The position numbers and the translations under genes were made by a program. A DNA stretch of 63,960 nucleotides from Methanosaeta sp. PtaB.Bin018 (GTDB taxonomy: Archaea; Halobacteriota; Methanosarcinia; Methanotrichales; Methanotrichaceae): NCBI GenBank assembly GCA_002067755.1, contig MVQH01000071.1, forward strand, positions 1 through 63,960, written 5' to 3'. Below the pieces are notes generated by a model that searched no databases, was not told where the DNA came from, and saw only the letters and a program-made list of their open reading frames with translations. Positions 1 through 63,960 of this stretch are shown here, piece after piece (within the stretch, counting starts at the first letter, position 1; every line of letters starts with the position of its first letter).

Positions 1-1
1 T

Positions 2-1165
2 GAGGACGAGGTCTATTGGGTGACCTGTGGCGGAACAACGCCGCTGGATGTGAAGCTAGCCCTGAGGCCAACGAGTGAGACCGCGATTTATCCGATGTTC
101 AAACTCTGGATAAGGTCGCATGCAGATCTGCCCTTGAGGATCTATCAGATCGTCAATACCTTCCGCTACGAGACCAAGCACACAAGGCCCCTCATCCGTC
201 TGCGTGAGATCACATCCTTCAAGGAGGCCCATACTGTGCACGCTACATGGGAAGAGGCGGCAGAGCAGGTGGAGGTGGCCATTCAAAGGTATTCGGAGTT
301 CTACAGGCGTCTTGCCATTCCATTCCTGGTAAGCAGGCGTCCCAGTTGGGACAAGTTCCCAGGTGCGGATTACACGACTGCGATCGATGTTATCATGCCC
401 GACGGCAGGACGCTGCAGGTTGGCACAGCCCATCACCTGGGATCTACGTTTGCCAGGACCTATGAGATAACCTACGAAGCTGAGAATGGTGAGCAGAAGC
501 TTGTCAACCAGACCTGCTACGGCATCTCAGAGCGCTGCATTGCGGCTCTTATCTCAGTGCACGGGGACGAGAGGGGCCTTGTCCTGCCTTGGGTTGTGGC
601 ACCCACGCAGGTAGTGATAGTGCCGATTCTTTTGGGCGACAAGGAGAAGGTCTTGAATGTCTGCCGCGATCTGAAGCAGAAGCTTGCGGCTGCACAGTTC
701 CGTGTGCAGCTCGACACCAGCGACGAGCGACCTGGCGCCAAGTTCTACAGATGGGAGATGAAGGGCGTTCCCATTCGCCTGGAGGTAGGGCCAAGGGACA
801 TAGAGAGGGGCGTGGTGACGATGGCACGCCGCGATGGAGTGAAGGTCGCTCTGCCAATTGATGGCCTTGAAAAGTCTCTGATCGTGCAGGCGGAGGGGCT
901 TCAGGCTGCCATCTACAACAAGGCAAGGCTGTTTGCAGAGAGTAAAGTCAAGGAAGCTTCCAGTGTTGCAGAGGCGAAGGAGATGACGAAGTTCGGCGTG
1001 GCTCTGGTGCCATGGTGTGGCGAGGTGGACTGCGGCCACCAGCTGGAGGACCTGGTTGAAGCGAACCTGCTGGGAGAGCCGCAATATCAGAGCTTCACAG
1101 AGGCTGCCTGTGCCGTTTGCGGAGCGAAGACCACCAAACGCACCTACATGGCAAGGCAGTACTGA
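2..1165 (+). CDS. proS: Prolyl-tRNA synthetase, 3' part (5' end outside window)
   Basis: Charges tRNA-Pro with proline in the cytoplasm. The frame is open from base 2, so the gene is cut by the window edge and about 387 residues are visible. They carry class II motif 2 ([17 protein letters not shown]) and the following TSFKEAHT stretch. A long C-terminal extension is typical of the archaeal/eukaryotic-type enzyme, with CGEVDCG and CAVCGAK cysteine motifs (zinc-ribbon-like), ending in the aromatic tail RQY usual for the family. A GTG at 20 is not the real start because the frame reads through it in conserved sequence. The stop lies 2 bases before mfnD, so the two are probably cotranscribed. 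Confidence 0.95.
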
Positions 1166-1167
1166 GC

Positions 1168-2082
1168 ATGAGGATCCTGGTTGCTGAGTACGCCTCCGCC
1201 TTGGGCCTGGGCGGCACCTGCGAGCTGGAGGGCAGGGCCATGCTCGCCGCGCTGGTGAGGAGCTTCGTGAATTGCGGCCATGAGGTGGTCTACCCCACCT
1301 CCGGGCCGATGATCGGAGCAGGGCGCGGCTACATCGTGGACCGGCCGGAGGAGTTCGAGGAGATCCTGGAGGCGGTGAAGGTGGACGCCGGCCTGCTGAT
1401 CGCCCCGGACGGGCTGCAGCCGCGCCTCCTGAAGATCATGGAGAATAATACTGTCAACCTGGGCAGCAGCCCTGACACTGCCCGCATCTGCGCTGATAAG
1501 CTGCGATGCACATCTGTGCTCTCTGCTGCGGGCGTGCCCGTTGCTGAGATCGTGGCATTTCCAGAACCATGTGATAAGGGCTGCCACCGCTATGTCGTGA
1601 AGCCCAGAATGGGCTGCGGCTCTGAGGGGGTGCGCATCACCTCATTCGTTCAGGCAGGCTCCACACAGATCGTCACCCGCTACTATGAGGGCCTGCATCT
1701 CTCCGCCAGCTTCATCGTTGGCAAAGAGGGCTTTTTGCCCTTGACCGTCAATCGGCAGCTCATCGAGTTCGAAGGGGAGAGCATGAGCTACCAAGGGAGC
1801 CAGGTGCCCTACAACACGCCCCGTGCAACAGAGATCTGGGAGGCGGCAAAGAAGGCCGCCAGGGCCCTTGGCCTGCGAGGGTACGCAGGCATCGACTTTG
1901 TGCTGGGGGATCTGCCCCGGGCGGTGGATGTGAACGCCAGGCCTACGACGTCCATAATCGGGATCACGCGCGTGATGAGGGAGGAGATCGGAGAGCTGAT
2001 GCTGGCAGCGCGGTTTGGAGGGATGCCGAAGAAGGTGCGCGTCGATGGGGAGTATACATTCAAAAAGGCAGATCTTCTCTAA
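1168..2082 (+). CDS. mfnD: Tyramine--L-glutamate ligase, ATP-grasp (methanofuran biosynthesis)
   Basis: MfnD couples glutamate to tyramine using ATP, an early step in making the methanofuran C1 carrier. The 304-residue product opens MRILVAEYASALGLGGT. It has the ATP-grasp layout: VVKPRMGCGSEGVRI in the ATP-binding subdomain and DVNARPTTS as the metal-binding end of the fold, with GYAGIDFVL just before. An in-frame start at 1117 would overlap proS by 49 bases and add unconserved residues, so ATG 1168, two bases after the proS stop, is chosen. Other ATP-grasp ligases are possible, but the N-terminus and length fit MfnD best. Downstream at 2083-2100 a G-run followed by T5 may end transcription. 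Confidence 0.85.
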   Translation: MRILVAEYASALGLGGTCELEGRAMLAALVRSFVNCGHEVVYPTSGPMIGAGRGYIVDRPEEFEEILEAVKVDAGLLIAPDGLQPRLLKIMENNTVNLGSSPDTARICADKLRCTSVLSAAGVPVAEIVAFPEPCDKGCHRYVVKPRMGCGSEGVRITSFVQAGSTQIVTRYYEGLHLSASFIVGKEGFLPLTVNRQLIEFEGESMSYQGSQVPYNTPRATEIWEAAKKAARALGLRGYAGIDFVLGDLPRAVDVNARPTTSIIGITRVMREEIGELMLAARFGGMPKKVRVDGEYTFKKADLL

Positions 2083-2125
2083 AAAATAGGGGGTTTTTGT
2101 TTACAGTTTACCTGAAGAGAAGAGT

Positions 2126-2242
2126 TTAGTGGCAGCAATGGTGATCATGTTTATGATCAGCATCATGGATATGTTCGTGGGTATGCATTTTGCCGTTGTG
2201 CTCGTGGGAATGCTCGTGTTTATCATGGGTGTGACAACACAT
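2126..2242 (-). CDS. 38-residue His/Cys-rich metal-binding micro-protein (new)
   Basis: A 38-codon gene read from ATG 2242 to TAA 2126. It begins MCCHTHDKHEHSHEH and ends HKHDHHCCH, with 15 His and 4 Cys, most others being Asp, Glu or Lys. The composition is nearly symmetrical, with CCH at both ends. A perfect ribosome site (AGGAGGTGA, 2249-2257) sits 6 bases before the ATG, and a TATA box with purine-rich BRE lies about 45 bases upstream. This strongly suggests a real gene rather than chance. It has no signal peptide or membrane segment, so it is probably cytoplasmic. I infer binding or storage of Ni, Co or Zn, all heavily used by methanogens. I recognise no named family. An opposite-strand frame at 2129-2314 is its shadow. 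Confidence 0.72.
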   Translation of the reverse strand: MCCHTHDKHEHSHEHNGKMHTHEHIHDADHKHDHHCCH

Positions 2243-2284
2243 TCGAATTCACCTCCTGATCAGATCTTTTATTGTAAGTTTTAC

Positions 2285-2301
2285 TATATATTGTTTTTCC
2301 T
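2285..2301 (-). promoter_or_regulatory. TATA box and BRE of the His/Cys-rich micro-protein gene
   Basis: On the minus strand GAAAAACAATATATAG places an A-rich BRE directly before a TATA box (TATATA at 2285-2290). Transcription would start about 25 bases downstream, near 2262, leaving a short leader that contains AGGAGGTGA at 2249-2257. No operator-like inverted repeat was seen. Confidence 0.55.
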
Positions 2302-2567
2302 CTGCCAATTCTGAGTTTGAAGGTATGTATTTAGAAAAATAAGATTCAATTTGTAGCAAAATTTTGAACCAATGATATAATTCTTAAACGAACTGATTTT
2401 TCAGAGATTAAGATGTAACAATAATTCGTAGGATATGCCCTAACCGCCATACATCAGCCATGTGATATGAAAATGATTCCCATCCATCTTAGCCCCATTT
2501 TCATGCTCATGGGTGCCCAAACGGGCATGAAAGTTTAGCTCAGCAAAGTGGCAGCTGCAAAAAAAAG

Positions 2568-2972
2568 TTATGCTATCTGTTTTCCTGCAGCAGGTCCCCA
2601 CATGGCGTTATAGATCTCAGTGACCTTGACCATGACGCAGCTCTTCGCAGGCAGCTTGTTGTTGATGCCATGCACCCAGCTCCTCATCTGCTCGAAGGGT
2701 TCGCCCTCTTTGCAGACGGTGACGTTGCCCTTGATCTGGAAGGACTTCTTCGTCTCGCCATTGTAGCACAGGATGGAGATCTTTGGATTCTCAGCCAGGT
2801 TCTGAGCTGTCTTGTAAAAGAAGTTATCAGCGATCATTATGTTCTCGTCGTCAACGACCTTCAGCAACCCAACAAAGACGACGTTGGGAACTCCTGATTT
2901 GCTAGCAGTCGCTATCGGAACGGGCTTTTGCTTCTCCAAGGTCTCCCTCACATCAGGTGGCATCTTCACCAT
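2568..2972 (-). CDS. Pyridoxamine 5'-phosphate oxidase-like FMN-binding protein
   Basis: A 134-residue protein of the split-barrel flavin-binding superfamily. The pattern PVPIATASKSGVPNVVFVG, a middle IMIADNFFYKTAQNLAENPK and ISILCYN fits the small FMN-binding proteins annotated as PNPOx-like. The exact reaction cannot be read from sequence; members bind FMN, F420 or heme. The stop is followed within about 10 bases by an eight-T run on its own strand (2561-2568 region), a typical archaeal U-tract terminator. The gene is separated from cfbB by only 25 bases on the same strand and may be transcribed from the cfb operon. The 2302-2567 stretch before the next gene is AT-rich and holds no supported gene. 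Confidence 0.8.
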   Translation of the reverse strand: MVKMPPDVRETLEKQKPVPIATASKSGVPNVVFVGLLKVVDDENIMIADNFFYKTAQNLAENPKISILCYNGETKKSFQIKGNVTVCKEGEPFEQMRSWVHGINNKLPAKSCVMVKVTEIYNAMWGPAAGKQIA

Positions 2973-2997
2973 TCAAATCACCTTGATATGATAAAAG

Positions 2998-4386
2998 TCA
3001 AGCCTCCGATAAATACTTGCGCGTGGCTTTGATGAAGTTCGAGGGGAAGCCCCTGAAAGACGCACTGTGGATGTGCGAGTAGCTGGCCACCATGTTTCCC
3101 TCTGCCACGCCGTCCCAGCCTTCTTTTATTCCAGTTCCGCGCACAAGTCGGATGGCATAGTCCACCTTTCCATCCATCAAGATCTCCGAGTGGTGAAACT
3201 CGTGGCCCATGATCGGCTCGCCTGCAGGCCCGAGAGGGCATGCTCTTGCGAGGCTTCCATGCACGTAGCTGACCACCCGAACGCACCCGCGCCGGACTCT
3301 TCCTGGAATCAGGCCGACCATCTCCTGCCGCTCTCCATCCCAATCGATCTCCCTTGCAAGGTACATCAGTCCACCGCACTCGGCGTATATTGGCAAATCC
3401 CGTTCATGTGCCTTTTCCAATGACCGCCGCATCCTCTCGTTCTGGGAGAGTTCGCGAGCATAAAGCTCAGGATAACCTCCGCCGATGTATATCCCGTCAA
3501 CCTTCGGCAGGCAAGGGTCATGCACAGGGCTGAAAGGCACGACCTTTGCTCCGGAAAGCTCCATGAGCTCCAGGTTGTCGCGATAGTAAAAGTTGAATGC
3601 CTCGTCCATGGCCACGCCGATGCGGACGCCTCTTCCAAGATCGCTCTTGCGGTAGAGGTCTTCTGAGACCTCCATCAGAGGTTCCGCCTCCCGCGCAATC
3701 TCCAAGATACTATCCAGGTCCAGACCTTCATTTACGATCTCGCGGATCCTAACAAGCCGCTCCTCGAACCCTTCGTGCCGCGTCTTGCCCTCTAATACGG
3801 GAACCAGGCCCAGATGGCGCATCGCCAGATGCATATCATCGTCGCGCCGGATGACTCCGACGACTTTTATGCCTGCATAACGCTCGATCTCAGCTCTAGC
3901 TTTTTCAGCATGCCTCTCACTCCCTACCTTGTTTAAGATGACGCCCTTGAACTGAACATCCGGATCGAAGTCCATGTAGCCCTTCACAAGCGCCGCACAG
4001 CTTCGCGTAATGCTGCGGGCATCGACCACGAATATAACCGGAGTCTTGAGCATCTTCGCGATCTGGGCAGTGCTGCCAAGGTCGCCATCGTAGCCCTCGT
4101 AAAGGCCACGCACACCCTCGATCACTGAAATGTCGGCGCCCTCGGCCGCATGGGCGTAGACCTCCCGGATCGCTGCAGGCCGCATGAGGTATCCGTCCAG
4201 GTTGCGACAGCTCCTACCCGTAATCCAGGTGTGGTAGCTGGGATCTATGTAGTCCATGGCCACCTTAAAGGGCTGGACTTCAAGATCGCGGTTGCGCAGG
4301 GCAGAGAGCAGGCCTGCTACAATGGTTGTCTTGCCGCTGGAGCTCCTGTCTCCAGCAAGCAGAATGCGTGGGCAGTTGGCATTCAT
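2998..4386 (-). CDS. cfbB: Ni-sirohydrochlorin a,c-diamide synthase (coenzyme F430)
   Basis: CbiA-family amidotransferase of 462 residues. It has an N-terminal P-loop domain (ILLAGDRSSSGKTTI) and a C-terminal triad-type glutaminase domain with the nucleophile in YAECGGLMYL and a terminal HSEILM/SHIHSASF histidine region. CfbB amidates the a and c acetate side chains of Ni-sirohydrochlorin. CobB/CbiA of cobalamin synthesis is very similar, but the gene lies 26 bases downstream of cfbC, the F430 reductase component, which favours F430. ATG 4386 is preferred over TTG 4395 because GGGAG lies 9 bases before it. Confidence 0.85.
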   Translation of the reverse strand: MNANCPRILLAGDRSSSGKTTIVAGLLSALRNRDLEVQPFKVAMDYIDPSYHTWITGRSCRNLDGYLMRPAAIREVYAHAAEGADISVIEGVRGLYEGYDGDLGSTAQIAKMLKTPVIFVVDARSITRSCAALVKGYMDFDPDVQFKGVILNKVGSERHAEKARAEIERYAGIKVVGVIRRDDDMHLAMRHLGLVPVLEGKTRHEGFEERLVRIREIVNEGLDLDSILEIAREAEPLMEVSEDLYRKSDLGRGVRIGVAMDEAFNFYYRDNLELMELSGAKVVPFSPVHDPCLPKVDGIYIGGGYPELYARELSQNERMRRSLEKAHERDLPIYAECGGLMYLAREIDWDGERQEMVGLIPGRVRRGCVRVVSYVHGSLARACPLGPAGEPIMGHEFHHSEILMDGKVDYAIRLVRGTGIKEGWDGVAEGNMVASYSHIHSASFRGFPSNFIKATRKYLSEA

Positions 4387-4412
4387 ATCATTCAACTCCC
4401 AAGCCTTTTTTT

Positions 4413-5207
4413 TCAGGCTCTGGTCAGCTCCATGAGCCGCTCGTCAGTCAAAGGCTCTGGGATGGCGGGCTTTCCAACAGACATGATATCCCTGGCCAAG
4501 GCGCGGTAAACATCCGCGATCTGAGAGGCTGGCGCGCCCTCGATGACAGTTACCGCCAGTCGCTCGCATTTCTGCACAATTGGATCTTTGGGAATGAAGG
4601 CAACCATGCGGCTCTTCAGCTCCCTGGCAAAGCTCTCCACGATCTCGCGCTCGCCCGCTGCCTCACGCGAGTTGCATATAACTCCTGCGAGGGGCGTGTT
4701 CAGGCGGCGCAGGCCCTTGCAGATGTTGTTGCCAGCATACAGGGGCATGTACTCTCCGGATGTGATGATGTAGGCCTGGCTGACCAGCCCCTTCCTGATT
4801 GGTGCAGAGAAGCCGCCGCAGACTATGTCTCCAGGTACATCGTAGAGCACGAGATCGACCTCCTCCATGGCCCTGGAGACCTTGCGCAAGAAATCGATGG
4901 CCACAATTATTCCTCGGCCAGCGCAGCCAACGCCAGGCTCCGGCCCCCCCACCTCGATGCATTTCACACCCTTGTATCCTGAAAACACAACGTCTTTCTC
5001 TTTGATCTCCCCGCCTCGCTGGATGAGGTCCATCATGGTCGGGATCCGCCTACCCACCAGGGTAATGCTCGAGTCGCTCTTCGGATCGCAGCCAACAACC
5101 AGCACCCTGTGGCCTTCTTCGGCGCAAGCCGCGGCGATATTCGAAGCGGTGCACGACTTGCCGATACCACCTTTGCCGTATATCGCAACGTGTTTAATGG
5201 ATGACAT
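4413..5207 (-). CDS. cfbC: NifH-like reductase component of Ni-sirohydrochlorin a,c-diamide cyclase
   Basis: A 264-residue NifH/BchL-type ATPase. The P-loop YGKGGIGKS is at residues 10-18. The two [4Fe-4S] ligand cysteines of the homodimer are in [12 protein letters not shown] and [10 protein letters not shown]. CfbC passes electrons in an ATP-driven way to CfbD for reductive cyclisation of Ni-sirohydrochlorin a,c-diamide. Nitrogenase NifH shares these motifs, but the length, sequence and cfbB neighbour point to F430; cfbD and cfbE are not in this window. The start region overlaps the annotated frame of the divergent S-layer gene, so the promoter must lie in or near that gene's 5' end. Confidence 0.9.
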
Positions 5208-7939
5208 CTAACTCCGCTCCGCTGTTGGTCAGCCATAGGATATACAGCTTATCCAGGATTCATTCAAAAAAGAGGTGTTCGAGGATCAGAATTATTTGGG
5301 CCATCGCGGCAGCCGCGATTTTTGCCCTGCTCTTGGCACTTCCTGTGCTTGTGCCAGGCGTCTTCGCTCAGGATGCAGTGGAGTCAGCCTATGTGCGAGG
5401 CCATATTAGCAACGGCGATGGTATCTGGCGCGCAGACGACTTTGGCTGGTTTTACTACGATCTGGACATGGATCAAGGGGGAGAGCAGCTCCAAATAGAT
5501 ATGGATGGCCGCCTGGCAGATAAAAACAAGATCGTTTACTCGTCCAAAACATGGTCCAAGCCATTCGATTATGAGCCCTGGGGAAGCTACACGGCCGTGG
5601 CATTCCTGGGAAGGCTTTTCCTGGCAGGTTATCCGAAGAGCTCCTTCACCGAAGAGGTCAGCGAGCTGGGAAAAGGCGTGCTTAGAGAGGTACTTCTGGA
5701 TGAGAAACAGTCATTCACTCTGAGCTATAACGCCACTTTGCCCCTACAAAACGGCTATGTCCTGACGGTCGAGGAGGTATCTGAGAAGAGCAATGTGGTG
5801 AACTTCGTTCTTTTGAAGGACGGAAAAACCATAGATTCAGCTATTGTGAGCATTGGCGGAACTTATGTTTACAAAATAGACGATGTCCCAGTGATTCTCG
5901 TCCACCTGTTCAATGCAATGAGCGGCGGAAAATCGGGTTTTGTCGAGGTAGACGGAATCTTCCAGATCAGCGACGAGCCTGCTATCAAGCTCTTTGAGGG
6001 TGGGAGGCTTGGATATTTGGAGCTCACAGATCTCTCCGAAGATGGATTCAAATTCCAGAATTACAAAGCCCTCTCCTTCACCAGAGATTCGGTGATCACA
6101 CTCACAAGCAGCCTTGCGATAGTAGTGATCGACAGCCCAAATCTCTACTATTATCCTGAAGGGGGCTTCTTCGATTACGGCCTTCATGAGATTCGCGGAC
6201 CTACATTTAGTGCCACTTCATTCATCCCAGTGAAACTTGGCGACTACAACTCTTCCACAATAGCCAGATGGAACGCCGGGAACTACAGCGGATTTTACTT
6301 TGATCCTGAGAAGGGTCTCGGCGACGAGACATTGGTCCTTTATAATGTTCATGGAAGAACTGTTCTTCCACCCTCCAGGCCAAAGGTCGATGAGACAAAC
6401 AGGACTGCATTCCAGGACGGATTTCAATATACCTCGTTTTTGCAGCCCAAAGAATTCGATTACAAGCCCTGGGGAAGCTATTTCGTCATGAGCTTCATGG
6501 GGATACAATGGTTCGCAGGATATGATTCCAGCCTTTTGGGAAAAAAGGCTACCAATAGCCTGCTAGAGCACGAGTACCTTGGCAGGGTGCTCATGGATAG
6601 CGAGATGCGAGGAATAGTGGTGGCAGGCAATTACTCTCTTGCGGAAGGGTATGTGATGCACATTCGTGATGTCGGTGACGACAGCATCTTCATTCAGCTT
6701 CTGAAAGACGGAATACAGGTGGACAGCTCAGTGGTCAAGTCCAATTCCACCTACGTTTACAAGAAGGATCTGGGCGACGTCGACGATCTGCCAATAATAC
6801 TGGTGCATGTCGACAATGTATTCGACGGTGGAGGGCAGCGATTCGCGACAATCGACGGCATCTTCCAGATCTCCGATGAGTATATCCTACCAGTGGAACC
6901 TGGCCTTGGCATGGGAGACATGGAGATCGTCTCCACCCAGCCCGGCGTCATCGTGATGGTCAACAATGATTACATCAACCTCAATCGCGACTCGAGCGTT
7001 GCAATTGGCCCTGGACTGAACATCAGGGTAGCGGATAACGATACCCTTCGATATTATCTGTACACCTCGGAGTACGTCGTTCCCAAGCCAAGCCCTCCCC
7101 AGATCTATCTGCCAGGCAATGTGACTTCACAGGCAAAGGCCAATTTCTCAATGATCGTTGAGGCGGCAGAGATCCGTCAGGTTACTGCAGACATCCTCAA
7201 CTCCAGCAATCTGACAATCTACTCAAGGGACATCACCCAACTTGCTCAGGGCTCGGGAGAGCGCTGGAGCTTCTCCTGGGACTGGAATCTCACAGCATTG
7301 CATCTGTCCGATGACGGGAGCATGGTTCTGGATGCGAACGGGGGGCCTGTGCCTGGCTTGCTCTACCTCAATTCGGCTTCTGCTCCTGTCCAGGTAGTCG
7401 TCACATTCGATCCCACGGGGCGAATTTCATCCATAACTGGCAGCAATCTTGCGTACTACGTCTCAGAGATTGCATACAGGAGACTCAATCTTTCAACAGA
7501 TTATGAGACCATGCTGGCCAATGAGACAGCTCGCAAGCAGTTCATAAAAATTGAGCTGGGAAAGAGCATGATTCAGTTCTTGAATGTCGTGGATGGAAGG
7601 CTCTTTTTTGGCGGATCCAATCATACATTGCAGGGCACACTGAATTCTCTGGAACCACATGCGATCAGGGTGAGCGTTCCACCCGGCAGATATGAGCTCA
7701 GGGTTAGGGTCGAGAACGCCGTCGACGCCATACAGATGTTTGGCGAGTACTTCAATGTGACAGCGCCCGTCACGACAAGGCTCGACGCGACCAATGCCAG
7801 CGACTCCATGTCTCGGGCTGCTGCCAATAAATCCATCATCGAGCCTGGTGAGGCGCCCTCCAAAAAAAGTGATGCCCCTGGGATCTTCATCGTGCTCGCC
7901 ACAATTTTTCTGATGGCACTGCTCAGGCGCAGAGGCTAA
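5201..7939 (+). CDS. S-layer protein with duplicated DUF1608 domain
   Basis: A secreted cell-envelope protein of up to 912 residues. After an Arg/Lys-rich start, a hydrophobic stretch ([20 protein letters not shown]) acts as signal sequence. Two homologous S-layer domains follow, marked by [20 protein letters not shown] and [20 protein letters not shown], each with a later [10 protein letters not shown] repeat. Many N-x-S/T sites suggest N-glycosylation. The C-terminus has a membrane anchor ([15 protein letters not shown]) and a basic RRRG tail. This is the Methanosarcina-type surface-lattice architecture. The start is uncertain: ATG 5201 overlaps cfbC by 7 bases and lacks a ribosome site, so translation may begin further in. 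Confidence 0.9.
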
Positions 7940-8487
7940 TTTTTCTCGTCACCGATTGCCCTCCTCACCGCCCTACCCAGTGCTGTGCACATGGCATCGA
8001 TCTTGCTTTTATCGTCCCCACCGTCAGCGCTAACGGCCAGCGTGAAATTTGCGCTTGTGGCAAGGGTTCGCAGAAGATGACTGAAATTCTCGAGCATCAT
8101 TCCACCCAGCTCCTTGTTCTGGAGTTGGAACTGGCTCCTGAAGCCTGGCTCGCCGAACCTGACGGCAACCTGCGCCACTGCCTGGCCAGATGGAACGATT
8201 GAGCTTCCAATGCCCCTCTTTATGACCTCACCAAGAGCGCGACCAAGGGTGATCCCCACATCCTCTGTGGTGTGGTGGTCACCAGTCTCCCGGTCGCCTC
8301 TTGCCTTGACTGCCAGATCAAAGCGGGCTCCCACAGCAAAGGCAAAAAGAATCTCATCAAGCATCTCGATTCCAGTCTCGATCTCGACCTTTCCGGATCC
8401 TTCGGGATCTACTGAGACCTCGATGCTGGTTTCTTTTGTCTCTCGCTTCTTTGATGCCAACATAACTCTTTGCTGCTTTCTCGACAT
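7936..8487 (-). CDS. Degenerate imidazoleglycerol-phosphate dehydratase (HisB) homologue
   Basis: A 183-residue HisB-fold protein. Preserved features are the N-terminal RETKETSIEV and the first metal motif DHHTTEDVGI. Several catalytic features of normal HisB are changed. The usual F-D-H-M-L is LDEIL, the RHG step is VGA, S-G-R-P is absent, and the second H-H-x-x-E metal motif aligns with DDKSKID. It may therefore not catalyse the dehydratase step in histidine synthesis, or do so with altered metal binding. Its 3' end overlaps the S-layer gene tail by 4 bases; purP is divergent. An internal ATG at 8463 is an alternative start. The family assignment is firm and the activity is doubtful. Confidence 0.8.
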   Translation of the reverse strand: MSRKQQRVMLASKKRETKETSIEVSVDPEGSGKVEIETGIEMLDEILFAFAVGARFDLAVKARGDRETGDHHTTEDVGITLGRALGEVIKRGIGSSIVPSGQAVAQVAVRFGEPGFRSQFQLQNKELGGMMLENFSHLLRTLATSANFTLAVSADGGDDKSKIDAMCTALGRAVRRAIGDEKN

Positions 8488-8581
8488 TTTTAAGTTAATC
8501 GATCCACTGCCCTGTGCCTCCGAAGAGCTTATCTACCTTCATCCCAACCTTTCAATTTCAAAGGCCACGAGGGTTAACACC

Positions 8582-9652
8582 ATGATCGCGAAAGAAGAGA
8601 TCCAGGAGATAATCAAAGGGTACGACAAAGATAATCTCACAATTGCTACAATCTGCTCACACAGCAGCCTGCAAATTTTTCATGGCGCGCGCCAGGAGGG
8701 CCTCAAGACCCTGGGCATCTGCATAGGACAGCCTCCAAAATTCTATGATGCCTTTCCCCTGGCGCGTCCTGACAAGTTCGTATGCGTTGAAAGCTACAAA
8801 GCTCTCCTGGATTATGCCGACGATCTGGTGGCTGAGAATTCAATCATCATACCCCACGGCTCGCTGGTAGAGTATCTTGGAATTGAGCGTTTCGAGTCCA
8901 TGGCAGTTCCCACGTTCGGCAATCGCCGCGTTCTGGCCTGGGAGAGCGACAGGGAGATGGAGCGCGAATGGCTGCTTCGGGCGGGCGTCAATGTTCCCAT
9001 GCGCTTTGAGAGAGCCGAGGACATCGACCGTCCGGTCATGGTAAAATACCACGGCGCAAAGGGCGGCCGGGGATTTTTCATCGCCAAGAACAAGGACGAG
9101 CTGCAATCCAAAATGAGAATGCATCAAAAGTACACAATTCAGGAGTTCATTTTAGGCACCAGATACTACATTCATTTCTTCTACTCGCCCATCAAGGAGG
9201 AAGGATATCGCCTTAGCAAGGGATCTTTGGAGATGCTGGGCATAGACAGGCGAGTTGAGTCCAATGCCGATGAGATCTTCAGGATCGGAAGTATGAATGA
9301 GCTGGCAGAGGCTGGCATCTATCCCAGCTTCGTGGTCACTGGCAATATGCCTCTGGTGCTTCGCGAATCGCTTCTTCCAAGAGCCTTTGAGCTTGGAGAG
9401 AGGGTGGTTGAGACCTCCCTGGAGCTCTTCGGAGGAATGATCGGCGCATTCAGCCTGGAGACCATCGTGACCGATGACCTGGAGTTCAAGGTCTTCGAGA
9501 TCTCGGCACGCATCGTCGCAGGCACCAATCTGTACATCAGCGGTTCGCCTTATTCAGATCTCGTCGAGCGCAATCTCTCCAATGGCAGGCGCATTGCTCA
9601 GGAGATCAAGATGGCCAATAAGCTCGACAGGCTAAGCGAGATCATAACTTGA
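8582..9652 (+). CDS. purP: 5-formaminoimidazole-4-carboxamide ribonucleotide synthetase
   Basis: PurP formylates AICAR to FAICAR using formate and ATP, replacing the folate-dependent PurH step in archaeal purine synthesis. The 356-residue product has the family N-terminus (IATICSHSSLQIFHGARQEGL), the ATP-grasp stretch VKYHGAKGGRGFF and the C-terminal EISARIVAGTNLYISGSPYS. ATG 8582 follows a GAGGG ribosome site. The open frame extends to 8114, but only antisense to the HisB homologue. AICAR is also the by-product of histidine synthesis, so the divergent HisB-like neighbour may be meaningful. Confidence 0.93.
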   Translation: MIAKEEIQEIIKGYDKDNLTIATICSHSSLQIFHGARQEGLKTLGICIGQPPKFYDAFPLARPDKFVCVESYKALLDYADDLVAENSIIIPHGSLVEYLGIERFESMAVPTFGNRRVLAWESDREMEREWLLRAGVNVPMRFERAEDIDRPVMVKYHGAKGGRGFFIAKNKDELQSKMRMHQKYTIQEFILGTRYYIHFFYSPIKEEGYRLSKGSLEMLGIDRRVESNADEIFRIGSMNELAEAGIYPSFVVTGNMPLVLRESLLPRAFELGERVVETSLELFGGMIGAFSLETIVTDDLEFKVFEISARIVAGTNLYISGSPYSDLVERNLSNGRRIAQEIKMANKLDRLSEIIT

Positions 9653-9703
9653 GAGAGACAATGTGAAGAAAGGCTTATCTTCGGAAGCTCACTGTAGAGC
9701 CTT

Positions 9704-10894
9704 ATGTCAGGTCTGTTAGATACCTTCCGCGAGGCCACGCTTTTGCAGTGCAGCTTCCTGGAAAAGCTGCTGGACCTGGATATGGCCTGCGTGGCGGATT
9801 TCTCGGCCTCCATGGCTGAGTTCCTGCAACCCTCTCCAGACAACAAGTTCGTCTATGGCTTGGCCGCGGGCAGATCGGCTCTTGCCCTTTACAGCTTCCT
9901 GCAGCTCATGCAAAATCATTTCGAAAATGTTTTTCCCTTTACGCTGGAGGATCCAGTCCAAAGGCATTACCGCAAGGGCAAGAACCTAGGCATCGCAATC
10001 TCCGGCTCAGGGGAGACCCTGGCTGTAAACAAGTATATCGACGATTTCATCACACGTGGCGGCGAGATCAAACTGATAACAGCCAATGAGAATGGAACTG
10101 CCTACAAGATGGTCTCCGAGTATGAGCGAGGCTCAACCCTTGTCATCAAGGCCAGGACAAAACATGCGACGAATAAGGATATGAGGTCCAGGCTCTCGCC
10201 CCTTGGAACTGAGTTCGAACTGGAGGTCCTGGCATTTTTAAACGCCTTATTCGCAGACATCCAGTCCAGGCTCAAGGGCATATGCGAGCCATCCTGTCCA
10301 GAGTATCGCTCCACTGTGAAGGACTTTGAGGAGAACGCTCGTCTCATCTCTGAGATGGAGCCAGGACACCTGGAGCACTGGTTTAAAAGGCTCTTGCCAC
10401 GCAGCGGAAGATATGTGGTCGGAGGAGTGGGAAGGTCCGGCCTTGTCGCTCGCGCCTTCGAGATGAGACTGACCCACTTAAATAAGATCAGCTACTGGGA
10501 GAGGGACTTCAATACCCCAAGCTTTCAGATAGGCGATGTCTACGTCCCAATAACCGGAATTGGCAATACCTACGAGGCCATGGAGGGATCTGTGACCGCC
10601 TTGAGCATGGGCGCAGATGTCATGCCCATAACAGCGAACCGCTCGTCTCGACTCGTATCTCTGCTGAGGAAGCACGGGAGAACTGATGATATCGCCATAG
10701 TTCCTGTGAAGCCTGAGTATGCAGATGTATTCAGCGGCGACACAAGCAGCACTACATGGCTGATGTCCGACTTCACGAAGTTCAGATATCCCATCTTTGA
10801 GATCAACTCGTCGGTTTTCACTAACAGCATCGTGGCAGTAGGTGCGGAATTCCTGGGGATCGTGGAAGCTGGCATGAGGCGGATGCATGTATGA
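9704..10894 (+). CDS. Double SIS-domain protein (putative sugar-phosphate isomerase or regulator)
   Basis: A 396-residue protein with two sugar-isomerase (SIS) modules. The first is at about 60-165 (GLAAGRSALALYSF, then AISGSGETLAVNKYI); the second at about 225-345 (YVVGGVGRSGLVARAFEMRL, then VPITGIGNTYEAMEG). These resemble archaeal 6-phospho-3-hexuloisomerase, which is a single SIS domain of about half this length. The protein looks like an internal duplication. The two glycine/serine-rich loops that hold sugar phosphate are recognisable in both halves, so both may bind ligand. The stop overlaps the phosphoesterase start by 4 bases (ATGA), indicating an operon. The substrate is unknown. Confidence 0.75.
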   Translation: MSGLLDTFREATLLQCSFLEKLLDLDMACVADFSASMAEFLQPSPDNKFVYGLAAGRSALALYSFLQLMQNHFENVFPFTLEDPVQRHYRKGKNLGIAISGSGETLAVNKYIDDFITRGGEIKLITANENGTAYKMVSEYERGSTLVIKARTKHATNKDMRSRLSPLGTEFELEVLAFLNALFADIQSRLKGICEPSCPEYRSTVKDFEENARLISEMEPGHLEHWFKRLLPRSGRYVVGGVGRSGLVARAFEMRLTHLNKISYWERDFNTPSFQIGDVYVPITGIGNTYEAMEGSVTALSMGADVMPITANRSSRLVSLLRKHGRTDDIAIVPVKPEYADVFSGDTSSTTWLMSDFTKFRYPIFEINSSVFTNSIVAVGAEFLGIVEAGMRRMHV

Positions 10895-11421
10895 CGAGGA
10901 TTCTCGCTCTGTCCGACACTCATCTTGAAGGCGAGGGGCTGCCTGGCGCAGTTGTTCGGCTGGCCAGGGAAGCCGACATGATACTGCATGCAGGCGACTT
11001 TGTCTCCGGCGAGGTTTACACTGCTCTGGCAGAACTGGGAAGGCTGGAGGCGGTCAGGGGCAACTCAGATCTTCCAGTGCTAAAGAAGCAATTGCCCGAG
11101 AGGAGGGTGATCGATGTGGAAGGCATCAGGATTGGCCTGGTGCACACTGCTTATCACGGCTCAGATCTGGTGGGCGCAGAGATGATGGCGAGAGAGATGG
11201 ACGCAAGGGTGCTCGTCTTCGGGCATATCCATCGGCCAGTGGTTGAGAAGGGCGAGCGCCTGCTCATCTGCCCTGGCAGTCCAACCAAGCCCAGGATGTC
11301 AGCGCCATCTGCAGCAATGCTGGAAATAACAGACAGCAATATCCATGGCAGCATTGTTTCGCTTGGCAGTCCAGTTTGCGATTACCTGAAGTTCGCAGGC
11401 GATCTGGCAAAAAAGGTCTGA
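10891..11421 (+). CDS. YfcE/MJ0936-type metallophosphoesterase
   Basis: A 176-residue calcineurin-like phosphoesterase with all core metal motifs: LALSDTHLE (D-x-H), ILHAGDFV (GD), VRGNSD (GN-D), VHTAYHG and VFGHIHRP (G-H-x-H). The family hydrolyses phosphodiesters or phosphomonoesters with Mn or Ni; the physiological substrate is unknown. It overlaps the double-SIS gene by 4 bases, so the pair may act on one sugar-phosphate compound. Confidence 0.88.
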   Translation: MTRILALSDTHLEGEGLPGAVVRLAREADMILHAGDFVSGEVYTALAELGRLEAVRGNSDLPVLKKQLPERRVIDVEGIRIGLVHTAYHGSDLVGAEMMAREMDARVLVFGHIHRPVVEKGERLLICPGSPTKPRMSAPSAAMLEITDSNIHGSIVSLGSPVCDYLKFAGDLAKKV

Positions 11422-11449
11422 AGAAGGGCTTTGCAGCGTGAAAAGGCCA

Positions 11450-12202
11450 CTACCTCGTCCAGACAGATCCGCCGAAGCCTCCAGTCTTGGATGTTGCCAT
11501 CAGTCTGTTGTTGGAGACGATTTGGAGCACCAGTTTTCCATTTGACATGACGCTTCCCTTGGGAACGTCGCTCCATTCAGCATTTATCATATTTCCACCG
11601 ATGGTTCCGCGCAGGACGTTGGACCAGCTCGGGTTCTTGGCATCGTTCTCGCCATACCACCAGATGGCCGATCCAAGCTGGCGAACATAGTATTTGCCGC
11701 CATCATCGCAGTTCCAGACGCCTGTCAGATCCATCGGAGCAGGAGTGCTGCCTGGAGTTGCATCGCCCACGCCACCCGCATAAGATGCCTTCTGGAAGGC
11801 ATAGCCGGCCATATAGTTGCTTCGTCCGCTGTTATCCTTGAAGCGGTCGTAGGAGTTTACATTAAGCCTATTTCCAGCGGGCTTTATTACAAGTGTGGTC
11901 TCAGAGAACCCTGAATCGAAGACCGCTATCAATGTGTCAGCGCTGGCAATGTCCGAAGAGGCACTTGCAGCGAAGGGTTGAGCCTGCACAGTTCCCCAGT
12001 CGCAATCCGTGGGGTGACACTTGCCCCAGGCATGCACCTTGACGAGAGCGCCTTCGACTGCAATATCCAACCTGGTGATGCCTCCTGTATTGGGATCCAC
12101 ATTGGTCCATGAACCGCCAAACTGATCGATGCTGGCCATGCCGCTGCAGGCAATCAATAGCACAAGAAGGACTGCTGTCAGCGAGGAGTACATTAATCTC
12201 AT
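11450..12202 (-). CDS. Secreted two-domain protein with a CHPTDC motif
   Basis: A 250-residue exported protein. Residues 1-23 form a signal peptide ending around ACSGMAS. The first domain runs WTNVDPNTGGITRLDI to YAFQKAS and contains VHAWGKCHPTDCDWGT, whose two Cys could form a disulfide. A short Pro/Thr/Gly linker follows. The second domain (DLTGVWNCDDGGKYYVRQL to GGSVWTR) is rich in Trp and beta-strand patterns. The first domain is shared with the upstream gene at 12221-12727, so one arose by duplication. Start ATG 12202 has GAGGT 7 bases before it. Function unknown; probably an extracellular binding protein. Confidence 0.75.
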   Translation of the reverse strand: MRLMYSSLTAVLLVLLIACSGMASIDQFGGSWTNVDPNTGGITRLDIAVEGALVKVHAWGKCHPTDCDWGTVQAQPFAASASSDIASADTLIAVFDSGFSETTLVIKPAGNRLNVNSYDRFKDNSGRSNYMAGYAFQKASYAGGVGDATPGSTPAPMDLTGVWNCDDGGKYYVRQLGSAIWWYGENDAKNPSWSNVLRGTIGGNMINAEWSDVPKGSVMSNGKLVLQIVSNNRLMATSKTGGFGGSVWTR

Positions 12203-12220
12203 ACTTTGACCTCTATTAAT

Positions 12221-12727
12221 TCACTGGTTGCTTCCCGCTAATGGAATGGTCTGCAGTCTGTTCAGTTGCTTCAGCGGTTTGACACTGGATATCAGGCCGG
12301 TGGCCGTTGAGGTTGAAGGACTCTTCTGGAATACATAGCTTGATGCATAGTTGGTGCGGCCGCTATTGTCCTTAAAGCGGGTGTATGACTGTACAGAGAG
12401 CTGGTCTCCCTGTGGTTTTATGAAGAGGGTGGTCTCTGAGAATCCGGCATCAAAGACCGCCATCAGTGCTTGGGCCTGACTGGTGGGATCTGAGGATACA
12501 TCGGGGCCGAATGCATAAGCGGAGACCGTACCCCAATCGCAATCTGTGGGATGGCATTTGCCCCAGGCATGCACACTGGCAGAGCTGCCAGAGATGCCGA
12601 TATTCAGGGATGTTATTCCCCCGGTATTTGTGTCGACATTGGTCCAGTCGCCGGCAAACTGGCTAAGACTGGCAGTACAGACAGTCGTTGAAACAAACAA
12701 CAGGGCCAAAGACAGGAACGCTTTCAT
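12221..12727 (-). CDS. Secreted single-domain CHPTDC protein, paralogue of its neighbour
   Basis: A 168-residue exported protein. A signal peptide (MKAFLSLALLFVSTTVCTA) precedes a domain matching the first half of the neighbour almost block by block: WTNVDTNTGGITSLNI, VHAWGKCHPTDCDWGTV, FDAGFSETTLFIKP and YTRFKDNSGRTNYASSYVFQK. It lacks the second Trp-rich domain and ends in a short unconserved tail. Ribosome site GAGGT lies 7 bases before ATG 12727, and a TATA box (TTTATAC, about 12780) sits upstream, so this gene probably leads a two-gene operon with an 18-base gap. Function unknown. Confidence 0.72.
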   Translation of the reverse strand: MKAFLSLALLFVSTTVCTASLSQFAGDWTNVDTNTGGITSLNIGISGSSASVHAWGKCHPTDCDWGTVSAYAFGPDVSSDPTSQAQALMAVFDAGFSETTLFIKPQGDQLSVQSYTRFKDNSGRTNYASSYVFQKSPSTSTATGLISSVKPLKQLNRLQTIPLAGSNQ

Positions 12728-12816
12728 ACATTGACCTCTAACTTCAAATCTTTAGTTAGAGTTAGGAGTCCTTGAGTATAAATTATTTTGGTATCTCAGG
12801 CCAAGAGACAACAAAG

Positions 12817-13305
12817 CTATGGTGCGTGGCTCTTCAGCCCCAGGATCTCCTCGACCTTGACTTCAACCAGCTGCCAGACGGAGCTCTTCTCCGCTTCCAG
12901 CAAGACCTCGACTGGCTCATGTGGAAAGTGACCTAAGGCCGAGAGTACATTTTGGGATAGGGCTCGGCTTTTTATCAGGCGAACAAACATCTCACGCACA
13001 GCCCTCTTCTTGTCCCCATCATCGACCTCCATCAGACGTCCAGGAAGTGCCACGAAGCTGAAAGCGGAGAGATCTGGAGAGTAATGCTCTATCTCTACAC
13101 AAACTCTTGGGTTGTCTCGAAAGTACTGCACCTTTCGCCCATATTTCGTCGATAAGAAATACATGAATTTGCCATCGAAAACGTAGAGGAATGGCGCGAT
13201 GTAAGGATGCTTCTCCCCCTTAAAGGCGATTCGACATATGTACTGCTCCTCAACAAGCCGATCAAATTCCGCTCTCTCCATGCGAGGCATCTTGAAGATA
13301 TCCAT
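12817..13305 (-). CDS. Pyridoxamine 5'-phosphate oxidase-like flavin-binding protein
   Basis: A 162-residue split-barrel protein: MPRMERAEFDRLVEEQYICR, then YIAPFLYVFDGKFMYFLST, KVQYFRDNPRVCVEIE and FVALPGRLMEV. It fits the pyridox_oxidase_2 type of FMN- or heme-binding proteins; the reaction is unknown. ATG 13305 is chosen; TTG 13311 is the alternative. It is divergent from the radical-SAM gene, with about 90 bases of shared promoter space. It is a different subgroup from the flavin protein at 2568-2972. Confidence 0.82.
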   Translation of the reverse strand: MDIFKMPRMERAEFDRLVEEQYICRIAFKGEKHPYIAPFLYVFDGKFMYFLSTKYGRKVQYFRDNPRVCVEIEHYSPDLSAFSFVALPGRLMEVDDGDKKRAVREMFVRLIKSRALSQNVLSALGHFPHEPVEVLLEAEKSSVWQLVEVKVEEILGLKSHAP

Positions 13306-13395
13306 AGACAACTTGTTTTGTCTTTCGCTCTTGGGCTAAATACTTTCGTCCCGCATTCTAAAGGATTATATTTTGAGGGATCGAATACCTTGCCG

Positions 13396-14583
13396 ATGGT
13401 CACCCTGGAAAAGATCGCTCGCCTGGCCCAGGAGAGCAGGTTTGACTCGCTCGGACCCGCAGTCGATGTCGACCCAGAGAAGCTCAGCTCTCTGGGAGAG
13501 GGTACCAGGTATGATGTCTGCGCGTCTACCCATTCGCCTCGCAATCCGAACCTGCCGGGGATCTGTCACTCCTTTTCGCATGATGGGCGGTGTGTAAGCC
13601 TCTTCAAAACACTCTATACCAACTACTGCAGCCACCAGTGCAACTACTGCACAAATGCCGCCAACTGCAGCCGCAGGACTGCTACCTTCTCATACACGCC
13701 ACAAGAGCTGGTCGGCATAACCCTCTCCATGTACCGGGCGAACTACATCGAGGGCCTCTTCCTCAGCTCAGGCTCGGGCCGGAACGAAGATCACATCATG
13801 GAGAGGATGCTGGAGACTGCCCGGATGCTGCGCCAAAAGCACGAATTCCAGGGGTACATTCACCTCAAGGTCCTGCCTGGCGCCTCGCGCTCTCACATCC
13901 AGGAGGCAATGGAGCTGGCCGACAGGGTCAGCATAAACCTGGAGGCTGCATCAGCTTCCCATATGAGCGAGATGAGCAGCACAAAGAACTACGAGAGCGA
14001 TATTTTGCAAAGGCAGCGATATATTCGCGATCTGGCTACGAGCGAAAACCTTCCAGCAGGCCAGACCACTCAGCTCGTGGTGGGCGCAAGCAATGAGTGC
14101 GATGAGGAGATCTTCAAGAGGGTCCTTTATGAGTACAAGGAGATAGGCGTTCGGCGCGTCTACTACAGCGCCTTCTCTCCACAGGACGGCACACCATTTC
14201 AGAACAACGTGCCTCAACCTAAGTGGCGTGAGGTCAGGCTCTACCAGATGGACTGGCTCTTCAGGGTTTATCATCTCCATCCTCAGGAGATCTGGCATGC
14301 GTTCGACGAGAATGGCCTTCTCCCGAATGCTGATCCAAAGATGACCATTGCTCGTGAGCTTGTGGACTTGCCAGTAGACCCGAACACTGCACCTTATCGC
14401 GAGCTGCTCATGGTTCCAGGCATCGGGCCCAGAAGCGCCAAGAGAATAATTGCTCTCAGAAAGAGACAGGCCATCTCCCGAAAGGCTGATCTGGCATCAC
14501 TAGGCGTGCGGATCAAGAGAGCTGCTCCCTTCCTGAAGATCGGCGGCTGGAGAGATGCAACTTTGCAGATGTGGTCGGCATGA
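13396..14583 (+). CDS. Radical SAM protein with C-terminal helix-hairpin-helix, DNA modification/repair type
   Basis: A 395-residue protein. The radical-SAM cluster motif CSHQCNYC (C-x3-C-x2-C) is near residue 80, followed by a TIM-barrel domain (GLFLSSGSGRNEDH, VGASNECDEEIFKRV). The C-terminus is a helix-hairpin-helix DNA-binding segment (ELLMVPGIGPRSAKRIIALR). It matches the family described as a putative DNA modification/repair radical SAM protein linked to uracil-DNA glycosylase homologues. ATG 13396 (MVTLEKIARLAQESRFD) matches that family's start; a longer frame to 13207 is antisense to the flavin protein. The stop overlaps the DUF4130 start by 4 bases. The substrate is unknown. Confidence 0.87.
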   Translation: MVTLEKIARLAQESRFDSLGPAVDVDPEKLSSLGEGTRYDVCASTHSPRNPNLPGICHSFSHDGRCVSLFKTLYTNYCSHQCNYCTNAANCSRRTATFSYTPQELVGITLSMYRANYIEGLFLSSGSGRNEDHIMERMLETARMLRQKHEFQGYIHLKVLPGASRSHIQEAMELADRVSINLEAASASHMSEMSSTKNYESDILQRQRYIRDLATSENLPAGQTTQLVVGASNECDEEIFKRVLYEYKEIGVRRVYYSAFSPQDGTPFQNNVPQPKWREVRLYQMDWLFRVYHLHPQEIWHAFDENGLLPNADPKMTIARELVDLPVDPNTAPYRELLMVPGIGPRSAKRIIALRKRQAISRKADLASLGVRIKRAAPFLKIGGWRDATLQMWSA

Positions 14584-15167
14584 GAATTCCAGACGACTTC
14601 CTTCACTACCTTTCGGCCCATGAGGACTGCAGTGAGAGGTTGCTCTTCAGGGCAAAAGACATCTCAGCCGAAGAGCTAGATGTCTCAATAGATGCAGAAG
14701 CAAAGCGCATAAGAAAGATGGTCAGGCAGGTACAGACAGAGGTGCACAGGATGGAGGCATTTGTGAGGCTGAGGCCCTTGGGGCCTTGTGTCCTTTATGG
14801 ATACCTGAAGCCAAGGCACAGAATCGGAGAGATCATCTGCGACTTTTTTGCCAGAAGAAACCCGCAGACGATTGTAGTGCTGGGAAACGGGCACGAAAGC
14901 TGGATTTCGTTTAATTATGGCGGCGAAATCCTGAGAAAACGAGGGGCAAAAATGGCAGAGACCCTGGAGCAATTGAAATCTTCTTTTAATTGTTCAGAGG
15001 AAGGCCGGGATGTGAAAGACATCTGGCAGGCATACTACGACAGCCAGTACAGTCCTTGTCACAAGAGCGCAAAGTCGTCTCACAAGCGAATGCCCAGGAG
15101 GGACCAGAAAGCGGCAGGGTTGAGGATGGTTCAAAACAAGAGCATAGTCACACTGGACGACTTTTAA
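14580..15167 (+). CDS. DUF4130 protein, partner of the radical SAM enzyme
   Basis: A 195-residue protein with the DUF4130 signature: VRKMVRQ-like helices (RIRKMVRQVQTEVHRMEAF), then VRLRPLGPCVLYGYLKPRHR, ICDFFARRNP and WISFNYGG. In bacteria this domain is often fused to a uracil-DNA glycosylase-like domain (UdgX type) and always sits beside the radical SAM gene. Here it stands alone. The basic tail (SAKSSHKRMPRRDQKA) suggests nucleic-acid contact. ATG 14580 overlaps the upstream stop as ATGA, with GTG 14571 as the alternative. The two proteins very probably work together in DNA modification or repair. Confidence 0.82.
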   Translation: MRIPDDFLHYLSAHEDCSERLLFRAKDISAEELDVSIDAEAKRIRKMVRQVQTEVHRMEAFVRLRPLGPCVLYGYLKPRHRIGEIICDFFARRNPQTIVVLGNGHESWISFNYGGEILRKRGAKMAETLEQLKSSFNCSEEGRDVKDIWQAYYDSQYSPCHKSAKSSHKRMPRRDQKAAGLRMVQNKSIVTLDDF

Positions 15168-15192
15168 TACTTCGCCAAAGAGATAATATGCC

Positions 15193-15756
15193 ATGATCGA
15201 TGATCAAATCTTCTGCCCATCATGCGGTGAGGATACGGATCATACTCTCATTAAGTTTGGGCAGGAGAAACTGGTGCGCTGTGAAGGTTGCGGGCTGGTT
15301 CATTCCGTCCAGAAGGAGAGAGAGAGGCTGATCTCGCTGAAGGTGATCGTCAACAAAGATGACCGCTCACAGCAGTATTTCATAAATATGCCTGCTCGAG
15401 AGGTGCTGCATGTTGGCGACGAGCTGCTGGTCGATGATGGCTCACGCGAAGTGGTAATGACGGAGATCACATCGCTGGAGACTGACCGCAGGGTCGAGAG
15501 TGCCCAGGCTGAGGCTGTTAAGGCCGTATGGGCCAGGGAGACAGATGATGTGCCGCTCAAGCTCTCCTTGTACAGGAAAGGCCGGACCAATTCCTTCAAG
15601 ATCACAGTTCCCGGGGACGAGGTCATAGAGGTAGGCGAGGTACGCGAGGTTGAGCATTTTGTGTTCAAGGTGGTCAAGATCAAACTGCGCTGTGAGGGTT
15701 TTGCAGATCACGCCAAGGCAAAGGATATTCTTCGAGTATGGGGTCGTGAGATTTGA
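15193..15756 (+). CDS. HVO_0476-family zinc-ribbon protein
   Basis: A conserved archaeal protein of 187 residues. An N-terminal zinc ribbon is formed by CPSCG and CEGCG (residues 8-34), followed by a beta-rich domain (ERERLISLKVIV to LRCEGFADHAKAKDIL). The ribbon suggests an RNA- or DNA-associated role, but none is established. It overlaps pcm by 4 bases and follows the DUF4130 gene by 25 bases, so 13396-16376 may be one operon. Confidence 0.8.
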   Translation: MIDDQIFCPSCGEDTDHTLIKFGQEKLVRCEGCGLVHSVQKERERLISLKVIVNKDDRSQQYFINMPAREVLHVGDELLVDDGSREVVMTEITSLETDRRVESAQAEAVKAVWARETDDVPLKLSLYRKGRTNSFKITVPGDEVIEVGEVREVEHFVFKVVKIKLRCEGFADHAKAKDILRVWGREI

Positions 15757-16376
15757 ACAAAAAAGAGTTGCTTGAAGGCATGCGCGGCTTTGTCTCCGAC
15801 CGCGTTATTCTGGCGATGTCTCGCGTTCCCAGAGAGTTTTTCGTGCCTGACGATCTTAGGTCCAGGGCTTATGAGGATACTCCACTGCCCATAGGCTACG
15901 GCCAGACGATATCAGCACCGCATATGGTAGCCATCATGTGCAATCTTCTCGATCTTCAGGAGGGGATGATCGTTCTGGAGGTGGGTGGAGGCAGCGGCTA
16001 CCATGCAGCTGTGATGGCAGATCTCATAGGTCCGCGGGGGCACGTTTATTCTGTGGAGCGAATACCAGGCCTTGCAGCCCAGGCGAGATCAAACCTGGAG
16101 CTGGCAGGCATAAAGAATGTAACTATGATCCAGGGCGATGGCAGCATCGGACTGCCAGAGCATGGCCCCTATGATCGCATAAGCGTGGCAGCGACGGCTC
16201 CAGATGTGCCAGAGCCCCTCAAGCAGCAGCTAAAGATCGAAGGAAAGATGGTCATTCCAGTGGGCCGCGGCTTTCAGGAGCTTGTACTGGTGACGAGGAA
16301 GAACGGCTTTGTTGTGGAGCAGAAGATGGGCGTGGCCTTCGTCCCACTCATTGGAGAGAGGGGCTTCAAAGAATGA
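15753..16376 (+). CDS. pcm: Protein-L-isoaspartate O-methyltransferase
   Basis: Pcm repairs isoaspartyl residues in damaged proteins by S-adenosylmethionine-dependent methylation. The 207-residue product has the family entry motif (SRVPREFFVP, YEDTPLPIGYGQTISAPHM), the SAM-binding loop VLEVGGGSGYHAAVM and the late RISVAATAPDVPEPLKQQL. It begins with TTG 15753 overlapping the previous stop. It is one of several damage-repair-type genes in a row. Confidence 0.93.
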   Translation: MNKKELLEGMRGFVSDRVILAMSRVPREFFVPDDLRSRAYEDTPLPIGYGQTISAPHMVAIMCNLLDLQEGMIVLEVGGGSGYHAAVMADLIGPRGHVYSVERIPGLAAQARSNLELAGIKNVTMIQGDGSIGLPEHGPYDRISVAATAPDVPEPLKQQLKIEGKMVIPVGRGFQELVLVTRKNGFVVEQKMGVAFVPLIGERGFKE

Positions 16377-16415
16377 GAGACCTAATATATCCGCTGAACT
16401 GATGGCTTCCTTGAG

Positions 16416-17924
16416 ATGAGGCCTTTAGCTATCATAATCATGGACGGCTTCGGCATAAGCTCGCAGGAGAATAGCAATGCCGTCGCCGGGGCACGCAAGC
16501 CTAACCTGGATCGATTCTGGAAGAATTATGCCACTACTACCCTTGGCGCATCTGGCCTGGCCGTTGGACTGCCTCGAGGCCAGATGGGCAACTCTGAGGT
16601 GGGCCATCTCAACTTAGGTGGAGGGAGGGTTGTCTACCAGGATTACACCAGGATCAGCATGGAAGTGGAGACCGGCGCGATTTTCAGGAACCCAGTCCTG
16701 CAAGAAGCCATGGAGGCTGCCAGAGACAGTAAGTTGCACTTGATAGGATTGCTCTCAGACGGAGGAGTGCACAGCCACATATCTCACCTCTTCGCCCTGC
16801 TGGAGATTGCCAAGAAAATGGGCCTTCATAGAGTTTACGTGCATGCAATTCTGGACGGCAGGGATGTGCCTCCGAAGAGCGCCTCAACCTACCTTAGGGA
16901 GCTTGAGGAGAAATTCCAGCACATTGGCGTGGGCAAGGTGGCAACGGTCTCGGGCCGCTACTACATCATGGACAGGGACAAGCGATGGGAGAGGGTGGAG
17001 AGGGCCTATCGCTGTCTGACAGAGGGCATAGGCCACAAAGCCGAAACGGCAAAGAGGGCAGTGGCGGATGGATACGAGCGTGGCGAGAGCGATGAGTTCC
17101 TGGAGCCCACGCTAATCGATGCTGGCGGCCTTGTTGAGGATAACGACAGCATAATCTTCTTCAACTTCCGGCCCGACAGGGCTCGCGAGATCAGCAGGGC
17201 GTTTGTGGACAAGGATTTCGTGCAGTTTCCTACCAGGCCTATCCGGGTGCGCTACACTTGCATGACCCAGTACGATGCCACCTTGAAAGCGCCCGTTGCC
17301 TATCCAGCCCAGAACCTCGACGACACCCTCGGCCAGGTGATCAGCAGTGCAGGCCTGCGCCAGCTCAGGATCGCCGAGACGGAAAAATACGCCCATGTCA
17401 CATATTTCTTCAACGGTGGCAAGGAGCAGCCAAACCCCGGTGAGGATCGCGTCCTCATCCCATCTCCAAAGGTGGCAACCTACGACCTCAAGCCGGAGAT
17501 GAGCGCCTATGAGGTGAAGGATGAAGTGCTGAGGCGCATCGACTCTGCGAAATATGATCTGATCATCCTCAACTTCGCCAATCCCGATATGGTGGGCCAC
17601 ACAGGCATCTATGATGCAGCTGTAAAAGCTGTGGAGACGGTGGATGCATGCGTTGGATCTGTCGTGGACAAGATCCTGGATGCAGGCGGCGCAGTGCTGC
17701 TCACAGCAGATCACGGAAATGCCGAGAAGATGGTGGACGAGGCCACAGGGCAGCCTCATACGGCTCATACAACAAACCCCGTGCCGTTTACGCTTATCAT
17801 AAACGATGGCGTAGAGCACAGGCTGCGGAATGATGGCATTCTGGCCGACGTGGCACCCACAGCATTGCAGCTACTCAAGATAAAACAGCCGGAGGCAATG
17901 ACCGGCAGATCTCTTATGATTTAA
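16416..17924 (+). CDS. gpmI: 2,3-bisphosphoglycerate-independent phosphoglycerate mutase, bacterial type
   Basis: Interconverts 3- and 2-phosphoglycerate in glycolysis/gluconeogenesis. The 502-residue length is that of the bacterial-type two-domain enzyme rather than the roughly 400-residue archaeal ApgM. Visible are the first metal site IIMDGFG, the phosphorylated serine in GQMGNSEVGH, HAILDGRDVPPKSA, FFNFRPDRAREISRA and the second metal cluster NFANPDMVGHTG and LTADHGNAEKM. It has its own strong hairpin terminator and sits 40 bases after pcm. Confidence 0.95.
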   Translation: MRPLAIIIMDGFGISSQENSNAVAGARKPNLDRFWKNYATTTLGASGLAVGLPRGQMGNSEVGHLNLGGGRVVYQDYTRISMEVETGAIFRNPVLQEAMEAARDSKLHLIGLLSDGGVHSHISHLFALLEIAKKMGLHRVYVHAILDGRDVPPKSASTYLRELEEKFQHIGVGKVATVSGRYYIMDRDKRWERVERAYRCLTEGIGHKAETAKRAVADGYERGESDEFLEPTLIDAGGLVEDNDSIIFFNFRPDRAREISRAFVDKDFVQFPTRPIRVRYTCMTQYDATLKAPVAYPAQNLDDTLGQVISSAGLRQLRIAETEKYAHVTYFFNGGKEQPNPGEDRVLIPSPKVATYDLKPEMSAYEVKDEVLRRIDSAKYDLIILNFANPDMVGHTGIYDAAVKAVETVDACVGSVVDKILDAGGAVLLTADHGNAEKMVDEATGQPHTAHTTNPVPFTLIINDGVEHRLRNDGILADVAPTALQLLKIKQPEAMTGRSLMI

Positions 17925-17932
17925 GTCTGTGT

Positions 17933-17990
17933 GCAGGCAGCCAGATCACCCCCTGTACTGGCCGCCTGCTTCTTTGCTGCTTCTTTGTTT
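17933..17990 (+). terminator. Hairpin plus T-rich terminator after gpmI
   Basis: GCAGGCAGCCAG (17933-17944) pairs with CTGGCCGCCTGC (17958-17969) at 11 of 12 positions around a 13-base loop. T-rich sequence (TTCTTTGCTGCTTCTTTG) follows. It ends transcription just after gpmI and lies between convergent genes, so it may work in both directions. Confidence 0.7.
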
Positions 17991-18399
17991 AGAAGAATAA
18001 ACTTCCATGGTAAGTAGCCCAGGACCAGCCGCTGGAATAGTAGTAGGTTGTGCCACCTACGCCATAGACATTGACAGCCCACCAGGGATCGTACACCACT
18101 GGATCATAGTAGTAGGTGGTGTAGACGGGCGTGGTGTAGTAGTAGGTCGGGTAATAGGTGTATCTGTAGGTCGGGTACCAGTAGTAGTCATAATAGACTG
18201 GATATGACCAGCTGTAGTAAGTGGTCGAGACCCCTCCCGGGCTCAGCCAATCGTAATGATCGTGATGATGGTCTCCACCGAAATCGTGATCGCGGTCACC
18301 TGGTCTATCAATGGCAGAGCCTACTGCCATCAGCATTCCAAGCAGCGTGACCAATAGTATCAGTTTGATTGCTTTGATTTTAATTCCTCCAAGCACCAT
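17989..18399 (-). CDS. Secreted tyrosine/tryptophan-rich low-complexity protein
   Basis: A 136-residue exported protein. After a signal peptide (KAIKLILLVTLLGMLMAVGSA) comes an acidic His cluster (GDHHHDHYD), then a region dominated by Tyr with Trp, Pro and Thr (YPVYYDYYWYPTYRY, PTYYYTTPVYTTYYY). About 26 Tyr and 7 Trp occur in about 105 mature residues. No family recognised. Such composition suggests an insoluble surface or sheath component, dityrosine cross-linking, or aromatic stacking. The start is unsure: the TATA box (TTTATATTA near 18414) would begin transcription at or after ATG 18399, and GGAGG lies just inside the frame, so a later non-ATG start is possible. Confidence 0.68.
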   Translation of the reverse strand: MVLGGIKIKAIKLILLVTLLGMLMAVGSAIDRPGDRDHDFGGDHHHDHYDWLSPGGVSTTYYSWSYPVYYDYYWYPTYRYTYYPTYYYTTPVYTTYYYDPVVYDPWWAVNVYGVGGTTYYYSSGWSWATYHGSLFF

Positions 18400-18506
18400 G
18401 TTCTCAGCTTAATATAAAAAGTTGGTTTTTATGTAGAGATCACCTAATGTCTACATGAACCCTCCATGAACCTGCGAATGCCAAAAAAGCTCACTGCATC
18501 TGCAGT

Positions 18507-19115
18507 TCAGACTGATAGTTCAGACTGATTCTGAGGCATCTGCTCGTCCTTGGGCACCTCTACATGCAAGGTGTAAAGCAGGTCCCGGATGACCTCCCAG
18601 GGAAATGTGGATATGACACGGCAGTTGGTCTTCCCGCGGTACTGTCCATCCTCGCGAACATACCCATCAGGCGAGTAGCTGGCAGCGACGACAAGATCGC
18701 CCTCTTTGTATTGGCCCTGGCCAAGATATTGCCTGTCGAATCTGAAGTTGCCCAGAATGCCGGGCTGGCCGTCTATCAAGGGCTGATAGATATTGGGCTC
18801 ATCCGCTCCGGATCCCTGCAAGGCAGCTAGCACAATGTACTCGTTGGCTGTGATGTTTGCAAGCATAGGCTTTTCATAGTGAGTTAGGACTATCCAGGCA
18901 AAGTAGTCAGTGCTTTGGACTGTCAGGTTGTACCTGTCGAAGTTCACGCCGTCGGAAGTGATGCCACTGGAAGGCTCTTCGACAATGACACTGTATTGCA
19001 TTGTGGCATTCACATCGAAGGACACGTTATACGGTCCAACCATACCAGCCTCATGAGCAGCCCAGGATGGGGCCACCAGAAACAGCATCAGAACCAATAT
19101 CAACTCTGCCCGCAT
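18507..19115 (-). CDS. Secreted protein of unknown function
   Basis: A 202-residue protein with a clear signal peptide (MRAELILVLMLFLVAPSWAA) and several N-x-S/T sites in the mature part. The middle (YNLTVQSTDYFAWIVLTHYE, ITANEYIVLAALQGSGADE) looks like a beta-sandwich, and VISTFPWEVIRDLLYTLHVEV closes it. There is no membrane anchor, so it is probably released or loosely attached. I recognise no family. It follows glgP on the same strand with about 85 bases between. Confidence 0.6.
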   Translation of the reverse strand: MRAELILVLMLFLVAPSWAAHEAGMVGPYNVSFDVNATMQYSVIVEEPSSGITSDGVNFDRYNLTVQSTDYFAWIVLTHYEKPMLANITANEYIVLAALQGSGADEPNIYQPLIDGQPGILGNFRFDRQYLGQGQYKEGDLVVAASYSPDGYVREDGQYRGKTNCRVISTFPWEVIRDLLYTLHVEVPKDEQMPQNQSELSV

Positions 19116-19200
19116 TTCTTTTTACCCTTGATCTGCTTGTAAGTCTCATGATCATTTCATCTTTTTGGTCTGATTCGCATGCAGCCACAGATCACCAAGC

Positions 19201-21351
19201 TCATGCCTGCAAGCTCGTCTCGTTGGCATGCCTCAAGGCATTTTGGTAGAACTCGAGGGCATACTCCTTGACCATCCTTCGAGAGCTGAACTTTGGAGCT
19301 GCATTCTTTATAGATTCTTTCATTACCCTGACCCATTTGGATGACACGCCTGAATCATCCTTGTCGTAATAGAGAGGTACTATTTGTCTCTCAAGAATTG
19401 TATAAAGTTCCTCTGAGTCGCTCTCCTCGGACCCGTTAGATCCGCTATTTGCTCCATCGAACGCCCATCCGTTTGTGCCGATATAGCCTTCTAACCACCA
19501 GCCGTCAAGGACGGAAAGCTGCGGCACTCCATTTATTCCCGCCTTCATGCCGCTTGTTCCCGATGCCTCGAAGGGCGGCTGAGGATTGTTTAGCCAGACA
19601 TCCACTCCATGAACCAAATACTGTGCCAGCTCCTCATCGTAGTCCTCAATGAAGGCGATGCGTCCACCGTAATTCGGATCCCTCGCAATGTTAAATACCT
19701 GCTGGATGAGCTGCAAGCCTTCGTTGTCGGAGGGGTGTGCTTTCCCAGCAAATATAATCTGCACCGGATGCCTTGGATGGTTGAGGATGCATTTCAGCCT
19801 ATTCAGGTCATGCAAAATCAAGTTCGCCCTCTTGTATGCAGCAAATCTGCGCGCAAAGCCCAAGGTGAGCGTATTGGGATCGAACAACATCCCTGAGGCC
19901 ATGATTATATTGAGATCCGCGTGCTCTTTCCACCTCTCGCGGGCCCTCTCCTTCATTACGGCAATCAAAGACATCTTCAGCAGCCTGTGAACGTGCCAAA
20001 GTTCTGCATCGGGGATATCGTCGACCAGCTGCCAGATGGAAGGATTGTCGTGGTCTGCCAGCCAGTTCGGTCCTAGATACCTGTTGAACATTGCTGCAAG
20101 ACTTGGGGCTATCCAGGTAGGAACGTGCACTCCATTGGTGATGTAGCTGATTGGCAGGTCGCCATCCGAAAGACCGGGCCAGAGGTGATGCCACATCTTC
20201 CTTGTGACAATACCATGCATCTTGCTCACCGCATTTCTGAAAGCAGACATGCGGAGGGCGAAGGCGGTCATGTTGAAATGGGACGAAGAATTGCTGGAGT
20301 CTCTTCCGAGCCTATAAAACTCGTCCCGGTCCAGATCCAGCAGGGGGATGTAAGACCCGAAATACTTGTCCATGAGCTCAAAAGAAAAAACGTCGTGGCC
20401 TGCGGGAACTGGTGTGTGCGTAGTGAAAACTGTGGTAGACCGAACCTGATCTGCCGCATCCTTGTAGCTTGAGCCCTTCTCTACCTTCTCCCGGATCCTC
20501 TCCAAAATTGCGAAGGCCGAATGGCCCTCATTGAGATGAAGGATTGAGTGCTTTATGCCCAAGGCCTCGAGAATCTGGGTGCCACCGATTCCCAGGATCA
20601 TCTCATGAACCAGGCGCTGCTCAGCGTCGCCGATGTAAAGGCGTGAGGATATGCCACGGTTCCAGGGGTCATTTGCCTCGATGTCAGTGTCGATGAGATA
20701 TAGTGGAACACGACCGATCTGGGCCTTCCAGACCTCGAAGTAGATGGAACGCTCGACAATTGGCACCTTGATGGTCAGAGTCTGGCCGTCTTCATCTCTG
20801 ACCCTGCAGATGGGAGCACGGCTCCGATCCAGACTTTCGCTCTCGTTCATTTGCCAGCCATCTGGCGAGAGCCTCTGGTGCAGGTAACCCTCTGGATACA
20901 TGAAACCGACACCGACCGCTGGAACTCCGAGGTCGCTGCACTCTTTTAGAAAGTCACCGGCCAAAAAACCCAAGCCACCTGCATAAAATGGCAGAGAATG
21001 GTGCAAGCCGTACTCGGCTGAAAAGTAGGCTATGGGATGCATCCCAGGATCACGAATTTTGGAGTAAAACCAGCTTTGATAAGAGTTTACATCGGCATCG
21101 AATCTGGCCATAACTGCATCGTATCTTCTCAGAAATCGCGAGTCTTTTGCCGCTGCATCCAGAACAGATCCGTCCATCTCGAATAGTTGTGACACTGGAT
21201 TTTGAGCCTTGAACTCAGAGCCTCTTCCAGCCAGCATGTAAAAGAGTGCTCTTGCCTCTGGATGCCAGCTCCACCACAGGTTGCATGCCAGCTCTCCAAG
21301 GCGAGAAATCCTCTCCGGCAGGTTTGGAAACTTTGGTTCGTAATCATCCAT
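19201..21351 (-). CDS. glgP: Alpha-glucan (glycogen) phosphorylase
   Basis: Releases glucose 1-phosphate from stored glycogen or other alpha-glucan. The 716-residue product belongs to the shorter archaeal/bacterial GT35 group: N-terminal LGELACNLWWSWHPEARALF, AYFSAEYGLHHSLPFYAGGLG, THTPVPAGHDVF, and the pyridoxal-phosphate site with its lysine in EASGTSGMKAGINGV. ATG 21351 has GGAG 8 bases before it; TTG 21366 is the longer alternative. A TATA box (TTTATATTC) lies at about 21411-21420. No glycogen synthase is in the window. Confidence 0.93.
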   Translation of the reverse strand: MDDYEPKFPNLPERISRLGELACNLWWSWHPEARALFYMLAGRGSEFKAQNPVSQLFEMDGSVLDAAAKDSRFLRRYDAVMARFDADVNSYQSWFYSKIRDPGMHPIAYFSAEYGLHHSLPFYAGGLGFLAGDFLKECSDLGVPAVGVGFMYPEGYLHQRLSPDGWQMNESESLDRSRAPICRVRDEDGQTLTIKVPIVERSIYFEVWKAQIGRVPLYLIDTDIEANDPWNRGISSRLYIGDAEQRLVHEMILGIGGTQILEALGIKHSILHLNEGHSAFAILERIREKVEKGSSYKDAADQVRSTTVFTTHTPVPAGHDVFSFELMDKYFGSYIPLLDLDRDEFYRLGRDSSNSSSHFNMTAFALRMSAFRNAVSKMHGIVTRKMWHHLWPGLSDGDLPISYITNGVHVPTWIAPSLAAMFNRYLGPNWLADHDNPSIWQLVDDIPDAELWHVHRLLKMSLIAVMKERARERWKEHADLNIIMASGMLFDPNTLTLGFARRFAAYKRANLILHDLNRLKCILNHPRHPVQIIFAGKAHPSDNEGLQLIQQVFNIARDPNYGGRIAFIEDYDEELAQYLVHGVDVWLNNPQPPFEASGTSGMKAGINGVPQLSVLDGWWLEGYIGTNGWAFDGANSGSNGSEESDSEELYTILERQIVPLYYDKDDSGVSSKWVRVMKESIKNAAPKFSSRRMVKEYALEFYQNALRHANETSLQA

Positions 21352-21437
21352 CAGATGTGACTCCAACAGGCTGATATGGGCTGTTTGCAGTCAAGGGCAT
21401 CTAAGACCGAATATAAAAAGCATTCTCAGGCAAGCTG

Positions 21438-22259
21438 CTATGGCCCATTCGATGCCCTTGGATAAGATCCCAGCACTTTGATCATGGCAGCTTTCTCCTG
21501 AATTCCTGCCAAGGCATCTTTTACCATGGAGTCATTCACATGCCCCTCCAGGTCGATGAAAAAGTAGTAATCGCCAATGCCCCTCCTGCTTGGCCGGGAC
21601 TCTATCCTCGTCAGATTTATCTTACGCGAGGCGAACTCCTGCAGTATTGAGAAGAGCGCACCTGGCCGGTCACGCTGCAGATAGACGACAAGGGATGTCT
21701 TGTCTTTGCCAGTAGCCTTTGGGACCTTCCGTCCAGCCACGATGAACCTCGTGATGTTATCGCGCACATCCTGAATATCCCTGGCCAGAACACGCAGACC
21801 ATACTTTTCAGCAGTTCCTGCCTCTGCAATGGCCGCCATCTCCGGAAACTCCTGGGCCAGATGGGCGGCGTGGCTGGTGGAGCCCGTGGTCCTTATCTCT
21901 GCCTTGGGATAGTTCTGGCGCAGATACTGGCGGCACTGGGCCAGGGCCTGGGGATGGGAGAGGATGACATTGATCCCTGCCTCGCCCCTGCCCACAAGGC
22001 AGTGCCTGATTGGCAGGTTCACCTCTGCAATTATCACGACATTCATGTGAAGCAGAAGATCCATGACCACAGTGACAGCACCTTCAAGGCTGTTCTCCAC
22101 AGGAACGACGCCTGCATCCAGCTCTCCGGCCTCCACTGCCCTGAGCACATCTTCGAAGTCGCCAAAGTAGACCAACCTCGCATCTGGCATGTCTTGCGAC
22201 CAGCGCAATGCTGCCTTTTCTGAATAAGTGCCTTCAGGCCCCAGAACTCCGATCATCAT
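21438..22259 (-). CDS. pheA: Prephenate dehydratase
   Basis: Converts prephenate to phenylpyruvate in phenylalanine synthesis. The 273-residue product has the dehydratase domain (MIGVLGPEGTYSEKAAL, VVPVENSLEGAV, TTGSTSHAAHLA, DIQDVRDNITRF) and a C-terminal ACT regulatory domain (KTSLVVYLQRDRPGALFSIL, LTRIESRPSRRGIGDYYFF). The conserved ESRPSR in the ACT domain usually means feedback inhibition by phenylalanine. Chorismate mutase is a separate gene at 27317-27598. It starts 9 bases after the hmgA stop, so the two are cotranscribed. Confidence 0.95.
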   Translation of the reverse strand: MMIGVLGPEGTYSEKAALRWSQDMPDARLVYFGDFEDVLRAVEAGELDAGVVPVENSLEGAVTVVMDLLLHMNVVIIAEVNLPIRHCLVGRGEAGINVILSHPQALAQCRQYLRQNYPKAEIRTTGSTSHAAHLAQEFPEMAAIAEAGTAEKYGLRVLARDIQDVRDNITRFIVAGRKVPKATGKDKTSLVVYLQRDRPGALFSILQEFASRKINLTRIESRPSRRGIGDYYFFIDLEGHVNDSMVKDALAGIQEKAAMIKVLGSYPRASNGP

Positions 22260-22268
22260 TTTGCTGCT

Positions 22269-23534
22269 TCACCTGTTTGATCTCTCGTCCAGCTCCTCCA
22301 TGAGCTCCGCTGCTCTGTCTACGCTGATCCTGCGCTCAGCAGCCATTCGAGCTGCGATGATGTCGATCATATCGCACTTCGCGCCTGCCTGCGCAGCCAC
22401 GTTCTTGGCATGCAGGGACATGTGGCCTCTCTGAATGCCTTCCGAGGCTAGCGCTCGCAAAGCCGCAAAGTTCTGACAAAGGCCCACTGCTGCGATGATG
22501 CGAGAGAGATCGTCTGCGCTCTTCACCCCCAGGATCTTCACAGCAGTCTTGGCCACTGGATGGACGCGTGTCGCGCCACCTACCAGCCCCACAGCCACTG
22601 GCAGCTCGATGGTGCCCACCAGATCTCCATCTCTGTTCTTCTCGTACCTTGTCAGCGACATGTATCGCCCGGAAAGAGACGCAAAGGAGTGAGCACCGGC
22701 CTCAACTGCCCTTGTGTCGTTTCCCGTCGCCAGCACGACCGCAGTGATGCCGTTCATGATGCCCTTGTTATGGGTAGCAGCCCTGTAGGGATCGACCTCT
22801 GCAAGAGCAGCCGCCTGGATGATGCCATCGACAACCTCATGGCCGCCGATGTCTTCTGCCTTGAATACAGCCTTTGCGCGGGCCAGGCGCTTGTCTGCCA
22901 GGTTGGAGATGATCCTCAGATAGACCTTGCCACCTGTGATCTCTTCAAGGCGCGGTGCGAGCGCCTCTGCCATGGTGTTGACTGCATTTGCCCCCATGGC
23001 GTCGCGGCAGTCTACTATGAGGTGCACGACTACCATGGGCCCGACACGTGAATTTATGACGTAAACCTCAATGTCCTCGACCCCTCCCCCGTACTTGACA
23101 AGCATCGGATCCTTTTCATTGGCCATCTGAGTCAGTTCATCCTTATGAAGGAATACTGCCTGCCTGGCTGCAAATGGGTCAGCAAGCCCTGTGATCTGAA
23201 TTTGGGCACGCATAACAGGTCCTGTGCTGGAGGTCGAGAATCCTCCAGCGCTGCGCGCCATTCTGGCTCCGTTGCTCGCCGCAGCAATCACTGACGGCTC
23301 CTCAGTGGCCATGGGTATGAGCACCTCTCTGCCGTCGATGAGGAAGTTGGTGGCAATTCCCAAAGGCACCTGGAAAACACCAATCACATTCTCCACCATC
23401 TTGTCCGCCTGATCGACTGCAAGGCCCTTCTCAACCTGTGATACCTCTTCGGTCCCCAGGCCCGACTGCTCGGCCACGGCCTTCAACCTCTCGCTGGGAG
23501 GAAGCTTGTAGAATCCCGATATTCTGGAAGTCAC
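22269..23534 (-). CDS. hmgA: HMG-CoA reductase, class II
   Basis: Reduces HMG-CoA to mevalonate, the committed step towards archaeal lipids. About 421 residues. The sequence is of class II (Pseudomonas mevalonii) type: ENVIGVFQVPLGIATNFLIDG, ATEEPSVIAAASNGARMA, DAMGANAVNTMAEALAPRLE, THNKGIMNGI (catalytic Lys), GNDTRAVEAGAH (Asp) and SLHAKNVAAQ (His). Class I is the commoner archaeal form, so this may be a transferred gene. GTG 23534 (VTSRISGFYKLPPSERL) is chosen over TTG 23621 because class II enzymes begin close to this motif; TTG 23537 is equally possible. It is divergent from the methanopterin fusion. Confidence 0.9.
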   Translation of the reverse strand: MTSRISGFYKLPPSERLKAVAEQSGLGTEEVSQVEKGLAVDQADKMVENVIGVFQVPLGIATNFLIDGREVLIPMATEEPSVIAAASNGARMARSAGGFSTSSTGPVMRAQIQITGLADPFAARQAVFLHKDELTQMANEKDPMLVKYGGGVEDIEVYVINSRVGPMVVVHLIVDCRDAMGANAVNTMAEALAPRLEEITGGKVYLRIISNLADKRLARAKAVFKAEDIGGHEVVDGIIQAAALAEVDPYRAATHNKGIMNGITAVVLATGNDTRAVEAGAHSFASLSGRYMSLTRYEKNRDGDLVGTIELPVAVGLVGGATRVHPVAKTAVKILGVKSADDLSRIIAAVGLCQNFAALRALASEGIQRGHMSLHAKNVAAQAGAKCDMIDIIAARMAAERRISVDRAAELMEELDERSNR

Positions 23535-23605
23535 CAATCTCACAATGTATACGAAAAGCGCTCGAAGGGGAAAAACTTTATTCCAGCCAAAGGGATCTAC
23601 CTTTA

Positions 23606-25141
23606 ATGGCTCAAAGACCATCTTTCTCAGTTACAAAACAGATCTCAGATCTCGAAAACAGCGTGGGCAGGCTTAGTCCCGTGCAAAAGATGCTTTTGGG
23701 AACGGATGGTTCCGTGACCAGTATGCTGGAAGTCATCACAGGCTGCCCGATCGAGATAGAGACATTGGTGCAAAAGGTCATTCCCGCAGACGATGCAGTG
23801 GCAGCAGAGCTGAAGGTGAATCCAGGAGATGAGGTCAACTACCGCGTGGTGAAGCTAAAGAAAGCAAATACGGGGGAAGCTCTGATATATGCGGTCTCGC
23901 ACACGCCCTTGAAAAGGCTGGATGCCAGCTTCAAAGATGATCTTACCAAGGCAGACATTCCGATCGGCGTCATCCTGAAAAAGCATCAGATCGAATCCAG
24001 ACGAGACATAAGTGCGACAGGATTTTCCAGGGCAGACCGGGAGCTGAGCAGGGTCTTCAATGTCTTTCCACGCGAGCTGATGCTCCAGCGCAGCTACAAG
24101 ATCTTCCGTCACGGAGAGCCGCTGATAGCCATACAAGAGACCTTTCCATACAACAGCTTTCAGGACGAGTACAGGGTAATAGTAGAAACGCCTTCGAGGA
24201 TTCATCTGACACTGACAGATCTGACAGGCACATCAGGGCGTGTGGACGGCGGAGTTGGGATCACTCTGGACGAGCCGAGCATTCTGCTGGAGGCGCAGAG
24301 AGCGAGGGATCTGGTGGTGGAGGGCGAGAATGCAGACCGCGCAAAGGCCGCGGCTCAGGCCGTCGCTATGCATTTTGGCCTCGGAGGAGCGCATCTATCC
24401 ATAAGAGCAGGATATAAGATGCATGTGGGCCTGGGCGGAGGAACGCAGCTTGGAATCGCCGCAGGGAAGGCGCTTTGTGAGCTTTACCACAGGCCTGCAA
24501 CTGCGCGCGAGATCGCATCGATCATCAACAGGGGCGGTACGAGCGGAATCGGCACTGCAGCCTTCGAGGGCGGCGGTTTTCTGATTGACGGAGGGCACAC
24601 ATTCGGACCAGGGAAGGATAAGGTGGACTTCAGGCCCTCGTCTGCATCGATGGGCATTCGCGCGCCGCCCGTGATAGCGCGCCATGAATTTCCCAAGAGC
24701 TGGAAGATCTTACTTGCCATACCAGATGTCACCAGGGGCGCCCATGGGAAGCAGGAGGTGGACATCTTCAAGAAGTATTGCCCTGTGCCACTTGCCGATG
24801 TGCACGAGCTATGCTACCAGATCCTGGTCAGGATGGTCCCATCCCTTGTAGAGGAGGACCTCGATGAGTTTGGTTCGGCAGTAAACAGAGTTCAGGAGAT
24901 CGGTTTCAAGAAGGTCGAGGTGATGCTTCAGCATCCAGTGGTGCGGAGGCTGATGGACGAAATGAGGGCAGCAGGCGCCGCATGCACAGGCCTCAGCTCA
25001 TTCGGGCCGACTGTTTATGCAGTAACCGACACACAGGCGAGAGATATCGAGGCCACTGCCACTGAAGTGATGGGCGAAGTTGGTGGAGTGGTTCAGATCA
25101 CCAGCGCCCGAAATGAGGGCGCAAGGATCAGAGCCGTTTGA
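23606..25141 (+). CDS. Fusion of chorismate lyase-like (DUF98) domain and beta-RFAP synthase
   Basis: A 511-residue two-domain enzyme. Residues about 1-188 match the archaeal chorismate lyase family (DUF98/UbiC-like fold; SPVQKMLLGTDGSVTSMLE, REIKLL-type central strands, RHGEPLIAIQETFPYNSF). It would make 4-hydroxybenzoate from chorismate. Residues about 190-511 are a GHMP-fold beta-ribofuranosylaminobenzene 5'-phosphate synthase (ETPSRIHLTLTDLTGTSGRVDGG, GLGGGTQLGIAAGKAL, GRGGTSGIGTAAFEGGGFLIDGG-like centre). It joins 4-hydroxybenzoate to phosphoribosyl pyrophosphate in methanopterin synthesis. The two domains perform consecutive steps. ATG 23606 starts right after the shared promoter region with hmgA. 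Confidence 0.88.
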   Translation: MAQRPSFSVTKQISDLENSVGRLSPVQKMLLGTDGSVTSMLEVITGCPIEIETLVQKVIPADDAVAAELKVNPGDEVNYRVVKLKKANTGEALIYAVSHTPLKRLDASFKDDLTKADIPIGVILKKHQIESRRDISATGFSRADRELSRVFNVFPRELMLQRSYKIFRHGEPLIAIQETFPYNSFQDEYRVIVETPSRIHLTLTDLTGTSGRVDGGVGITLDEPSILLEAQRARDLVVEGENADRAKAAAQAVAMHFGLGGAHLSIRAGYKMHVGLGGGTQLGIAAGKALCELYHRPATAREIASIINRGGTSGIGTAAFEGGGFLIDGGHTFGPGKDKVDFRPSSASMGIRAPPVIARHEFPKSWKILLAIPDVTRGAHGKQEVDIFKKYCPVPLADVHELCYQILVRMVPSLVEEDLDEFGSAVNRVQEIGFKKVEVMLQHPVVRRLMDEMRAAGAACTGLSSFGPTVYAVTDTQARDIEATATEVMGEVGGVVQITSARNEGARIRAV

Positions 25142-25176
25142 GGTCTCAAATTTAATCTATAAAATGAGATGGTTCG

Positions 25177-26229
25177 ATGAGCGATATCAAATCATTGCTG
25201 GAGAAGCTGAGCAATGCTCATGGCATATCCGGCTGGGAAGGATCAGTTCAGCAGATAGTAAGAGACGAGATTGCACCTTTTGTGGATGAGATGAGGGTGG
25301 ACTCTTTAGGAAATCTCATAGCCACCAAGAAAGGCGAGAGGCCATCGATAATGATCGAAGCCCACGCTGATGAGATCGGGCTTATGGTCAAGCAGGTGGA
25401 TGAGAAGGGCTTCATTCGCTTCATTCGTATCGGTGGGTGGTTCGACCAGACATTGCTAAACCAAAGGGTCATCGTCCACACAAGATCCGGGTCCGTCGTA
25501 GGTGTGATCGGCTCCAAACCGCCGCATGTCATGAAGGAGGAGGAGCGCAAGAAGGTTGTCGAGGCCAGGGACATGTTCATCGACATTGGCTGCACATCCC
25601 AAAGACAGGTCGAGGATTTGGGGATACAGATAGGGATGCCGATATCGATCGATAGGACATTTGCCAATTTGCTGGGCGACAGGGTCACAGGCAAGGCCTT
25701 CGATAATCGCGCCGGCCTGATTGTGATGATCGAGGCCTTGAAGAGGACGAAAGCCAAGTCCACGATCTATGCCGTAGCAACTGTGCAGGAGGAGGTTGGA
25801 CTGAAGGGTGCAAAAGTCTCCGCTTTTGACCTGAACCCTGACTTGGCCATCGCTGCAGATGTGACGATATCAGGGGATCATCCAGGAATCGAGAAGAAGG
25901 ACTCTCCAATAGAGATGGGGAAGGGCCCGGTGCTGGTAGTAGCTGATGCCTCAGGCAGAGGCCTGATCGCCACGCCGCAAGTCCTCGAATGGCTGGTTGG
26001 CACCGCCCGGGAGTTTGAAATTCCAGTACAGCTGGAGGCCTCAGATGGAGGAACTACAGACGCCTCTTCCATCTACCTGACGAGGTCTGGGATTCCAACC
26101 GGCGTCATAAGCGTTGCCACAAGGTACATCCACTCGCCCGTAGAGGTTCTGTGCATAAGCGATATTGACAAGGCTGCAGACCTCATGGCAAGGTGCTTGG
26201 AGACCGCTCCAAGGTACTTTAAGATATAA
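25177..26229 (+). CDS. M42-family metallo-aminopeptidase
   Basis: A 350-residue cytoplasmic co-catalytic metallopeptidase of the tetrahedral aminopeptidase (TET/FrvX) family, which trims short peptides after proteasome action. Metal and catalytic residues are visible in IEAHADEIGLMV (His, Asp), GKAFDNRAGLIVMIEAL (bridging Asp), TVQEEVGLKGAK (catalytic and metal Glu), IAADV (Asp) and RYIHSPVE (His). The length is standard. It begins 35 bases after the methanopterin fusion and has its own hairpin terminator at 26250-26284. Confidence 0.93.
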   Translation: MSDIKSLLEKLSNAHGISGWEGSVQQIVRDEIAPFVDEMRVDSLGNLIATKKGERPSIMIEAHADEIGLMVKQVDEKGFIRFIRIGGWFDQTLLNQRVIVHTRSGSVVGVIGSKPPHVMKEEERKKVVEARDMFIDIGCTSQRQVEDLGIQIGMPISIDRTFANLLGDRVTGKAFDNRAGLIVMIEALKRTKAKSTIYAVATVQEEVGLKGAKVSAFDLNPDLAIAADVTISGDHPGIEKKDSPIEMGKGPVLVVADASGRGLIATPQVLEWLVGTAREFEIPVQLEASDGGTTDASSIYLTRSGIPTGVISVATRYIHSPVEVLCISDIDKAADLMARCLETAPRYFKI

Positions 26230-26249
26230 ATTTTTTATGATATAAATGA

Positions 26250-26284
26250 AGAGACCATCTCGGATCGCCCCGAAGGTCTCTTTT
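26250..26284 (+). terminator. Hairpin terminator between the M42 peptidase and the uspA operon
   Basis: AGAGACC (26250-26256) pairs with GGTCTCT (26275-26281), with a smaller CGG/CCG stem inside the loop, followed by TTTT. On the other strand A/T-rich sequence also flanks it, so it can serve the convergent uspA operon. Confidence 0.6.
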
Positions 26285-26293
26285 ATGAATAGA

Positions 26294-26404
26294 TTAACTT
26301 CCTCCAATGAGGCTTATGACGAAGAAACCAAGAACTACGCCTACAATGAACACGATAGCAAAAGATGCGTAGATCAGGGATTCACCCAATACGAATGCTT
26401 CCAT
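26294..26404 (-). CDS. 36-residue single-span membrane micro-protein coupled to uspA
   Basis: A short gene missed by length filters. It starts at ATG 26404, 4 bases after the uspA stop, and its ribosome site (GTGAG) lies over the uspA stop codon, so translation is probably coupled. The peptide opens MEAFVLGESLIYASFAIVF and ends VLGFFVISLIGGS. A hydrophobic helix spans about residues 10-33, with Glu only near the N-terminus. I recognise no family. It may anchor or signal to the universal stress protein at the membrane. The reading frame, spacing and composition support it; function is inference. Confidence 0.65.
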   Translation of the reverse strand: MEAFVLGESLIYASFAIVFIVGVVLGFFVISLIGGS

Positions 26405-26408
26405 TAAA

Positions 26409-26840
26409 TCATCTCACAACCAAGACTGGGATCGTCGACCAGTACAGTACCTTCTGAACAACGCTTCCGATCAGAAGCTTTGAGGCACCGGATTCACCAT
26501 GGCTTCCCATGACGATAAGGTCAGCTTTCTCGGCTGCAGCAGTATCTATGACCATGTTTGCTGGCGCTCCAATTCTGACGATCGTATCCACTGGCACGCC
26601 CACCTTATCTCCCATGGCCTTGATGCTGTCGACTGCCTTGCTGCCGGCTGTCTTCAACTTAGTCTCTACCTCTTTTCTGTCGGAACCAAGCTGTCTGACT
26701 GCGCTTGCGATGACAACCTCGTTTACAACGTTGAGCGCTAAGACCTGCGCGCCGAGAGCCTTGGCCAGCTCTATACCCTCCTCAGCGGCTTTCTTAGATT
26801 TATCAGAGCCATCTGTGGCGATCAAAATCCGCTTGTACAT
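26409..26840 (-). CDS. Universal stress protein, UspA family
   Basis: A 143-residue alpha/beta protein starting MYKRILIATDGSDKSKKA. It retains the nucleotide-binding pattern G-x2-G-x9-G-S (GSHGESGASKLLIGSV), so it is of the ATP-binding UspA type. Such proteins act in cytoplasmic stress responses through uncertain partners. It is followed after 4 bases by a tiny membrane-protein gene. Confidence 0.93.
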   Translation of the reverse strand: MYKRILIATDGSDKSKKAAEEGIELAKALGAQVLALNVVNEVVIASAVRQLGSDRKEVETKLKTAGSKAVDSIKAMGDKVGVPVDTIVRIGAPANMVIDTAAAEKADLIVMGSHGESGASKLLIGSVVQKVLYWSTIPVLVVR

Positions 26841-26887
26841 CCTATCCCACCTTTGATTTGGTTATCACACTGACATTGTATAAATAG

Positions 26888-27277
26888 CTATCTTCCGGAT
26901 TCTAGGATTCTTAAGGCCAGCAATGCTGCATTTTCTCCATTATCGATGCCCACACAGGCCACGGGAACGCCTGGCGGCATCTGAACAATTGACAAGAGCG
27001 CATCCAGGCCGCCCAATTTGGCGCTAACTGGCACGCCGATGACAGGGCGCATCGTCCTGGATGCGATGGCACCGGGCAGAGCCGCGGAGAGGCCAGCTAC
27101 GCCGATGAAAACTCGGGCATCTGTTTCAGCGATGTACTTCTCCAGCTCCTGGGGGTTTCTGTGGGCGGACAGTATCTTGTGCTCAAAGTCAGCTCCCATC
27201 TCTTCGAGCCTGTGCAGTATCTTATCTACGACAGCTTGGTCTGATTTGGATCCCGAGATCACAGCGATATCGACCAT
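26888..27277 (-). CDS. purE: PurE, aminoimidazole ribonucleotide carboxylase/mutase
   Basis: A 129-residue PurE protein acting in purine synthesis on (N5-carboxy)aminoimidazole ribonucleotide. Landmarks are [15 protein letters not shown], the catalytic His in [40 protein letters not shown] and [20 protein letters not shown]. It may carboxylate AIR directly (class II) or act with PurK (class I); no purK is in the window. It lies 39 bases downstream of the chorismate mutase gene on the same strand. Confidence 0.93.
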
Positions 27278-27316
27278 TGAGCAATCACCCTCTTTTGGAT
27301 ACAGGACGTCCTCTCG

Positions 27317-27598
27317 CTATCCTTGGTTTCTGCCATGCAGCTCATGCTGCTTTTGTATGCTCATCTTAATCAAGATCTCGAAGATATCTCGGATGGCACC
27401 AGCATCAAGGTTTAGTTCTGTGGCCAGATCTGTAGCCCTCCCCAAAACATGTTTCTCCCGCTCGGGATCGTTGATTGGCTTGCCCTCCGCCCTCTTGGCC
27501 TCGAAGATCTTTTTAGAGACTGCAATGCGCTGATCAATGAGCCGTATTATCCTCTCATCGATCGCCTCTATTTCCCTGCGATGTTCTGCCAGAGCCAT
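27317..27598 (-). CDS. Chorismate mutase, AroQ type
   Basis: A 93-residue all-helical chorismate mutase: HRREIEAIDERIIRLIDQRI, KKIFEAKRAEGKPINDPERE and a closing helix ending in QKQHE. It rearranges chorismate to prephenate for phenylalanine and tyrosine. ATG 27598 overlaps the shikimate kinase stop by one base (TGATG), so the two are translationally coupled. The dehydratase domain is in a separate gene, pheA. Confidence 0.9.
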   Translation of the reverse strand: MALAEHRREIEAIDERIIRLIDQRIAVSKKIFEAKRAEGKPINDPEREKHVLGRATDLATELNLDAGAIRDIFEILIKMSIQKQHELHGRNQG

Positions 27599-28446
27599 CA
27601 AAACCCTCGACCCTTGGATGCGCTCATGTTGTTCACCTTGGTTCTTATCACTCTTCCGCCCAGAGGGCGCCAGGCATTTTCGAGCGCGTCCATCTTGTCT
27701 TCGTCCAGGAGGGCGGCATAAGCGGGTCCCGTGCCAGACAAGCTCACCCCCTCCGCCCCGGCCTCCAGAGCCAGGAGCAAAGGCTCGACCGGGAGGCCCA
27801 GAGCTCCGCAGTAGGCAAATCCGTTAAGGGTCATGGCCCGTCCCCAGTCACCGAGCATCGCCAGGTCAAAGGCCACATCTGCAAGGGGCGCGATAAGCCT
27901 GGAACGTTTGACGTCCGTGTCTTTGGAGAACATCTTGCGGTCTGGCACGAGGAGCATGACATGCCTTGAGAGCTCCTCTCTCTTCAACAGCGTCATCTTA
28001 TGGTTGTCCGTCACCACCACCCCGCCAAGCATTGAGGCGAGAGCATCGTCCAGGGCTCCTGTGATGGTAACTCCCACGTCCAATGCTGCCTGAACGCCAA
28101 TCTTCGCCGCCTCTACGAGATCCATCTCCTCGTCAAGGGCATCGAGCGTGGCCAGGATGACTGCATTGGCTGCCGTGCTGCTGCTCTTCAGGCCTCCGGC
28201 CACTGGAATTTCGCTCCAGGTGCGCACAGTTGCTCCATTGGTGCTGCCTTGCCTGCTCAACACAAGCTCTACACAGCGTTCGATCAGGCGGGTGTCGACG
28301 CCAGGAACATCGCCCTTGACACAGCCGGAGTCGTTCAGCTCCACCTCGGCTGTGGTCCTAAGGCCGATGCCGAAGGCAGAGCCCTTCCAGGTAGCAACTG
28401 CATTGAGAATTGTAGCCGCTCCATTTGCACATGCGTATCCCGACAA
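27598..28446 (-). CDS. aroK: Archaeal-type shikimate kinase (GHMP family)
   Basis: Phosphorylates shikimate en route to chorismate. The 282-residue product is of the archaeal GHMP-kinase fold, not the bacterial P-loop enzyme. It shows YACANGAATILNAVATWKGSAFGI, the ATP loop IPVAGGLKSSSTAANAV, DVGVTITGALDDALASMLGG and GVSLSGTGPAYAAL. It begins with TTG 28446, 10 bases after the stop of the upstream gene. It is cotranscribed with chorismate mutase. Confidence 0.93.
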   Translation of the reverse strand: MSGYACANGAATILNAVATWKGSAFGIGLRTTAEVELNDSGCVKGDVPGVDTRLIERCVELVLSRQGSTNGATVRTWSEIPVAGGLKSSSTAANAVILATLDALDEEMDLVEAAKIGVQAALDVGVTITGALDDALASMLGGVVVTDNHKMTLLKREELSRHVMLLVPDRKMFSKDTDVKRSRLIAPLADVAFDLAMLGDWGRAMTLNGFAYCGALGLPVEPLLLALEAGAEGVSLSGTGPAYAALLDEDKMDALENAWRPLGGRVIRTKVNNMSASKGRGF

Positions 28447-28456
28447 GATCTAGCCT

Positions 28457-28981
28457 CTACACTTGCTCCATCTCTAGGATCTTCTTGAGCTTTTCCAGCT
28501 CCTCTATCACATCTTCCTTTCCTTGGCGAGCATACTTTGCGATCATCTTGTTGAGATACTCCATCTCTGTGATGGACGAGACGAAGACAGGCTGGTAACT
28601 TCCAAGCTCGACGAGGGGCAGGACCTCGACTCCGCCCTTGGTAGTGCCCTCCTCCAGCCCCTTCACAACTACTATGAAGGTGAACTTCTTGTAGCCCAGT
28701 CCCCTTGCAATGTTCTTGGCGAAACTGTTCATCTGCTGCACCTTACGAGACGAGAGATCTTTGTAAGCTGATATCGAGTCTTTGTACTCCACGAACATAA
28801 TTGAATCATCGGACCAAAGCAGTGCATCGTACTCCACTACTGCAATGGAGTTCTTCAGCGCAACAACATTGAAGAGGACGCCGCGACACCAGCTTATGTT
28901 AAGGTGAAGCCTGAAATCCGCCTCCGTCAGGGGCGTGTTCCTGGGCTTGAGAATGTAAGGGTCGCTGGACAGTTCAATCAT
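28457..28981 (-). CDS. Conserved hypothetical protein with a PD-(D/E)XK nuclease-like core
   Basis: A 174-residue protein. Residues 52-67 give an Asp followed after 12 residues by Glu-Tyr-Lys (YDALLWSDDSIMFVEYKDS), the spacing and shape of a PD-(D/E)XK nuclease core. Helices (KVQQMNSFAKNIARGLGY) and a strand (KFTFIVVVKGL) follow, and a charged C-terminal helix ends it (KEDVIEELEKLKKILEMEQ). The nuclease reading is a fold guess, not a family match. ATG 28981 has GGAGG 4 bases upstream; TTG 29005 is less likely. It heads the shikimate kinase-chorismate mutase-purE run. Confidence 0.6.
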   Translation of the reverse strand: MIELSSDPYILKPRNTPLTEADFRLHLNISWCRGVLFNVVALKNSIAVVEYDALLWSDDSIMFVEYKDSISAYKDLSSRKVQQMNSFAKNIARGLGYKKFTFIVVVKGLEEGTTKGGVEVLPLVELGSYQPVFVSSITEMEYLNKMIAKYARQGKEDVIEELEKLKKILEMEQV

Positions 28982-29069
28982 GCAGCCTCCGTCTTTCTTC
29001 GCCAAAGCTTAAAGGATTTTTCCATGGACCCTGCTTTTTGGACAGACACATCCTGGAATGGATAAATCG

Positions 29070-29103
29070 ACTGGTCCTTTGCTAGAACTGGTCCTTTGCT
29101 AGA
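29070..29103. repeat. 17-base exact tandem duplication over a stop codon
   Basis: ACTGGTCCTTTGCTAGA occurs twice back to back at 29070-29086 and 29087-29103. The duplication covers the end of the flavoprotein gene, and its TAG stop (29082-29084) lies in the first copy on the plus-strand map. Confidence 0.85.
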
Positions 29104-30287
29104 TTGCGTATCAGGTCAAGTATGATCCCTGGCCGAACCAGGGAGATCCTCGCCCCCAAGAGCGCAGCCTTTTTTAGAAAAGATCCGCCGAATAGAAGTT
29201 TTTTTCCAGAGAGGCCCATGCAAAGCCTGTCAATCTCCCTGTCAGGCACTTCGCGCAGTGTCTCAAGAGAGGATCTGCCCATGCGATACTCCCAATAGAA
29301 CTCCGACCTCCAACGCCTCTCATACTCAGAGAGGAAGCGTCTGGATACATCTCCTGCAGCTACGGCCTTTGCAGCCACCGTCCCGCAGATGGAGCCAGCC
29401 CGCATGCCGTAAGCCAAACCACTCTGGCCCGCAGCCCCGCCTGTGACCAACAAGGAATCGGATACCATTTCTCCCGGCAAGACGCAGATGGGGTCTCCCC
29501 CTCGCTTAATGGTTAGAATTTTCATGTCCTCGATATCATTGTACTCTGCGGCCTTGTATGCTTTGAACTCTTTTAGGAATCTGCTGAAAAACGACTGCAC
29601 ATTGGGGCCATGGCGGCGCACGAAGACTCCCAAGGTGGCTTGATCGCCGCCTGCAGGCGAGAAAGTGGCTTTCCAGCCAGGAGCCATGCTGCCGACCCAG
29701 TACTGGAAGAATGACTCCTCTCCGATGCCAGGATGTTCGAATGCAGCTTCCATAGCCCAGGCGATGTCTTCAGGATGGCGCATCGTGCAAAGGCCTGCCT
29801 GGCGTGCAATTGTAGCGCCTATGCCCGAGGCGTCGATCACAACGCGCGCATGGATCTTGTCTTCGTCTACTGCCACTGTCCTTCGATTGCCATCCAGCTT
29901 GGCGCTGTGAGCTTCGCCGCAGAGGAGTGTGACACCTGCGCTTTCTGCAATGTGTTTGTAGCGATCGTCGAACTTCTGTCGATCGATGAAATAACCCTTT
30001 GCGGGAATGGTCACACTGCAACCGGAGGGACTTATGATGCGCATGCCCTCCAGCTCCTTTTGCAGGTAGCAGTCTTCTACCTGGATCTTGGAGCGTGTTG
30101 CCATGCCCTCAAAGAGCGTGTTTGCGAGATGATTGAGGCCACCCAGATTTTTATCAAGCAATATCACACTGACCCCTTCGCTCGCAGCTGATATCGCCGC
30201 CATCAGGCCTGCAGCCGAAGCGCCCACTACAAGCACATCGCACTTCACGAATAATAGAGACGCCGCGGATGAGATGAACTTTTCCAC
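29082..30287 (-). CDS. FAD-dependent oxidoreductase of the geranylgeranyl reductase type
   Basis: A 401-residue flavoprotein. The dinucleotide fold is CDVLVVGASAAGLMAAISAA, about residues 16-35. Later motifs are VVIDASGIGATIARQAGL and the FAD-contact region SLLVTGGAAGQSGLAYGMRAG. The family includes archaeal enzymes that saturate isoprenoid chains of membrane lipids, but also other flavin reductases, so lipid reduction is only likely. It starts with GTG 30287; no clear ribosome site precedes it, but an ATTGAGAATGAAAA direct repeat (30286-30314) does. Its 3' end is altered by a 17-base tandem duplication. Confidence 0.75.
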   Translation of the reverse strand: MEKFISSAASLLFVKCDVLVVGASAAGLMAAISAASEGVSVILLDKNLGGLNHLANTLFEGMATRSKIQVEDCYLQKELEGMRIISPSGCSVTIPAKGYFIDRQKFDDRYKHIAESAGVTLLCGEAHSAKLDGNRRTVAVDEDKIHARVVIDASGIGATIARQAGLCTMRHPEDIAWAMEAAFEHPGIGEESFFQYWVGSMAPGWKATFSPAGGDQATLGVFVRRHGPNVQSFFSRFLKEFKAYKAAEYNDIEDMKILTIKRGGDPICVLPGEMVSDSLLVTGGAAGQSGLAYGMRAGSICGTVAAKAVAAGDVSRRFLSEYERRWRSEFYWEYRMGRSSLETLREVPDREIDRLCMGLSGKKLLFGGSFLKKAALLGARISLVRPGIILDLIRNLAKDQF

Positions 30288-30311
30288 ATTGAGAATGAAA
30301 AATTGAGAATG

Positions 30312-30342
30312 AAAAAAGGGGATGCCAGATCGCTCTCTGGCT
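30312..30342 (-). terminator. Hairpin terminator after the first DUF1699 gene
   Basis: On the minus strand GCCAGA (30341-30336) pairs with TCTGGC (30329-30324), followed by ATCCCC and a T6 run (30318-30313). It lies 30 bases after the DUF1699 stop and before the flavoprotein start. Confidence 0.6.
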
Positions 30343-30371
30343 CGTGAAAAATCAAAATCACAAAGCCAGAT

Positions 30372-30779
30372 TTATGATGTGATCTTGCTTTTTGCGATGT
30401 ACTTGATCAGATCAAGGCCCAGCCTTGACTTCTTCTGGACTTGATTGGCCACATCGTCCATGCCTGCGCCACTGGCAGCCAGTGTGCGAATCTCCTGCAG
30501 TGTGGCATCGTCCACAGTGAAGTACTCGTCCAGGTCTTTTCTGTGGCCCCACACATCTCCTTCCAGCAGCTCGATTCCCTGCATGTCCAGGAAGACCAAA
30601 ATTGCATTGGACATGGTCTTGCGGTAGGAGGGTGGTACCTGAATCATTCTAAGTCTAGGGCATCTTTGCATCAGATTTAGAAAGTCTACGTTGCTTGCTC
30701 TGAAAGCAAGGTGCACTAACTTCTCATTGGGGTTGAGATTCGAAATCTCATTTTTTGAGCTGATCACTCTGAGTCTCAT
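30372..30779 (-). CDS. DUF1699 family protein, copy 1
   Basis: A 135-residue protein of unknown function found mainly in Methanosarcinales: MRLRVISSKNEISNLNPNEK, VHLAFRASNVDFLNLMQRCP, SNAILVFLDMQGIELLEGDVWGH split over two strands, and a C-terminal helical KYIAKSKITS. ATG 30779 has GGAG 5 bases before it. The first 104 residues are identical to copy 2 (31140-31547); the last 31 differ at about ten positions. The small soluble alpha/beta fold gives no catalytic clue. It has its own promoter, with a conserved 13-base-spaced element, and its own terminator. Confidence 0.82.
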   Translation of the reverse strand: MRLRVISSKNEISNLNPNEKLVHLAFRASNVDFLNLMQRCPRLRMIQVPPSYRKTMSNAILVFLDMQGIELLEGDVWGHRKDLDEYFTVDDATLQEIRTLAASGAGMDDVANQVQKKSRLGLDLIKYIAKSKITS

Positions 30780-30780
30780 A
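30467..30780. repeat. 314-base block identical between the two DUF1699 genes
   Basis: Bases 30467-30780 match 31235-31548 without a mismatch. The two genes differ clearly in the adjoining 95 bases at the 3' end and in their upstream regions. The offset is 768 bases in direct orientation. Sharp edges on both sides look like gene conversion rather than a simple recent duplication. Confidence 0.9.
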
Positions 30781-30810
30781 TATTCTCCGATCTCATAAAG
30801 AATATTTCCT

Positions 30811-30850
30811 AATATTAATAGACACTTCTATTGTACACATCTGTATAAAT
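30811..30850 (-). promoter_or_regulatory. Promoter with tandem boxes, DUF1699 copy 1
   Basis: On the minus strand a TATA box (ATTTATAC, 30850-30843) is followed by GATGTGTA and GAAGTGTC boxes starting 13 bases apart, then TATTAAT. The same arrangement occurs before copy 2, although the DNA around it differs, which suggests a shared regulator site just downstream of the TATA box. Confidence 0.5.
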
Positions 30851-31139
30851 CGATAGCAATAGACTTGATACATGAGCGAAAAAGATTATATGTAACCATA
30901 CAAGATACTAAATTTGACAAAATTCAGGATTCCATAAAAGATAATAAGAGATGAATTCAACCTTCTAGGTTTGCTTCGGCATCTGCAATCGGTTGGTCTA
31001 TCTTGATGTTATGCCCTCGGAAGCTGTCGAGGCAAAAGATAGAAACAGAAAAAGAGTGCCAGACAAGGTCAGGCGCTTTGGAGCAAGGCTGGGATTTGGA
31101 ATTAGTATCCTTGAATCAGTCGTATCTCTGAATCCGACT

Positions 31140-31547
31140 TTAAGCTGTGATCTTCGTCCTCGCGATGTACTTGATGAGCTCTGGGCTCAGCCTTGACTTC
31201 TTCTGGACCTGATTGGCCACATCGTCCAGGCCCTCGCCACTGGCAGCCAGTGTGCGAATCTCCTGCAGTGTGGCATCGTCCACAGTGAAGTACTCGTCCA
31301 GGTCTTTTCTGTGGCCCCACACATCTCCTTCCAGCAGCTCGATTCCCTGCATGTCCAGGAAGACCAAAATTGCATTGGACATGGTCTTGCGGTAGGAGGG
31401 TGGTACCTGAATCATTCTAAGTCTAGGGCATCTTTGCATCAGATTTAGAAAGTCTACGTTGCTTGCTCTGAAAGCAAGGTGCACTAACTTCTCATTGGGG
31501 TTGAGATTCGAAATCTCATTTTTTGAGCTGATCACTCTGAGTCTCAT
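31140..31547 (-). CDS. DUF1699 family protein, copy 2
   Basis: A 135-residue paralogue of copy 1. Residues 1-104 are identical in protein and DNA. The C-terminal part has diverged (GEGLDDVANQ, RLSPELIKYIARTKITA) with both silent and amino-acid changes, so both genes look maintained. A longer frame begins at ATG 31574, but copy 1 lacks that extension and GGGATGA precedes ATG 31547, so the shorter form is chosen. The 359 bases between the two genes hold only copy 1's promoter and AT-rich sequence without a supported gene. Confidence 0.82.
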   Translation of the reverse strand: MRLRVISSKNEISNLNPNEKLVHLAFRASNVDFLNLMQRCPRLRMIQVPPSYRKTMSNAILVFLDMQGIELLEGDVWGHRKDLDEYFTVDDATLQEIRTLAASGEGLDDVANQVQKKSRLSPELIKYIARTKITA

Positions 31548-31581
31548 ACTATCATCCCAGATATTAAAACGCATTCATATT

Positions 31582-31618
31582 ATTAATAGACACTTCCAGT
31601 GGACACTTCTGTATAAAT
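31582..31618 (-). promoter_or_regulatory. Promoter with two exact GAAGTGTC boxes, DUF1699 copy 2
   Basis: On the minus strand the TATA box (ATTTATAC, 31618-31611) is followed by GAAGTGTC twice (31609-31602 and 31596-31589), 13 bases apart, then TATTAAT. Placement across the expected transcription start suits a repressor operator. The same spacing occurs before copy 1. Confidence 0.55.
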
Positions 31619-31624
31619 AGATCT

Positions 31625-31958
31625 CCAATTATCAACCAATGCAAAGCCCAAGAAAATGGTATCGAGAATAGGTTTCATGGTATTTTATGAAGATAGCCGC
31701 TATAATTTAACAAAACCTTCGAAATTGAAATGGTGAAATATAGATCTTCCCAAAAGTAGTGAGAACTGGATTCTCATGTGAAATAGCTTTTAGATAAAAC
31801 ATTCATAAAACACTATATATTCGTAGTTATTCTATTTGCGTTAGCTTTATATAACACATTCGCGGTTGTGCTGCAGAATCAAGTTCGCATAGGCGATCGT
31901 CTGGCTTTGAAGGCGAAGAGATTTTAAATAATAGGGGCTGTATAGGAGAAGATCTTTC
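31625..31958. other. AT-rich intergenic region with the pycB promoter
   Basis: No gene is supported here. A TATA box (CTTTATATAAC, 31843-31853) lies about 110 bases before pycB and a second AT-rich element (TTTTAAATAATA, 31921-31932) lies closer. If the first is used, the leader is about 85 bases long. GGAG at about 31944 is the pycB ribosome site. The rest is AT-rich without clear hairpins. Confidence 0.45.
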
Positions 31959-33668
31959 ATGGGCAGGGTAAAGCTTACAGAGACGGTTTTTAGGGACGCT
32001 CATCAGTCCCTCCTGGCCACCAGGATGAGAACCAGGGACATGTTACCCATAGCGGAGAAAATGGATCAGGTCGGATTCTTCTCTCTGGAGATGTGGGGTG
32101 GCGCGACGTTCGATACCTGCATTCGGTACCTGAACGAGGATCCCTGGGAGAGACTGAGGGCATTGAAGATGGCCATGCCGAACACACCAATGCAGATGCT
32201 GCTGCGCGGGCAGAACCTGGTTGGTTACAGGCATTATGCAGACGACGTTGTTGACAAGTTTGTGCAGAAGGCAGCCGAAAATGGCGTTGACATCTTCAGG
32301 ATATTCGATGCTGTGAACGATATTCGCAACATGGAGCGATCGATAAAAGCTGCCAAAAAAATGGAGAAGCATGTCCAGGGTGGAATCAGCTACACCATTA
32401 GCCCTGTGCACACCAATGAGCAATTCGCAAAATTTGCAGTCAAGCTTGCAGAGCTTGGCTGCGACTCCATCTGCATCAAGGACATGGCCGGACTTATCAC
32501 TCCCCAGAATGCCTATGATCTAATCCGCGAGATCAAAAAGGAGGTTCGATTGCCTGTAAATCTCCACACGCACTGCACCAGTGGCATGGCTCAGATGAGC
32601 TACTTTTATGCCTGTCAGGCGGGTGTGGACATCCTTGACACTGCCATGTCCCCGCTATCCGGTGGTAGCTCTCAGCCCGCCACAGAAAGCCTGGTCGCAG
32701 CTCTACGGGGCACTCCTTACGATACAGGATTGGATTTGGAGCTTCTAACAGAGATCAAGAGATACTTAGAGAAGATCGTGGAGATCTATGCGTCGGTCTT
32801 CAATCCCATTGCAGCCCGATTGGACACCAATGTTCTGGCCTACCAGATTCCAGGAGGCATGCTCTCAAATCTTGTCTCGCAGCTCATCGAGCAGAAGGCA
32901 ATGGATAAGTATGAGGAAGTTTTGGCGGAGATACCGAAGGTCAGGAAGGATCTGGGATACCCCCCTCTGGTCACGCCCACCAGCCAGATAGTGGTTACTC
33001 AGGCGGTACTGAACGTCATCACCGGCGATCGTTACAAGATGGTGCCAAAGGAGGTCAAGGACTATGTAAAAGGCCTCTATGGAAAATCACCGGCCATGAT
33101 AGATCCAAAGGTGAGGCTCAAGGTGCTCTGCGACGAGGAGCCCATCGTCGTGCGTCCTGCCGATCTGCTGCCACCAGAGTTAGAGGGTGCCAAGAAGGCG
33201 GTCGACGCCCTCGGCCTGGCAAAGAAAGAAGAAGACTACCTCACCTATGTTCTATATCCACAGGTAGCCCTCAAGTTCTTGCAGGGCGCAGCAGTGGAAG
33301 AGCCTCTGGTCAAAAAGCAGCCCTCTGCGCCAAGCGCATCTGTTTCACTCAAGGCGGAACCCATTGCCCTGAACGTAGAGATAGATGGTGAATCTTACCT
33401 TGTGAAGGTGGCTCCAGCAGGAATGACCATCCAGGAGTCTCAGCCTAAAACTCCCACGGATGGAGTTACAGTGCCCATGCAGGGTGTCATCATACGCTAC
33501 CTTGTCAAGAAAGGCGATAGTGTAGCCAAGGGAGATGCCATTGCAGTTCTGGAGGCCATGAAGATGGAGCAAAACGTCTTGGCCAATAAGGATGGAACCG
33601 TCAGGGAGATCTACGTCAAAGAAGGCACAACTGTCGCTCCGGGCGATGCTCTGATGTCCATAGATTAG
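31959..33668 (+). CDS. pycB: Pyruvate carboxylase subunit B (carboxyltransferase plus biotin carrier)
   Basis: The 569-residue subunit carries the carboxyltransferase TIM barrel (TETVFRDAHQSLLATRMRT with the metal Asp, NGVDIFRIFDAVND, KDMAGLITPQNAYDL, NLHTHCTSGMAQM). A conserved C-terminal helical domain follows, then a Pro/Ala/Ser linker and a biotinyl domain with the biotin lysine at residue 535 (EAMKMEQNV). With PycA it carboxylates pyruvate to oxaloacetate for biosynthesis. Oxaloacetate decarboxylase alpha subunit is very similar, but the methanogen context favours PycB. No pycA or biotin ligase gene is adjacent, unlike the paired arrangement known in some methanogens. Confidence 0.92.
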   Translation: MGRVKLTETVFRDAHQSLLATRMRTRDMLPIAEKMDQVGFFSLEMWGGATFDTCIRYLNEDPWERLRALKMAMPNTPMQMLLRGQNLVGYRHYADDVVDKFVQKAAENGVDIFRIFDAVNDIRNMERSIKAAKKMEKHVQGGISYTISPVHTNEQFAKFAVKLAELGCDSICIKDMAGLITPQNAYDLIREIKKEVRLPVNLHTHCTSGMAQMSYFYACQAGVDILDTAMSPLSGGSSQPATESLVAALRGTPYDTGLDLELLTEIKRYLEKIVEIYASVFNPIAARLDTNVLAYQIPGGMLSNLVSQLIEQKAMDKYEEVLAEIPKVRKDLGYPPLVTPTSQIVVTQAVLNVITGDRYKMVPKEVKDYVKGLYGKSPAMIDPKVRLKVLCDEEPIVVRPADLLPPELEGAKKAVDALGLAKKEEDYLTYVLYPQVALKFLQGAAVEEPLVKKQPSAPSASVSLKAEPIALNVEIDGESYLVKVAPAGMTIQESQPKTPTDGVTVPMQGVIIRYLVKKGDSVAKGDAIAVLEAMKMEQNVLANKDGTVREIYVKEGTTVAPGDALMSID

Positions 33669-33712
33669 AGTTCAAGCCCGCTGTTCGTCGGGGAGCGCCT
33701 TCGGGCTCTCTC

Positions 33713-33980
33713 CAAAAGGAGATCCTCTACGACAACATGAAACAGATCGTGCTCAAAAGAGCTCCGGTATCATCGGGCTCGACCTAGAACCCTCAGTTCG
33801 AGGATCTCTTTAACCATTACGGCTTCGTCCCTCGACTTTGCCATCCTTATCGGCCTTCAGGCCAAAGGTAAGATCGAGAGCGATGTGGGCTTTGTCAAGA
33901 GATATTTTCTTCTGGGGAGCGAGTTCTGCTCCATCTCGGATCTCAACTCCCAGGCTCAGAGATGGCTGGCAGAGTTATGA
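33713..33980 (+). pseudogene. IS21-family IstA transposase remnant
   Basis: Broken fragments match the catalytic region of IstA. KEILYDNMKQIVLKRA is in one frame. It is followed after a TAG stop by FEDLFNHYGFVPRLCHPYRP. A one-base insertion near 33858 then shifts to AKGKIESDVGFVKRYFLLGS and SDLNSQAQRWLAEL before TGA 33978. The transposase N-terminus, C-terminus and the istB helper ATPase are absent, so the element is dead. GC content is close to the host, which suggests an old insertion. Confidence 0.75.
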
Positions 33981-34347
33981 TATGCAGCCATGAGATCCAT
34001 CAGGGTCATGGCATGGTCTCAAGAAACAAGGAGCATTTCAAGGATTGGACAATTTTACGCCGCCAGTGACAAGAGGACTTGCCTTTGCGCGGATATTGGT
34101 TTAGATCTCCCGCTCCCATCCCTTGAGTTTAACTGCGTGTACCCTCTTCCTTCCCATGGTCTTTATGGTTTGAAAAGGAATATAATTTATAACTTGTGTT
34201 ATTCTGCACTAGGAGGAGGATAGCTCTATAAATCCTCATTTATCTAAATGCTTTCATGTTAACACATAAATTATTATTGCAAAGATTATAGAAATCCTCA
34301 CAAAGCTATAAAATATAAGAGAGCATAAAGATAGCAAGGTGAACGAA
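33981..34347. other. Intergenic region with the CMD-gene promoter
   Basis: No gene is supported. The first half may be further decayed insertion-sequence DNA. The second half is AT-rich and carries a TATA box (CTATAAAATATAA, 34304-34316) about 40 bases before the downstream ATG, and the ribosome site AAGGTGA at 34336-34342. An isolated GGAGGAGG at 34211-34218 has no convincing frame after it. Confidence 0.4.
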
Positions 34348-34671
34348 ATGAAAGAGGAAGTCTTCTTCGGCGAAGGGATGGCAAAGGCAAAGAAGGATTA
34401 TCCTGATATCTACAATGCTGTAGTAGGCCTGAACGAGGCTGCTTATACAGGGAAAGTCTTGGACTACAAAACTCAAAAATTGATCGCGCTGGGCATAAAT
34501 GCTGCCAATTCCGACGATAGGGCCACAAAAAAGCAGATGATAAGTGCCATGAAGGAGTTCGGCATCACAAAGGATGAGATTGTGGATGTTCTGAGAGTAG
34601 TTCTATTAACATCCGGAATGCCGCCGTTCACTAAGGGCATGAAGATTCTGTATGAATTAATAGAGAAATAA
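34348..34671 (+). CDS. Carboxymuconolactone decarboxylase-family protein without the CxxC pair
   Basis: A 107-residue helical protein of the CMD/AhpD-like family (YPDIYNAVVGLNEAAYTGKV, LDYKTQKLIALGINAAN, KEFGITKDEIVDVLRVVLLT, GMPPFTKGMKILYEL). AhpD-type members carry a catalytic C-x-x-C; here the matching site reads DDRATKKQM and there is no Cys at all. A thiol-disulfide role is therefore excluded and the reaction is unknown. ATG 34348 has AAGGTGA 5 bases upstream; GTG 34339 overlaps that site. Confidence 0.78.
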   Translation: MKEEVFFGEGMAKAKKDYPDIYNAVVGLNEAAYTGKVLDYKTQKLIALGINAANSDDRATKKQMISAMKEFGITKDEIVDVLRVVLLTSGMPPFTKGMKILYELIEK

Positions 34672-34830
34672 GAGCAAGATATTTTTTTGTAACTATTCAG
34701 CCCTACTCTCAGAATCATTAAGAATTCAGGCCGCAATCGCTGGAAAGAATTGCTCCCATAACATTCCGGAGTTACTCCTCCATGCCATAATATTTTTCGC
34801 ACTCATTTCCAAGAATGGCTCCTCACCATT

Positions 34831-35097
34831 CTATGTGGGTAGATTGAACTGAAGTTTACCCATCCTAATATAAATAGTAATAATGAAATTTTTAGTTGAT
34901 CTGAATCCTCTGGCGCTATCCTTTGCAGCCTGAATCTGACTATTTAAACCTTCCAGGATTCCATTATCGATTTTATTATTTATATAATTTAATATGCCGT
35001 TCCAATGATCCTTGAGTGTTTTTGCTTTATCGATAGCGCTAGGCAATCTACTGTGAGTTGCCCAGAAATACCATTTCTTCAGATACGACTGTGCCAT
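34831..35097 (-). pseudogene. ISL3-family transposase C-terminal fragment
   Basis: Eighty-eight residues matching the end of ISL3 transposases: SYLKKWYFWATHSRLPSAI, NNKIDNGILEGLNSQIQAAK and DSARGFRSTKNFIITIYIRM, then LQFNLPT. It is in frame with the end of the preceding open frame across one TAA (35107-35109), so the two are one broken coding sequence. Beyond the stop, at 34803-34835, the end AGAATGGTGAGGAGCCATTCT is palindromic and is shared in part with the fragment at 48154-48298. Confidence 0.8.
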
Positions 35098-35106
35098 TGC
35101 AGGACC

Positions 35107-35850
35107 TTAAAAATCCAGAAATCTCGCGGGCTTAGTCTTATCGCATAGGCTTTTGAAGTCTTCAAACGCATTCTTCAAACGCATATCTTTGAGTGATCCG
35201 AGTTCTTTCCTTTGTTTTTCTGCCCTTTGTGTACCTGCTTTTACGATGGCATTCTTTCTGATCTTGATTCCAGGCATCTCCACGCCCTTTCCTTTCATGA
35301 ACTTGAATGCATCTTCTTTGTCGTAAGCTCCGTCCATCAGGGCGTCCTTTACTTTGACATCGTCTAGCAACGGCTCTACCATCTCTTGATCGGTTGTTCT
35401 CTCATCGGTTATCTCAAAGGCTATTGGTCTTCTCGTCTCAACATCAACCGCAACATGCACCTTGATCCAACCTTTGCGTTCGACGCCATGCTTTTCTCTC
35501 ATCCAGTCACCTCTGCTTGTAACTTTCATGCAAGTTGAGGCGACAGCTACAACAACATCGTTGTCAGGTATTGGTATGTTCAATTCTAAATTCGAGTTTC
35601 TTTGCCACAAAGTTGTATAGTCGGCGGATCTTAGGCCAGGGACAAATCCACTCGATGCCTGCAAAAATCCTTCCAGCTGGCGATATGGCAAATGGAGGAA
35701 GGAATATGTCAAACCACAAAACTGGATGAACGTCTCAGGATAGCGATAGGGTCGACCATTTTTGGACTTGTTCATCTTTTTAAGCTCTTCATCCCAATTC
35801 TTTACAAAATCGGAACTCAGGTAAAACCAGCCTCGTTTAACCAAACGCAC
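35107..35850 (-). pseudogene. IS5-like transposase joined to ISL3 sequence (chimeric, truncated)
   Basis: The first about 210 residues are an IS5-type DDE transposase: PETFIQFCGLTYSFLHLPYR, a first catalytic region at VVAVASTCMKV with an altered surrounding motif, HVAVDVETRRPIAFEITDE and LMDGAYDKEDAFKFM. The usual third catalytic region is missing. The tail (RKELGSLKDMRLKNAFEDFK) is instead ISL3-like and runs in the same frame through a TAA into the ISL3 fragment. The junction is near 35215. The true 5' start is also unclear, because the same frame extends upstream of GTG 35850 to about 35895 with plausible sequence. Confidence 0.75.
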
Positions 35851-35994
35851 ATTGTATTCGCGCCAATCACGTTTATCCTCATACGTCGTTAGGTAAATAT
35901 TATATTTTACTAGTTTAAATAGTTAACCAACACAGCAATTCAACGCAGCATCCGATCGAAAAAATTTATACCCAAAGGAGTCAACAAAGCTCCC

Positions 35995-36702
35995 ATGGAA
36001 AATCGGTTGTTCTACAGTCCAGCAGGCATCTTGTTCATGCTTTTGCTGGCATTTTTGCTCTTCGCAGTGGTAGGTGTTCTGTTCTTGGACCTGGCCAGGA
36101 CAGCCTTCACCAAGATCGGTTTCACCTGGGGACAGGCGCTATTTGTCCTCCTTGCATCGTTATTGGGCAGCGGCATAAATATTCCAGTGACCAACATGCA
36201 ATGCAGCGCGCCCATGGTCACAGAGCGATATGTTCGAGCTTTCGGCGTCGCCTACAGAATTCCTGTGGTGGAAAATGTGAACTGCAATACCCTTCTGGCA
36301 GTGAACTTTGGCGGAGCTATCATTCCAGTCATGATATCTATCGGGCTTCTCTTTAGATTTCCAGCGTCCCTGCTTTATGCTCTGGCCGGGATTGCTCTAG
36401 TGGCAATCGTGATCAATCGCGTTGCAAAGCCCGTGAAGGGCCTTGGCATCGTCACTCCTGCTGTTTTGCCGCCCCTGGTCGCTGCGCTTGCGGCGATCGT
36501 GATGGTCTATGTCTTCGGCGCCCCTTCGCAGTACATCTTCCTCATCGCCTACGCAGGAGGGACCCTTGGAACTCTGATCGGGGCGGACATACTCAACCTC
36601 GACAAGATTCGAGATTTGGGAGCCCCAGTGGCCAGCATCGGAGGAGCTGGAACCTTCGATGGAGTTTTCCTGAGCGGCTTGATCGCCGTGCTGCTGGTAT
36701 GA
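35995..36702 (+). CDS. DUF1614 multi-spanning membrane protein
   Basis: A 235-residue integral membrane protein with about seven hydrophobic spans. The conserved features are SLLGSGINIPV after the second span, CNTLLAVNFGGAIIPV in the middle, and SIGGAGTFDGVFLSGLIAVLL at the end, matching DUF1614. Function unknown. It may be cotranscribed with the UbiD-family gene 70 bases downstream. Confidence 0.82.
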   Translation: MENRLFYSPAGILFMLLLAFLLFAVVGVLFLDLARTAFTKIGFTWGQALFVLLASLLGSGINIPVTNMQCSAPMVTERYVRAFGVAYRIPVVENVNCNTLLAVNFGGAIIPVMISIGLLFRFPASLLYALAGIALVAIVINRVAKPVKGLGIVTPAVLPPLVAALAAIVMVYVFGAPSQYIFLIAYAGGTLGTLIGADILNLDKIRDLGAPVASIGGAGTFDGVFLSGLIAVLLV

Positions 36703-36772
36703 TTGAGAAAGGAGCTTTTGAATGAAATGCAAGCCAAAGACTGTCCAGAAGAATGTAACTGAGGAGACGACA

Positions 36773-38032
36773 ATGGGCTTTCGGAGTTTCTTGGATGAGC
36801 TGGATCGAGCGGGTTTGATGAAGCATGTGCATGATCCTGTAAATGCGTTTTTGGAGGCAACAGAACGTGCCTGGGGCGCAGGGCCGATATTCTTTGATGA
36901 TGTATCCGGACATAAGTGCTGCCTGAACATCCTCAGCACCCGTGAGCTGCTGGCCAGGGCCTTGAGAATACCCAAGAAGGAATTGGTTCGCCACTTAAGC
37001 TGCATAGGGTACGAAGGCCAGGTGAGGGAGGTGAGCAGCTCTCATTTTCAGGAAGTTGTAACAGATCCAGACCTCTCGAAACTGCCGATCATGACTTATT
37101 TTCATGGTGATGGTGGCCCCTACATCACCTCTGCCGTAGTCGTCTCCAAGCTGGGAGAGCGCATAAATGCCTGTGTGCATCGCATGATGGTTCTTGGCAA
37201 AGACCGTCTGGCGGTGAGGCTTGTCCCAGGGCGGCATACCCACCAGTTCTACCAGGCCGCAATGGCCGAGGGCCAGGAGCTGCCTTGTGCCATTGCCATA
37301 GGCGTCGATCCCGTGGTGCTGATCGCGGCGTCCACACGTGTCCCTCCTGAGATGGAGTTTCAGTATGCGGCCGCGCTTCGCGGCAGTCCAGTGGAGCTGG
37401 TGCGCCTGGAGAATGGCGTGCCTGTGCCACATGCCGAGATCGTGCTGGAGGGCTACATCACTGGCGAGCGCGCGCGGGAGGGGCCCTTTGTGGACATCAC
37501 AGGCACCTGCGATCTCATCCGCGAGGAGCCTGTCATTCGTCTTACCAAGATGATGACCTGCAAGGATCCCATCTACCACGGGCTGTTGCCCGCGGGCGGC
37601 GAGCACAAGATGCTCATGGGCGTGCCCTATGAGCCGCTGATCTACAAAGCTGTGTCCAAGGTCGCAAAGGTGAAGGACGTCATCCTAACTGAGGGCGGGT
37701 GTAACTACTTTCATGGAGTCGTCCAGATCGAGAAGGAGACAGAGGAGGATGCCAGACGGGCCATAGAGGCTGCATTCCAGGCGCATGGATCCTTGAAGCA
37801 CGTAATAGTAGTTGATACTGACATCGATATATATGATCCCAGGGACCTGGAGTTTGCGCTCGCCACACGCATGCGCGGCGACGAGGATATAGTGCTCCAC
37901 GCAGGCGTTCGTGGAAGCACTCTCGACCCGCGTAGCGTCGACGGGATCAGCGCCAAGATAGGGGTGGACGCTACTGCGAGGCTGGATAAGCTTTGGAAGT
38001 TCAGAAGGGTCACTCCACGTGGGCCTGGATGA
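36773..38032 (+). CDS. UbiD-family decarboxylase, probable anhydromevalonate phosphate decarboxylase
   Basis: A 419-residue UbiD-fold enzyme needing prenylated FMN. Landmarks are LPIMTYFHGDGGPYITSAVV, RLVPGRHTHQFY, VDPVVLIAASTRVPPEMEFQ, EGPFVDITGTCD and the late EGGCNYFHGVVQI and DTDIDIYDPRDLEFALATRM. Archaeal members close to this length were shown to decarboxylate trans-anhydromevalonate 5-phosphate in the modified mevalonate pathway. That role is likely here, given HMG-CoA reductase in the same window, but other UbiD substrates are not excluded. ATG 36773 has GAGGAG 6 bases upstream; ATG 36722 is the longer alternative. Confidence 0.83.
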   Translation: MGFRSFLDELDRAGLMKHVHDPVNAFLEATERAWGAGPIFFDDVSGHKCCLNILSTRELLARALRIPKKELVRHLSCIGYEGQVREVSSSHFQEVVTDPDLSKLPIMTYFHGDGGPYITSAVVVSKLGERINACVHRMMVLGKDRLAVRLVPGRHTHQFYQAAMAEGQELPCAIAIGVDPVVLIAASTRVPPEMEFQYAAALRGSPVELVRLENGVPVPHAEIVLEGYITGERAREGPFVDITGTCDLIREEPVIRLTKMMTCKDPIYHGLLPAGGEHKMLMGVPYEPLIYKAVSKVAKVKDVILTEGGCNYFHGVVQIEKETEEDARRAIEAAFQAHGSLKHVIVVDTDIDIYDPRDLEFALATRMRGDEDIVLHAGVRGSTLDPRSVDGISAKIGVDATARLDKLWKFRRVTPRGPG

Positions 38033-38176
38033 TGTAGACAGGCCAATGTCGGTTCTACGATTGCTTTTGCTGGACTTTATGCAATAGATGTCTAAAATCG
38101 ACAAGAAACGATATTTTTACGAAACATTTAAATATTAGATTTATGAAACACTCAATTAACAGAGGGTGTGGACCAA

Positions 38177-38470
38177 ATGTACAGTTTGGAGAAATGCATT
38201 CGAAAATGGCCAACTATAGCACCATTGATTGCGCTCTCTGTTGGAACACCTTTTGCTGCAAATAGAGGAACTGCCGTTCTAAAAGGAACGTCGTCGAATG
38301 TCGGAATTCGTAACAAATACTCCATAATACGCATCAATTACAACGCTAAAAGATCTGTGGCACGGATATCAAAGAACAATGCCAAGACCTATTCATTGCC
38401 CAATGGATTCTCTTATTCCAAAAAAGATCGTCTTCGCGTATCCGTGTTTTGCAGCATTAGAATACAGTAA
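38177..38470 (+). CDS. Small hypothetical protein, possibly secreted (uncertain)
   Basis: A 97-codon frame with AGAGGGTG about 9 bases before ATG 38177 and an AT-rich TATA-like element (ATTTAAATATTAG) upstream. The N-terminus (MYSLEKCIRKWPTIAPLIAL, then SVGTPFAA) could be a weak signal peptide; the rest is Lys/Arg/Ser/Asn-rich without a recognised domain. It stands just before the beta-helix surface protein. It may be a real small gene or a decayed fragment. Confidence 0.35.
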   Translation: MYSLEKCIRKWPTIAPLIALSVGTPFAANRGTAVLKGTSSNVGIRNKYSIIRINYNAKRSVARISKNNAKTYSLPNGFSYSKKDRLRVSVFCSIRIQ

Positions 38471-38531
38471 TTGAGATGATATCTTCCAGGCATCGGAAGG
38501 CATCGCGCATCAAAAAGCAGGAGCAATCGAT

Positions 38532-40664
38532 ATGAAACGTAGAATAAGTATTCTGGCAGCCCTAATAACATTGACCTTGGTTATGGAGGTTAATGGGCTG
38601 CAATTCTCTGCATCAGGGCGCGTTGGAAGCAGCTCGGGTGCTGTATCGCAAAACATCCAGACTAGTATTGATAGTGTTATAAATGGAGAAGTGACTATCA
38701 ATGGAGCCAGCGTTATGCCAGCTACGCGTATCATTGGCGCAACCCCATTATTCAAAGAGACCCACAGAACTGTAGACGGTACAAAAAGCGCTAGTGTGTC
38801 GGTAGAAGTCGTTAATGCCCCAAATGGCCTGACTTACAGTTCACAGGTTCTTCCTGGTGAAGGCACTGTGCCTGCTCAAACTTCGCTCTCTGCGGAGCAG
38901 TGGCTGACAGTCCCAAAGGCAGATTCCATCAAGTGTACTGCGACAGCATCCTCTGGCGCTCTTAAAACAGACGTCGGTTTAGAGGAGACCAAGGGATCAT
39001 TGGCTGGAGACTTTGTCACTCTAAGTGATTACTATGGCAAAGCGGTCGCATCAGCATCATCCATTTCTGCAAGCCAGACTGCCATTTCAGGTTCAGCAAA
39101 CTCCATCAAAATATACGGCGATGGAACGAATTGTAAAATCAATTCGCAATTAACAGGTATATCAGGAGGAAAAGCCACATTTAGTAATTTGAACAGTCAA
39201 TCGTCTGCCACTCAAGTGACTCAAAAGGAGCACGTCAGCGGAAAATTTACCAGCAAACTCACAGCAGGATCCAAATCCCTGACAAGAACATCGAATTATG
39301 GCACTGACTACGACCTGGATATGGAGGCGTCGGGCTCGTCTGTATTGGGCATCCTGGGTTACTATGTCAGTCCTTCAAATACGATCCAAGGCGCTGTGAA
39401 CGCAGCGAAATCCGGCGATTGGATAAATATCGCAGCTGGGACCTACAAAGAGAATATCAAAGTCGATAAATCGCTTGTGCTGAATGGGCTCAGCGGCGCG
39501 TCGAATACGATCATTGACGGCCAGCAAAAAGGTTCGGTATTAACGGTAGGGAGCAATAAACCGAACATAGATGCGACCCTTGCGGGTTTGACAATCAAGA
39601 ACGGAAAAGCACAATCAGGGGGAGGAATCCAGAACTACGGCAGGCTCACGACGACTGACTGCATAATATCTGGGAACCTTGCAACCCTCCAAGGAGGCGG
39701 CATTTACAATGAGGGCACCTTGAACCTGAATTCAGGCACTTCAATTGCCAATAATGTTGCTGATAACAATGCTTTTGCTGGTGGAGGCGGTATTTACAGT
39801 TATCATGGTACTGTAAATATAAATTCTGGCGCATCGATCACTAATAACAAAGCGACTCACATTACTACGGATAATATCAATGGTCAGTTTGTTGGAGGGT
39901 TTGCAGGTGGCATTTACAGCGATCATAGCACTGTGACCATGAATGGCGGGATGGTGTCCGGCAATACAGCCTCATTTTGTACTGGAGGAATTTACAACGA
40001 TGAGGGCAGTATTTTGACCATAAACGACGGTGTCATCTCTGATAACTCTGCCATAAGAGGTGGTGGAATTTTTAGTTTCGGGTCTGGCGGTGGAGCTGTT
40101 AACACCGATAAAAACACAGTGATCATTAACGGTGGCCTCATTACAAGGAACACTGCCTCATTGCAAGGCGCTGGAATTTTCGTGGACATGAATGACAAAA
40201 TACTGATCACAGGCGGCACCATATCCAACAACGTGGCAACTCAAGACGGTGGCGGCGTGTTTGTAGATTCTGGCTCATTGTTGACAATGACAGGAGGTAC
40301 CATAACTGGCAATTCTGCCACTGCAATTGACTCTGCAGGTGGCGGACTTTATCTCTACCGGGGCAGTGCAGTCTTAGGCCCAAGCATCTCGATATCGAAC
40401 AACAAAGCTGTCAGCGGCGGTGGTATCTACAATGATGCCAGCAAGCTGACCCTGACTGGTGCCTGCATCAATGGCAATACAGCAACATGGGGCGCCGGCG
40501 TTCTGAATGACTACGGCATCACGACCCTCAACAGCGGTACAATTATCAGCGGCAACACAGCAACAAAGAGCGGCGGCGGCATTTACAATATCGATGGAGG
40601 CAAGGTGATCAATAACGGGGGCACTGTGACTGGAAACACCCCAAATGACATAGTGCAGGCCTGA
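38532..40664 (+). CDS. Secreted parallel beta-helix surface protein with GGGIYN repeats
   Basis: A 710-residue exported protein. A signal peptide (MKRRISILAALITLTLVMEV) is followed by a Ser/Thr-rich N-terminal domain to about residue 275. From SPSNTIQGAVNAAKSGDWIN the right-handed beta-helix begins. At least ten degenerate repeats carry GGGIYN/GGIYS and ITNN/SGNTA turns, as in polymorphic outer-membrane-type and pectin-lyase-fold proteins. No C-terminal anchor is present, so it is released or held by other surface proteins. The Asn/Ser/Thr richness suggests glycosylation. Probable role: adhesion or surface polysaccharide interaction. Confidence 0.8.
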   Translation: MKRRISILAALITLTLVMEVNGLQFSASGRVGSSSGAVSQNIQTSIDSVINGEVTINGASVMPATRIIGATPLFKETHRTVDGTKSASVSVEVVNAPNGLTYSSQVLPGEGTVPAQTSLSAEQWLTVPKADSIKCTATASSGALKTDVGLEETKGSLAGDFVTLSDYYGKAVASASSISASQTAISGSANSIKIYGDGTNCKINSQLTGISGGKATFSNLNSQSSATQVTQKEHVSGKFTSKLTAGSKSLTRTSNYGTDYDLDMEASGSSVLGILGYYVSPSNTIQGAVNAAKSGDWINIAAGTYKENIKVDKSLVLNGLSGASNTIIDGQQKGSVLTVGSNKPNIDATLAGLTIKNGKAQSGGGIQNYGRLTTTDCIISGNLATLQGGGIYNEGTLNLNSGTSIANNVADNNAFAGGGGIYSYHGTVNINSGASITNNKATHITTDNINGQFVGGFAGGIYSDHSTVTMNGGMVSGNTASFCTGGIYNDEGSILTINDGVISDNSAIRGGGIFSFGSGGGAVNTDKNTVIINGGLITRNTASLQGAGIFVDMNDKILITGGTISNNVATQDGGGVFVDSGSLLTMTGGTITGNSATAIDSAGGGLYLYRGSAVLGPSISISNNKAVSGGGIYNDASKLTLTGACINGNTATWGAGVLNDYGITTLNSGTIISGNTATKSGGGIYNIDGGKVINNGGTVTGNTPNDIVQA

Positions 40665-40709
40665 GCAGAAGACGGCGCCAGCCAGAGGAATGTCGTCCAG
40701 GAATTTGGA

Positions 40710-40805
40710 TCAAATCTCCAGATAAAGGCGTATGCTATAAACTGTGGCCGCTCCCAGAAATACGGAGAGCGCCAGTGCGATGATCTGAAACACAAGCTCG
40801 TTCAT
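40710..40805 (-). CDS. 31-residue single-span membrane micro-protein
   Basis: A 31-codon frame from ATG 40805 to TGA 40710. The peptide starts MNELVFQIIALALSVFLGA and ends TVYSIRLYLEI: one hydrophobic helix with an acidic N-terminus and a basic residue after the helix, which is a plausible oriented span. GGGATG lies about 8 bases before the ATG. It is convergent with the beta-helix gene and divergent from thi4. No family recognised, and no clear TATA box. Moderately supported by composition only. Confidence 0.42.
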   Translation of the reverse strand: MNELVFQIIALALSVFLGAATVYSIRLYLEI

Positions 40806-40864
40806 AATATAGCATCCCTACTGGAAACTTTTTCTTTTAACATCATTCATCTCTTCAATGATCT

Positions 40865-40902
40865 TCTGTATAGATATGGTTTTTCTGTATAGATATGGTT
40901 TT
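40865..40902. repeat. 19-base exact tandem repeat in the thi4 upstream region
   Basis: TCTGTATAGATATGGTTTT occurs twice directly in tandem at 40865-40883 and 40884-40902, about 60 bases before thi4. Each unit contains TATAGATAT, so it may have duplicated a promoter or an operator. Confidence 0.8.
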
Positions 40903-40961
40903 CCACCCAGGATGTCTGATTGGGATAGCTTTATCATCAATCGCGTCCAGCAAGGACAGGT

Positions 40962-41741
40962 ATGGCTCTGGATGAGGTCAAGGTCACAAGGGCGATTGCT
41001 GAGAGCTATCTGGAGAGCTTTCTTGCCGTCACTGATGTGGACGTGGCTTTGGTGGGCGCAGGTCCCGCCAACCTCGTCGCCGCCAAACGGCTTGCTGAAG
41101 CGGATGTCAAGACAGTTCTCTTCGAGAAGAGGCTCTCAGTAGGAGGCGGTCTTTGGGGTGGAGGCATGATGTTTCCCATGATCGTGGTGCAGCAGGAGGC
41201 CTGTCGCATTTTGGATGAGTGCAGGATCTGGTATCACGAGCACGGCGAGGGCTACTTCATTGCCGACGCCATTGAGACAGTGGCGAAGCTGACAGCAGGC
41301 GCCATCGACGCTGGGGCGAAGATCATCAACTTGGTTACAGCCGAGGATGTTATGATCCGCGAGGAGGACAGGGTCGTGGGCCTGGTCATCAACTGGACGG
41401 CTGCTGAGATGGCCGGCATCCATGTCGATCCTCTCTCTGTTCGCGCAAAGTTCGTGATCGACGGCACCGGCCACGAGGCGGCTGTCTGTCGCATCGTTCA
41501 AAGGAAGATTCCTGGAGCCATCATCGGTGCAGAAGGCATCAGGGGCGAGAGATCCATGTGGGCTGAGATGGGCGAGAGGGCTGTGGTGGATTATACTCGG
41601 GAGGTCCATCCCGGCCTCGTCGTTGCAGGAATGGCTGCAGCTGCGGTCTTCGGTGGACCGAGGATGGGGCCCATATTCGGAGGGATGCTCCTCTCAGGAG
41701 AGAAGGCTGCTCGACTGGTCATCGAAAATCTGGGAATCTAA
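40962..41741 (+). CDS. thi4: Thiamine thiazole synthase, sulfide-dependent Thi4 type
   Basis: A 259-residue Thi4 protein: DVALVGAGPANLVAAKRLAE (NAD/FAD-like fold), GGGLWGGGMMFPMIVVQ, FVIDGTGHEAAVCRI and VVAGMAAAAVFGGPRMGPIFGGM. It makes the thiazole half of thiamine from NAD and glycine. Yeast Thi4 sacrifices an active-site Cys as sulfur donor. Here the matching position is His171 (GTGHEA), as in methanogen enzymes that use free sulfide and iron and so turn over repeatedly. Older annotation as ribose-1,5-bisphosphate isomerase is misleading. One base separates it from the UPF0146 gene. Confidence 0.9.
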   Translation: MALDEVKVTRAIAESYLESFLAVTDVDVALVGAGPANLVAAKRLAEADVKTVLFEKRLSVGGGLWGGGMMFPMIVVQQEACRILDECRIWYHEHGEGYFIADAIETVAKLTAGAIDAGAKIINLVTAEDVMIREEDRVVGLVINWTAAEMAGIHVDPLSVRAKFVIDGTGHEAAVCRIVQRKIPGAIIGAEGIRGERSMWAEMGERAVVDYTREVHPGLVVAGMAAAAVFGGPRMGPIFGGMLLSGEKAARLVIENLGI

Positions 41742-41742
41742 G

Positions 41743-42174
41743 ATGCCGACCCTCCGGGGAGCTGCAGATCTGGCAGAATACATCCACAAAAACTACTCCG
41801 GCCGGGTGGTCGAGGTTGGGGTTGGCCATTTATCGGAAGTCGCTGCAAGCCTGATGGCTCGAGGCATGGATGTGGTCCTGACTGACAGGAGGGCGCGGAC
41901 CCTTGGGAATCTGTCTGTGGAAAAGGAGGATATCTTCTCGCCCCATCTCGAACTTTATCAGCGTGCTAGCCTTATCTACTCTATACGGCCTCCGCTGGAG
42001 CTGCAAATTGCCATTGGCGATCTGGCTATCAGGATAGGAGCCGATGTACTGATCCGGCCGCTGGGGGACGAAGTGGCCGAAATGCCCCGCCTTGTCAGGC
42101 GGCTGGTCAACTTCGGCGAGGCTAGGTTCTATATTTTTTCGTCTAAAGTCGTAACATCGGAACTGCCTTCTTGA
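41743..42174 (+). CDS. UPF0146 family protein
   Basis: A 143-residue archaeal protein with a Rossmann-like start: LAEYIHKNYSGRVVEVGVGH, then MDVVLTDRR, LIYSIRPPLELQIAIGDLA and ADVLIRPLGDE. It resembles a short SAM-dependent methyltransferase core, but activity is unproven. ATG 41743 follows the thi4 stop by one base, so the pair is an operon. Its last 32 bases overlap the convergent ATPase gene. Confidence 0.82.
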   Translation: MPTLRGAADLAEYIHKNYSGRVVEVGVGHLSEVAASLMARGMDVVLTDRRARTLGNLSVEKEDIFSPHLELYQRASLIYSIRPPLELQIAIGDLAIRIGADVLIRPLGDEVAEMPRLVRRLVNFGEARFYIFSSKVVTSELPS

Positions 42175-44803
42175 GGGCTTCAGATACCATCACCACCATC
42201 AACGATGCTGCCAATATCATGCCCCAGCTCTGCAGCCCAAGGGCTGTTGTGCCGAAGATGGACTGCATGAAAGGCACATAGGCGACCACCAGCAACGACA
42301 GTATGGATGCCGTCATCCCCAATATCAGTTTCTTGTTGGTCAATGGGTCCATTTTGAGCACTGACCTCTCCAGGGACCTGCTACAATATGCGTTGCATAC
42401 TGTGAACAACCCAAGGCCCATGAAGGCCACAGTCCTGGCGTAGTCCAGATCCTGGCCGGCTTCAAGGGCCTGGGCATAAAGTCCCAACGAGCCGATCACT
42501 ATTGCGCCCGAGATTCCAAGTGTGTAAATCATCAGGCCTCTGGAGGGCATGGGCTCTTTGGGACTGCGGGGCTTCTTGTTCATGATGCCATCATGTGCGG
42601 GCTCCACAGCCAGTCCAATGGCCGGGAACTCCTCGGCTATGACATTTATCCAGAGAATCTGCACCGCAAGCAGAGGAACAGGCAGACCTATCATGACCCC
42701 CAGGAAGATCGTGGCAAGCTCCGCGAAGCTGACTGAGAGGAGATAGGATGCGCCCTTCCTGATATTGTCGTATATCCTCCTGCCCTCCTCGACTGCGCTG
42801 ACGATGGTGGCGAAGTTGTCGTCGGTGATGACCATGTCCGATGCCTCTTTCGCGACGTCCGTTCCAGTCCTGCCCATGGCAACCCCGATATCAGCAGCTT
42901 TCAGGGCTGGTGCATCGTTCACTCCATCGCCTGTCATGGCCACGACATTTCCCTGAAGCTTCAGGGCCTGGACGATACGCACCTTGTGCTCAGCAGTGAC
43001 CCTGGCAAAGGTCGAGACGTCTTTTATCCGGCTTTGAAGAGCCTCATCGCTCATCTCCTCGATCTGGACGCCTTCAATCACCTCGTCCTGACCGATTCCA
43101 AGTTCCCTGCCGATTGCTTTTGCAGTCAGCGGATGGTCTCCAGTGATCATGATCGGCCTGATGCCCGCTTTCTGGCAGATTCGAATGGCCTCCTTGGCTT
43201 CGCTTCTCGGCGGGTCCATCATGCCCATAAGCCCAGCGAAGATCAGATCAGATTCGACCCATCCGATCTCCCGCGGTTCGTGCTCCTCCATATGCTTCCA
43301 GGCAAAAGCCAGGACTCTCATGGCTCTCTTGGCCATATCGTTAGATGCTGCCCGGACCGCCATGCGATCCTCTTCAGTCATTGGCTTTATTCCTTGAGGG
43401 CCTGCGATGAAGGTACATCTTTCCAGCACCATCTCGGGTGCGCCCTTCATGGAGACCTCCAATCCTCCCATCTCCGATCGGTGGACAGTGGTCATCCTTT
43501 TGCGGTCCGAGTCGAAGGGATACTCGACGATCTCGATATAACTGTTCCTGGTCTCCTCCAAAATCTCTCCTTTTTTGGCAACAACGATCAGTGCTCCTTC
43601 AGTCGGGTCTCCTATGATGCGGTCTTTGGTGCCGTCGTGGTTCAAGTCGGCGTTGTTGCAGAGAACGCCGATCTTGAGAAGCTGGGCAATGTCCTCGCTC
43701 CTCGGGTCTGTTGCCAAACCATTCTGCAGGAACTCCCCCACAGGTTCGTAGCCTGAGCCGGTCACCTGCACAGATCGATAGGTGCGAATCTCCCGAACTG
43801 TCATCTCGCCTGTGGTGAGGGTGCCCGTCTTGTCCGTACAGATGACTGTGGTCGAGCCCAGGGTCTCGACTGCAGGAAGGCTTCGGATTATGGCGCTCTT
43901 CCTGGCCATGGCCTGGGTTCCAAAGGCCAGGGCCAAAGTTACGACGAAAGGAAGCGCCTCTGGAACCCCTGCCACAGCAAGAGCAATCGCTGTGATCAGT
44001 GTATCTATGACGGGAGAGCCCTTTGCCACGCCCAGTGCAAACACTGCCAGGGATATCACAAGCACAAGGATTGCCTGCCTCTTGGCGAGCTGCTCGAGCT
44101 TCATCTTGAGTGGTGGATCCACAGGCCTTGGCTGGATCATGCTCGATATCCTGCCAAGCTCAGTGTTGCGGCCCGTGGCGGTGATCACTGCTCTGCAGTT
44201 GCCGTAGGAGACTGTGGTGCCCATGAAGATCATATTTCTCCTATCTGCCAGGGGTGTGGCCTCTGATAAAGGAGCTGGATCTTTCTTTACCGGCAGAGAC
44301 TCGCCTGTCAAAGGAGCTTCGATGACCTCCAGCTGGGTCTCGTCCAAGATACGGCCGTCTGCTGGCACCTTGTCTCCGGCCTCAAGAAATATGACATCTC
44401 CTGGGACAAGTTCCCTAGCAGGCAGTGAGACCATCTTGCCATCTCTGAAGACATCGGCCTGCGGTGCCTGCATATCTCTGAGGGCCTCCATTGCTCGCTC
44501 TGCCTTGTACTCCTGGAGGAACCCTATGACGGCTACGAGCAATACTATTCCCAAGATAACGTACGCATTGGCGCTTTCGCCTGCGATAAAAGAGATGAGG
44601 GCTGCAAAAAGCAGCACTATGACCAGATACTCCTTGAATTTGCCCAGAAACGTCCTCCAGAGAGGGGGTCTCATTGGGCCCTCCAGCTGGTTTTGGCCAA
44701 GGTCTGCCAGGAGCCTTTTGGCTTTTTCATAGCTCAAGCCGGACGGTCCAGATCCTAAGGCGGATAGTGCCTCATCTGAGGTAAGGGTGTGCCAGGATGT
44801 CAT
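42143..44803 (-). CDS. P-type cation-transporting ATPase (P2, Ca2+-ATPase-like)
   Basis: An 886-residue membrane pump. Order of parts: N-terminal cation ATPase domain (WHTLTSDEALSALGSGPSGL), two spans, actuator loop with LTGESLPVKK, spans with PEALPF, phosphorylation site ICTDKTGTLT, nucleotide domain (STMKGAPEMVLERC-like), MVAMTGDGVNDAPALKAADIG hinge in two strands, and a C-terminal six-span region. The ion motif is PEALP rather than the PEGLP common in Ca2+ pumps, so the ion is not certain; Ca2+ or Mn2+ is likely. ATG 44803 is clear and the promoter space is shared divergently with the transglutaminase-like gene. Confidence 0.9.
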   Translation of the reverse strand: MTSWHTLTSDEALSALGSGPSGLSYEKAKRLLADLGQNQLEGPMRPPLWRTFLGKFKEYLVIVLLFAALISFIAGESANAYVILGIVLLVAVIGFLQEYKAERAMEALRDMQAPQADVFRDGKMVSLPARELVPGDVIFLEAGDKVPADGRILDETQLEVIEAPLTGESLPVKKDPAPLSEATPLADRRNMIFMGTTVSYGNCRAVITATGRNTELGRISSMIQPRPVDPPLKMKLEQLAKRQAILVLVISLAVFALGVAKGSPVIDTLITAIALAVAGVPEALPFVVTLALAFGTQAMARKSAIIRSLPAVETLGSTTVICTDKTGTLTTGEMTVREIRTYRSVQVTGSGYEPVGEFLQNGLATDPRSEDIAQLLKIGVLCNNADLNHDGTKDRIIGDPTEGALIVVAKKGEILEETRNSYIEIVEYPFDSDRKRMTTVHRSEMGGLEVSMKGAPEMVLERCTFIAGPQGIKPMTEEDRMAVRAASNDMAKRAMRVLAFAWKHMEEHEPREIGWVESDLIFAGLMGMMDPPRSEAKEAIRICQKAGIRPIMITGDHPLTAKAIGRELGIGQDEVIEGVQIEEMSDEALQSRIKDVSTFARVTAEHKVRIVQALKLQGNVVAMTGDGVNDAPALKAADIGVAMGRTGTDVAKEASDMVITDDNFATIVSAVEEGRRIYDNIRKGASYLLSVSFAELATIFLGVMIGLPVPLLAVQILWINVIAEEFPAIGLAVEPAHDGIMNKKPRSPKEPMPSRGLMIYTLGISGAIVIGSLGLYAQALEAGQDLDYARTVAFMGLGLFTVCNAYCSRSLERSVLKMDPLTNKKLILGMTASILSLLVVAYVPFMQSIFGTTALGLQSWGMILAASLMVVMVSEALKKAVPMLRL

Positions 44804-44935
44804 CGCAATCTCTCTACGCAGGATACTGAAAAATACGTTGATTGCAGAAATACTTTGTCCTAAGCATTCATCATAAGGTCGATACCTTTAAATATAACAA
44901 ACTAAAATTATTAATATTTATTGGGGTGTCGACTC

Positions 44936-45619
44936 ATGGGAGCGGGTTATAATTGGGCTGGAGATACGATAGTTAGAGATACCGTCATGTGGGATAAGAG
45001 GGCTGTCCTGGGTCATTCCAGCGTTTACATTCCTACTGATATCCGACAGTGGCTGTCTTCCACAGAGAGCGAGGTGATACAAAGGACCCTGCAGGAGATC
45101 GGCCTGCCTGCTGCTCGGGAGGCAGGTTCATTCGACCTTCGTGCCTGGCGGATTTGGGATTATGTGGTCAGGTCAGTGGAGTATGTAACTGACAAAAGGG
45201 CCTCAGGACTTGAGGACTTCTGGCTCTTCCCAGAGGAGACGCTAATGCTGCACAAGGGCGACTGTGAGGACACATCTTTCCTCCTGGCAACGCTCATGCT
45301 GGCAAGTGGCATATCCGAGCACTGTGTGCGCGTCGTTTTGGGAAAGATCAGCTCTCCGGAGGGAGCCTTTGGCCATGCTTGGGTGGTCTACCAGAACGAG
45401 ACTGGGACGTGGTGCCTGCTAGAATCCACTCTGGATGCCGTTCCTTCCCAGCTAGTGCCTGCCGATCCCTTCACCCAGCCGAGCAATCAGTATCAGTACC
45501 AGCCACAATTCTGTCTGAATGCTTCCCATCTATGGTCTATGACTCAGGTGAAAGTCCAGATGGCTGATTGGGTAAAGTTGCGGACAGGAACAAAGAAGGC
45601 GAAGCTGGGATGCCACTAA
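44936..45619 (+). CDS. Transglutaminase-like cysteine-protease-fold protein
   Basis: A 227-residue protein whose core has a papain-like triad pattern. The Cys is in LHKGDCEDTSFLLATLMLA, the His in GAFGHAWVVY, and an acidic partner in CLLESTLD. No signal peptide is present. This resembles bacterial transglutaminase-like proteins (BTLCP/DUF-type), some of which are peptidases or maturation factors. GGGGTG lies 7 bases before ATG 44936, and a TATA box (TTTAAATATAAC, 44887-44898) lies upstream. It sits at the edge of an AT-rich accessory stretch. Confidence 0.72.
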   Translation: MGAGYNWAGDTIVRDTVMWDKRAVLGHSSVYIPTDIRQWLSSTESEVIQRTLQEIGLPAAREAGSFDLRAWRIWDYVVRSVEYVTDKRASGLEDFWLFPEETLMLHKGDCEDTSFLLATLMLASGISEHCVRVVLGKISSPEGAFGHAWVVYQNETGTWCLLESTLDAVPSQLVPADPFTQPSNQYQYQPQFCLNASHLWSMTQVKVQMADWVKLRTGTKKAKLGCH

Positions 45620-45736
45620 CGTAGGAGGTAGAGAAGGCATGCCTCCTTTCGAGGAGCGGGACGAGTCGTGCCTCTTTTGGGAAGAAGTCACTGATTGCGC
45701 AAGTCTAAAATATTAAGAATGAACAAAACATAACAA

Positions 45737-47587
45737 ATGACTTTAGCAGATGGGAGATGCCATTTTCATTTGGGCCAGAGAAAAGAGATAGAGTCAATTG
45801 TAGCCCCTTTTTTGAAAGATAGACAAAAACTTGCAGATGAAGCTGTAAAAGAGTATAAGCTCGCAAAGGACGAATACAAAGCCGTCATAAAAATATACAA
45901 TGAGATCGATAAAACAAAATTCTCTCCTAGGGAAAATAGTGATAATCTCATTAAGCTTTCTTGGGCATATCATGAGCTTGGTTATATTTATTTTATTGAA
46001 AAATCTTACCTTTCTGCAGAAGAAAATTTTAAAAGCTCTATTCGAACATTGAACCTCATACCAGAACAGGAGATAAGGCGTCTAAAGGATGATAATGAGC
46101 TTCCCATATCTTGGTTCTTAAACGACTTGGGATACCTTTACTTTGAATGGGAAAAATATGATGAGGCAATAGAGCAATACAATAAAGTAATTGAAGAGGA
46201 TCCTGAAAATGGATACTCACAATTTTATTGCAGCTTAGCGTATTATCAAAAAAGCGACCTTGATTCAGCAGCCAGATTCTTGAAAAGCGCTCTGCAGATA
46301 TTTGATCGAAAGATAAGTCGGGTCAAAGATCAAACTCAAGCCCTGGGTCATTTAAATGAATCATTAAAATTATTTATTGAAGCAAAGGACAAAATAGACG
46401 CTTTAAAGACGCTCAAAGGGTCCATGGATGCTTTTGAGAAGCATTTTGAGAGGGACCAAATGAAAAGAATCGCAGATTTTGATAAAAATAAGGCAATCAT
46501 CATGAATTGCGATAAAGGAAGTATAACGATCTTCAATGATAACAATAAATGCAAAGCCATAATCGAACTGTCAAAAAATCTCAGATACAATCTCACAGAA
46601 TTTCACAAGACTGCCTCCCTATCTTCGATCTCAGACCAGTTCAAGTTAGCAAAAGCATCTATTCTTACAAACGTCGGAAGAATTGAGACTGATAGAGAGA
46701 ATTATTTACATGCTGAGTATATATTTAATGAGGCACGTGGGATATACGGCGAGCTAAAGCCTTATTTTGATGCAGGAATCACCACGATGAGCCAATATAA
46801 AGAGTGGAAAAACATTTCTGCGCTACATAATAATATTGGTATACTATTATATAAAACAGATCGCATTGACGAAGCAAGAAAGGAATTCAACATCGCATTA
46901 CGCTATTTAGAGTCGGCCAGGGTCTACAATAACCTTGGCAACACATATTTTAAGAAAAGTGATAAAGTAAAGGCCACAGAGTGCTATCTAGATGCATTGG
47001 AGATCAACCCTAGACTGAAAGAGGCTAAAGAGAATTTGAGGATGCTGAAAGAAGACAAAGAAAAAACAGCTAATTGGTGGGAATGGTGGTTCAATAGCCA
47101 ATCAAAAGGCAAATTTATAACAGGATTAGTCTTGATTTTTATGTTTCTCTCTGTGATCATAACTGTGTTTATACCATTGAATGCCATTATACCATCGTAT
47201 GCCAAAATTGATTGGAGTCTGAACGATTCAGAGGAGAAAACAACAGTTATCACAACTCCAATCATAGAAATTACTCCAGCGATCGGCTCAGGATTCAATG
47301 AGTCCTCAACAATCGTCGTAGACACAGAAACAAATAAAGTCACAAACGATACAAAAGTAACAACTACAGTGGAGACCACGGGAACAAATCCAACGAAGAC
47401 GGAGACGACAAAAACCACATCAAAACAGATAGATGTAAGTCCTGAAACGAAATTGTTATTTGCAGCATTAATACTATTCGCATTGATCCACCCACAGATC
47501 AAGGGATTTTCAGCCGGATCTGTCAAGTTCGATTTGGAGCCCATCGTCGCAAGCAAGGGTGCAGCATCTCTCCAATGTGCCTGGTAA
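45737..47587 (+). CDS. Large TPR protein with C-terminal membrane spans
   Basis: A 616-residue protein. Tetratricopeptide repeats occur around 70-200 (AYHELGYIYFIEKSYLSAEE, LNDLGYLYFEWEKYDEAIEQ) and again at 370-440 (LHNNIGILLYKTDRIDEARK, YNNLGNTYFKKSDKVKATE). A membrane span (FITGLVLIFMFLSVIITVFI) follows, then a Thr-rich external or linker region and a second hydrophobic segment (LLFAALILFALIHP). Codons are far more AT-rich than in neighbouring core genes, indicating transfer. TPR proteins mediate protein contacts; no partner is known. No ribosome site precedes ATG 45737, so the start is uncertain. Confidence 0.75.
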   Translation: MTLADGRCHFHLGQRKEIESIVAPFLKDRQKLADEAVKEYKLAKDEYKAVIKIYNEIDKTKFSPRENSDNLIKLSWAYHELGYIYFIEKSYLSAEENFKSSIRTLNLIPEQEIRRLKDDNELPISWFLNDLGYLYFEWEKYDEAIEQYNKVIEEDPENGYSQFYCSLAYYQKSDLDSAARFLKSALQIFDRKISRVKDQTQALGHLNESLKLFIEAKDKIDALKTLKGSMDAFEKHFERDQMKRIADFDKNKAIIMNCDKGSITIFNDNNKCKAIIELSKNLRYNLTEFHKTASLSSISDQFKLAKASILTNVGRIETDRENYLHAEYIFNEARGIYGELKPYFDAGITTMSQYKEWKNISALHNNIGILLYKTDRIDEARKEFNIALRYLESARVYNNLGNTYFKKSDKVKATECYLDALEINPRLKEAKENLRMLKEDKEKTANWWEWWFNSQSKGKFITGLVLIFMFLSVIITVFIPLNAIIPSYAKIDWSLNDSEEKTTVITTPIIEITPAIGSGFNESSTIVVDTETNKVTNDTKVTTTVETTGTNPTKTETTKTTSKQIDVSPETKLLFAALILFALIHPQIKGFSAGSVKFDLEPIVASKGAASLQCAW

Positions 47588-47609
47588 ATATGGCAGGTAG
47601 AGGCATTGG

Positions 47610-47810
47610 ATGCAGCTTGTGATCAACACCTACGGCGCGTATCATCGCAAGAGCGGGAACTGCTTTCTTGTGAAAAGAGATGAGAAGAGCTCTGAGATAG
47701 CTGCAGGCAAGGTTAACAGCATCACTATCACGACGGCTGCTTATGTCACGACAGATGCCATCAAGCTGGCAGTCGACAACAACATAGACCCTAAGCTCCC
47801 CACAATTTAG
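47610..47810 (+). pseudogene. cas1: Truncated cas1 (N-terminal fragment)
   Basis: The 66-residue frame is the N-terminal beta domain of the CRISPR integrase Cas1: MQLVINTYGAYHRKSGNCFL, then the residues leading to ITITTAAYVTTDAIKLAVDN and NID. Intact Cas1 has about 300 or more residues and its metal-binding Glu/His/Asp lie in the missing C-terminal part. The sequence leaves the family right after NNID (PKLPTI, stop), which marks a deletion junction. No cas2, other cas genes or repeats are visible around it. It is a relic of a lost adaptation module. Confidence 0.78.
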
Positions 47811-48153
47811 GCATATTCAAACATTTTCAGTTATCTTCGACTGTGGCATCCTGAAATTATTTTGCGTCCGTCCTAGTTTTATATCCTGCATTCCGCATTA
47901 ACGGTCCACTGTCCAAAGAGATAATTTCCAAATTATAGGCAATATTTTTTAATAAGATCGCCATCTTGAATGCGGAAGCCTACTCTAAAATGGGTGTTCT
48001 TATTGTTTGATGGCGTGACTGAAGTGAACGTAAGAGTCGCGGGCGTTGTACATCGAAAAATGATGTTTTTGACCGATGTGCTCAAATTGATACTCCGACT
48101 GTTGGGGCCAGAATGCAAAAAATATTATGACGGAGAATGTTAACGCGAAATGT
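47811..48153. other. Non-coding stretch after the cas1 relic
   Basis: About 340 AT-rich bases with no supported gene. I searched for regularly spaced repeats of CRISPR type and saw none. A 61-codon minus-strand frame (47933-48118) has no ribosome site and no recognised domain. The stretch ends at an ISL3 fragment, so it is probably the scar of a deletion mediated by insertion sequences. Confidence 0.5.
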
Positions 48154-48298
48154 GGGCTGGAAGGTTTAAATCGCCTGATTCAAGCTGCAAAGGATAGCGC
48201 CAGAGGATTCAGATCAACTAAAAATTTCATTATTACTATTTATCTTAGGATAGGTAAACTTCAGTTCAATCTACCCACATAGAATGGCGAGGAGCCCC
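48154..48298 (+). mobile_element. ISL3-family element, 3' end fragment
   Basis: The frame 48154-48282 reads GLEGLNRLIQAAKDSARGFR and ends KLQFNLPT, nearly the same as the end of the transposase at 34831-35097. The bases after the stop (AGAATGGCGAGGAGCC) match that copy except one base. All upstream transposase sequence is missing. Two ends of the same element therefore sit about 13 kb apart in opposite orientation. Confidence 0.78.
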
Positions 48299-48365
48299 AA
48301 AAAAGGTCATGGACCTTGAGAAGAGGCTTGGAACGCATGTATTCCCTACTGAATGGGAGTTAAGG

Positions 48366-49214
48366 TTATATAAATTTGCTATGTCTCTCGTACACCCTCT
48401 CCACCAATGGCAGAGGAGACACGGAATTCATGTTCAGGCCCAGCTCCTCTGGCCCCAGGCCCAGAGCAATGCCGACGAGCTGCGTCACGTAGAGCACCGG
48501 AATTCCTATCTTCTCGCTCCTTTTTTGCTCCAGCGACCTTTGCTTGGCGTCCAGCATGAAGTGGCAGAGCGGGCACACAGTCACTATAACCTCTGCCCCT
48601 GCTCTCTTTGCCTCTGACAAAATCATGAAGGCCGTATCCTCTGCAGCCTTCTCCTGGGGCATGAATATCGGCCCGCCACAGCAAAATGTCTTGAGACGGA
48701 AGTCCAGAGGCTCGGCATGAAGGGTTTTGAGCAGCCTCTCCAGGAGCATAGGGAACTCTGGGCTGTCCACCCCACGCGGTCGCGTCAGGAGGCAGCCGTA
48801 GTAGGGTGCGACCTTCAGGTCCTTGAGGGGTATCGATATCACATCGTCATCCTTCGCAAGGGTCTCCAATATGACATCAAGGGCGTGCCTGATCTCTGCC
48901 CCACCATATTTTTTGGTCAGGACTGCGTTCACCCTGGCCCTTGTCTCCGGCTCTTCCAGACGCTCGACAGCCGCTCGCAGGTTGCTATAGCAGATGGAGC
49001 ATGGGGTCATGATGGCAAGGTCAGTTTGAGCCATGTTGCGAGCAGCCAGGCCAACTGCGACCAGCTCATTGGACACATGCGTAGCTCCGCAGCAGTTCCA
49101 GTCCTCAAGCTCCTCCAGCGCAATTCCCAGCGCCGAGCAGACCGCCCTGGTGGAAGCGTCCATCTCTCTTCCTGTCGATCTGGAAACGCAACCAGGATAG
49201 TAGGCCAGCCTCAT
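48366..49214 (-). CDS. hdrB: Heterodisulfide reductase subunit B
   Basis: A 282-residue HdrB with two CCG domains that hold the noncubane [4Fe-4S] clusters of the CoM-S-S-CoB active site: YYPGCVS to WNCCGATHVSNE with a following PCSICYSNL, and YYGCLLTRP to FCCGGPIFM with VCPLCHFML. It reduces the heterodisulfide formed by methyl-coenzyme M reductase. It overlaps hdrC by 4 bases (ATGA) and is last in the hdrA-ferredoxin-polyferredoxin-hdrC-hdrB operon. The preceding 48299-48365 bases hold no gene. Confidence 0.93.
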   Translation of the reverse strand: MRLAYYPGCVSRSTGREMDASTRAVCSALGIALEELEDWNCCGATHVSNELVAVGLAARNMAQTDLAIMTPCSICYSNLRAAVERLEEPETRARVNAVLTKKYGGAEIRHALDVILETLAKDDDVISIPLKDLKVAPYYGCLLTRPRGVDSPEFPMLLERLLKTLHAEPLDFRLKTFCCGGPIFMPQEKAAEDTAFMILSEAKRAGAEVIVTVCPLCHFMLDAKQRSLEQKRSEKIGIPVLYVTQLVGIALGLGPEELGLNMNSVSPLPLVERVYERHSKFI

Positions 49215-49741
49215 TTGCCAAGCTCCTCCATGATCCTCTTCACCTCATCTCGTCCTTGGATCTTCTCCACTCCAAGGCCCAATTTTCCTTTAGGCATCAG
49301 CTCCAGGCCCATCTCCATTGACTGCACCATGCCCTGGGGATAGACCAGCAGGAACTCGCCTGTCAGAGGAAGTTCGGAGATCCTGCCATACTCCCTGATC
49401 TGCTTGGAAAAGATCTGCTCGTAGGCGGCATCCTTGGTCTTGATGCCCTCTTTTTCAGCCAGGTCTTTGCAGGCAGATACAACTGCTTTGGGACGGATGC
49501 CTCGCGGGCAGCGCACAGTGCAAAGGAGGCAGGATGTGCAAAGCCAGATAGTATCGTTCATCAGGGCCTCATCTCTCTTGCCCTCCAAGCAGAGCTTGAT
49601 AAGCTTGCGAATGCTTGGATTCATGAGATGAGCAGTGGGACAGCTGGCAGAACATGTGCCGCACTGAATGCAGGTTTGTACCTCGCCTCCGGCCATCCGC
49701 AGGATGGTCTGCCTGAAGCCTTCATCAAGATCAAAAGACAT
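49211..49741 (-). CDS. hdrC: Heterodisulfide reductase subunit C
   Basis: A 176-residue iron-sulfur protein with two [4Fe-4S] motifs (CIQCGTCSASCP and CTSCLLCTVRCP) separated by a helical insert, as in HdrC. It relays electrons between HdrA and HdrB. ATG 49741 is one base after the polyferredoxin stop and has GAGGG upstream; the longer start at 49768 lies inside the upstream gene. Confidence 0.92.
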   Translation of the reverse strand: MSFDLDEGFRQTILRMAGGEVQTCIQCGTCSASCPTAHLMNPSIRKLIKLCLEGKRDEALMNDTIWLCTSCLLCTVRCPRGIRPKAVVSACKDLAEKEGIKTKDAAYEQIFSKQIREYGRISELPLTGEFLLVYPQGMVQSMEMGLELMPKGKLGLGVEKIQGRDEVKRIMEELGK

Positions 49742-49742
49742 C

Positions 49743-50798
49743 TTATTTCCCTCTCCTGGCAGCAGCATCTCCCTCGGACTTGTCCTTATGCAGTCGCTGC
49801 ACGATCTTCTCTGCCGCCTGAACTGGCAACTCGCGCTCGAGGATCTGCCTCACCTTCGGCTTCTTGAGCACTGTCTCCAGGGGGCTCAGCGCTTCATCCA
49901 CCATCTTCAAAAGCTCTGGATCAATCTCGATCTTCTCGGGTGCTGGCAGAGGCACCTTCTCGATTGCAGGTGGATAGACGGTCTTGCTCACATCTGGAAT
50001 CTTTCGCTCGCCCGTCATTATGGTCGATATCGCTTCCTTCCATTCCTCTGCCCAAGGAGTATCCTTGACCTCGGTGTGCTGCACGCCTGACCTTTGCACG
50101 TCTATTGCAGACACTGGACAGGCAAGCTCGCAGGCCCCGCACAGGATGCATTGATCCTTTACTGGCGCCGCTTTTCCCCGCTCGTCCACGTACCAGCACT
50201 TGGCAGGACAGACGTTGAAGCATGCCTGGCAGCCCAATGGATCGCAGCGCACCAGGTTCTTCTCTATGAGCCTGATCTCGCCCTCGAAGGGCCTCTTCAC
50301 ATCCATGGCCTCGTATGGACAGACTTGGGCGCACCTGCCGCAGCCGATACACAGCTCCTTGTCAATCTCAATCTTGCCCTCGAACTTCAGTTCCTCTGCC
50401 AGCGGCTCGCCTTCCACAAGGATTGCGTCCTCGGGGCAGAGCGGCACACAAAGGCCACAGTAGTCGCACAGTTCCTCGTCCACAAGCAACTGCTCATAGG
50501 GCACGAGATTGCGGGGGTCTTTTTCCTTCTCGCCCTTGTCAACTAGAAGAAACGCCTTGCAAAATCTTGCACAGCGGCCGCAGAGGTTGCATTTTTCCCG
50601 ATCGATCTCGATCTTTCCAATAATGCCTGCACGCAGTGGCCCGAAATCCTCGCGGGCCTTGTTGAATGTGACTTTTATTGCACCTGTGGGACAAGTCGGC
50701 TCGCAGAGAATGCATGGCAGGCACTTCTGGTTGGGGACAGCCTCAGCCACGAGCTTTGGATACTCCTCTTGGGCCCTGAAATCCCTGATCTTGTCCAT
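49743..50798 (-). CDS. Polyferredoxin with six [4Fe-4S] motifs
   Basis: A 351-residue protein with Cys sets in order CLPCILCEPTCP, CNLCGRCARFC, CDYCGLCVPLCP, CIGCGRCAQVCP, a variant CDPLGCQACFNVCP, and CILCGACELACP, then a Cys-free charged C-terminal tail. It probably conducts electrons to or from the Hdr complex. ATG 50798 (MDKIRDFRAQEEYP) is 2 bases after the ferredoxin stop; a start at 50921 would overlap that gene. Similar Hdr-linked polyferredoxins occur in Methanosarcina hdrA1C1B1 loci. Confidence 0.88.
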   Translation of the reverse strand: MDKIRDFRAQEEYPKLVAEAVPNQKCLPCILCEPTCPTGAIKVTFNKAREDFGPLRAGIIGKIEIDREKCNLCGRCARFCKAFLLVDKGEKEKDPRNLVPYEQLLVDEELCDYCGLCVPLCPEDAILVEGEPLAEELKFEGKIEIDKELCIGCGRCAQVCPYEAMDVKRPFEGEIRLIEKNLVRCDPLGCQACFNVCPAKCWYVDERGKAAPVKDQCILCGACELACPVSAIDVQRSGVQHTEVKDTPWAEEWKEAISTIMTGERKIPDVSKTVYPPAIEKVPLPAPEKIEIDPELLKMVDEALSPLETVLKKPKVRQILERELPVQAAEKIVQRLHKDKSEGDAAARRGK

Positions 50799-50800
50799 CT

Positions 50801-51139
50801 CTATGCAGAGGCTGCCTTTGCAGCCGTCTCCTCGATTACCGTCATCTCGGGCTTCTCTTCGACTGTCATCTTGAACGCCTTCAGAGGGCAGAAGTTGACA
50901 CACATGCCACAAAAGACGCAAGCATCCAGATCGATTAGCACTGGCGGGGCATCCAAGCCCTTAGCAATCTCCTGCAGCGGCCCCTCCTGCAATGCCTTCT
51001 TGGGACAGATCGCAATGCATATGGAGCAGCCAGCGCATTTTTTGTAATCGTAATCCAAAACCTTTTCTGTCGTCTTTGTCCTCTGCTTGGCAATGATGTG
51101 GGAGCCCTCAACATCCATCTCCTTCTCGATCTCCATCAT
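50801..51139 (-). CDS. Ferredoxin with two [4Fe-4S] clusters
   Basis: A 112-residue ferredoxin. The cluster motifs are CAGCSICIAICP (about residues 35-46) and CVFCGMCVNFCP (about 75-86), with a charged N-terminal extension of about 30 residues and a C-terminal tail. It lies between hdrA (17-base gap) and the polyferredoxin (2-base gap) and is probably a dedicated electron carrier for this Hdr complex. Confidence 0.88.
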   Translation of the reverse strand: MMEIEKEMDVEGSHIIAKQRTKTTEKVLDYDYKKCAGCSICIAICPKKALQEGPLQEIAKGLDAPPVLIDLDACVFCGMCVNFCPLKAFKMTVEEKPEMTVIEETAAKAASA

Positions 51140-51156
51140 TGTGCAAAAGCCTCCCC

Positions 51157-53508
51157 TTAGGTTTTTTTAACTCCCTTTAGCTCCGATCCAATGGGGCCCA
51201 TGGCCTTCAGCTCGTCTATGAACTCCCTGAGTTCTTTGGCGTAGATCTCGCCCTCGCTTGCCGCACACCAGACGATCTTCACCCTTCCAGGGTCTATGCC
51301 GATCTTTCCCAAAACCTCCTTCAGCACATTTACCCTCTGAAGCGCCTGGTAATTGCCATCGCGATAGTGACACTCGCCCAAACGGCAGCCTGCGATCAGC
51401 ACTCCGTCAGCTCCGCGACGCAATGCCTCCAGCACAAAGCTCGGGTCGACCCTCGCAGAGCACATCACGCGGATGTTGCGGGCATTTGTCGGATACTGGA
51501 TTCGTGAGGTTCCTGCAAGGTCGGCTGCGCCATAGCTGCACCAGTTGCAGAGGAATGCTACAATCAGCGGGAACTCTCTTTTCTCCTCTGTCGCAGCCCT
51601 GACCTGGGCCATGATCTGCTTGTCTGAGAACAGGCGCATCTTTATGGCATCGGTCGGGCATGCAGCTGCACACGAGCCGCAGCCCTTGCATGCAGCCTCA
51701 TCTACGTAGGCAGGGCTCTTCACCGATATTGCCTTCTGGGGGCAGACGTCCACACAAAGCTTGCACCTGACGCAGAGATCCGGGTCCACATAAGCTGAGG
51801 TCGGCTCAAGCTCCAGCTCTCCCCCATGCAGAAGCTTGATGGCTTTGGCCGCAGCAGCGCTCCCCTGAGCGATCGATAATGGAATCTCCTTCGGGCCAGA
51901 GGCGCAGCCTGCGATGAAGACTCCGTCGATGTGCGCTTCCACTGGCCTCATCTTGGGATGGGCAATCTCAAAGAATCTATCTGGCCTGCGAGACAGTCCC
52001 AGAAGGTTGCCAAGCACATCTGCATTCTGATCGGGCTCAAGGCCGATTGAGAGGACTGCCATGTCGTACCTGATGCGCTTCACCTCGCAGCTTTGCGTGT
52101 CCTCGAAGATCAGGTAAATGTCTCCATCCACCTGATCTATGCGGGAGACGCGGGCGCGTACGAAGTTGACGCCGAGCTTTTGAGCCCGAACATAGAATTC
52201 TTCATAGCCCTCGCCTGCAGCCCTGATGTCTATGTAGTAGATGGTAACATCGGTGTCAGGATATTTTTCCTTGATCAGTTGCGCATTCTTCAGGGAGGCC
52301 ATGCAGCAGATGCGAGAGCAATAGATGTTTCCCACCGTCGCGTCGCGCGATCCCACGCACTGCAAGAAGGCTATTGATCTGGCGATCTGGCCTGTGCTCG
52401 GCCGCACGACCTCGCCCTTAGTCGGGCCTGAGGCGTTGAGCATCCTTTCCATCTGCAGCGTGGTGACCACGTCTTTGTACCTGCCAAAGCCGAACTCCTC
52501 TTTGCGAGCAGCGTCGAAGGGCTGCCAGCCTGTGGCAACGACTATGGCTCCTACGTTCAATTTAAATGTCTCTGCCTCTTGATCGAGCCTCACAGCCTTT
52601 GCAGGACAGGCTTCAACGCATCGGGCACAGCCGATGCAAGCCTTGGGATCCACACAGGCGACCAGCGGCACTGCCTGGGGATATGGCACAAAGATAGCTT
52701 TTCGCTTGCCAATGCCGAAATCATACTCGCTTGGCACCTCTACAGGACAGACGGCTGAGCATTCGTTGATGCAGCCTTTGCAGAGCTTCTCGTCAACATA
52801 GCGCGCTCTGCGGTGGCCTGTGACTGTGAAGTTGCCGACGCTTCCCTCGATCCCAAGAATCTCGGCATAAGTGATTAGAGCGATATTGGGATGGTTGAAG
52901 ACCTCTGACATCTTTGGACCCAGGACGCAGATGGAGCAGTCGTTGGTGGGAAAGACGTCCGTGAGCAGCGCCATGTAGCCGCCGATGGTGGGCCTGCGTT
53001 CGACCAGGAAGACATGCAGTCCGGCATCGGCCAGGTCGAGGGCAGCCGCAATTCCAGCCACGCCTCCACCGACGACCAGCACGTCCTTGCTGACGGGTAT
53101 GCTCTCAGGCTCCAGAGGCGAAAGCAGCGCAGCCTTGGCGACAGCCATGCGTATCAGATCTTTGGCCTTCTGAGTGGCCATGGCAGGCTGATCCATGTGC
53201 ACCCAGGAGCACTGCTCGCGGATGTTGGCCATCTCCAGCATGTAGGGATTCAGACCGGCCTTGGAGATGGCTCTGCGAAAAGTGGGCTCGTGCAGTCGCG
53301 GCGAGCAGGCGGCGACGACGACGCGGTCGAGCTTGAGTTCAGCGATATCCTTCTGGATCTGCTCCTGGCCGATATCTGAGCAGGAAAACTGCAAGTCTCT
53401 GGCCACGACCACATCCGGCAGCCTCTCAGCAAAAGTCCTTAGCTCCTCCATATCCAAGACGCCGGCAATGTTCAGACCGCAGTGACAGACGTAAACACCG
53501 ATTGGCAT
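51157..53508 (-). CDS. hdrA: Heterodisulfide reductase subunit A fused to MvhD
   Basis: A 783-residue fusion. The N-terminal HdrA part has an iron-sulfur region (VYVCHCGLNIAG, AACSPRLHEPTF), the FAD fold VLVVGGGVAGIAAALDLADA, CKGCINECSAVCPVE, ferredoxin motif CIGCARCVEACP, a second flavin segment, and CVRCKLCVDVCP plus CKGCGSCAAACP. From about residue 650 (LIVAFLCNWCSYGAADLAGT to CRLGECHYRDGNYQALQRV) it is MvhD, the small iron-sulfur subunit that links HdrA to a hydrogenase or another donor. HdrA is the flavin electron-bifurcating subunit. The fusion matches the HdrA2 type known from Methanosarcina. No hydrogenase genes are nearby. Confidence 0.92.
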   Translation of the reverse strand: MPIGVYVCHCGLNIAGVLDMEELRTFAERLPDVVVARDLQFSCSDIGQEQIQKDIAELKLDRVVVAACSPRLHEPTFRRAISKAGLNPYMLEMANIREQCSWVHMDQPAMATQKAKDLIRMAVAKAALLSPLEPESIPVSKDVLVVGGGVAGIAAALDLADAGLHVFLVERRPTIGGYMALLTDVFPTNDCSICVLGPKMSEVFNHPNIALITYAEILGIEGSVGNFTVTGHRRARYVDEKLCKGCINECSAVCPVEVPSEYDFGIGKRKAIFVPYPQAVPLVACVDPKACIGCARCVEACPAKAVRLDQEAETFKLNVGAIVVATGWQPFDAARKEEFGFGRYKDVVTTLQMERMLNASGPTKGEVVRPSTGQIARSIAFLQCVGSRDATVGNIYCSRICCMASLKNAQLIKEKYPDTDVTIYYIDIRAAGEGYEEFYVRAQKLGVNFVRARVSRIDQVDGDIYLIFEDTQSCEVKRIRYDMAVLSIGLEPDQNADVLGNLLGLSRRPDRFFEIAHPKMRPVEAHIDGVFIAGCASGPKEIPLSIAQGSAAAAKAIKLLHGGELELEPTSAYVDPDLCVRCKLCVDVCPQKAISVKSPAYVDEAACKGCGSCAAACPTDAIKMRLFSDKQIMAQVRAATEEKREFPLIVAFLCNWCSYGAADLAGTSRIQYPTNARNIRVMCSARVDPSFVLEALRRGADGVLIAGCRLGECHYRDGNYQALQRVNVLKEVLGKIGIDPGRVKIVWCAASEGEIYAKELREFIDELKAMGPIGSELKGVKKT

Positions 53509-53742
53509 GAGACTTCAGGATCTACAATCTCGTTGTATCACTTAAAGCTATGCAAAGGGGATTGTGAACTCCTCACACTCCCTGAAGTAGGCACATGCCG
53601 CCCAGCAATAAAGACCAAACAGCCTTCTCTGCCTATTATGGGGATTTGGTAGCTCATTTTATTTTTCGGCTATTCGTGCGTGAGCATCCCGATCATCAGC
53701 GTTTACATGGGAGATGGCGAGGATTTTGGCCCTGCTCTCATC

Positions 53743-54960
53743 TTAAACGCCAAGGGCATTGATGGCCTCGATCAGTTCTTTGAAGGCTTCGACTTCAATG
53801 TCCAATACCTCTCGTGCATTCATGGAGATGCTCATCTCTCCGTCGACTGTGAGCATATCCGGACCCCTGACCACGAGCCTTCTCCTGCCGTCGCGACTGA
53901 GGATCTTCGTTATCTCCTTATCGTGGGCCAGGGTGCGGCCCGGAATGATGACGGTGTCCTTGACCTGGGCAAGGTCCAATTCCAGAAAATCCTCAATGGT
54001 GATCAAGCATCCGACGTCCTTTGATGTCGCGACCACATTTACATCTTCGCCAAGTTGTTGAAAGATGGCTTCTAGCATGGGCTGGGCCACGCTGCTGGTG
54101 ATGACCGTGGCGCCTCTTCTCAAAGCTGGCAGCCTATGAATCTCTTCCGGGTGCGCTGCCAGGGCGAATGGGGCGCCTGTGGCAGGGTCCCAAAGAGGAG
54201 TTCCCGTTACCCGGAAGCTATGCCGGCTTGCGGTCTCTGAGACGATTCTTTTGAACTCTTCAAGTGTGTGGGGCGTCACTCCAGGGATTATGGGCTCATT
54301 TCCCAAGATCAAGCCCTGCTCGCGGATGTTGGCGAATCTCATGAGGATCAGCCCCTTCGCACCCATCTCCTCCAGGTCGCAACAGGTCTTCTCCAGCTCT
54401 GGGCCGTCGTTGACGCCCGGGATCAACACAGCAGCACAATAAACATCGCAGCTTTCGCAGAAGATCTTGAGGTTGGAGAGTGCCACCTCCGGATGCCTAT
54501 CGCCCATGTACTTACGTCGCATCTCTGGCCTTGTAGAGAAGACTGTAAAGGAGACCTCTCGAACTCCCGCCTCCACCAGAGCCTCAGCTTCATTTTCCCG
54601 CGTAAAGCCCTTGCCACTGGTATACCCCAGGTGGATGGGAACGAATCCCTGACCCACCATCTTTGCCAGGGGCAAGAGCTCTGGGTAGCAGCTCAGGTCT
54701 CCGCCGCCGCTGATGGTGACCTTGTCAGGTATGGAGCCATAGGCCTTCTGTGCCACCTCGAAGACGACCAGATCCATGGGCTTGAAGCCTGGGTAGCCTT
54801 CAACGATGGCGCGGGAGCAATAGTCGCAGCCCTTCTTAAAAGGCATGCAAAACTTGCAGCCGAAGGGCTGTATGCTCTTCACCCCCCTGAAATAGCAGTA
54901 GCTGCAAAAGCCTCTGCAGTCCAGCCCCGGCCTTCCACCGACGTCGGCGAGAATCTCCAT
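53743..54960 (-). CDS. mmp10: Mmp10, B12-dependent radical SAM methyltransferase of McrA arginine
   Basis: A 405-residue methanogenesis marker 10 protein. It begins MEILADVGGRPGLDCRGFCS with the radical-SAM CRGFCSYC cysteine set, followed by further Cys in FGCKFCMPFKKGCDYC. The barrel continues with KVTISGGGDLSCYPELLPLA and CCDLEEMGAKGLILMRFAN; a C-terminal DUF512-like part ends the protein. It methylates a conserved arginine of methyl-coenzyme M reductase using SAM and cobalamin. It lies upstream of the hdr operon on the same strand, separated by 234 bases with no supported gene. Confidence 0.92.
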   Translation of the reverse strand: MEILADVGGRPGLDCRGFCSYCYFRGVKSIQPFGCKFCMPFKKGCDYCSRAIVEGYPGFKPMDLVVFEVAQKAYGSIPDKVTISGGGDLSCYPELLPLAKMVGQGFVPIHLGYTSGKGFTRENEAEALVEAGVREVSFTVFSTRPEMRRKYMGDRHPEVALSNLKIFCESCDVYCAAVLIPGVNDGPELEKTCCDLEEMGAKGLILMRFANIREQGLILGNEPIIPGVTPHTLEEFKRIVSETASRHSFRVTGTPLWDPATGAPFALAAHPEEIHRLPALRRGATVITSSVAQPMLEAIFQQLGEDVNVVATSKDVGCLITIEDFLELDLAQVKDTVIIPGRTLAHDKEITKILSRDGRRRLVVRGPDMLTVDGEMSISMNAREVLDIEVEAFKELIEAINALGV

Positions 54961-55000
54961 GCTGAATTTGGAATCTTGCAGAGGGTAAATAGGTTTTGGG

Positions 55001-55909
55001 CTATCTGATGAGATTTAGGGAGATGATGCAGTAAATCAGAAATAAAAGAGTGCCTTCTAGGCGTGTGATACTGTTATTAATGGACATGAAACCCAGAAGG
55101 ATTGAGAGCAGGGTCATGGCAGGCAGGGTTGCATAGAGAAAGGAGCTATCCACAGAGACCACGCTGAATAAGGAACTGCTGCCCAATATTATCAGGGAAT
55201 TGAATGTATTTGAGCCGAGAACGTTGCCCATTGCAATCTCAGCTCTTCCACCTCTGGCTGCTGTCACAGTAGTGGCGATCTCCGGCAGAGAAGTTCCCAG
55301 AGCAACAAAGAAGAAGGCTATTTGCGATTCACTCAAGCCCAGGCTGTCTGATATGGCGATTGTGGAGGAGACCAGATATCTGGCGCCGATGTAGAGCAGT
55401 GCCAATCCCAGAACAAAGCCCAGCAGGTACCTGAAGTCAAACCCTTCATTCGTTGTATCATCTGGTTCGCGATGCTGGAAGATCTCGTGATAAATAAAAG
55501 CCAAATACATCGCTATCATTAGTAGGCCTTCAACCCATGTTATGCGAAGGTCTATGAATACAACGAATGTAGCAACTACTGAGGCGAGCAGAAAGGGTAT
55601 ATCGATGTCCGTTATCTGTCTGCTTACATAAATGGGATAAAGAATGCTGGCCAATCCCAGCGCCAGGCCTATGTTGGCCACATTGGAGCCCAAAGCGTTG
55701 CCTACCACAATGCTCGGATGGCCAGATAGCATGGCGATGATGGATGATGCCATCTCAGGCAGGGATGTTCCAAAGGCAACGATGGTCGCTCCGATAACGA
55801 ATTCCGAGACCCCGGCTGCTCTCGCTATCTGTCGGGCACTATCGGTAAGGAGCTTTGCACCCAAGAAAAGGGCCAGGAGGCTCAGGAAAAATATGAGGTA
55901 TTCCAGCAT
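55001..55909 (-). CDS. Na+/Ca2+ exchanger-type cation antiporter (CaCA family)
   Basis: A 302-residue membrane protein with about ten spans in two inverted repeats. Each repeat contains the exchanger signature: VIGATIVAFGTSLPEMASS with GNALGSNVANIGLALG, and FVALGTSLPEIATT with GNVLGSNTFNSLII. It exchanges Ca2+ for Na+ or H+. ATG 55909 has AAGGTGTG upstream; ATG 55933 adds eight basic residues. It is divergent from smc. Confidence 0.92.
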   Translation of the reverse strand: MLEYLIFFLSLLALFLGAKLLTDSARQIARAAGVSEFVIGATIVAFGTSLPEMASSIIAMLSGHPSIVVGNALGSNVANIGLALGLASILYPIYVSRQITDIDIPFLLASVVATFVVFIDLRITWVEGLLMIAMYLAFIYHEIFQHREPDDTTNEGFDFRYLLGFVLGLALLYIGARYLVSSTIAISDSLGLSESQIAFFFVALGTSLPEIATTVTAARGGRAEIAMGNVLGSNTFNSLIILGSSSLFSVVSVDSSFLYATLPAMTLLSILLGFMSINNSITRLEGTLLFLIYCIISLNLIR

Positions 55910-56134
55910 CAAAGCACACCTTTTGAGGCTCATACCATAATAATCTATCTAGATATATTGCTTATGTTGGCCACCATTGAATGCAGTTTAATGACATGTC
56001 ATCGGATAGGAAATGATATATACATCCTTGAATACATACTTAAGTTAAAGTATTAAATCCCGGGTTAGCAGGCCACCCAGAGGTCCTGAGCATCGCTAAG
56101 AGCCTACAGGAATCCAAGCAAATGGAGGTAACCT

Positions 56135-59100
56135 TTGTACATCAAAGAGGTTGAGCTTAAGAATTTCAAATCCTTTGGGAAGAACATCAGGGTTCCTCTG
56201 AAGAACGACTTCGTGACGATCACTGGCCCTAACGGTAGCGGCAAGTCTAATGTCGTCGATGCCCTGCTATTTGCACTTTGCCTCTCCAGTTCACGGGCCA
56301 TGCGTGCCGAGAGGCTTCCTGACCTGATTTACCGTGGAGAGGGCGGCAAGAACCCGGACTATGCCCAGGTCACAGTTCGACTGGATAACACGAGTCGCCA
56401 TTTTCCTTTGGACCAGGACATCATCGAAGTCTCAAGGAAGATCAAGGTAAACCACGATAAATATGCTTCATCTTATTATTTTAATGGAAAGGCCTGCAGC
56501 CAGGCGGAACTTCAGGATCAGCTCTCCAAGGCGGGCATCACCCCTGAGAGCTACAACATAGTCATGCAGGGCGATGTGACTCGCATCATCGAGATGACGC
56601 CTGTGGAACGGCGCAAGATCGTGGATGAGATCGCAGGCGTCTCTGAGTTCGACGAGAAGAAAAAGAAGGCGATGGATGAGCTGGATGTAGTGCGCGAGCG
56701 CATCGCAAGGGTGGACGTCATCCTCGAGGAGGTGAGCATGCAGCTTGCCAGGTTGAAGGAAGAACGCGACAAAGCCCTCTCCTACCAGGCTCACCGCGAG
56801 GAATTGAGAAGGCAGGAGGCTTTTTTGCTGCTGGCCAGGCTGAAGGAAGCGTCCACTGAGCTCTCCGGACTGGAGGATGAGGTTCGCACCCTCAAAGCCA
56901 AGAGAGAAGACCTTCTGCATAGGTCGGAGAGCAAGAAGGCAAAGCTTGCTGCCCTAGATGAGCGACTGCAAAATCTCAGCTCAATGATCACTCACAAGGG
57001 GGAGGATGAGCAGATTGAGGTGAAGCGCAGGATCGAGGAGCTGAAAGGAGAGATAGCTCGCGAGGCCAGCAGGAGAGAGATGGCCGAGATGGCCATTGCT
57101 GAGGCAGAGGGACAGCAGAAGACCTGCTTCATTCAGATCGGAGACCTAAACCAGGAACTGGAGGAGCTGGCGGAGATGGTGAGGGACGCCAGTTTGCGCG
57201 GGGCGAGCCTGAAGGGTGAACTGGACGACCAGATGGAGACGCTCTCCATGGCCCAGGAAAAGCTCGCCTTGGCCGATGCCAAGTACTCTCTTTTAAGGGA
57301 TGAGCTTTCAGGGGCGCGTGCCCTACGGGAGGAGGAAAAAGCAAAACTGGGCGATCTGGTAAGGGAGAGAGACAGGCTGCTGGATGCTACGCGACGCTGC
57401 GATCTGGAGAGGAAGGAGCTCTCCGAGGGCATCAAGGAGGCTATGGATGCTTTGGGCACCGCAGACCAGGAATCAGAGCAGCTCAGGACAGAGCTGGCAG
57501 CTCTGAATGGCAAGGCCATGGAGCAGGAACGCGACAGGGACGACCTGGAAGCGGGCAGATTACGTCTTCGCAGGGAGATTGCCGAGGCTGAAAGAGAGTT
57601 ACAGCGGCTTCAAAGCGAGTATGCCCGTGCCGACGGCCGTCTGAGGGCAACGGAGGACAAGGCAGGCTACAGCAGGGCAGTGGATGCGGTCAGATCTGCC
57701 ATGAAAAGGCAGATGCTGCAGGGTCTCTTTGGAACTGTAGCGGAGCTTGGAAATGTAGGTTCACGCTATTCTGCCGCCCTCGAAGTAGCAGCAGGAGGGC
57801 GAATGCAAAGCATCGTCGCAGCCACTGATGCAGATGCTGCTTATGCCATCGAATACCTGAAGAGGTCTCAGATAGGCAGGGCAACCTTTCTGCCCCTCAA
57901 CAAGCTGGATCGGGGCAGCCTCCCTTCCAAGCCAAACCATCCTGGGGTGGTTGACTTCGCCCTGAACCTCGTTGACTTCGACCGCAAGTTCATGCCAGCC
58001 TTCTGGTACGTCTTCCGGGACACTTTGGTTGTGGAGAGCCTGAATCATGCCAGGCAGCTCATGGGCAGATATCGGATGGTAACGCTGGATGGAGATCTCG
58101 TTGAGAGGTCTGGAGCCATGACCGGCGGTCACTTTAGGTCGAAGATGAAGTTCGCAGCTGAAGAAGAGAGAAAGTTGAAAGAGCTGTCCGAGAGGATCGC
58201 ATCGGCGGAGTCTGGGCGCAACACACATCTTGACAAGTTGGATCGAGTCGAGGAGCAGATCGCGCGCATTACCAGGGAGGTAGAAGAGCTGAACAAGGCA
58301 ATATCCAAGAAGACCTTCCAGCTCGACGAGCTCGCAGCCTCCAAGCCCAGGCTGCAGAAGTCCATTCAGGAGAGGCGAGAGCGGCTGGTGCAGATGGAGA
58401 GAGAGTCTTTGACCTTCAAAGAGCAGCTCGATCAGCTCGATGTGGAGATCAAAAAGACCGAGGACGTCTTGGATGAGGTGCAGCAGAAGATCGAGAGGCT
58501 CGAGGTCGATCTTTCGGGCTCTGAGATTCCAGAACTGAACAAAAAAGCCGACGGCGCGCAGATGGAGATCAAGCGTCTCCATGAGAGGCTGGCAGGCATA
58601 GACGCCGAGATCCTCAAGTATAAGCTTCGGGAGGAGAGTGGCCAGGAGAAGCTGTTGGAGCTTCAGGCTCGAAGGGAGGCTCTGGATGCGCAGAAGATGG
58701 ATGCTCTGCAGCGCAAAGACGCAGCTGCAGCAGAGATTCTGTCTTTGGAAGAGCAGCTCAAAGCTTCACAGGAGCGCGAGGCTGAGATAGAGGTTGAGCT
58801 GCACGGCCTGAAGGGCGAGAGAGGTGAGCTGCTGGAGGTCATCCTCAGCCTTCAAAGGGATGTGGATCAGGCAGAGCGGGAGATGGACAGAATCGATGCC
58901 AGACTTTCGGCCACGCTCTCAGCCAGAGACGCCATACAGCTAAGGGTAAGCGGCCTGCGCACAGAGATCGAGTCGTGTGGCGTGGACTGCACAGAAGAGC
59001 CACCACAGAGCGAGACGGTGGCAGAGAAGATCCAGGCCCTGGAAAAGGCCATGTTGGACCTTGAGCCCGTGAACATGCTGGCAATCGAGGAGTACGATCA

Positions 59101-59650
59101 TGTCAAGATGCGGCACGACATATTGCAGCAGAGACGGACGACTCTGAGCGATGAGCGCGAGGCCATCATCGACAAGCTGGAAAAATATGATCAGATGAAG
59201 AGAGATGCATTCCTTGCCAGCTTCACAGAGATCAACAAGAACTTCAAGCAGATCTTCCATGAGCTCTCCAATGGCGACGGCGACTTGATCCTGGAAAATC
59301 CCGAGGACCCACTTTCAGGAGGCATGAGCATCAAGGCCAGGCCTGCAGGCAAGCCCTTCCACCGTCTGGAGGCCATGTCAGGGGGCGAGAAGAGCCTGAC
59401 CGCCCTCTCCTTCATATTCTCCATCCAGATGTACCGGCCAGCGCCCTTCTATGCTATGGACGAGATCGATATGTTTCTGGATGGGGCCAATGTGGAGCGC
59501 GTGGCCAAGCTGATAGGGAAGATCTCCAACAGGGCCCAGTTCATAGTAGTATCCTTGCGAAAGCCCATGATCATGCAGTCGAAGTTTACCCTGGGCGTAA
59601 CCATGCAGGAGGACAACCTGTCCACTGTGACTGGCATTTGTACCAGCTAG
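56135..59650 (+). CDS. smc: SMC chromosome-segregation ATPase
   Basis: A full 1171-residue SMC protein. The Walker A motif GPNGSGKSNVVDALLFAL is at residues 31-48. Long coiled coils flank a hinge at about 515-660 (LFGTVAELGNVGSRYSAALE, ATFLPLNKLDRG). The C-terminal head has the signature LEAMSGGEKSLTALSF and Walker B FYAMDEIDMFLDGANVE near 1109. With ScpA it compacts and separates chromosomes. It starts with TTG 56135, well supported by GGAGGT about 5 bases upstream. Confidence 0.95.
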   Translation: MYIKEVELKNFKSFGKNIRVPLKNDFVTITGPNGSGKSNVVDALLFALCLSSSRAMRAERLPDLIYRGEGGKNPDYAQVTVRLDNTSRHFPLDQDIIEVSRKIKVNHDKYASSYYFNGKACSQAELQDQLSKAGITPESYNIVMQGDVTRIIEMTPVERRKIVDEIAGVSEFDEKKKKAMDELDVVRERIARVDVILEEVSMQLARLKEERDKALSYQAHREELRRQEAFLLLARLKEASTELSGLEDEVRTLKAKREDLLHRSESKKAKLAALDERLQNLSSMITHKGEDEQIEVKRRIEELKGEIAREASRREMAEMAIAEAEGQQKTCFIQIGDLNQELEELAEMVRDASLRGASLKGELDDQMETLSMAQEKLALADAKYSLLRDELSGARALREEEKAKLGDLVRERDRLLDATRRCDLERKELSEGIKEAMDALGTADQESEQLRTELAALNGKAMEQERDRDDLEAGRLRLRREIAEAERELQRLQSEYARADGRLRATEDKAGYSRAVDAVRSAMKRQMLQGLFGTVAELGNVGSRYSAALEVAAGGRMQSIVAATDADAAYAIEYLKRSQIGRATFLPLNKLDRGSLPSKPNHPGVVDFALNLVDFDRKFMPAFWYVFRDTLVVESLNHARQLMGRYRMVTLDGDLVERSGAMTGGHFRSKMKFAAEEERKLKELSERIASAESGRNTHLDKLDRVEEQIARITREVEELNKAISKKTFQLDELAASKPRLQKSIQERRERLVQMERESLTFKEQLDQLDVEIKKTEDVLDEVQQKIERLEVDLSGSEIPELNKKADGAQMEIKRLHERLAGIDAEILKYKLREESGQEKLLELQARREALDAQKMDALQRKDAAAAEILSLEEQLKASQEREAEIEVELHGLKGERGELLEVILSLQRDVDQAEREMDRIDARLSATLSARDAIQLRVSGLRTEIESCGVDCTEEPPQSETVAEKIQALEKAMLDLEPVNMLAIEEYDHVKMRHDILQQRRTTLSDEREAIIDKLEKYDQMKRDAFLASFTEINKNFKQIFHELSNGDGDLILENPEDPLSGGMSIKARPAGKPFHRLEAMSGGEKSLTALSFIFSIQMYRPAPFYAMDEIDMFLDGANVERVAKLIGKISNRAQFIVVSLRKPMIMQSKFTLGVTMQEDNLSTVTGICTS

Positions 59651-59658
59651 AGGCGACC

Positions 59659-60348
59659 TTGACAGAAGATCCATCCACACTGGACGGCACTCGAAAAGGC
59701 CATGATGAGTTCGAGTTTGGCGAGCCTGCGGAAGTTCTGGTGGAGCTTGCCAAGCGAGGCGAGATCGACCCATGGGAGATCGACATTGCTCAAACCACTG
59801 AGAAGTTCCTGCAGTACATCGATTCTCTGCAGAAGCGTGACCTGAGGATCCCTGCCAGAACGCTGCTTTACGCTAGCATCCTTTTGCGCATGAAGTCCGA
59901 CTCGCTGGAAGGGCAAACGGAGGAAGCTTGCGAGCAAGTGCCGGAAGAGCTGGAACCGCCAGAAGCTTTGCAGGTCGATGCGCTTCCCCAGCCGCCCGTG
60001 AGACGGCACACCAAGCGGCCCGTAACCCTGGATGAGCTCATCGCAGAGCTGAAGAAGGCGGAGATGGTAGGCCGCAGGAAGGCGATGCGGGAGAGGTGGC
60101 CGAGCGCTGAGGAGAAGGCTCTGGATCTCTCTCATGATGAGGGGATTGAAGACCGGATTCGCGCGCTAGGACCTATACTGGATGACATGTTTGTTGGAAG
60201 AAAGAAGGTCTTGTTCAGGGACATAAACAGCAAGAGCGAGGACGGAGTTACCAATTACATCTCATTGCTGTTTATGGCACACAGAAAACAGGTATGGCTG
60301 GAGCAGGAAGAGATATTCGGGGATCTGTACATCAGCAGGCATCCGTAA
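59659..60348 (+). CDS. scpA: Segregation and condensation protein A (kleisin)
   Basis: A 229-residue kleisin that bridges SMC heads. It contains EPAEVLVELAKRGEIDPWEI, the typical DIAQTTEKFLQYIDSLQKRDLRI helix region in two strands, and LLYASILLRMKSDSL; the C-terminal winged helix is near YISLLFMAHRKQVWLEQEEIF. TTG 59659 is chosen, with GAGG 5 bases upstream. TTG 59638 would overlap smc and lacks a ribosome site. It starts 8 bases after the smc stop, so the pair forms an operon. Confidence 0.88.
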   Translation: MTEDPSTLDGTRKGHDEFEFGEPAEVLVELAKRGEIDPWEIDIAQTTEKFLQYIDSLQKRDLRIPARTLLYASILLRMKSDSLEGQTEEACEQVPEELEPPEALQVDALPQPPVRRHTKRPVTLDELIAELKKAEMVGRRKAMRERWPSAEEKALDLSHDEGIEDRIRALGPILDDMFVGRKKVLFRDINSKSEDGVTNYISLLFMAHRKQVWLEQEEIFGDLYISRHP

Positions 60349-60404
60349 AGTTCTGGCAAAATTGTTATGGATGATGTCAGGCGTAAATTAGCCTCTCGGT
60401 GCCT

Positions 60405-60500
60405 TGAATTTGATGCACCCAATAATAATTTAACCAAAATTGTTATTAAGAATAATGTTGTAACTATGTTGCTGTATTATTAACCAATCAAAGGAGGGAT
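60405..60500 (+). promoter_or_regulatory. AT-rich promoter region of the substrate-binding protein gene
   Basis: AT-rich sequence before the gene contains TTGTTATTAAGAATAATGTT, an imperfect inverted repeat around TTATT/AATAA (60439-60458), and a later CTGTATTATTAACC TATA-like element (60471-60484). AAGGAGG (60491-60497) is the ribosome site. The inverted repeat could bind a metal-sensing repressor; that is a guess. Confidence 0.35.
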
Positions 60501-60504
60501 TGAA

Positions 60505-61617
60505 ATGAATAATAGAACATTACTGATATCGGCAGTCTCATCGCTGTTATTGCTGGTACTCCTGGGCACATTTGCTGCATCGGGAGCAGACTATCCCCTG
60601 ACCATTACAGACTCAGCAGGAAGAGAGATCACTTTCACAGTGCCAGTGGAACGTGTGATAGTGCTCAACTCAGATGCTGCTGAGGCAGTGACGATGCTTG
60701 GTGCAACGGACAAGGTCGTCGGGGTCTCAGATACAGTGACGAAAAAAGGCTACTACTTCCCGCAGCTCAAAAAGAAGCAGAGCATTGGCAAGTGGAACCA
60801 ACCGGATTATGAGATGATAGGTGAGATCGCGAAGGGTGGCGAAGAGAGCATCAAGCCAGACATCATAGTGATTGGCTACAGCTATCCAGACAAGCCCTAC
60901 GGCATCTATGCAGTTGAGAAGGGATTGAAGCCCTTCCAGAATATCCAGGCAGTAGCTCTGGACTTTTACAAGGCTGAGAACATGACCCGCGAGATTGAGA
61001 TCCTGGGCAAGATCCTGAACAAAGAGGACGCAGCTCAGGATTATATCAACTGGTATGATAGCAAGATCTCCGATGTGGAGCAGGCTGTCAAAGACCAGAA
61101 CAAGCCCAAGGTTTATGCTGAGTGGAGCTCTACAGCAGGTGATCTTTCAACCCTAGGCTCAGGTTCGGGCTTTGATCAGGTTTTGAGCAAGGCCAATGGA
61201 TACAATATTGCCAAGAAGTTAAATGATGCATATCCTAAAGTAGGCTGGGAGTGGGTCATATCTCAAAATCCAGAAGTTATAATCAAGAGGCAGACTCAAT
61301 CATCGACCCAAACACAGATCGGCTGGCAGAAAGGGCCATCTTCGGACACAGTCTCTCTTGAAAATGTGAGAAATGAGATCCTGTCCCGCTCAGGCGCAAG
61401 CGGTATCTCTGCGGTCAAGGCGAACAAAGTTTACATAATGGACTGGGATGTTCTGAACGGCCTGGATCAGATCGTGGGCATAACCTATTTGGCAAAACTG
61501 CTCCATCCAAGCGTGGATCTTGACCCAATTAGCGTTCATAAGGAATACCTGAAGCGTCTGGGCCTTGAATATCCAGAGGGAAGGACCTTCGTATACCCGG
61601 AGCTGCCCAGCAAGTAG
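60505..61617 (+). CDS. ABC transporter substrate-binding protein (Fe-siderophore/cobalamin type)
   Basis: A 370-residue exported binding protein. A signal sequence (LLISAVSSLLLLVLLGTFAA) is followed by the BtuF/FepB-type two-lobe domain: LTITDSAGREITFTVPVERV, NSDAAEAVTMLGATDKVVGV, IKPDIIVIGYSYPD and WEWVISQNPEVIIKR with a final NGLDQIVGITYLAK. It would capture iron chelates, cobalamin or another metal complex outside the membrane. There is no lipobox-type Cys in the signal peptide. No permease or ATPase gene is adjacent, so it is an orphan in this window. Confidence 0.87.
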   Translation: MNNRTLLISAVSSLLLLVLLGTFAASGADYPLTITDSAGREITFTVPVERVIVLNSDAAEAVTMLGATDKVVGVSDTVTKKGYYFPQLKKKQSIGKWNQPDYEMIGEIAKGGEESIKPDIIVIGYSYPDKPYGIYAVEKGLKPFQNIQAVALDFYKAENMTREIEILGKILNKEDAAQDYINWYDSKISDVEQAVKDQNKPKVYAEWSSTAGDLSTLGSGSGFDQVLSKANGYNIAKKLNDAYPKVGWEWVISQNPEVIIKRQTQSSTQTQIGWQKGPSSDTVSLENVRNEILSRSGASGISAVKANKVYIMDWDVLNGLDQIVGITYLAKLLHPSVDLDPISVHKEYLKRLGLEYPEGRTFVYPELPSK

Positions 61618-61643
61618 CGGCTCTGGAAGCAATTTTTTTCACA

Positions 61644-62639
61644 TCAGAGGCTTTCGTACACTTTTTGGATGGTCCTCTCGTTCATCTCCCAGAACCTGTA
61701 GTCCTCCTCTCCGAGCTTCTCTGGTTCTCGCTCAAGGCTCTCCAATATCGCGCCCTTCAATTCCCTGCTCTTCACAACCACTAAGTTCTTTCTTTGCTCT
61801 TCTGCTGTCACGCCAGAGGCAACTACGATCTTTCCAAGTGCCAGGTACTCGTTGAGCTTCCAGACACTTTTTTCAGTCGAGTACGCAGTCAGAGCATTCT
61901 CCTCTCTTGGTATCAGGCAGAGCCCTGCTCTCCTCAAAATGGCTGCGATCCTTTCGTGCGGCTGCCAGCCAAGCACCCTCACATTCGCGGGCTTTCTCCA
62001 GAGGTACCACTGGGCAAACGGCCCGCCGCCTATTATCCAAAACTCCTGTTCGGGCATGGCTCTTGCAGCCTCCAGAAGTTGTTCTATCCCTTCTTGGGTG
62101 CAGATCCTTCCTATGAATACTATCGGCTCTCTTCCGGGCGCAACTGTCCATTCCAGGCCATCTGAGTCGGCCTTCGTCTCTGAGAAAGAGCGAGATGGAT
62201 AGTTGGGAATCACATGCACCTCTTTTTCTGGTGCATACTCCAACACCTTCCGCTTCAGCGGAGCATTTACTGTTGTGATGATGTCCGCACACCCAGCCAG
62301 CTCTCTCTCGAAGTGCTCAGCGAATGCTCTGCCGGGCGCTCCAAAGGTCTGCTCAACCTCGATGCCCCAGGGGGATCTGTAGTCATAGATGAGCTTTCTG
62401 AAAGCCTCTCCTCGCAGAGCTGCGAAGCCATGATAGATCACATCGGGAACGTTGAAGATGTGCACGACGTCCGGTTTTCTCTCCCTCGCAATCTTCTTTG
62501 CCATGCCGGATATTGTGATCCAGTTCCTGGTTTTAAAAGAGGGAATTATCACCTCATGCCCCTGAGACTGCAAAGTCCTACAGAACATCTTCAGGCGAGT
62601 GGTCTTATCCGGCTGGTTGGCCAAGAGCAGTATCTTCAA
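61644..62639 (-). CDS. Glycosyltransferase, GT4/group 1 type
   Basis: A 331-residue GT-B enzyme. The C-terminal nucleotide-sugar lobe contains PIVFIGRICTQEGIEQLLEA, FWIIGGGPFAQWY and an acceptor region ending KLNEYLALGKIVVASGV; the N-terminal lobe has MKILLLANQPDKTTRLKMFC. Substrate unknown. It overlaps the 2-epimerase by 4 bases, so it belongs to the surface-polysaccharide cluster at the window edge. Confidence 0.85.
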   Translation of the reverse strand: MKILLLANQPDKTTRLKMFCRTLQSQGHEVIIPSFKTRNWITISGMAKKIARERKPDVVHIFNVPDVIYHGFAALRGEAFRKLIYDYRSPWGIEVEQTFGAPGRAFAEHFERELAGCADIITTVNAPLKRKVLEYAPEKEVHVIPNYPSRSFSETKADSDGLEWTVAPGREPIVFIGRICTQEGIEQLLEAARAMPEQEFWIIGGGPFAQWYLWRKPANVRVLGWQPHERIAAILRRAGLCLIPREENALTAYSTEKSVWKLNEYLALGKIVVASGVTAEEQRKNLVVVKSRELKGAILESLEREPEKLGEEDYRFWEMNERTIQKVYESL

Positions 62640-63724
62640 GATCTTGCTCCTTCAAGCGAACCGGAGGCCAGCATCTCAACCAGCTCTGCTGATTTTGCAC
62701 TTGCATCCCCTTTTCCGAAAACATCACGCTGCTCCTGTCTCGGCTCAAACTCCCTGGCCAGGCGAATGATCTCATCCTTATCTGGGCCAGCGAGCACATT
62801 CCATCCATCCTCAACGGTCTCGACCCATTCAGTCTCGTCCCTCAGTGTGATGCAGGGCACATTCAGCAGATAGGCTTCTTTTTGCACCCCGCCCGAGTCG
62901 GTTAGGATCTTTTTTGCATTCTTCTCCAGCAATATCATATCCAGGTAACCAACGGGCTTGATGGCCTGCACACTCCGAGACAGATCTTCCCACATGCCAA
63001 ACATTCTCAAGTATTTCTCTGCCCGTGGATGGCAGGGAAATACAACGTCCCCCAGCTCTTCCAGCGCTTCGATGATCGCCTTGAACCTCTCCGGATCATC
63101 GGTGTTCGATGCCCTGTGGACAGTGGCCAGATAGTATTCTTTGCTCTTCAGTCCGAGGTCTGATAGAATATGTGACCTGATCTCGGCGATCTTCGCGCAG
63201 TCCCTCTGGGCGTCCACCATAACGTCGCCCGTCAGATAAACTCTCTTTTGGATGCCCTCTTTTCTCAAGTTCTCCACGGCAGTCCTTGTCGGACAGAGTA
63301 GCAGATCTGAGCAGTGGTCCACAAGCACTCTGTTGATCTCTTCGGGCATGCTTCTATCGTAGGATCTGAGACCCGCTTCGATGTGAGCAACCTTTATGTG
63401 CAGCTTTGCTGCTGCCAGTGCTCCTGCCAGGGTGGAGTTGGTGTCTCCGAATACCAAAACCACATCTGGTTTTTCCCGTATCAAGACCTCCTCTACCTTC
63501 TTTAGCATCTCTCCAGTCTGAAAGCCATGGCTGCCCGAACCTATGCCCAGATGGTAGTTTGGAGATGGTATGCCCATATCGTCGAAGAAGATCCTGTCCA
63601 TCTCATAATCATAATGCTGTCCAGTGTGGATTATTACTTCATCCAGCCTCTTTCGTAGCTCTCTTGATACTGGGGCAAGCTTGACGAAGTTCGGTCTGGC
63701 TCCAACAACTGATGCTACTATCAT
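62636..63724 (-). CDS. wecB: UDP-N-acetylglucosamine 2-epimerase (non-hydrolysing)
   Basis: A 362-residue enzyme interconverting UDP-GlcNAc and UDP-ManNAc. Landmarks are SVVGARPNFVKLAPVSRELR, IHTGQHYDYEMDR, VLVFGDTNSTLAGALAAAKL, HIEAGLRSYDRSMPEEINR and ILTDSGGVQKEAYLLNVPC. ATG 63724 lies 5 bases after the upstream dehydrogenase stop; TTG 63733 overlapping that stop is an alternative. UDP-ManNAc is the substrate of the neighbouring dehydrogenase, giving ManNAcA for glycans. Confidence 0.92.
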   Translation of the reverse strand: MIVASVVGARPNFVKLAPVSRELRKRLDEVIIHTGQHYDYEMDRIFFDDMGIPSPNYHLGIGSGSHGFQTGEMLKKVEEVLIREKPDVVLVFGDTNSTLAGALAAAKLHIKVAHIEAGLRSYDRSMPEEINRVLVDHCSDLLLCPTRTAVENLRKEGIQKRVYLTGDVMVDAQRDCAKIAEIRSHILSDLGLKSKEYYLATVHRASNTDDPERFKAIIEALEELGDVVFPCHPRAEKYLRMFGMWEDLSRSVQAIKPVGYLDMILLEKNAKKILTDSGGVQKEAYLLNVPCITLRDETEWVETVEDGWNVLAGPDKDEIIRLAREFEPRQEQRDVFGKGDASAKSAELVEMLASGSLEGARS

Positions 63725-63729
63725 TTTGT

Positions 63730-63960
63730 TCAATCGCCACCCACAATCGTGAACTTCAGCTCAAATGGATCGAAGATAAGGTCGGACTCCTCTGGTCTGA
63801 TATACCTCAGCCCTTTGCTTCTCACCATATCCTCCGATAGCAGGGGATCAGCAGCGTAGACGTCTAATCCCTTCTCTGCAAGCATCCTGGCCAGCGCCAG
63901 ATTGCGGCTGTGGTAGAACTCCTTCACACCCTCGCGGAAGGTGATGCCCTTGATGCAGAT
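63730..63960 (-). CDS. wecC: Nucleotide-sugar dehydrogenase, C-terminal part (5' end outside window)
   Basis: Only the last 76 codons are in the window. They read ICIKGITFREGVKEFYHSRN then LARMLAEKGLDVYAADPLL, the C-terminal domain of the UDP-glucose/UDP-ManNAc dehydrogenase family. Beside wecB the likely substrate is UDP-ManNAc, oxidised with NAD to UDP-ManNAcA, but UDP-glucose or UDP-GlcNAc dehydrogenase cannot be excluded from this piece. Confidence 0.75.
   Translation of the reverse strand: MCIKGITFREGVKEFYHSRNLALARMLAEKGLDVYAADPLLSEDMVRSKGLRYIRPEESDLIFDPFELKFTIVGGD

Follow-up and report, generated by a model that had tools for sequence, protein, structure and literature searches.

Is a 38-residue open reading frame (ORF), rich in histidine and cysteine, a real gene of an acetate-consuming methanogen, and if so, what might its product do? 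The frame lies on the minus strand of a 63,960-nt stretch of Methanosaeta DNA, here called the window. Among the methane producers that live on acetate, Methanothrix is a major one, and it requires much nickel and cobalt (F430, corrinoids, CODH/ACS). To our knowledge, it is poorly known how methanogens hold Ni and Co in the cytosol without mismetallation, and no store like Hpn of Helicobacter has been described in archaea. We find that the frame belongs to a genuine, conserved and apparently undescribed family of micro-protein genes of Methanotrichaceae (Methanothrix and its kin).

Sequence and expression signals

The product is MCCHTHDKHEHSHEHNGKMHTHEHIHDADHKHDHHCCH, 38 aa read from an ATG start to a TAA stop. 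As the original prediction had it, the minus-strand frame encodes 15 His and 4 Cys, with CCH at both ends, the N-terminal one following Met1. The peptide has a mass of 4.63 kDa and a predicted pI of 6.4. Its His share is 39% (15/38), against a mean of 2.6% (sd 3.8%) and a next highest value of 13% among the 256 ATG-started window ORFs of 30–60 aa. No hydrophobic stretch can be read from the sequence of the micro-protein, so nothing points to a signal peptide or a membrane segment.

The proposed expression signals are present (Table 1): a Shine-Dalgarno (SD) site, AGGAGGTGA, six bases before the ATG, and a BRE-TATA element at the right distance, GGAAAAAC with TATATAG (2300-2284). A transcript starting near 2261 would carry the SD site in a leader of about 20 nt. 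Across the family, a GGAGGT- or GAGGTG-type site is found in every copy, its start 13–18 nt before the ATG. Most copies also have a TATA-like AT-rich element about 45–66 nt upstream; a few were missed by the simple pattern used, and one contig begins too near the ATG to judge. The spacing from the flanking genes points to monocistronic units, and the micro-protein gene is probably transcribed alone. Past the stop codon, hairpin-like 3' sequences (for example CTGGCAATTGATCCTTG...CAAGGATTCAATGCCA) were seen at L052, L053, L055-L058, L060, L061, L114, L115, L121 and L123; these are possibly terminators or a 3'UTR element. In the window, the MfnD-like gene is convergent with the micro-protein gene, with about 43 nt between the two stop codons.

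Table 1. Features of the micro-protein locus and its neighbours in the window
Feature	Position	Strand	Basis or remark
His/Cys micro-protein CDS (stop codon included)	2126..2242	-	conserved family; purifying selection
Shine-Dalgarno AGGAGGTGA	2257-2249	-	6 nt spacer to ATG; comparable site in relatives
TATA box TATATAG	2290-2284	-	sequence motif; centre ~45 nt 5' of ATG
BRE-like GGAAAAAC	2300-2293	-	sequence motif
MfnD-like ATP-grasp protein, just after proS	1168-2079	+	98 bits, cut-off 400
PPOX-like flavoprotein, upstream neighbour	2568..2972	-	weak matches below cut-off
cfbB, Ni-sirohydrochlorin a,c-diamide synthase	2998..4395	-	NF033195 648.9 bits, cut-off 560
cfbC, Ni-sirohydrochlorin a,c-diamide reductive cyclase reductase subunit	4413..5207	-	NF033200 408.7 bits, cut-off 402

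Conservation and selection

Intact copies number 30, of 38–41 aa, in 27 Methanotrichaceae genomes (two each in G001, G007 and G019), a count that leaves out the degraded G027 copy and the pseudogene of G032. The decayed copies are L041 (G032:C46), which has no start codon and an internal stop, and L080/L120 (G027:C33), in which the N-terminal half is replaced. Among the 29 distinct sequences, 18 of the 38 positions never vary, most of them being His or Cys (M1 C2 H4 H9 H11 H13 H15 H20 H22 E23 H24 H26 H30 H32 H34 C36 C37 H38). CCH is conserved at residues 2–4 and 36–38, with C3 replaced by G in one sequence.

Substitutions follow the coding frame. For the 38-aa members, pS is 0.86 (near saturation) and pN 0.12, and other mostly open frames have ratios above 1. 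Against the close sister genome G014 the ratio in the coding frame is 0.04; the two genes differ by nine changes, two of which alter an amino acid (I/V, D/E). Nucleotide divergence of the CDS from this sister is 7.7%, only slightly below the 10–12% of the upstream DNA, as expected where synonymous sites are free to change. One antisense frame has a ratio of 0.16, but stops break it in almost every copy.

The opposite-strand shadow frame that the original prediction described exists, as ORF 2129-2314 (+), and it shows no selective constraint; we rejected it as a gene. We likewise rejected a 41-aa overlapping minus-strand ORF (2101-2226), whose frame is without selection. The same-strand overlapping frame is free of stops because of the His/Asp/Glu/Lys codon pattern.

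The original prediction had been staked in part on conservation in close relatives, and there the frame, the SD site and the TATA-like element are all kept. Since the coding frame, the SD site and the residues are retained under purifying selection, this is a real protein-coding gene. A chance ORF without function might be just as short and, as here, overlapped by an opposite-strand ORF, but 30 intact copies keep their frame, SD site and residues under strong purifying selection, and we regard its probability as negligible. The frame could instead be a regulatory or leader peptide (a His-codon attenuator like hisL) or part of a structured RNA, being very short and His-rich, with hairpin-like sequence behind several copies and with hisB 5.7 kb away in the window. 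Against this, amino acids (Cys, Glu, Asp and Gly among them) are conserved while synonymous sites change freely; what lies downstream varies from locus to locus, with no his operon; and there is no Rfam match at E<=1. The selection pattern, the context and the Rfam result together led us to discard both the leader-peptide and the structured-RNA readings as highly improbable.

Distribution

A DNA search of 61 genomes, one of them that of the window, gave matches in 13. Most span roughly the SD site to the stop codon, and two of the weakest are short upstream matches only. With the profile, 28 of the 238 class genomes gave matches; all 28 belong to Methanotrichaceae, the window's own family, and the 188 genomes from the rest of the class gave none. 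In a phylum sample of 393 genomes, matches were likewise confined to Methanotrichaceae. Many near-complete genomes of the family have no match, among them all six of genus g5 (99% complete), G020, G021, G026, G031 and G034. The gene is therefore not essential for F430.

A wider scan covered 84,980 species, with one genome apiece, and gave matches in Methanotrichaceae, in one Methanospirillum metagenome-assembled genome (MAG) and in bacterial proteins. It assigned most copies to Methanothrix/Methanosaeta, including one M. harundinacea MAG. A viral scan gave two His-rich transporter tails only.

The Methanospirillum member is 42 aa long (L059:292-420, +) and lies on a contig labelled Methanospirillum hungatei MAG M59, with UPF0175, DUF3368, GrpE, HSP70 and DnaJ genes (a dnaK cluster) as neighbours. 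We considered whether this contig is a fragment of a known Methanothrix and rejected this, its flanks matching Methanotrichaceae DNA weakly and mainly at a common ABC ATPase. The copy may reflect a transfer outside Methanotrichaceae or misassignment of the contig.

The bacterial matches were rejected as micro-proteins; they are His-rich segments (tails or loops) in transporters that on inspection look mostly EamA/DMT-like. At L064-L111, L133 and L134, such bacterial transporters (again mostly EamA/DMT-like by inspection) carry long His-rich C-terminal tails with H[TD]HEH[VI]HDxHHxH.

Genomic context

The original prediction argued for a metal role partly from the proximity of cfbB and cfbC. 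The identities of both genes hold, each scoring above its cut-off; the argument from proximity is weak, the linkage being limited to the window species and the close sister G014. It is the weakest part of the earlier case, and linkage to a Co/Ni importer is stronger.

CbiM, of the Co/Ni ECF importer, lies within 6 kb at 7 of 30 loci versus 0.28 expected from counting CbiM in every genome (Poisson 2e-8), and FmdE, which was picked for testing after being seen in the loci, lies within 6 kb at at least 6 of 30 versus 0.41 expected (Poisson 5e-6); both tests treat loci as independent. Because one syntenic block accounts for five of the seven CbiM cases, there are about three independent CbiM contexts, which is still unlikely by chance (about 1e-3 by our estimate).

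In G022, G024 and G010 the gene order is CbiM, CbiN-like (where called), CbiQ, CbiO, F4 and micro-protein, F4 being visible in G022 only as a likely antisense shadow. G007 has CbiO-F4-micro-protein at a contig end, G019 has CbiM-CbiN-micro-protein, and G008 has a partial CbiM upstream of the micro-protein gene. The degraded copy in G027 lies 0.3 kb after CbiO. In G012 the order is micro-protein-CbiMNQO, with a CbiM of a different subtype.

The F4 gene encodes about 124 aa ending in HHCCRFCGLEE (L055:5112-5480, +; homologs at L049, L056 and L060). It is placed between cbiO and the micro-protein gene or adjoins the latter without cbi genes, and Pfam gave no match for the L055 copy. In the CbiMNQO operon of Methanothrix, CbiO has a His-rich C-terminal tail, HEHMHFHGKAVHEHLHAHKGEHLHQHKT (L045:4092-4919, +; also L055, L060, L061 and L120), a possible cis metal acceptor on the cytosolic side. 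At the locus shared with the micro-protein the CbiO tail reads LIHEHMHFHGKAVHEHLHAHKGEHLHQHKT. We rejected an origin of the micro-protein from the CbiO tail, the similarity falling within that given by His spacing (p 0.26-0.87).

Other metal genes recur around the family. FmdE occurs with ZnuA in G015, G008 and G035, together with ABC-3 in G015, and lies near the micro-protein gene in G025, G006 and G033. Opp/Nik-like ABC ATPases are near it in G001 and G035, FecCD with Peripla_BP_2 (BtuF/FecCD-type) in G019, and Peripla_BP_2 in G017. In G027 a CDF efflux gene is 0.3 kb distant. At about ten loci no metal gene is visible, in several cases at a contig end.

These neighbours bear on a metallothionein-like role in detoxifying Zn or heavy metals in general, or a role in Zn storage. 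The ZnuA/ABC-3/FmdE loci and the CDF efflux gene would suit such a role, and His/Cys ligands fit Zn; yet the best-supported neighbour is the Co/Ni importer CbiMNQO, and the peptide is dominated by His, with only 4 Cys. We consider this reading unlikely. Because the systems nearby handle different metals (Co/Ni, Zn, metallophore), the identity of the metal is not fixed.

A dedicated metallochaperone, along the lines of the original prediction, handing Ni or Co to a single target (the CfbA/CbiX chelatase, or CODH/ACS or hydrogenase maturation), would suit the presence of cfbB and cfbC near the gene in the window, and the small Ni proteins CooT and CooJ are indeed linked to client genes (PMC6006190). 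However, no client gene is conserved across the loci, the cfb genes are linked to it only in the window and G014, the gene is missing from many near-complete family genomes, and the peptide has no confident fold. A single-client chaperone is quite unlikely.

Comparison with known systems

The micro-protein has no Pfam or NCBIfam match at E<=0.01, and no PDB chain matches it at E<=1. Among the titles and abstracts by which we judged the literature, we found no account of the family and none of a histidine-rich nickel protein in Methanothrix.

The closest parallels are of kind, and we claim no homology: the micro-protein may work like Hpn and CooJ. Hpn and Hpn-2 are small proteins with 47% and 25% His that bind Ni and are proposed Ni stores, and no Hpn orthologs are reported outside Helicobacter (PMC3856676). 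The micro-protein is similarly very small and lineage-restricted, with a His share that lies within the 25–47% range. A title cited in PMC3856676 and PMC8704837 names a Cys-Cys motif as an essential anchoring site in Hpn and HspA, and the CCH near each end of the micro-protein may correspond to it. For Hpn-like peptides, Ni binding at an ATCUN-type N-terminus is described (PMC8704837), and an N-terminal His of this type would arise here on removal of Met1, which we infer. In contrast to Hpn, the micro-protein has His in alternation with other residues on both sides of a (D/N/E)-G turn, and it is archaeal, with its strongest linkage to a Co/Ni ECF importer.

CooJ binds four Ni and contains a domain rich in His, and CooT is a 7.1 kDa protein in which Cys2 is involved in Ni binding (PMC6006190). 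The micro-protein is His-rich like the former and small with a Cys2 like the latter; it differs from both in its length of 38 aa and in matching no Pfam or NCBIfam family, and those of its neighbours that were annotated, a part of the whole, include no CODH gene.

HxHxH modules also occur in the His-rich tails or loops of CbiO, CbiX-L, RcnA and bacterial EamA-like proteins, and the CbiX-L tail has been proposed to serve metal ion storage and delivery (PMC7689651). These are appendages of large proteins, whereas the micro-protein is free-standing with Cys-Cys ends. The EamA-like tails share H[TD]HEH[VI]HDxxHxH with it beyond His spacing, a resemblance whose p-value is no fair homology test because a large scan had already selected these matches as its best; this is probably a recurring metal-binding motif. 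Metallothioneins are likewise small, rich in metal ligands and proposed to act in buffering, but the micro-protein is Cys-poor (4) and His-dominated, and has no family match.

Proposed function

We favour a cytosolic, non-secreted buffer or store for Ni(II) and/or Co(II), possibly also Zn(II), that would work like Helicobacter Hpn, and put the probability of this reading at roughly 0.6. The interpretation in the original prediction survives in part. Purifying selection on His and Cys and the recurrent metal-transporter neighbours argue for a role with divalent transition metals; the absence of the gene from many near-complete Methanotrichaceae genomes argues against dedicated and indispensable service in F430 or CODH maturation.

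How such a buffer might be built can be sketched. AF2 places strands at residues 9–15 and 18–24, a low-confidence hairpin (pLDDT 60, pTM 0.25). These segments may form a beta-hairpin around the conserved (D/N/E)-G turn, and the pattern HxHxHxH-(D/N/E)G-xxHxHxHxH would then line one face with seven or eight alternating His, giving a surface that holds metal weakly and exchangeably. The N-terminal M-C-C-H and the C-terminal C-C-H would be tighter anchors, and after Met1 removal NH2-Cys-Cys-His could be an ATCUN-like site with thiols. The peptide would take metal released inside the cell by CbiMNQO-type and other importers and pass it on or withhold it.

A more specific form of the buffer reading is that the micro-protein acts in trans as a metal sink or relay, a cytosolic acceptor of Co/Ni delivered by CbiMNQO, with its His-faced beta-hairpin and twin Cys-Cys-His ends. 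The CbiMNQO ATPase at micro-protein loci carries a His-rich C-terminal tail of its own, which could be read as an acceptor too. We offer this version tentatively and think it doubtful.

For Methanothrix and its relatives, the finding adds a micro-protein family short enough for the usual gene-length filters to drop. Its product is a defined 38-residue peptide, open to synthesis and direct titration.
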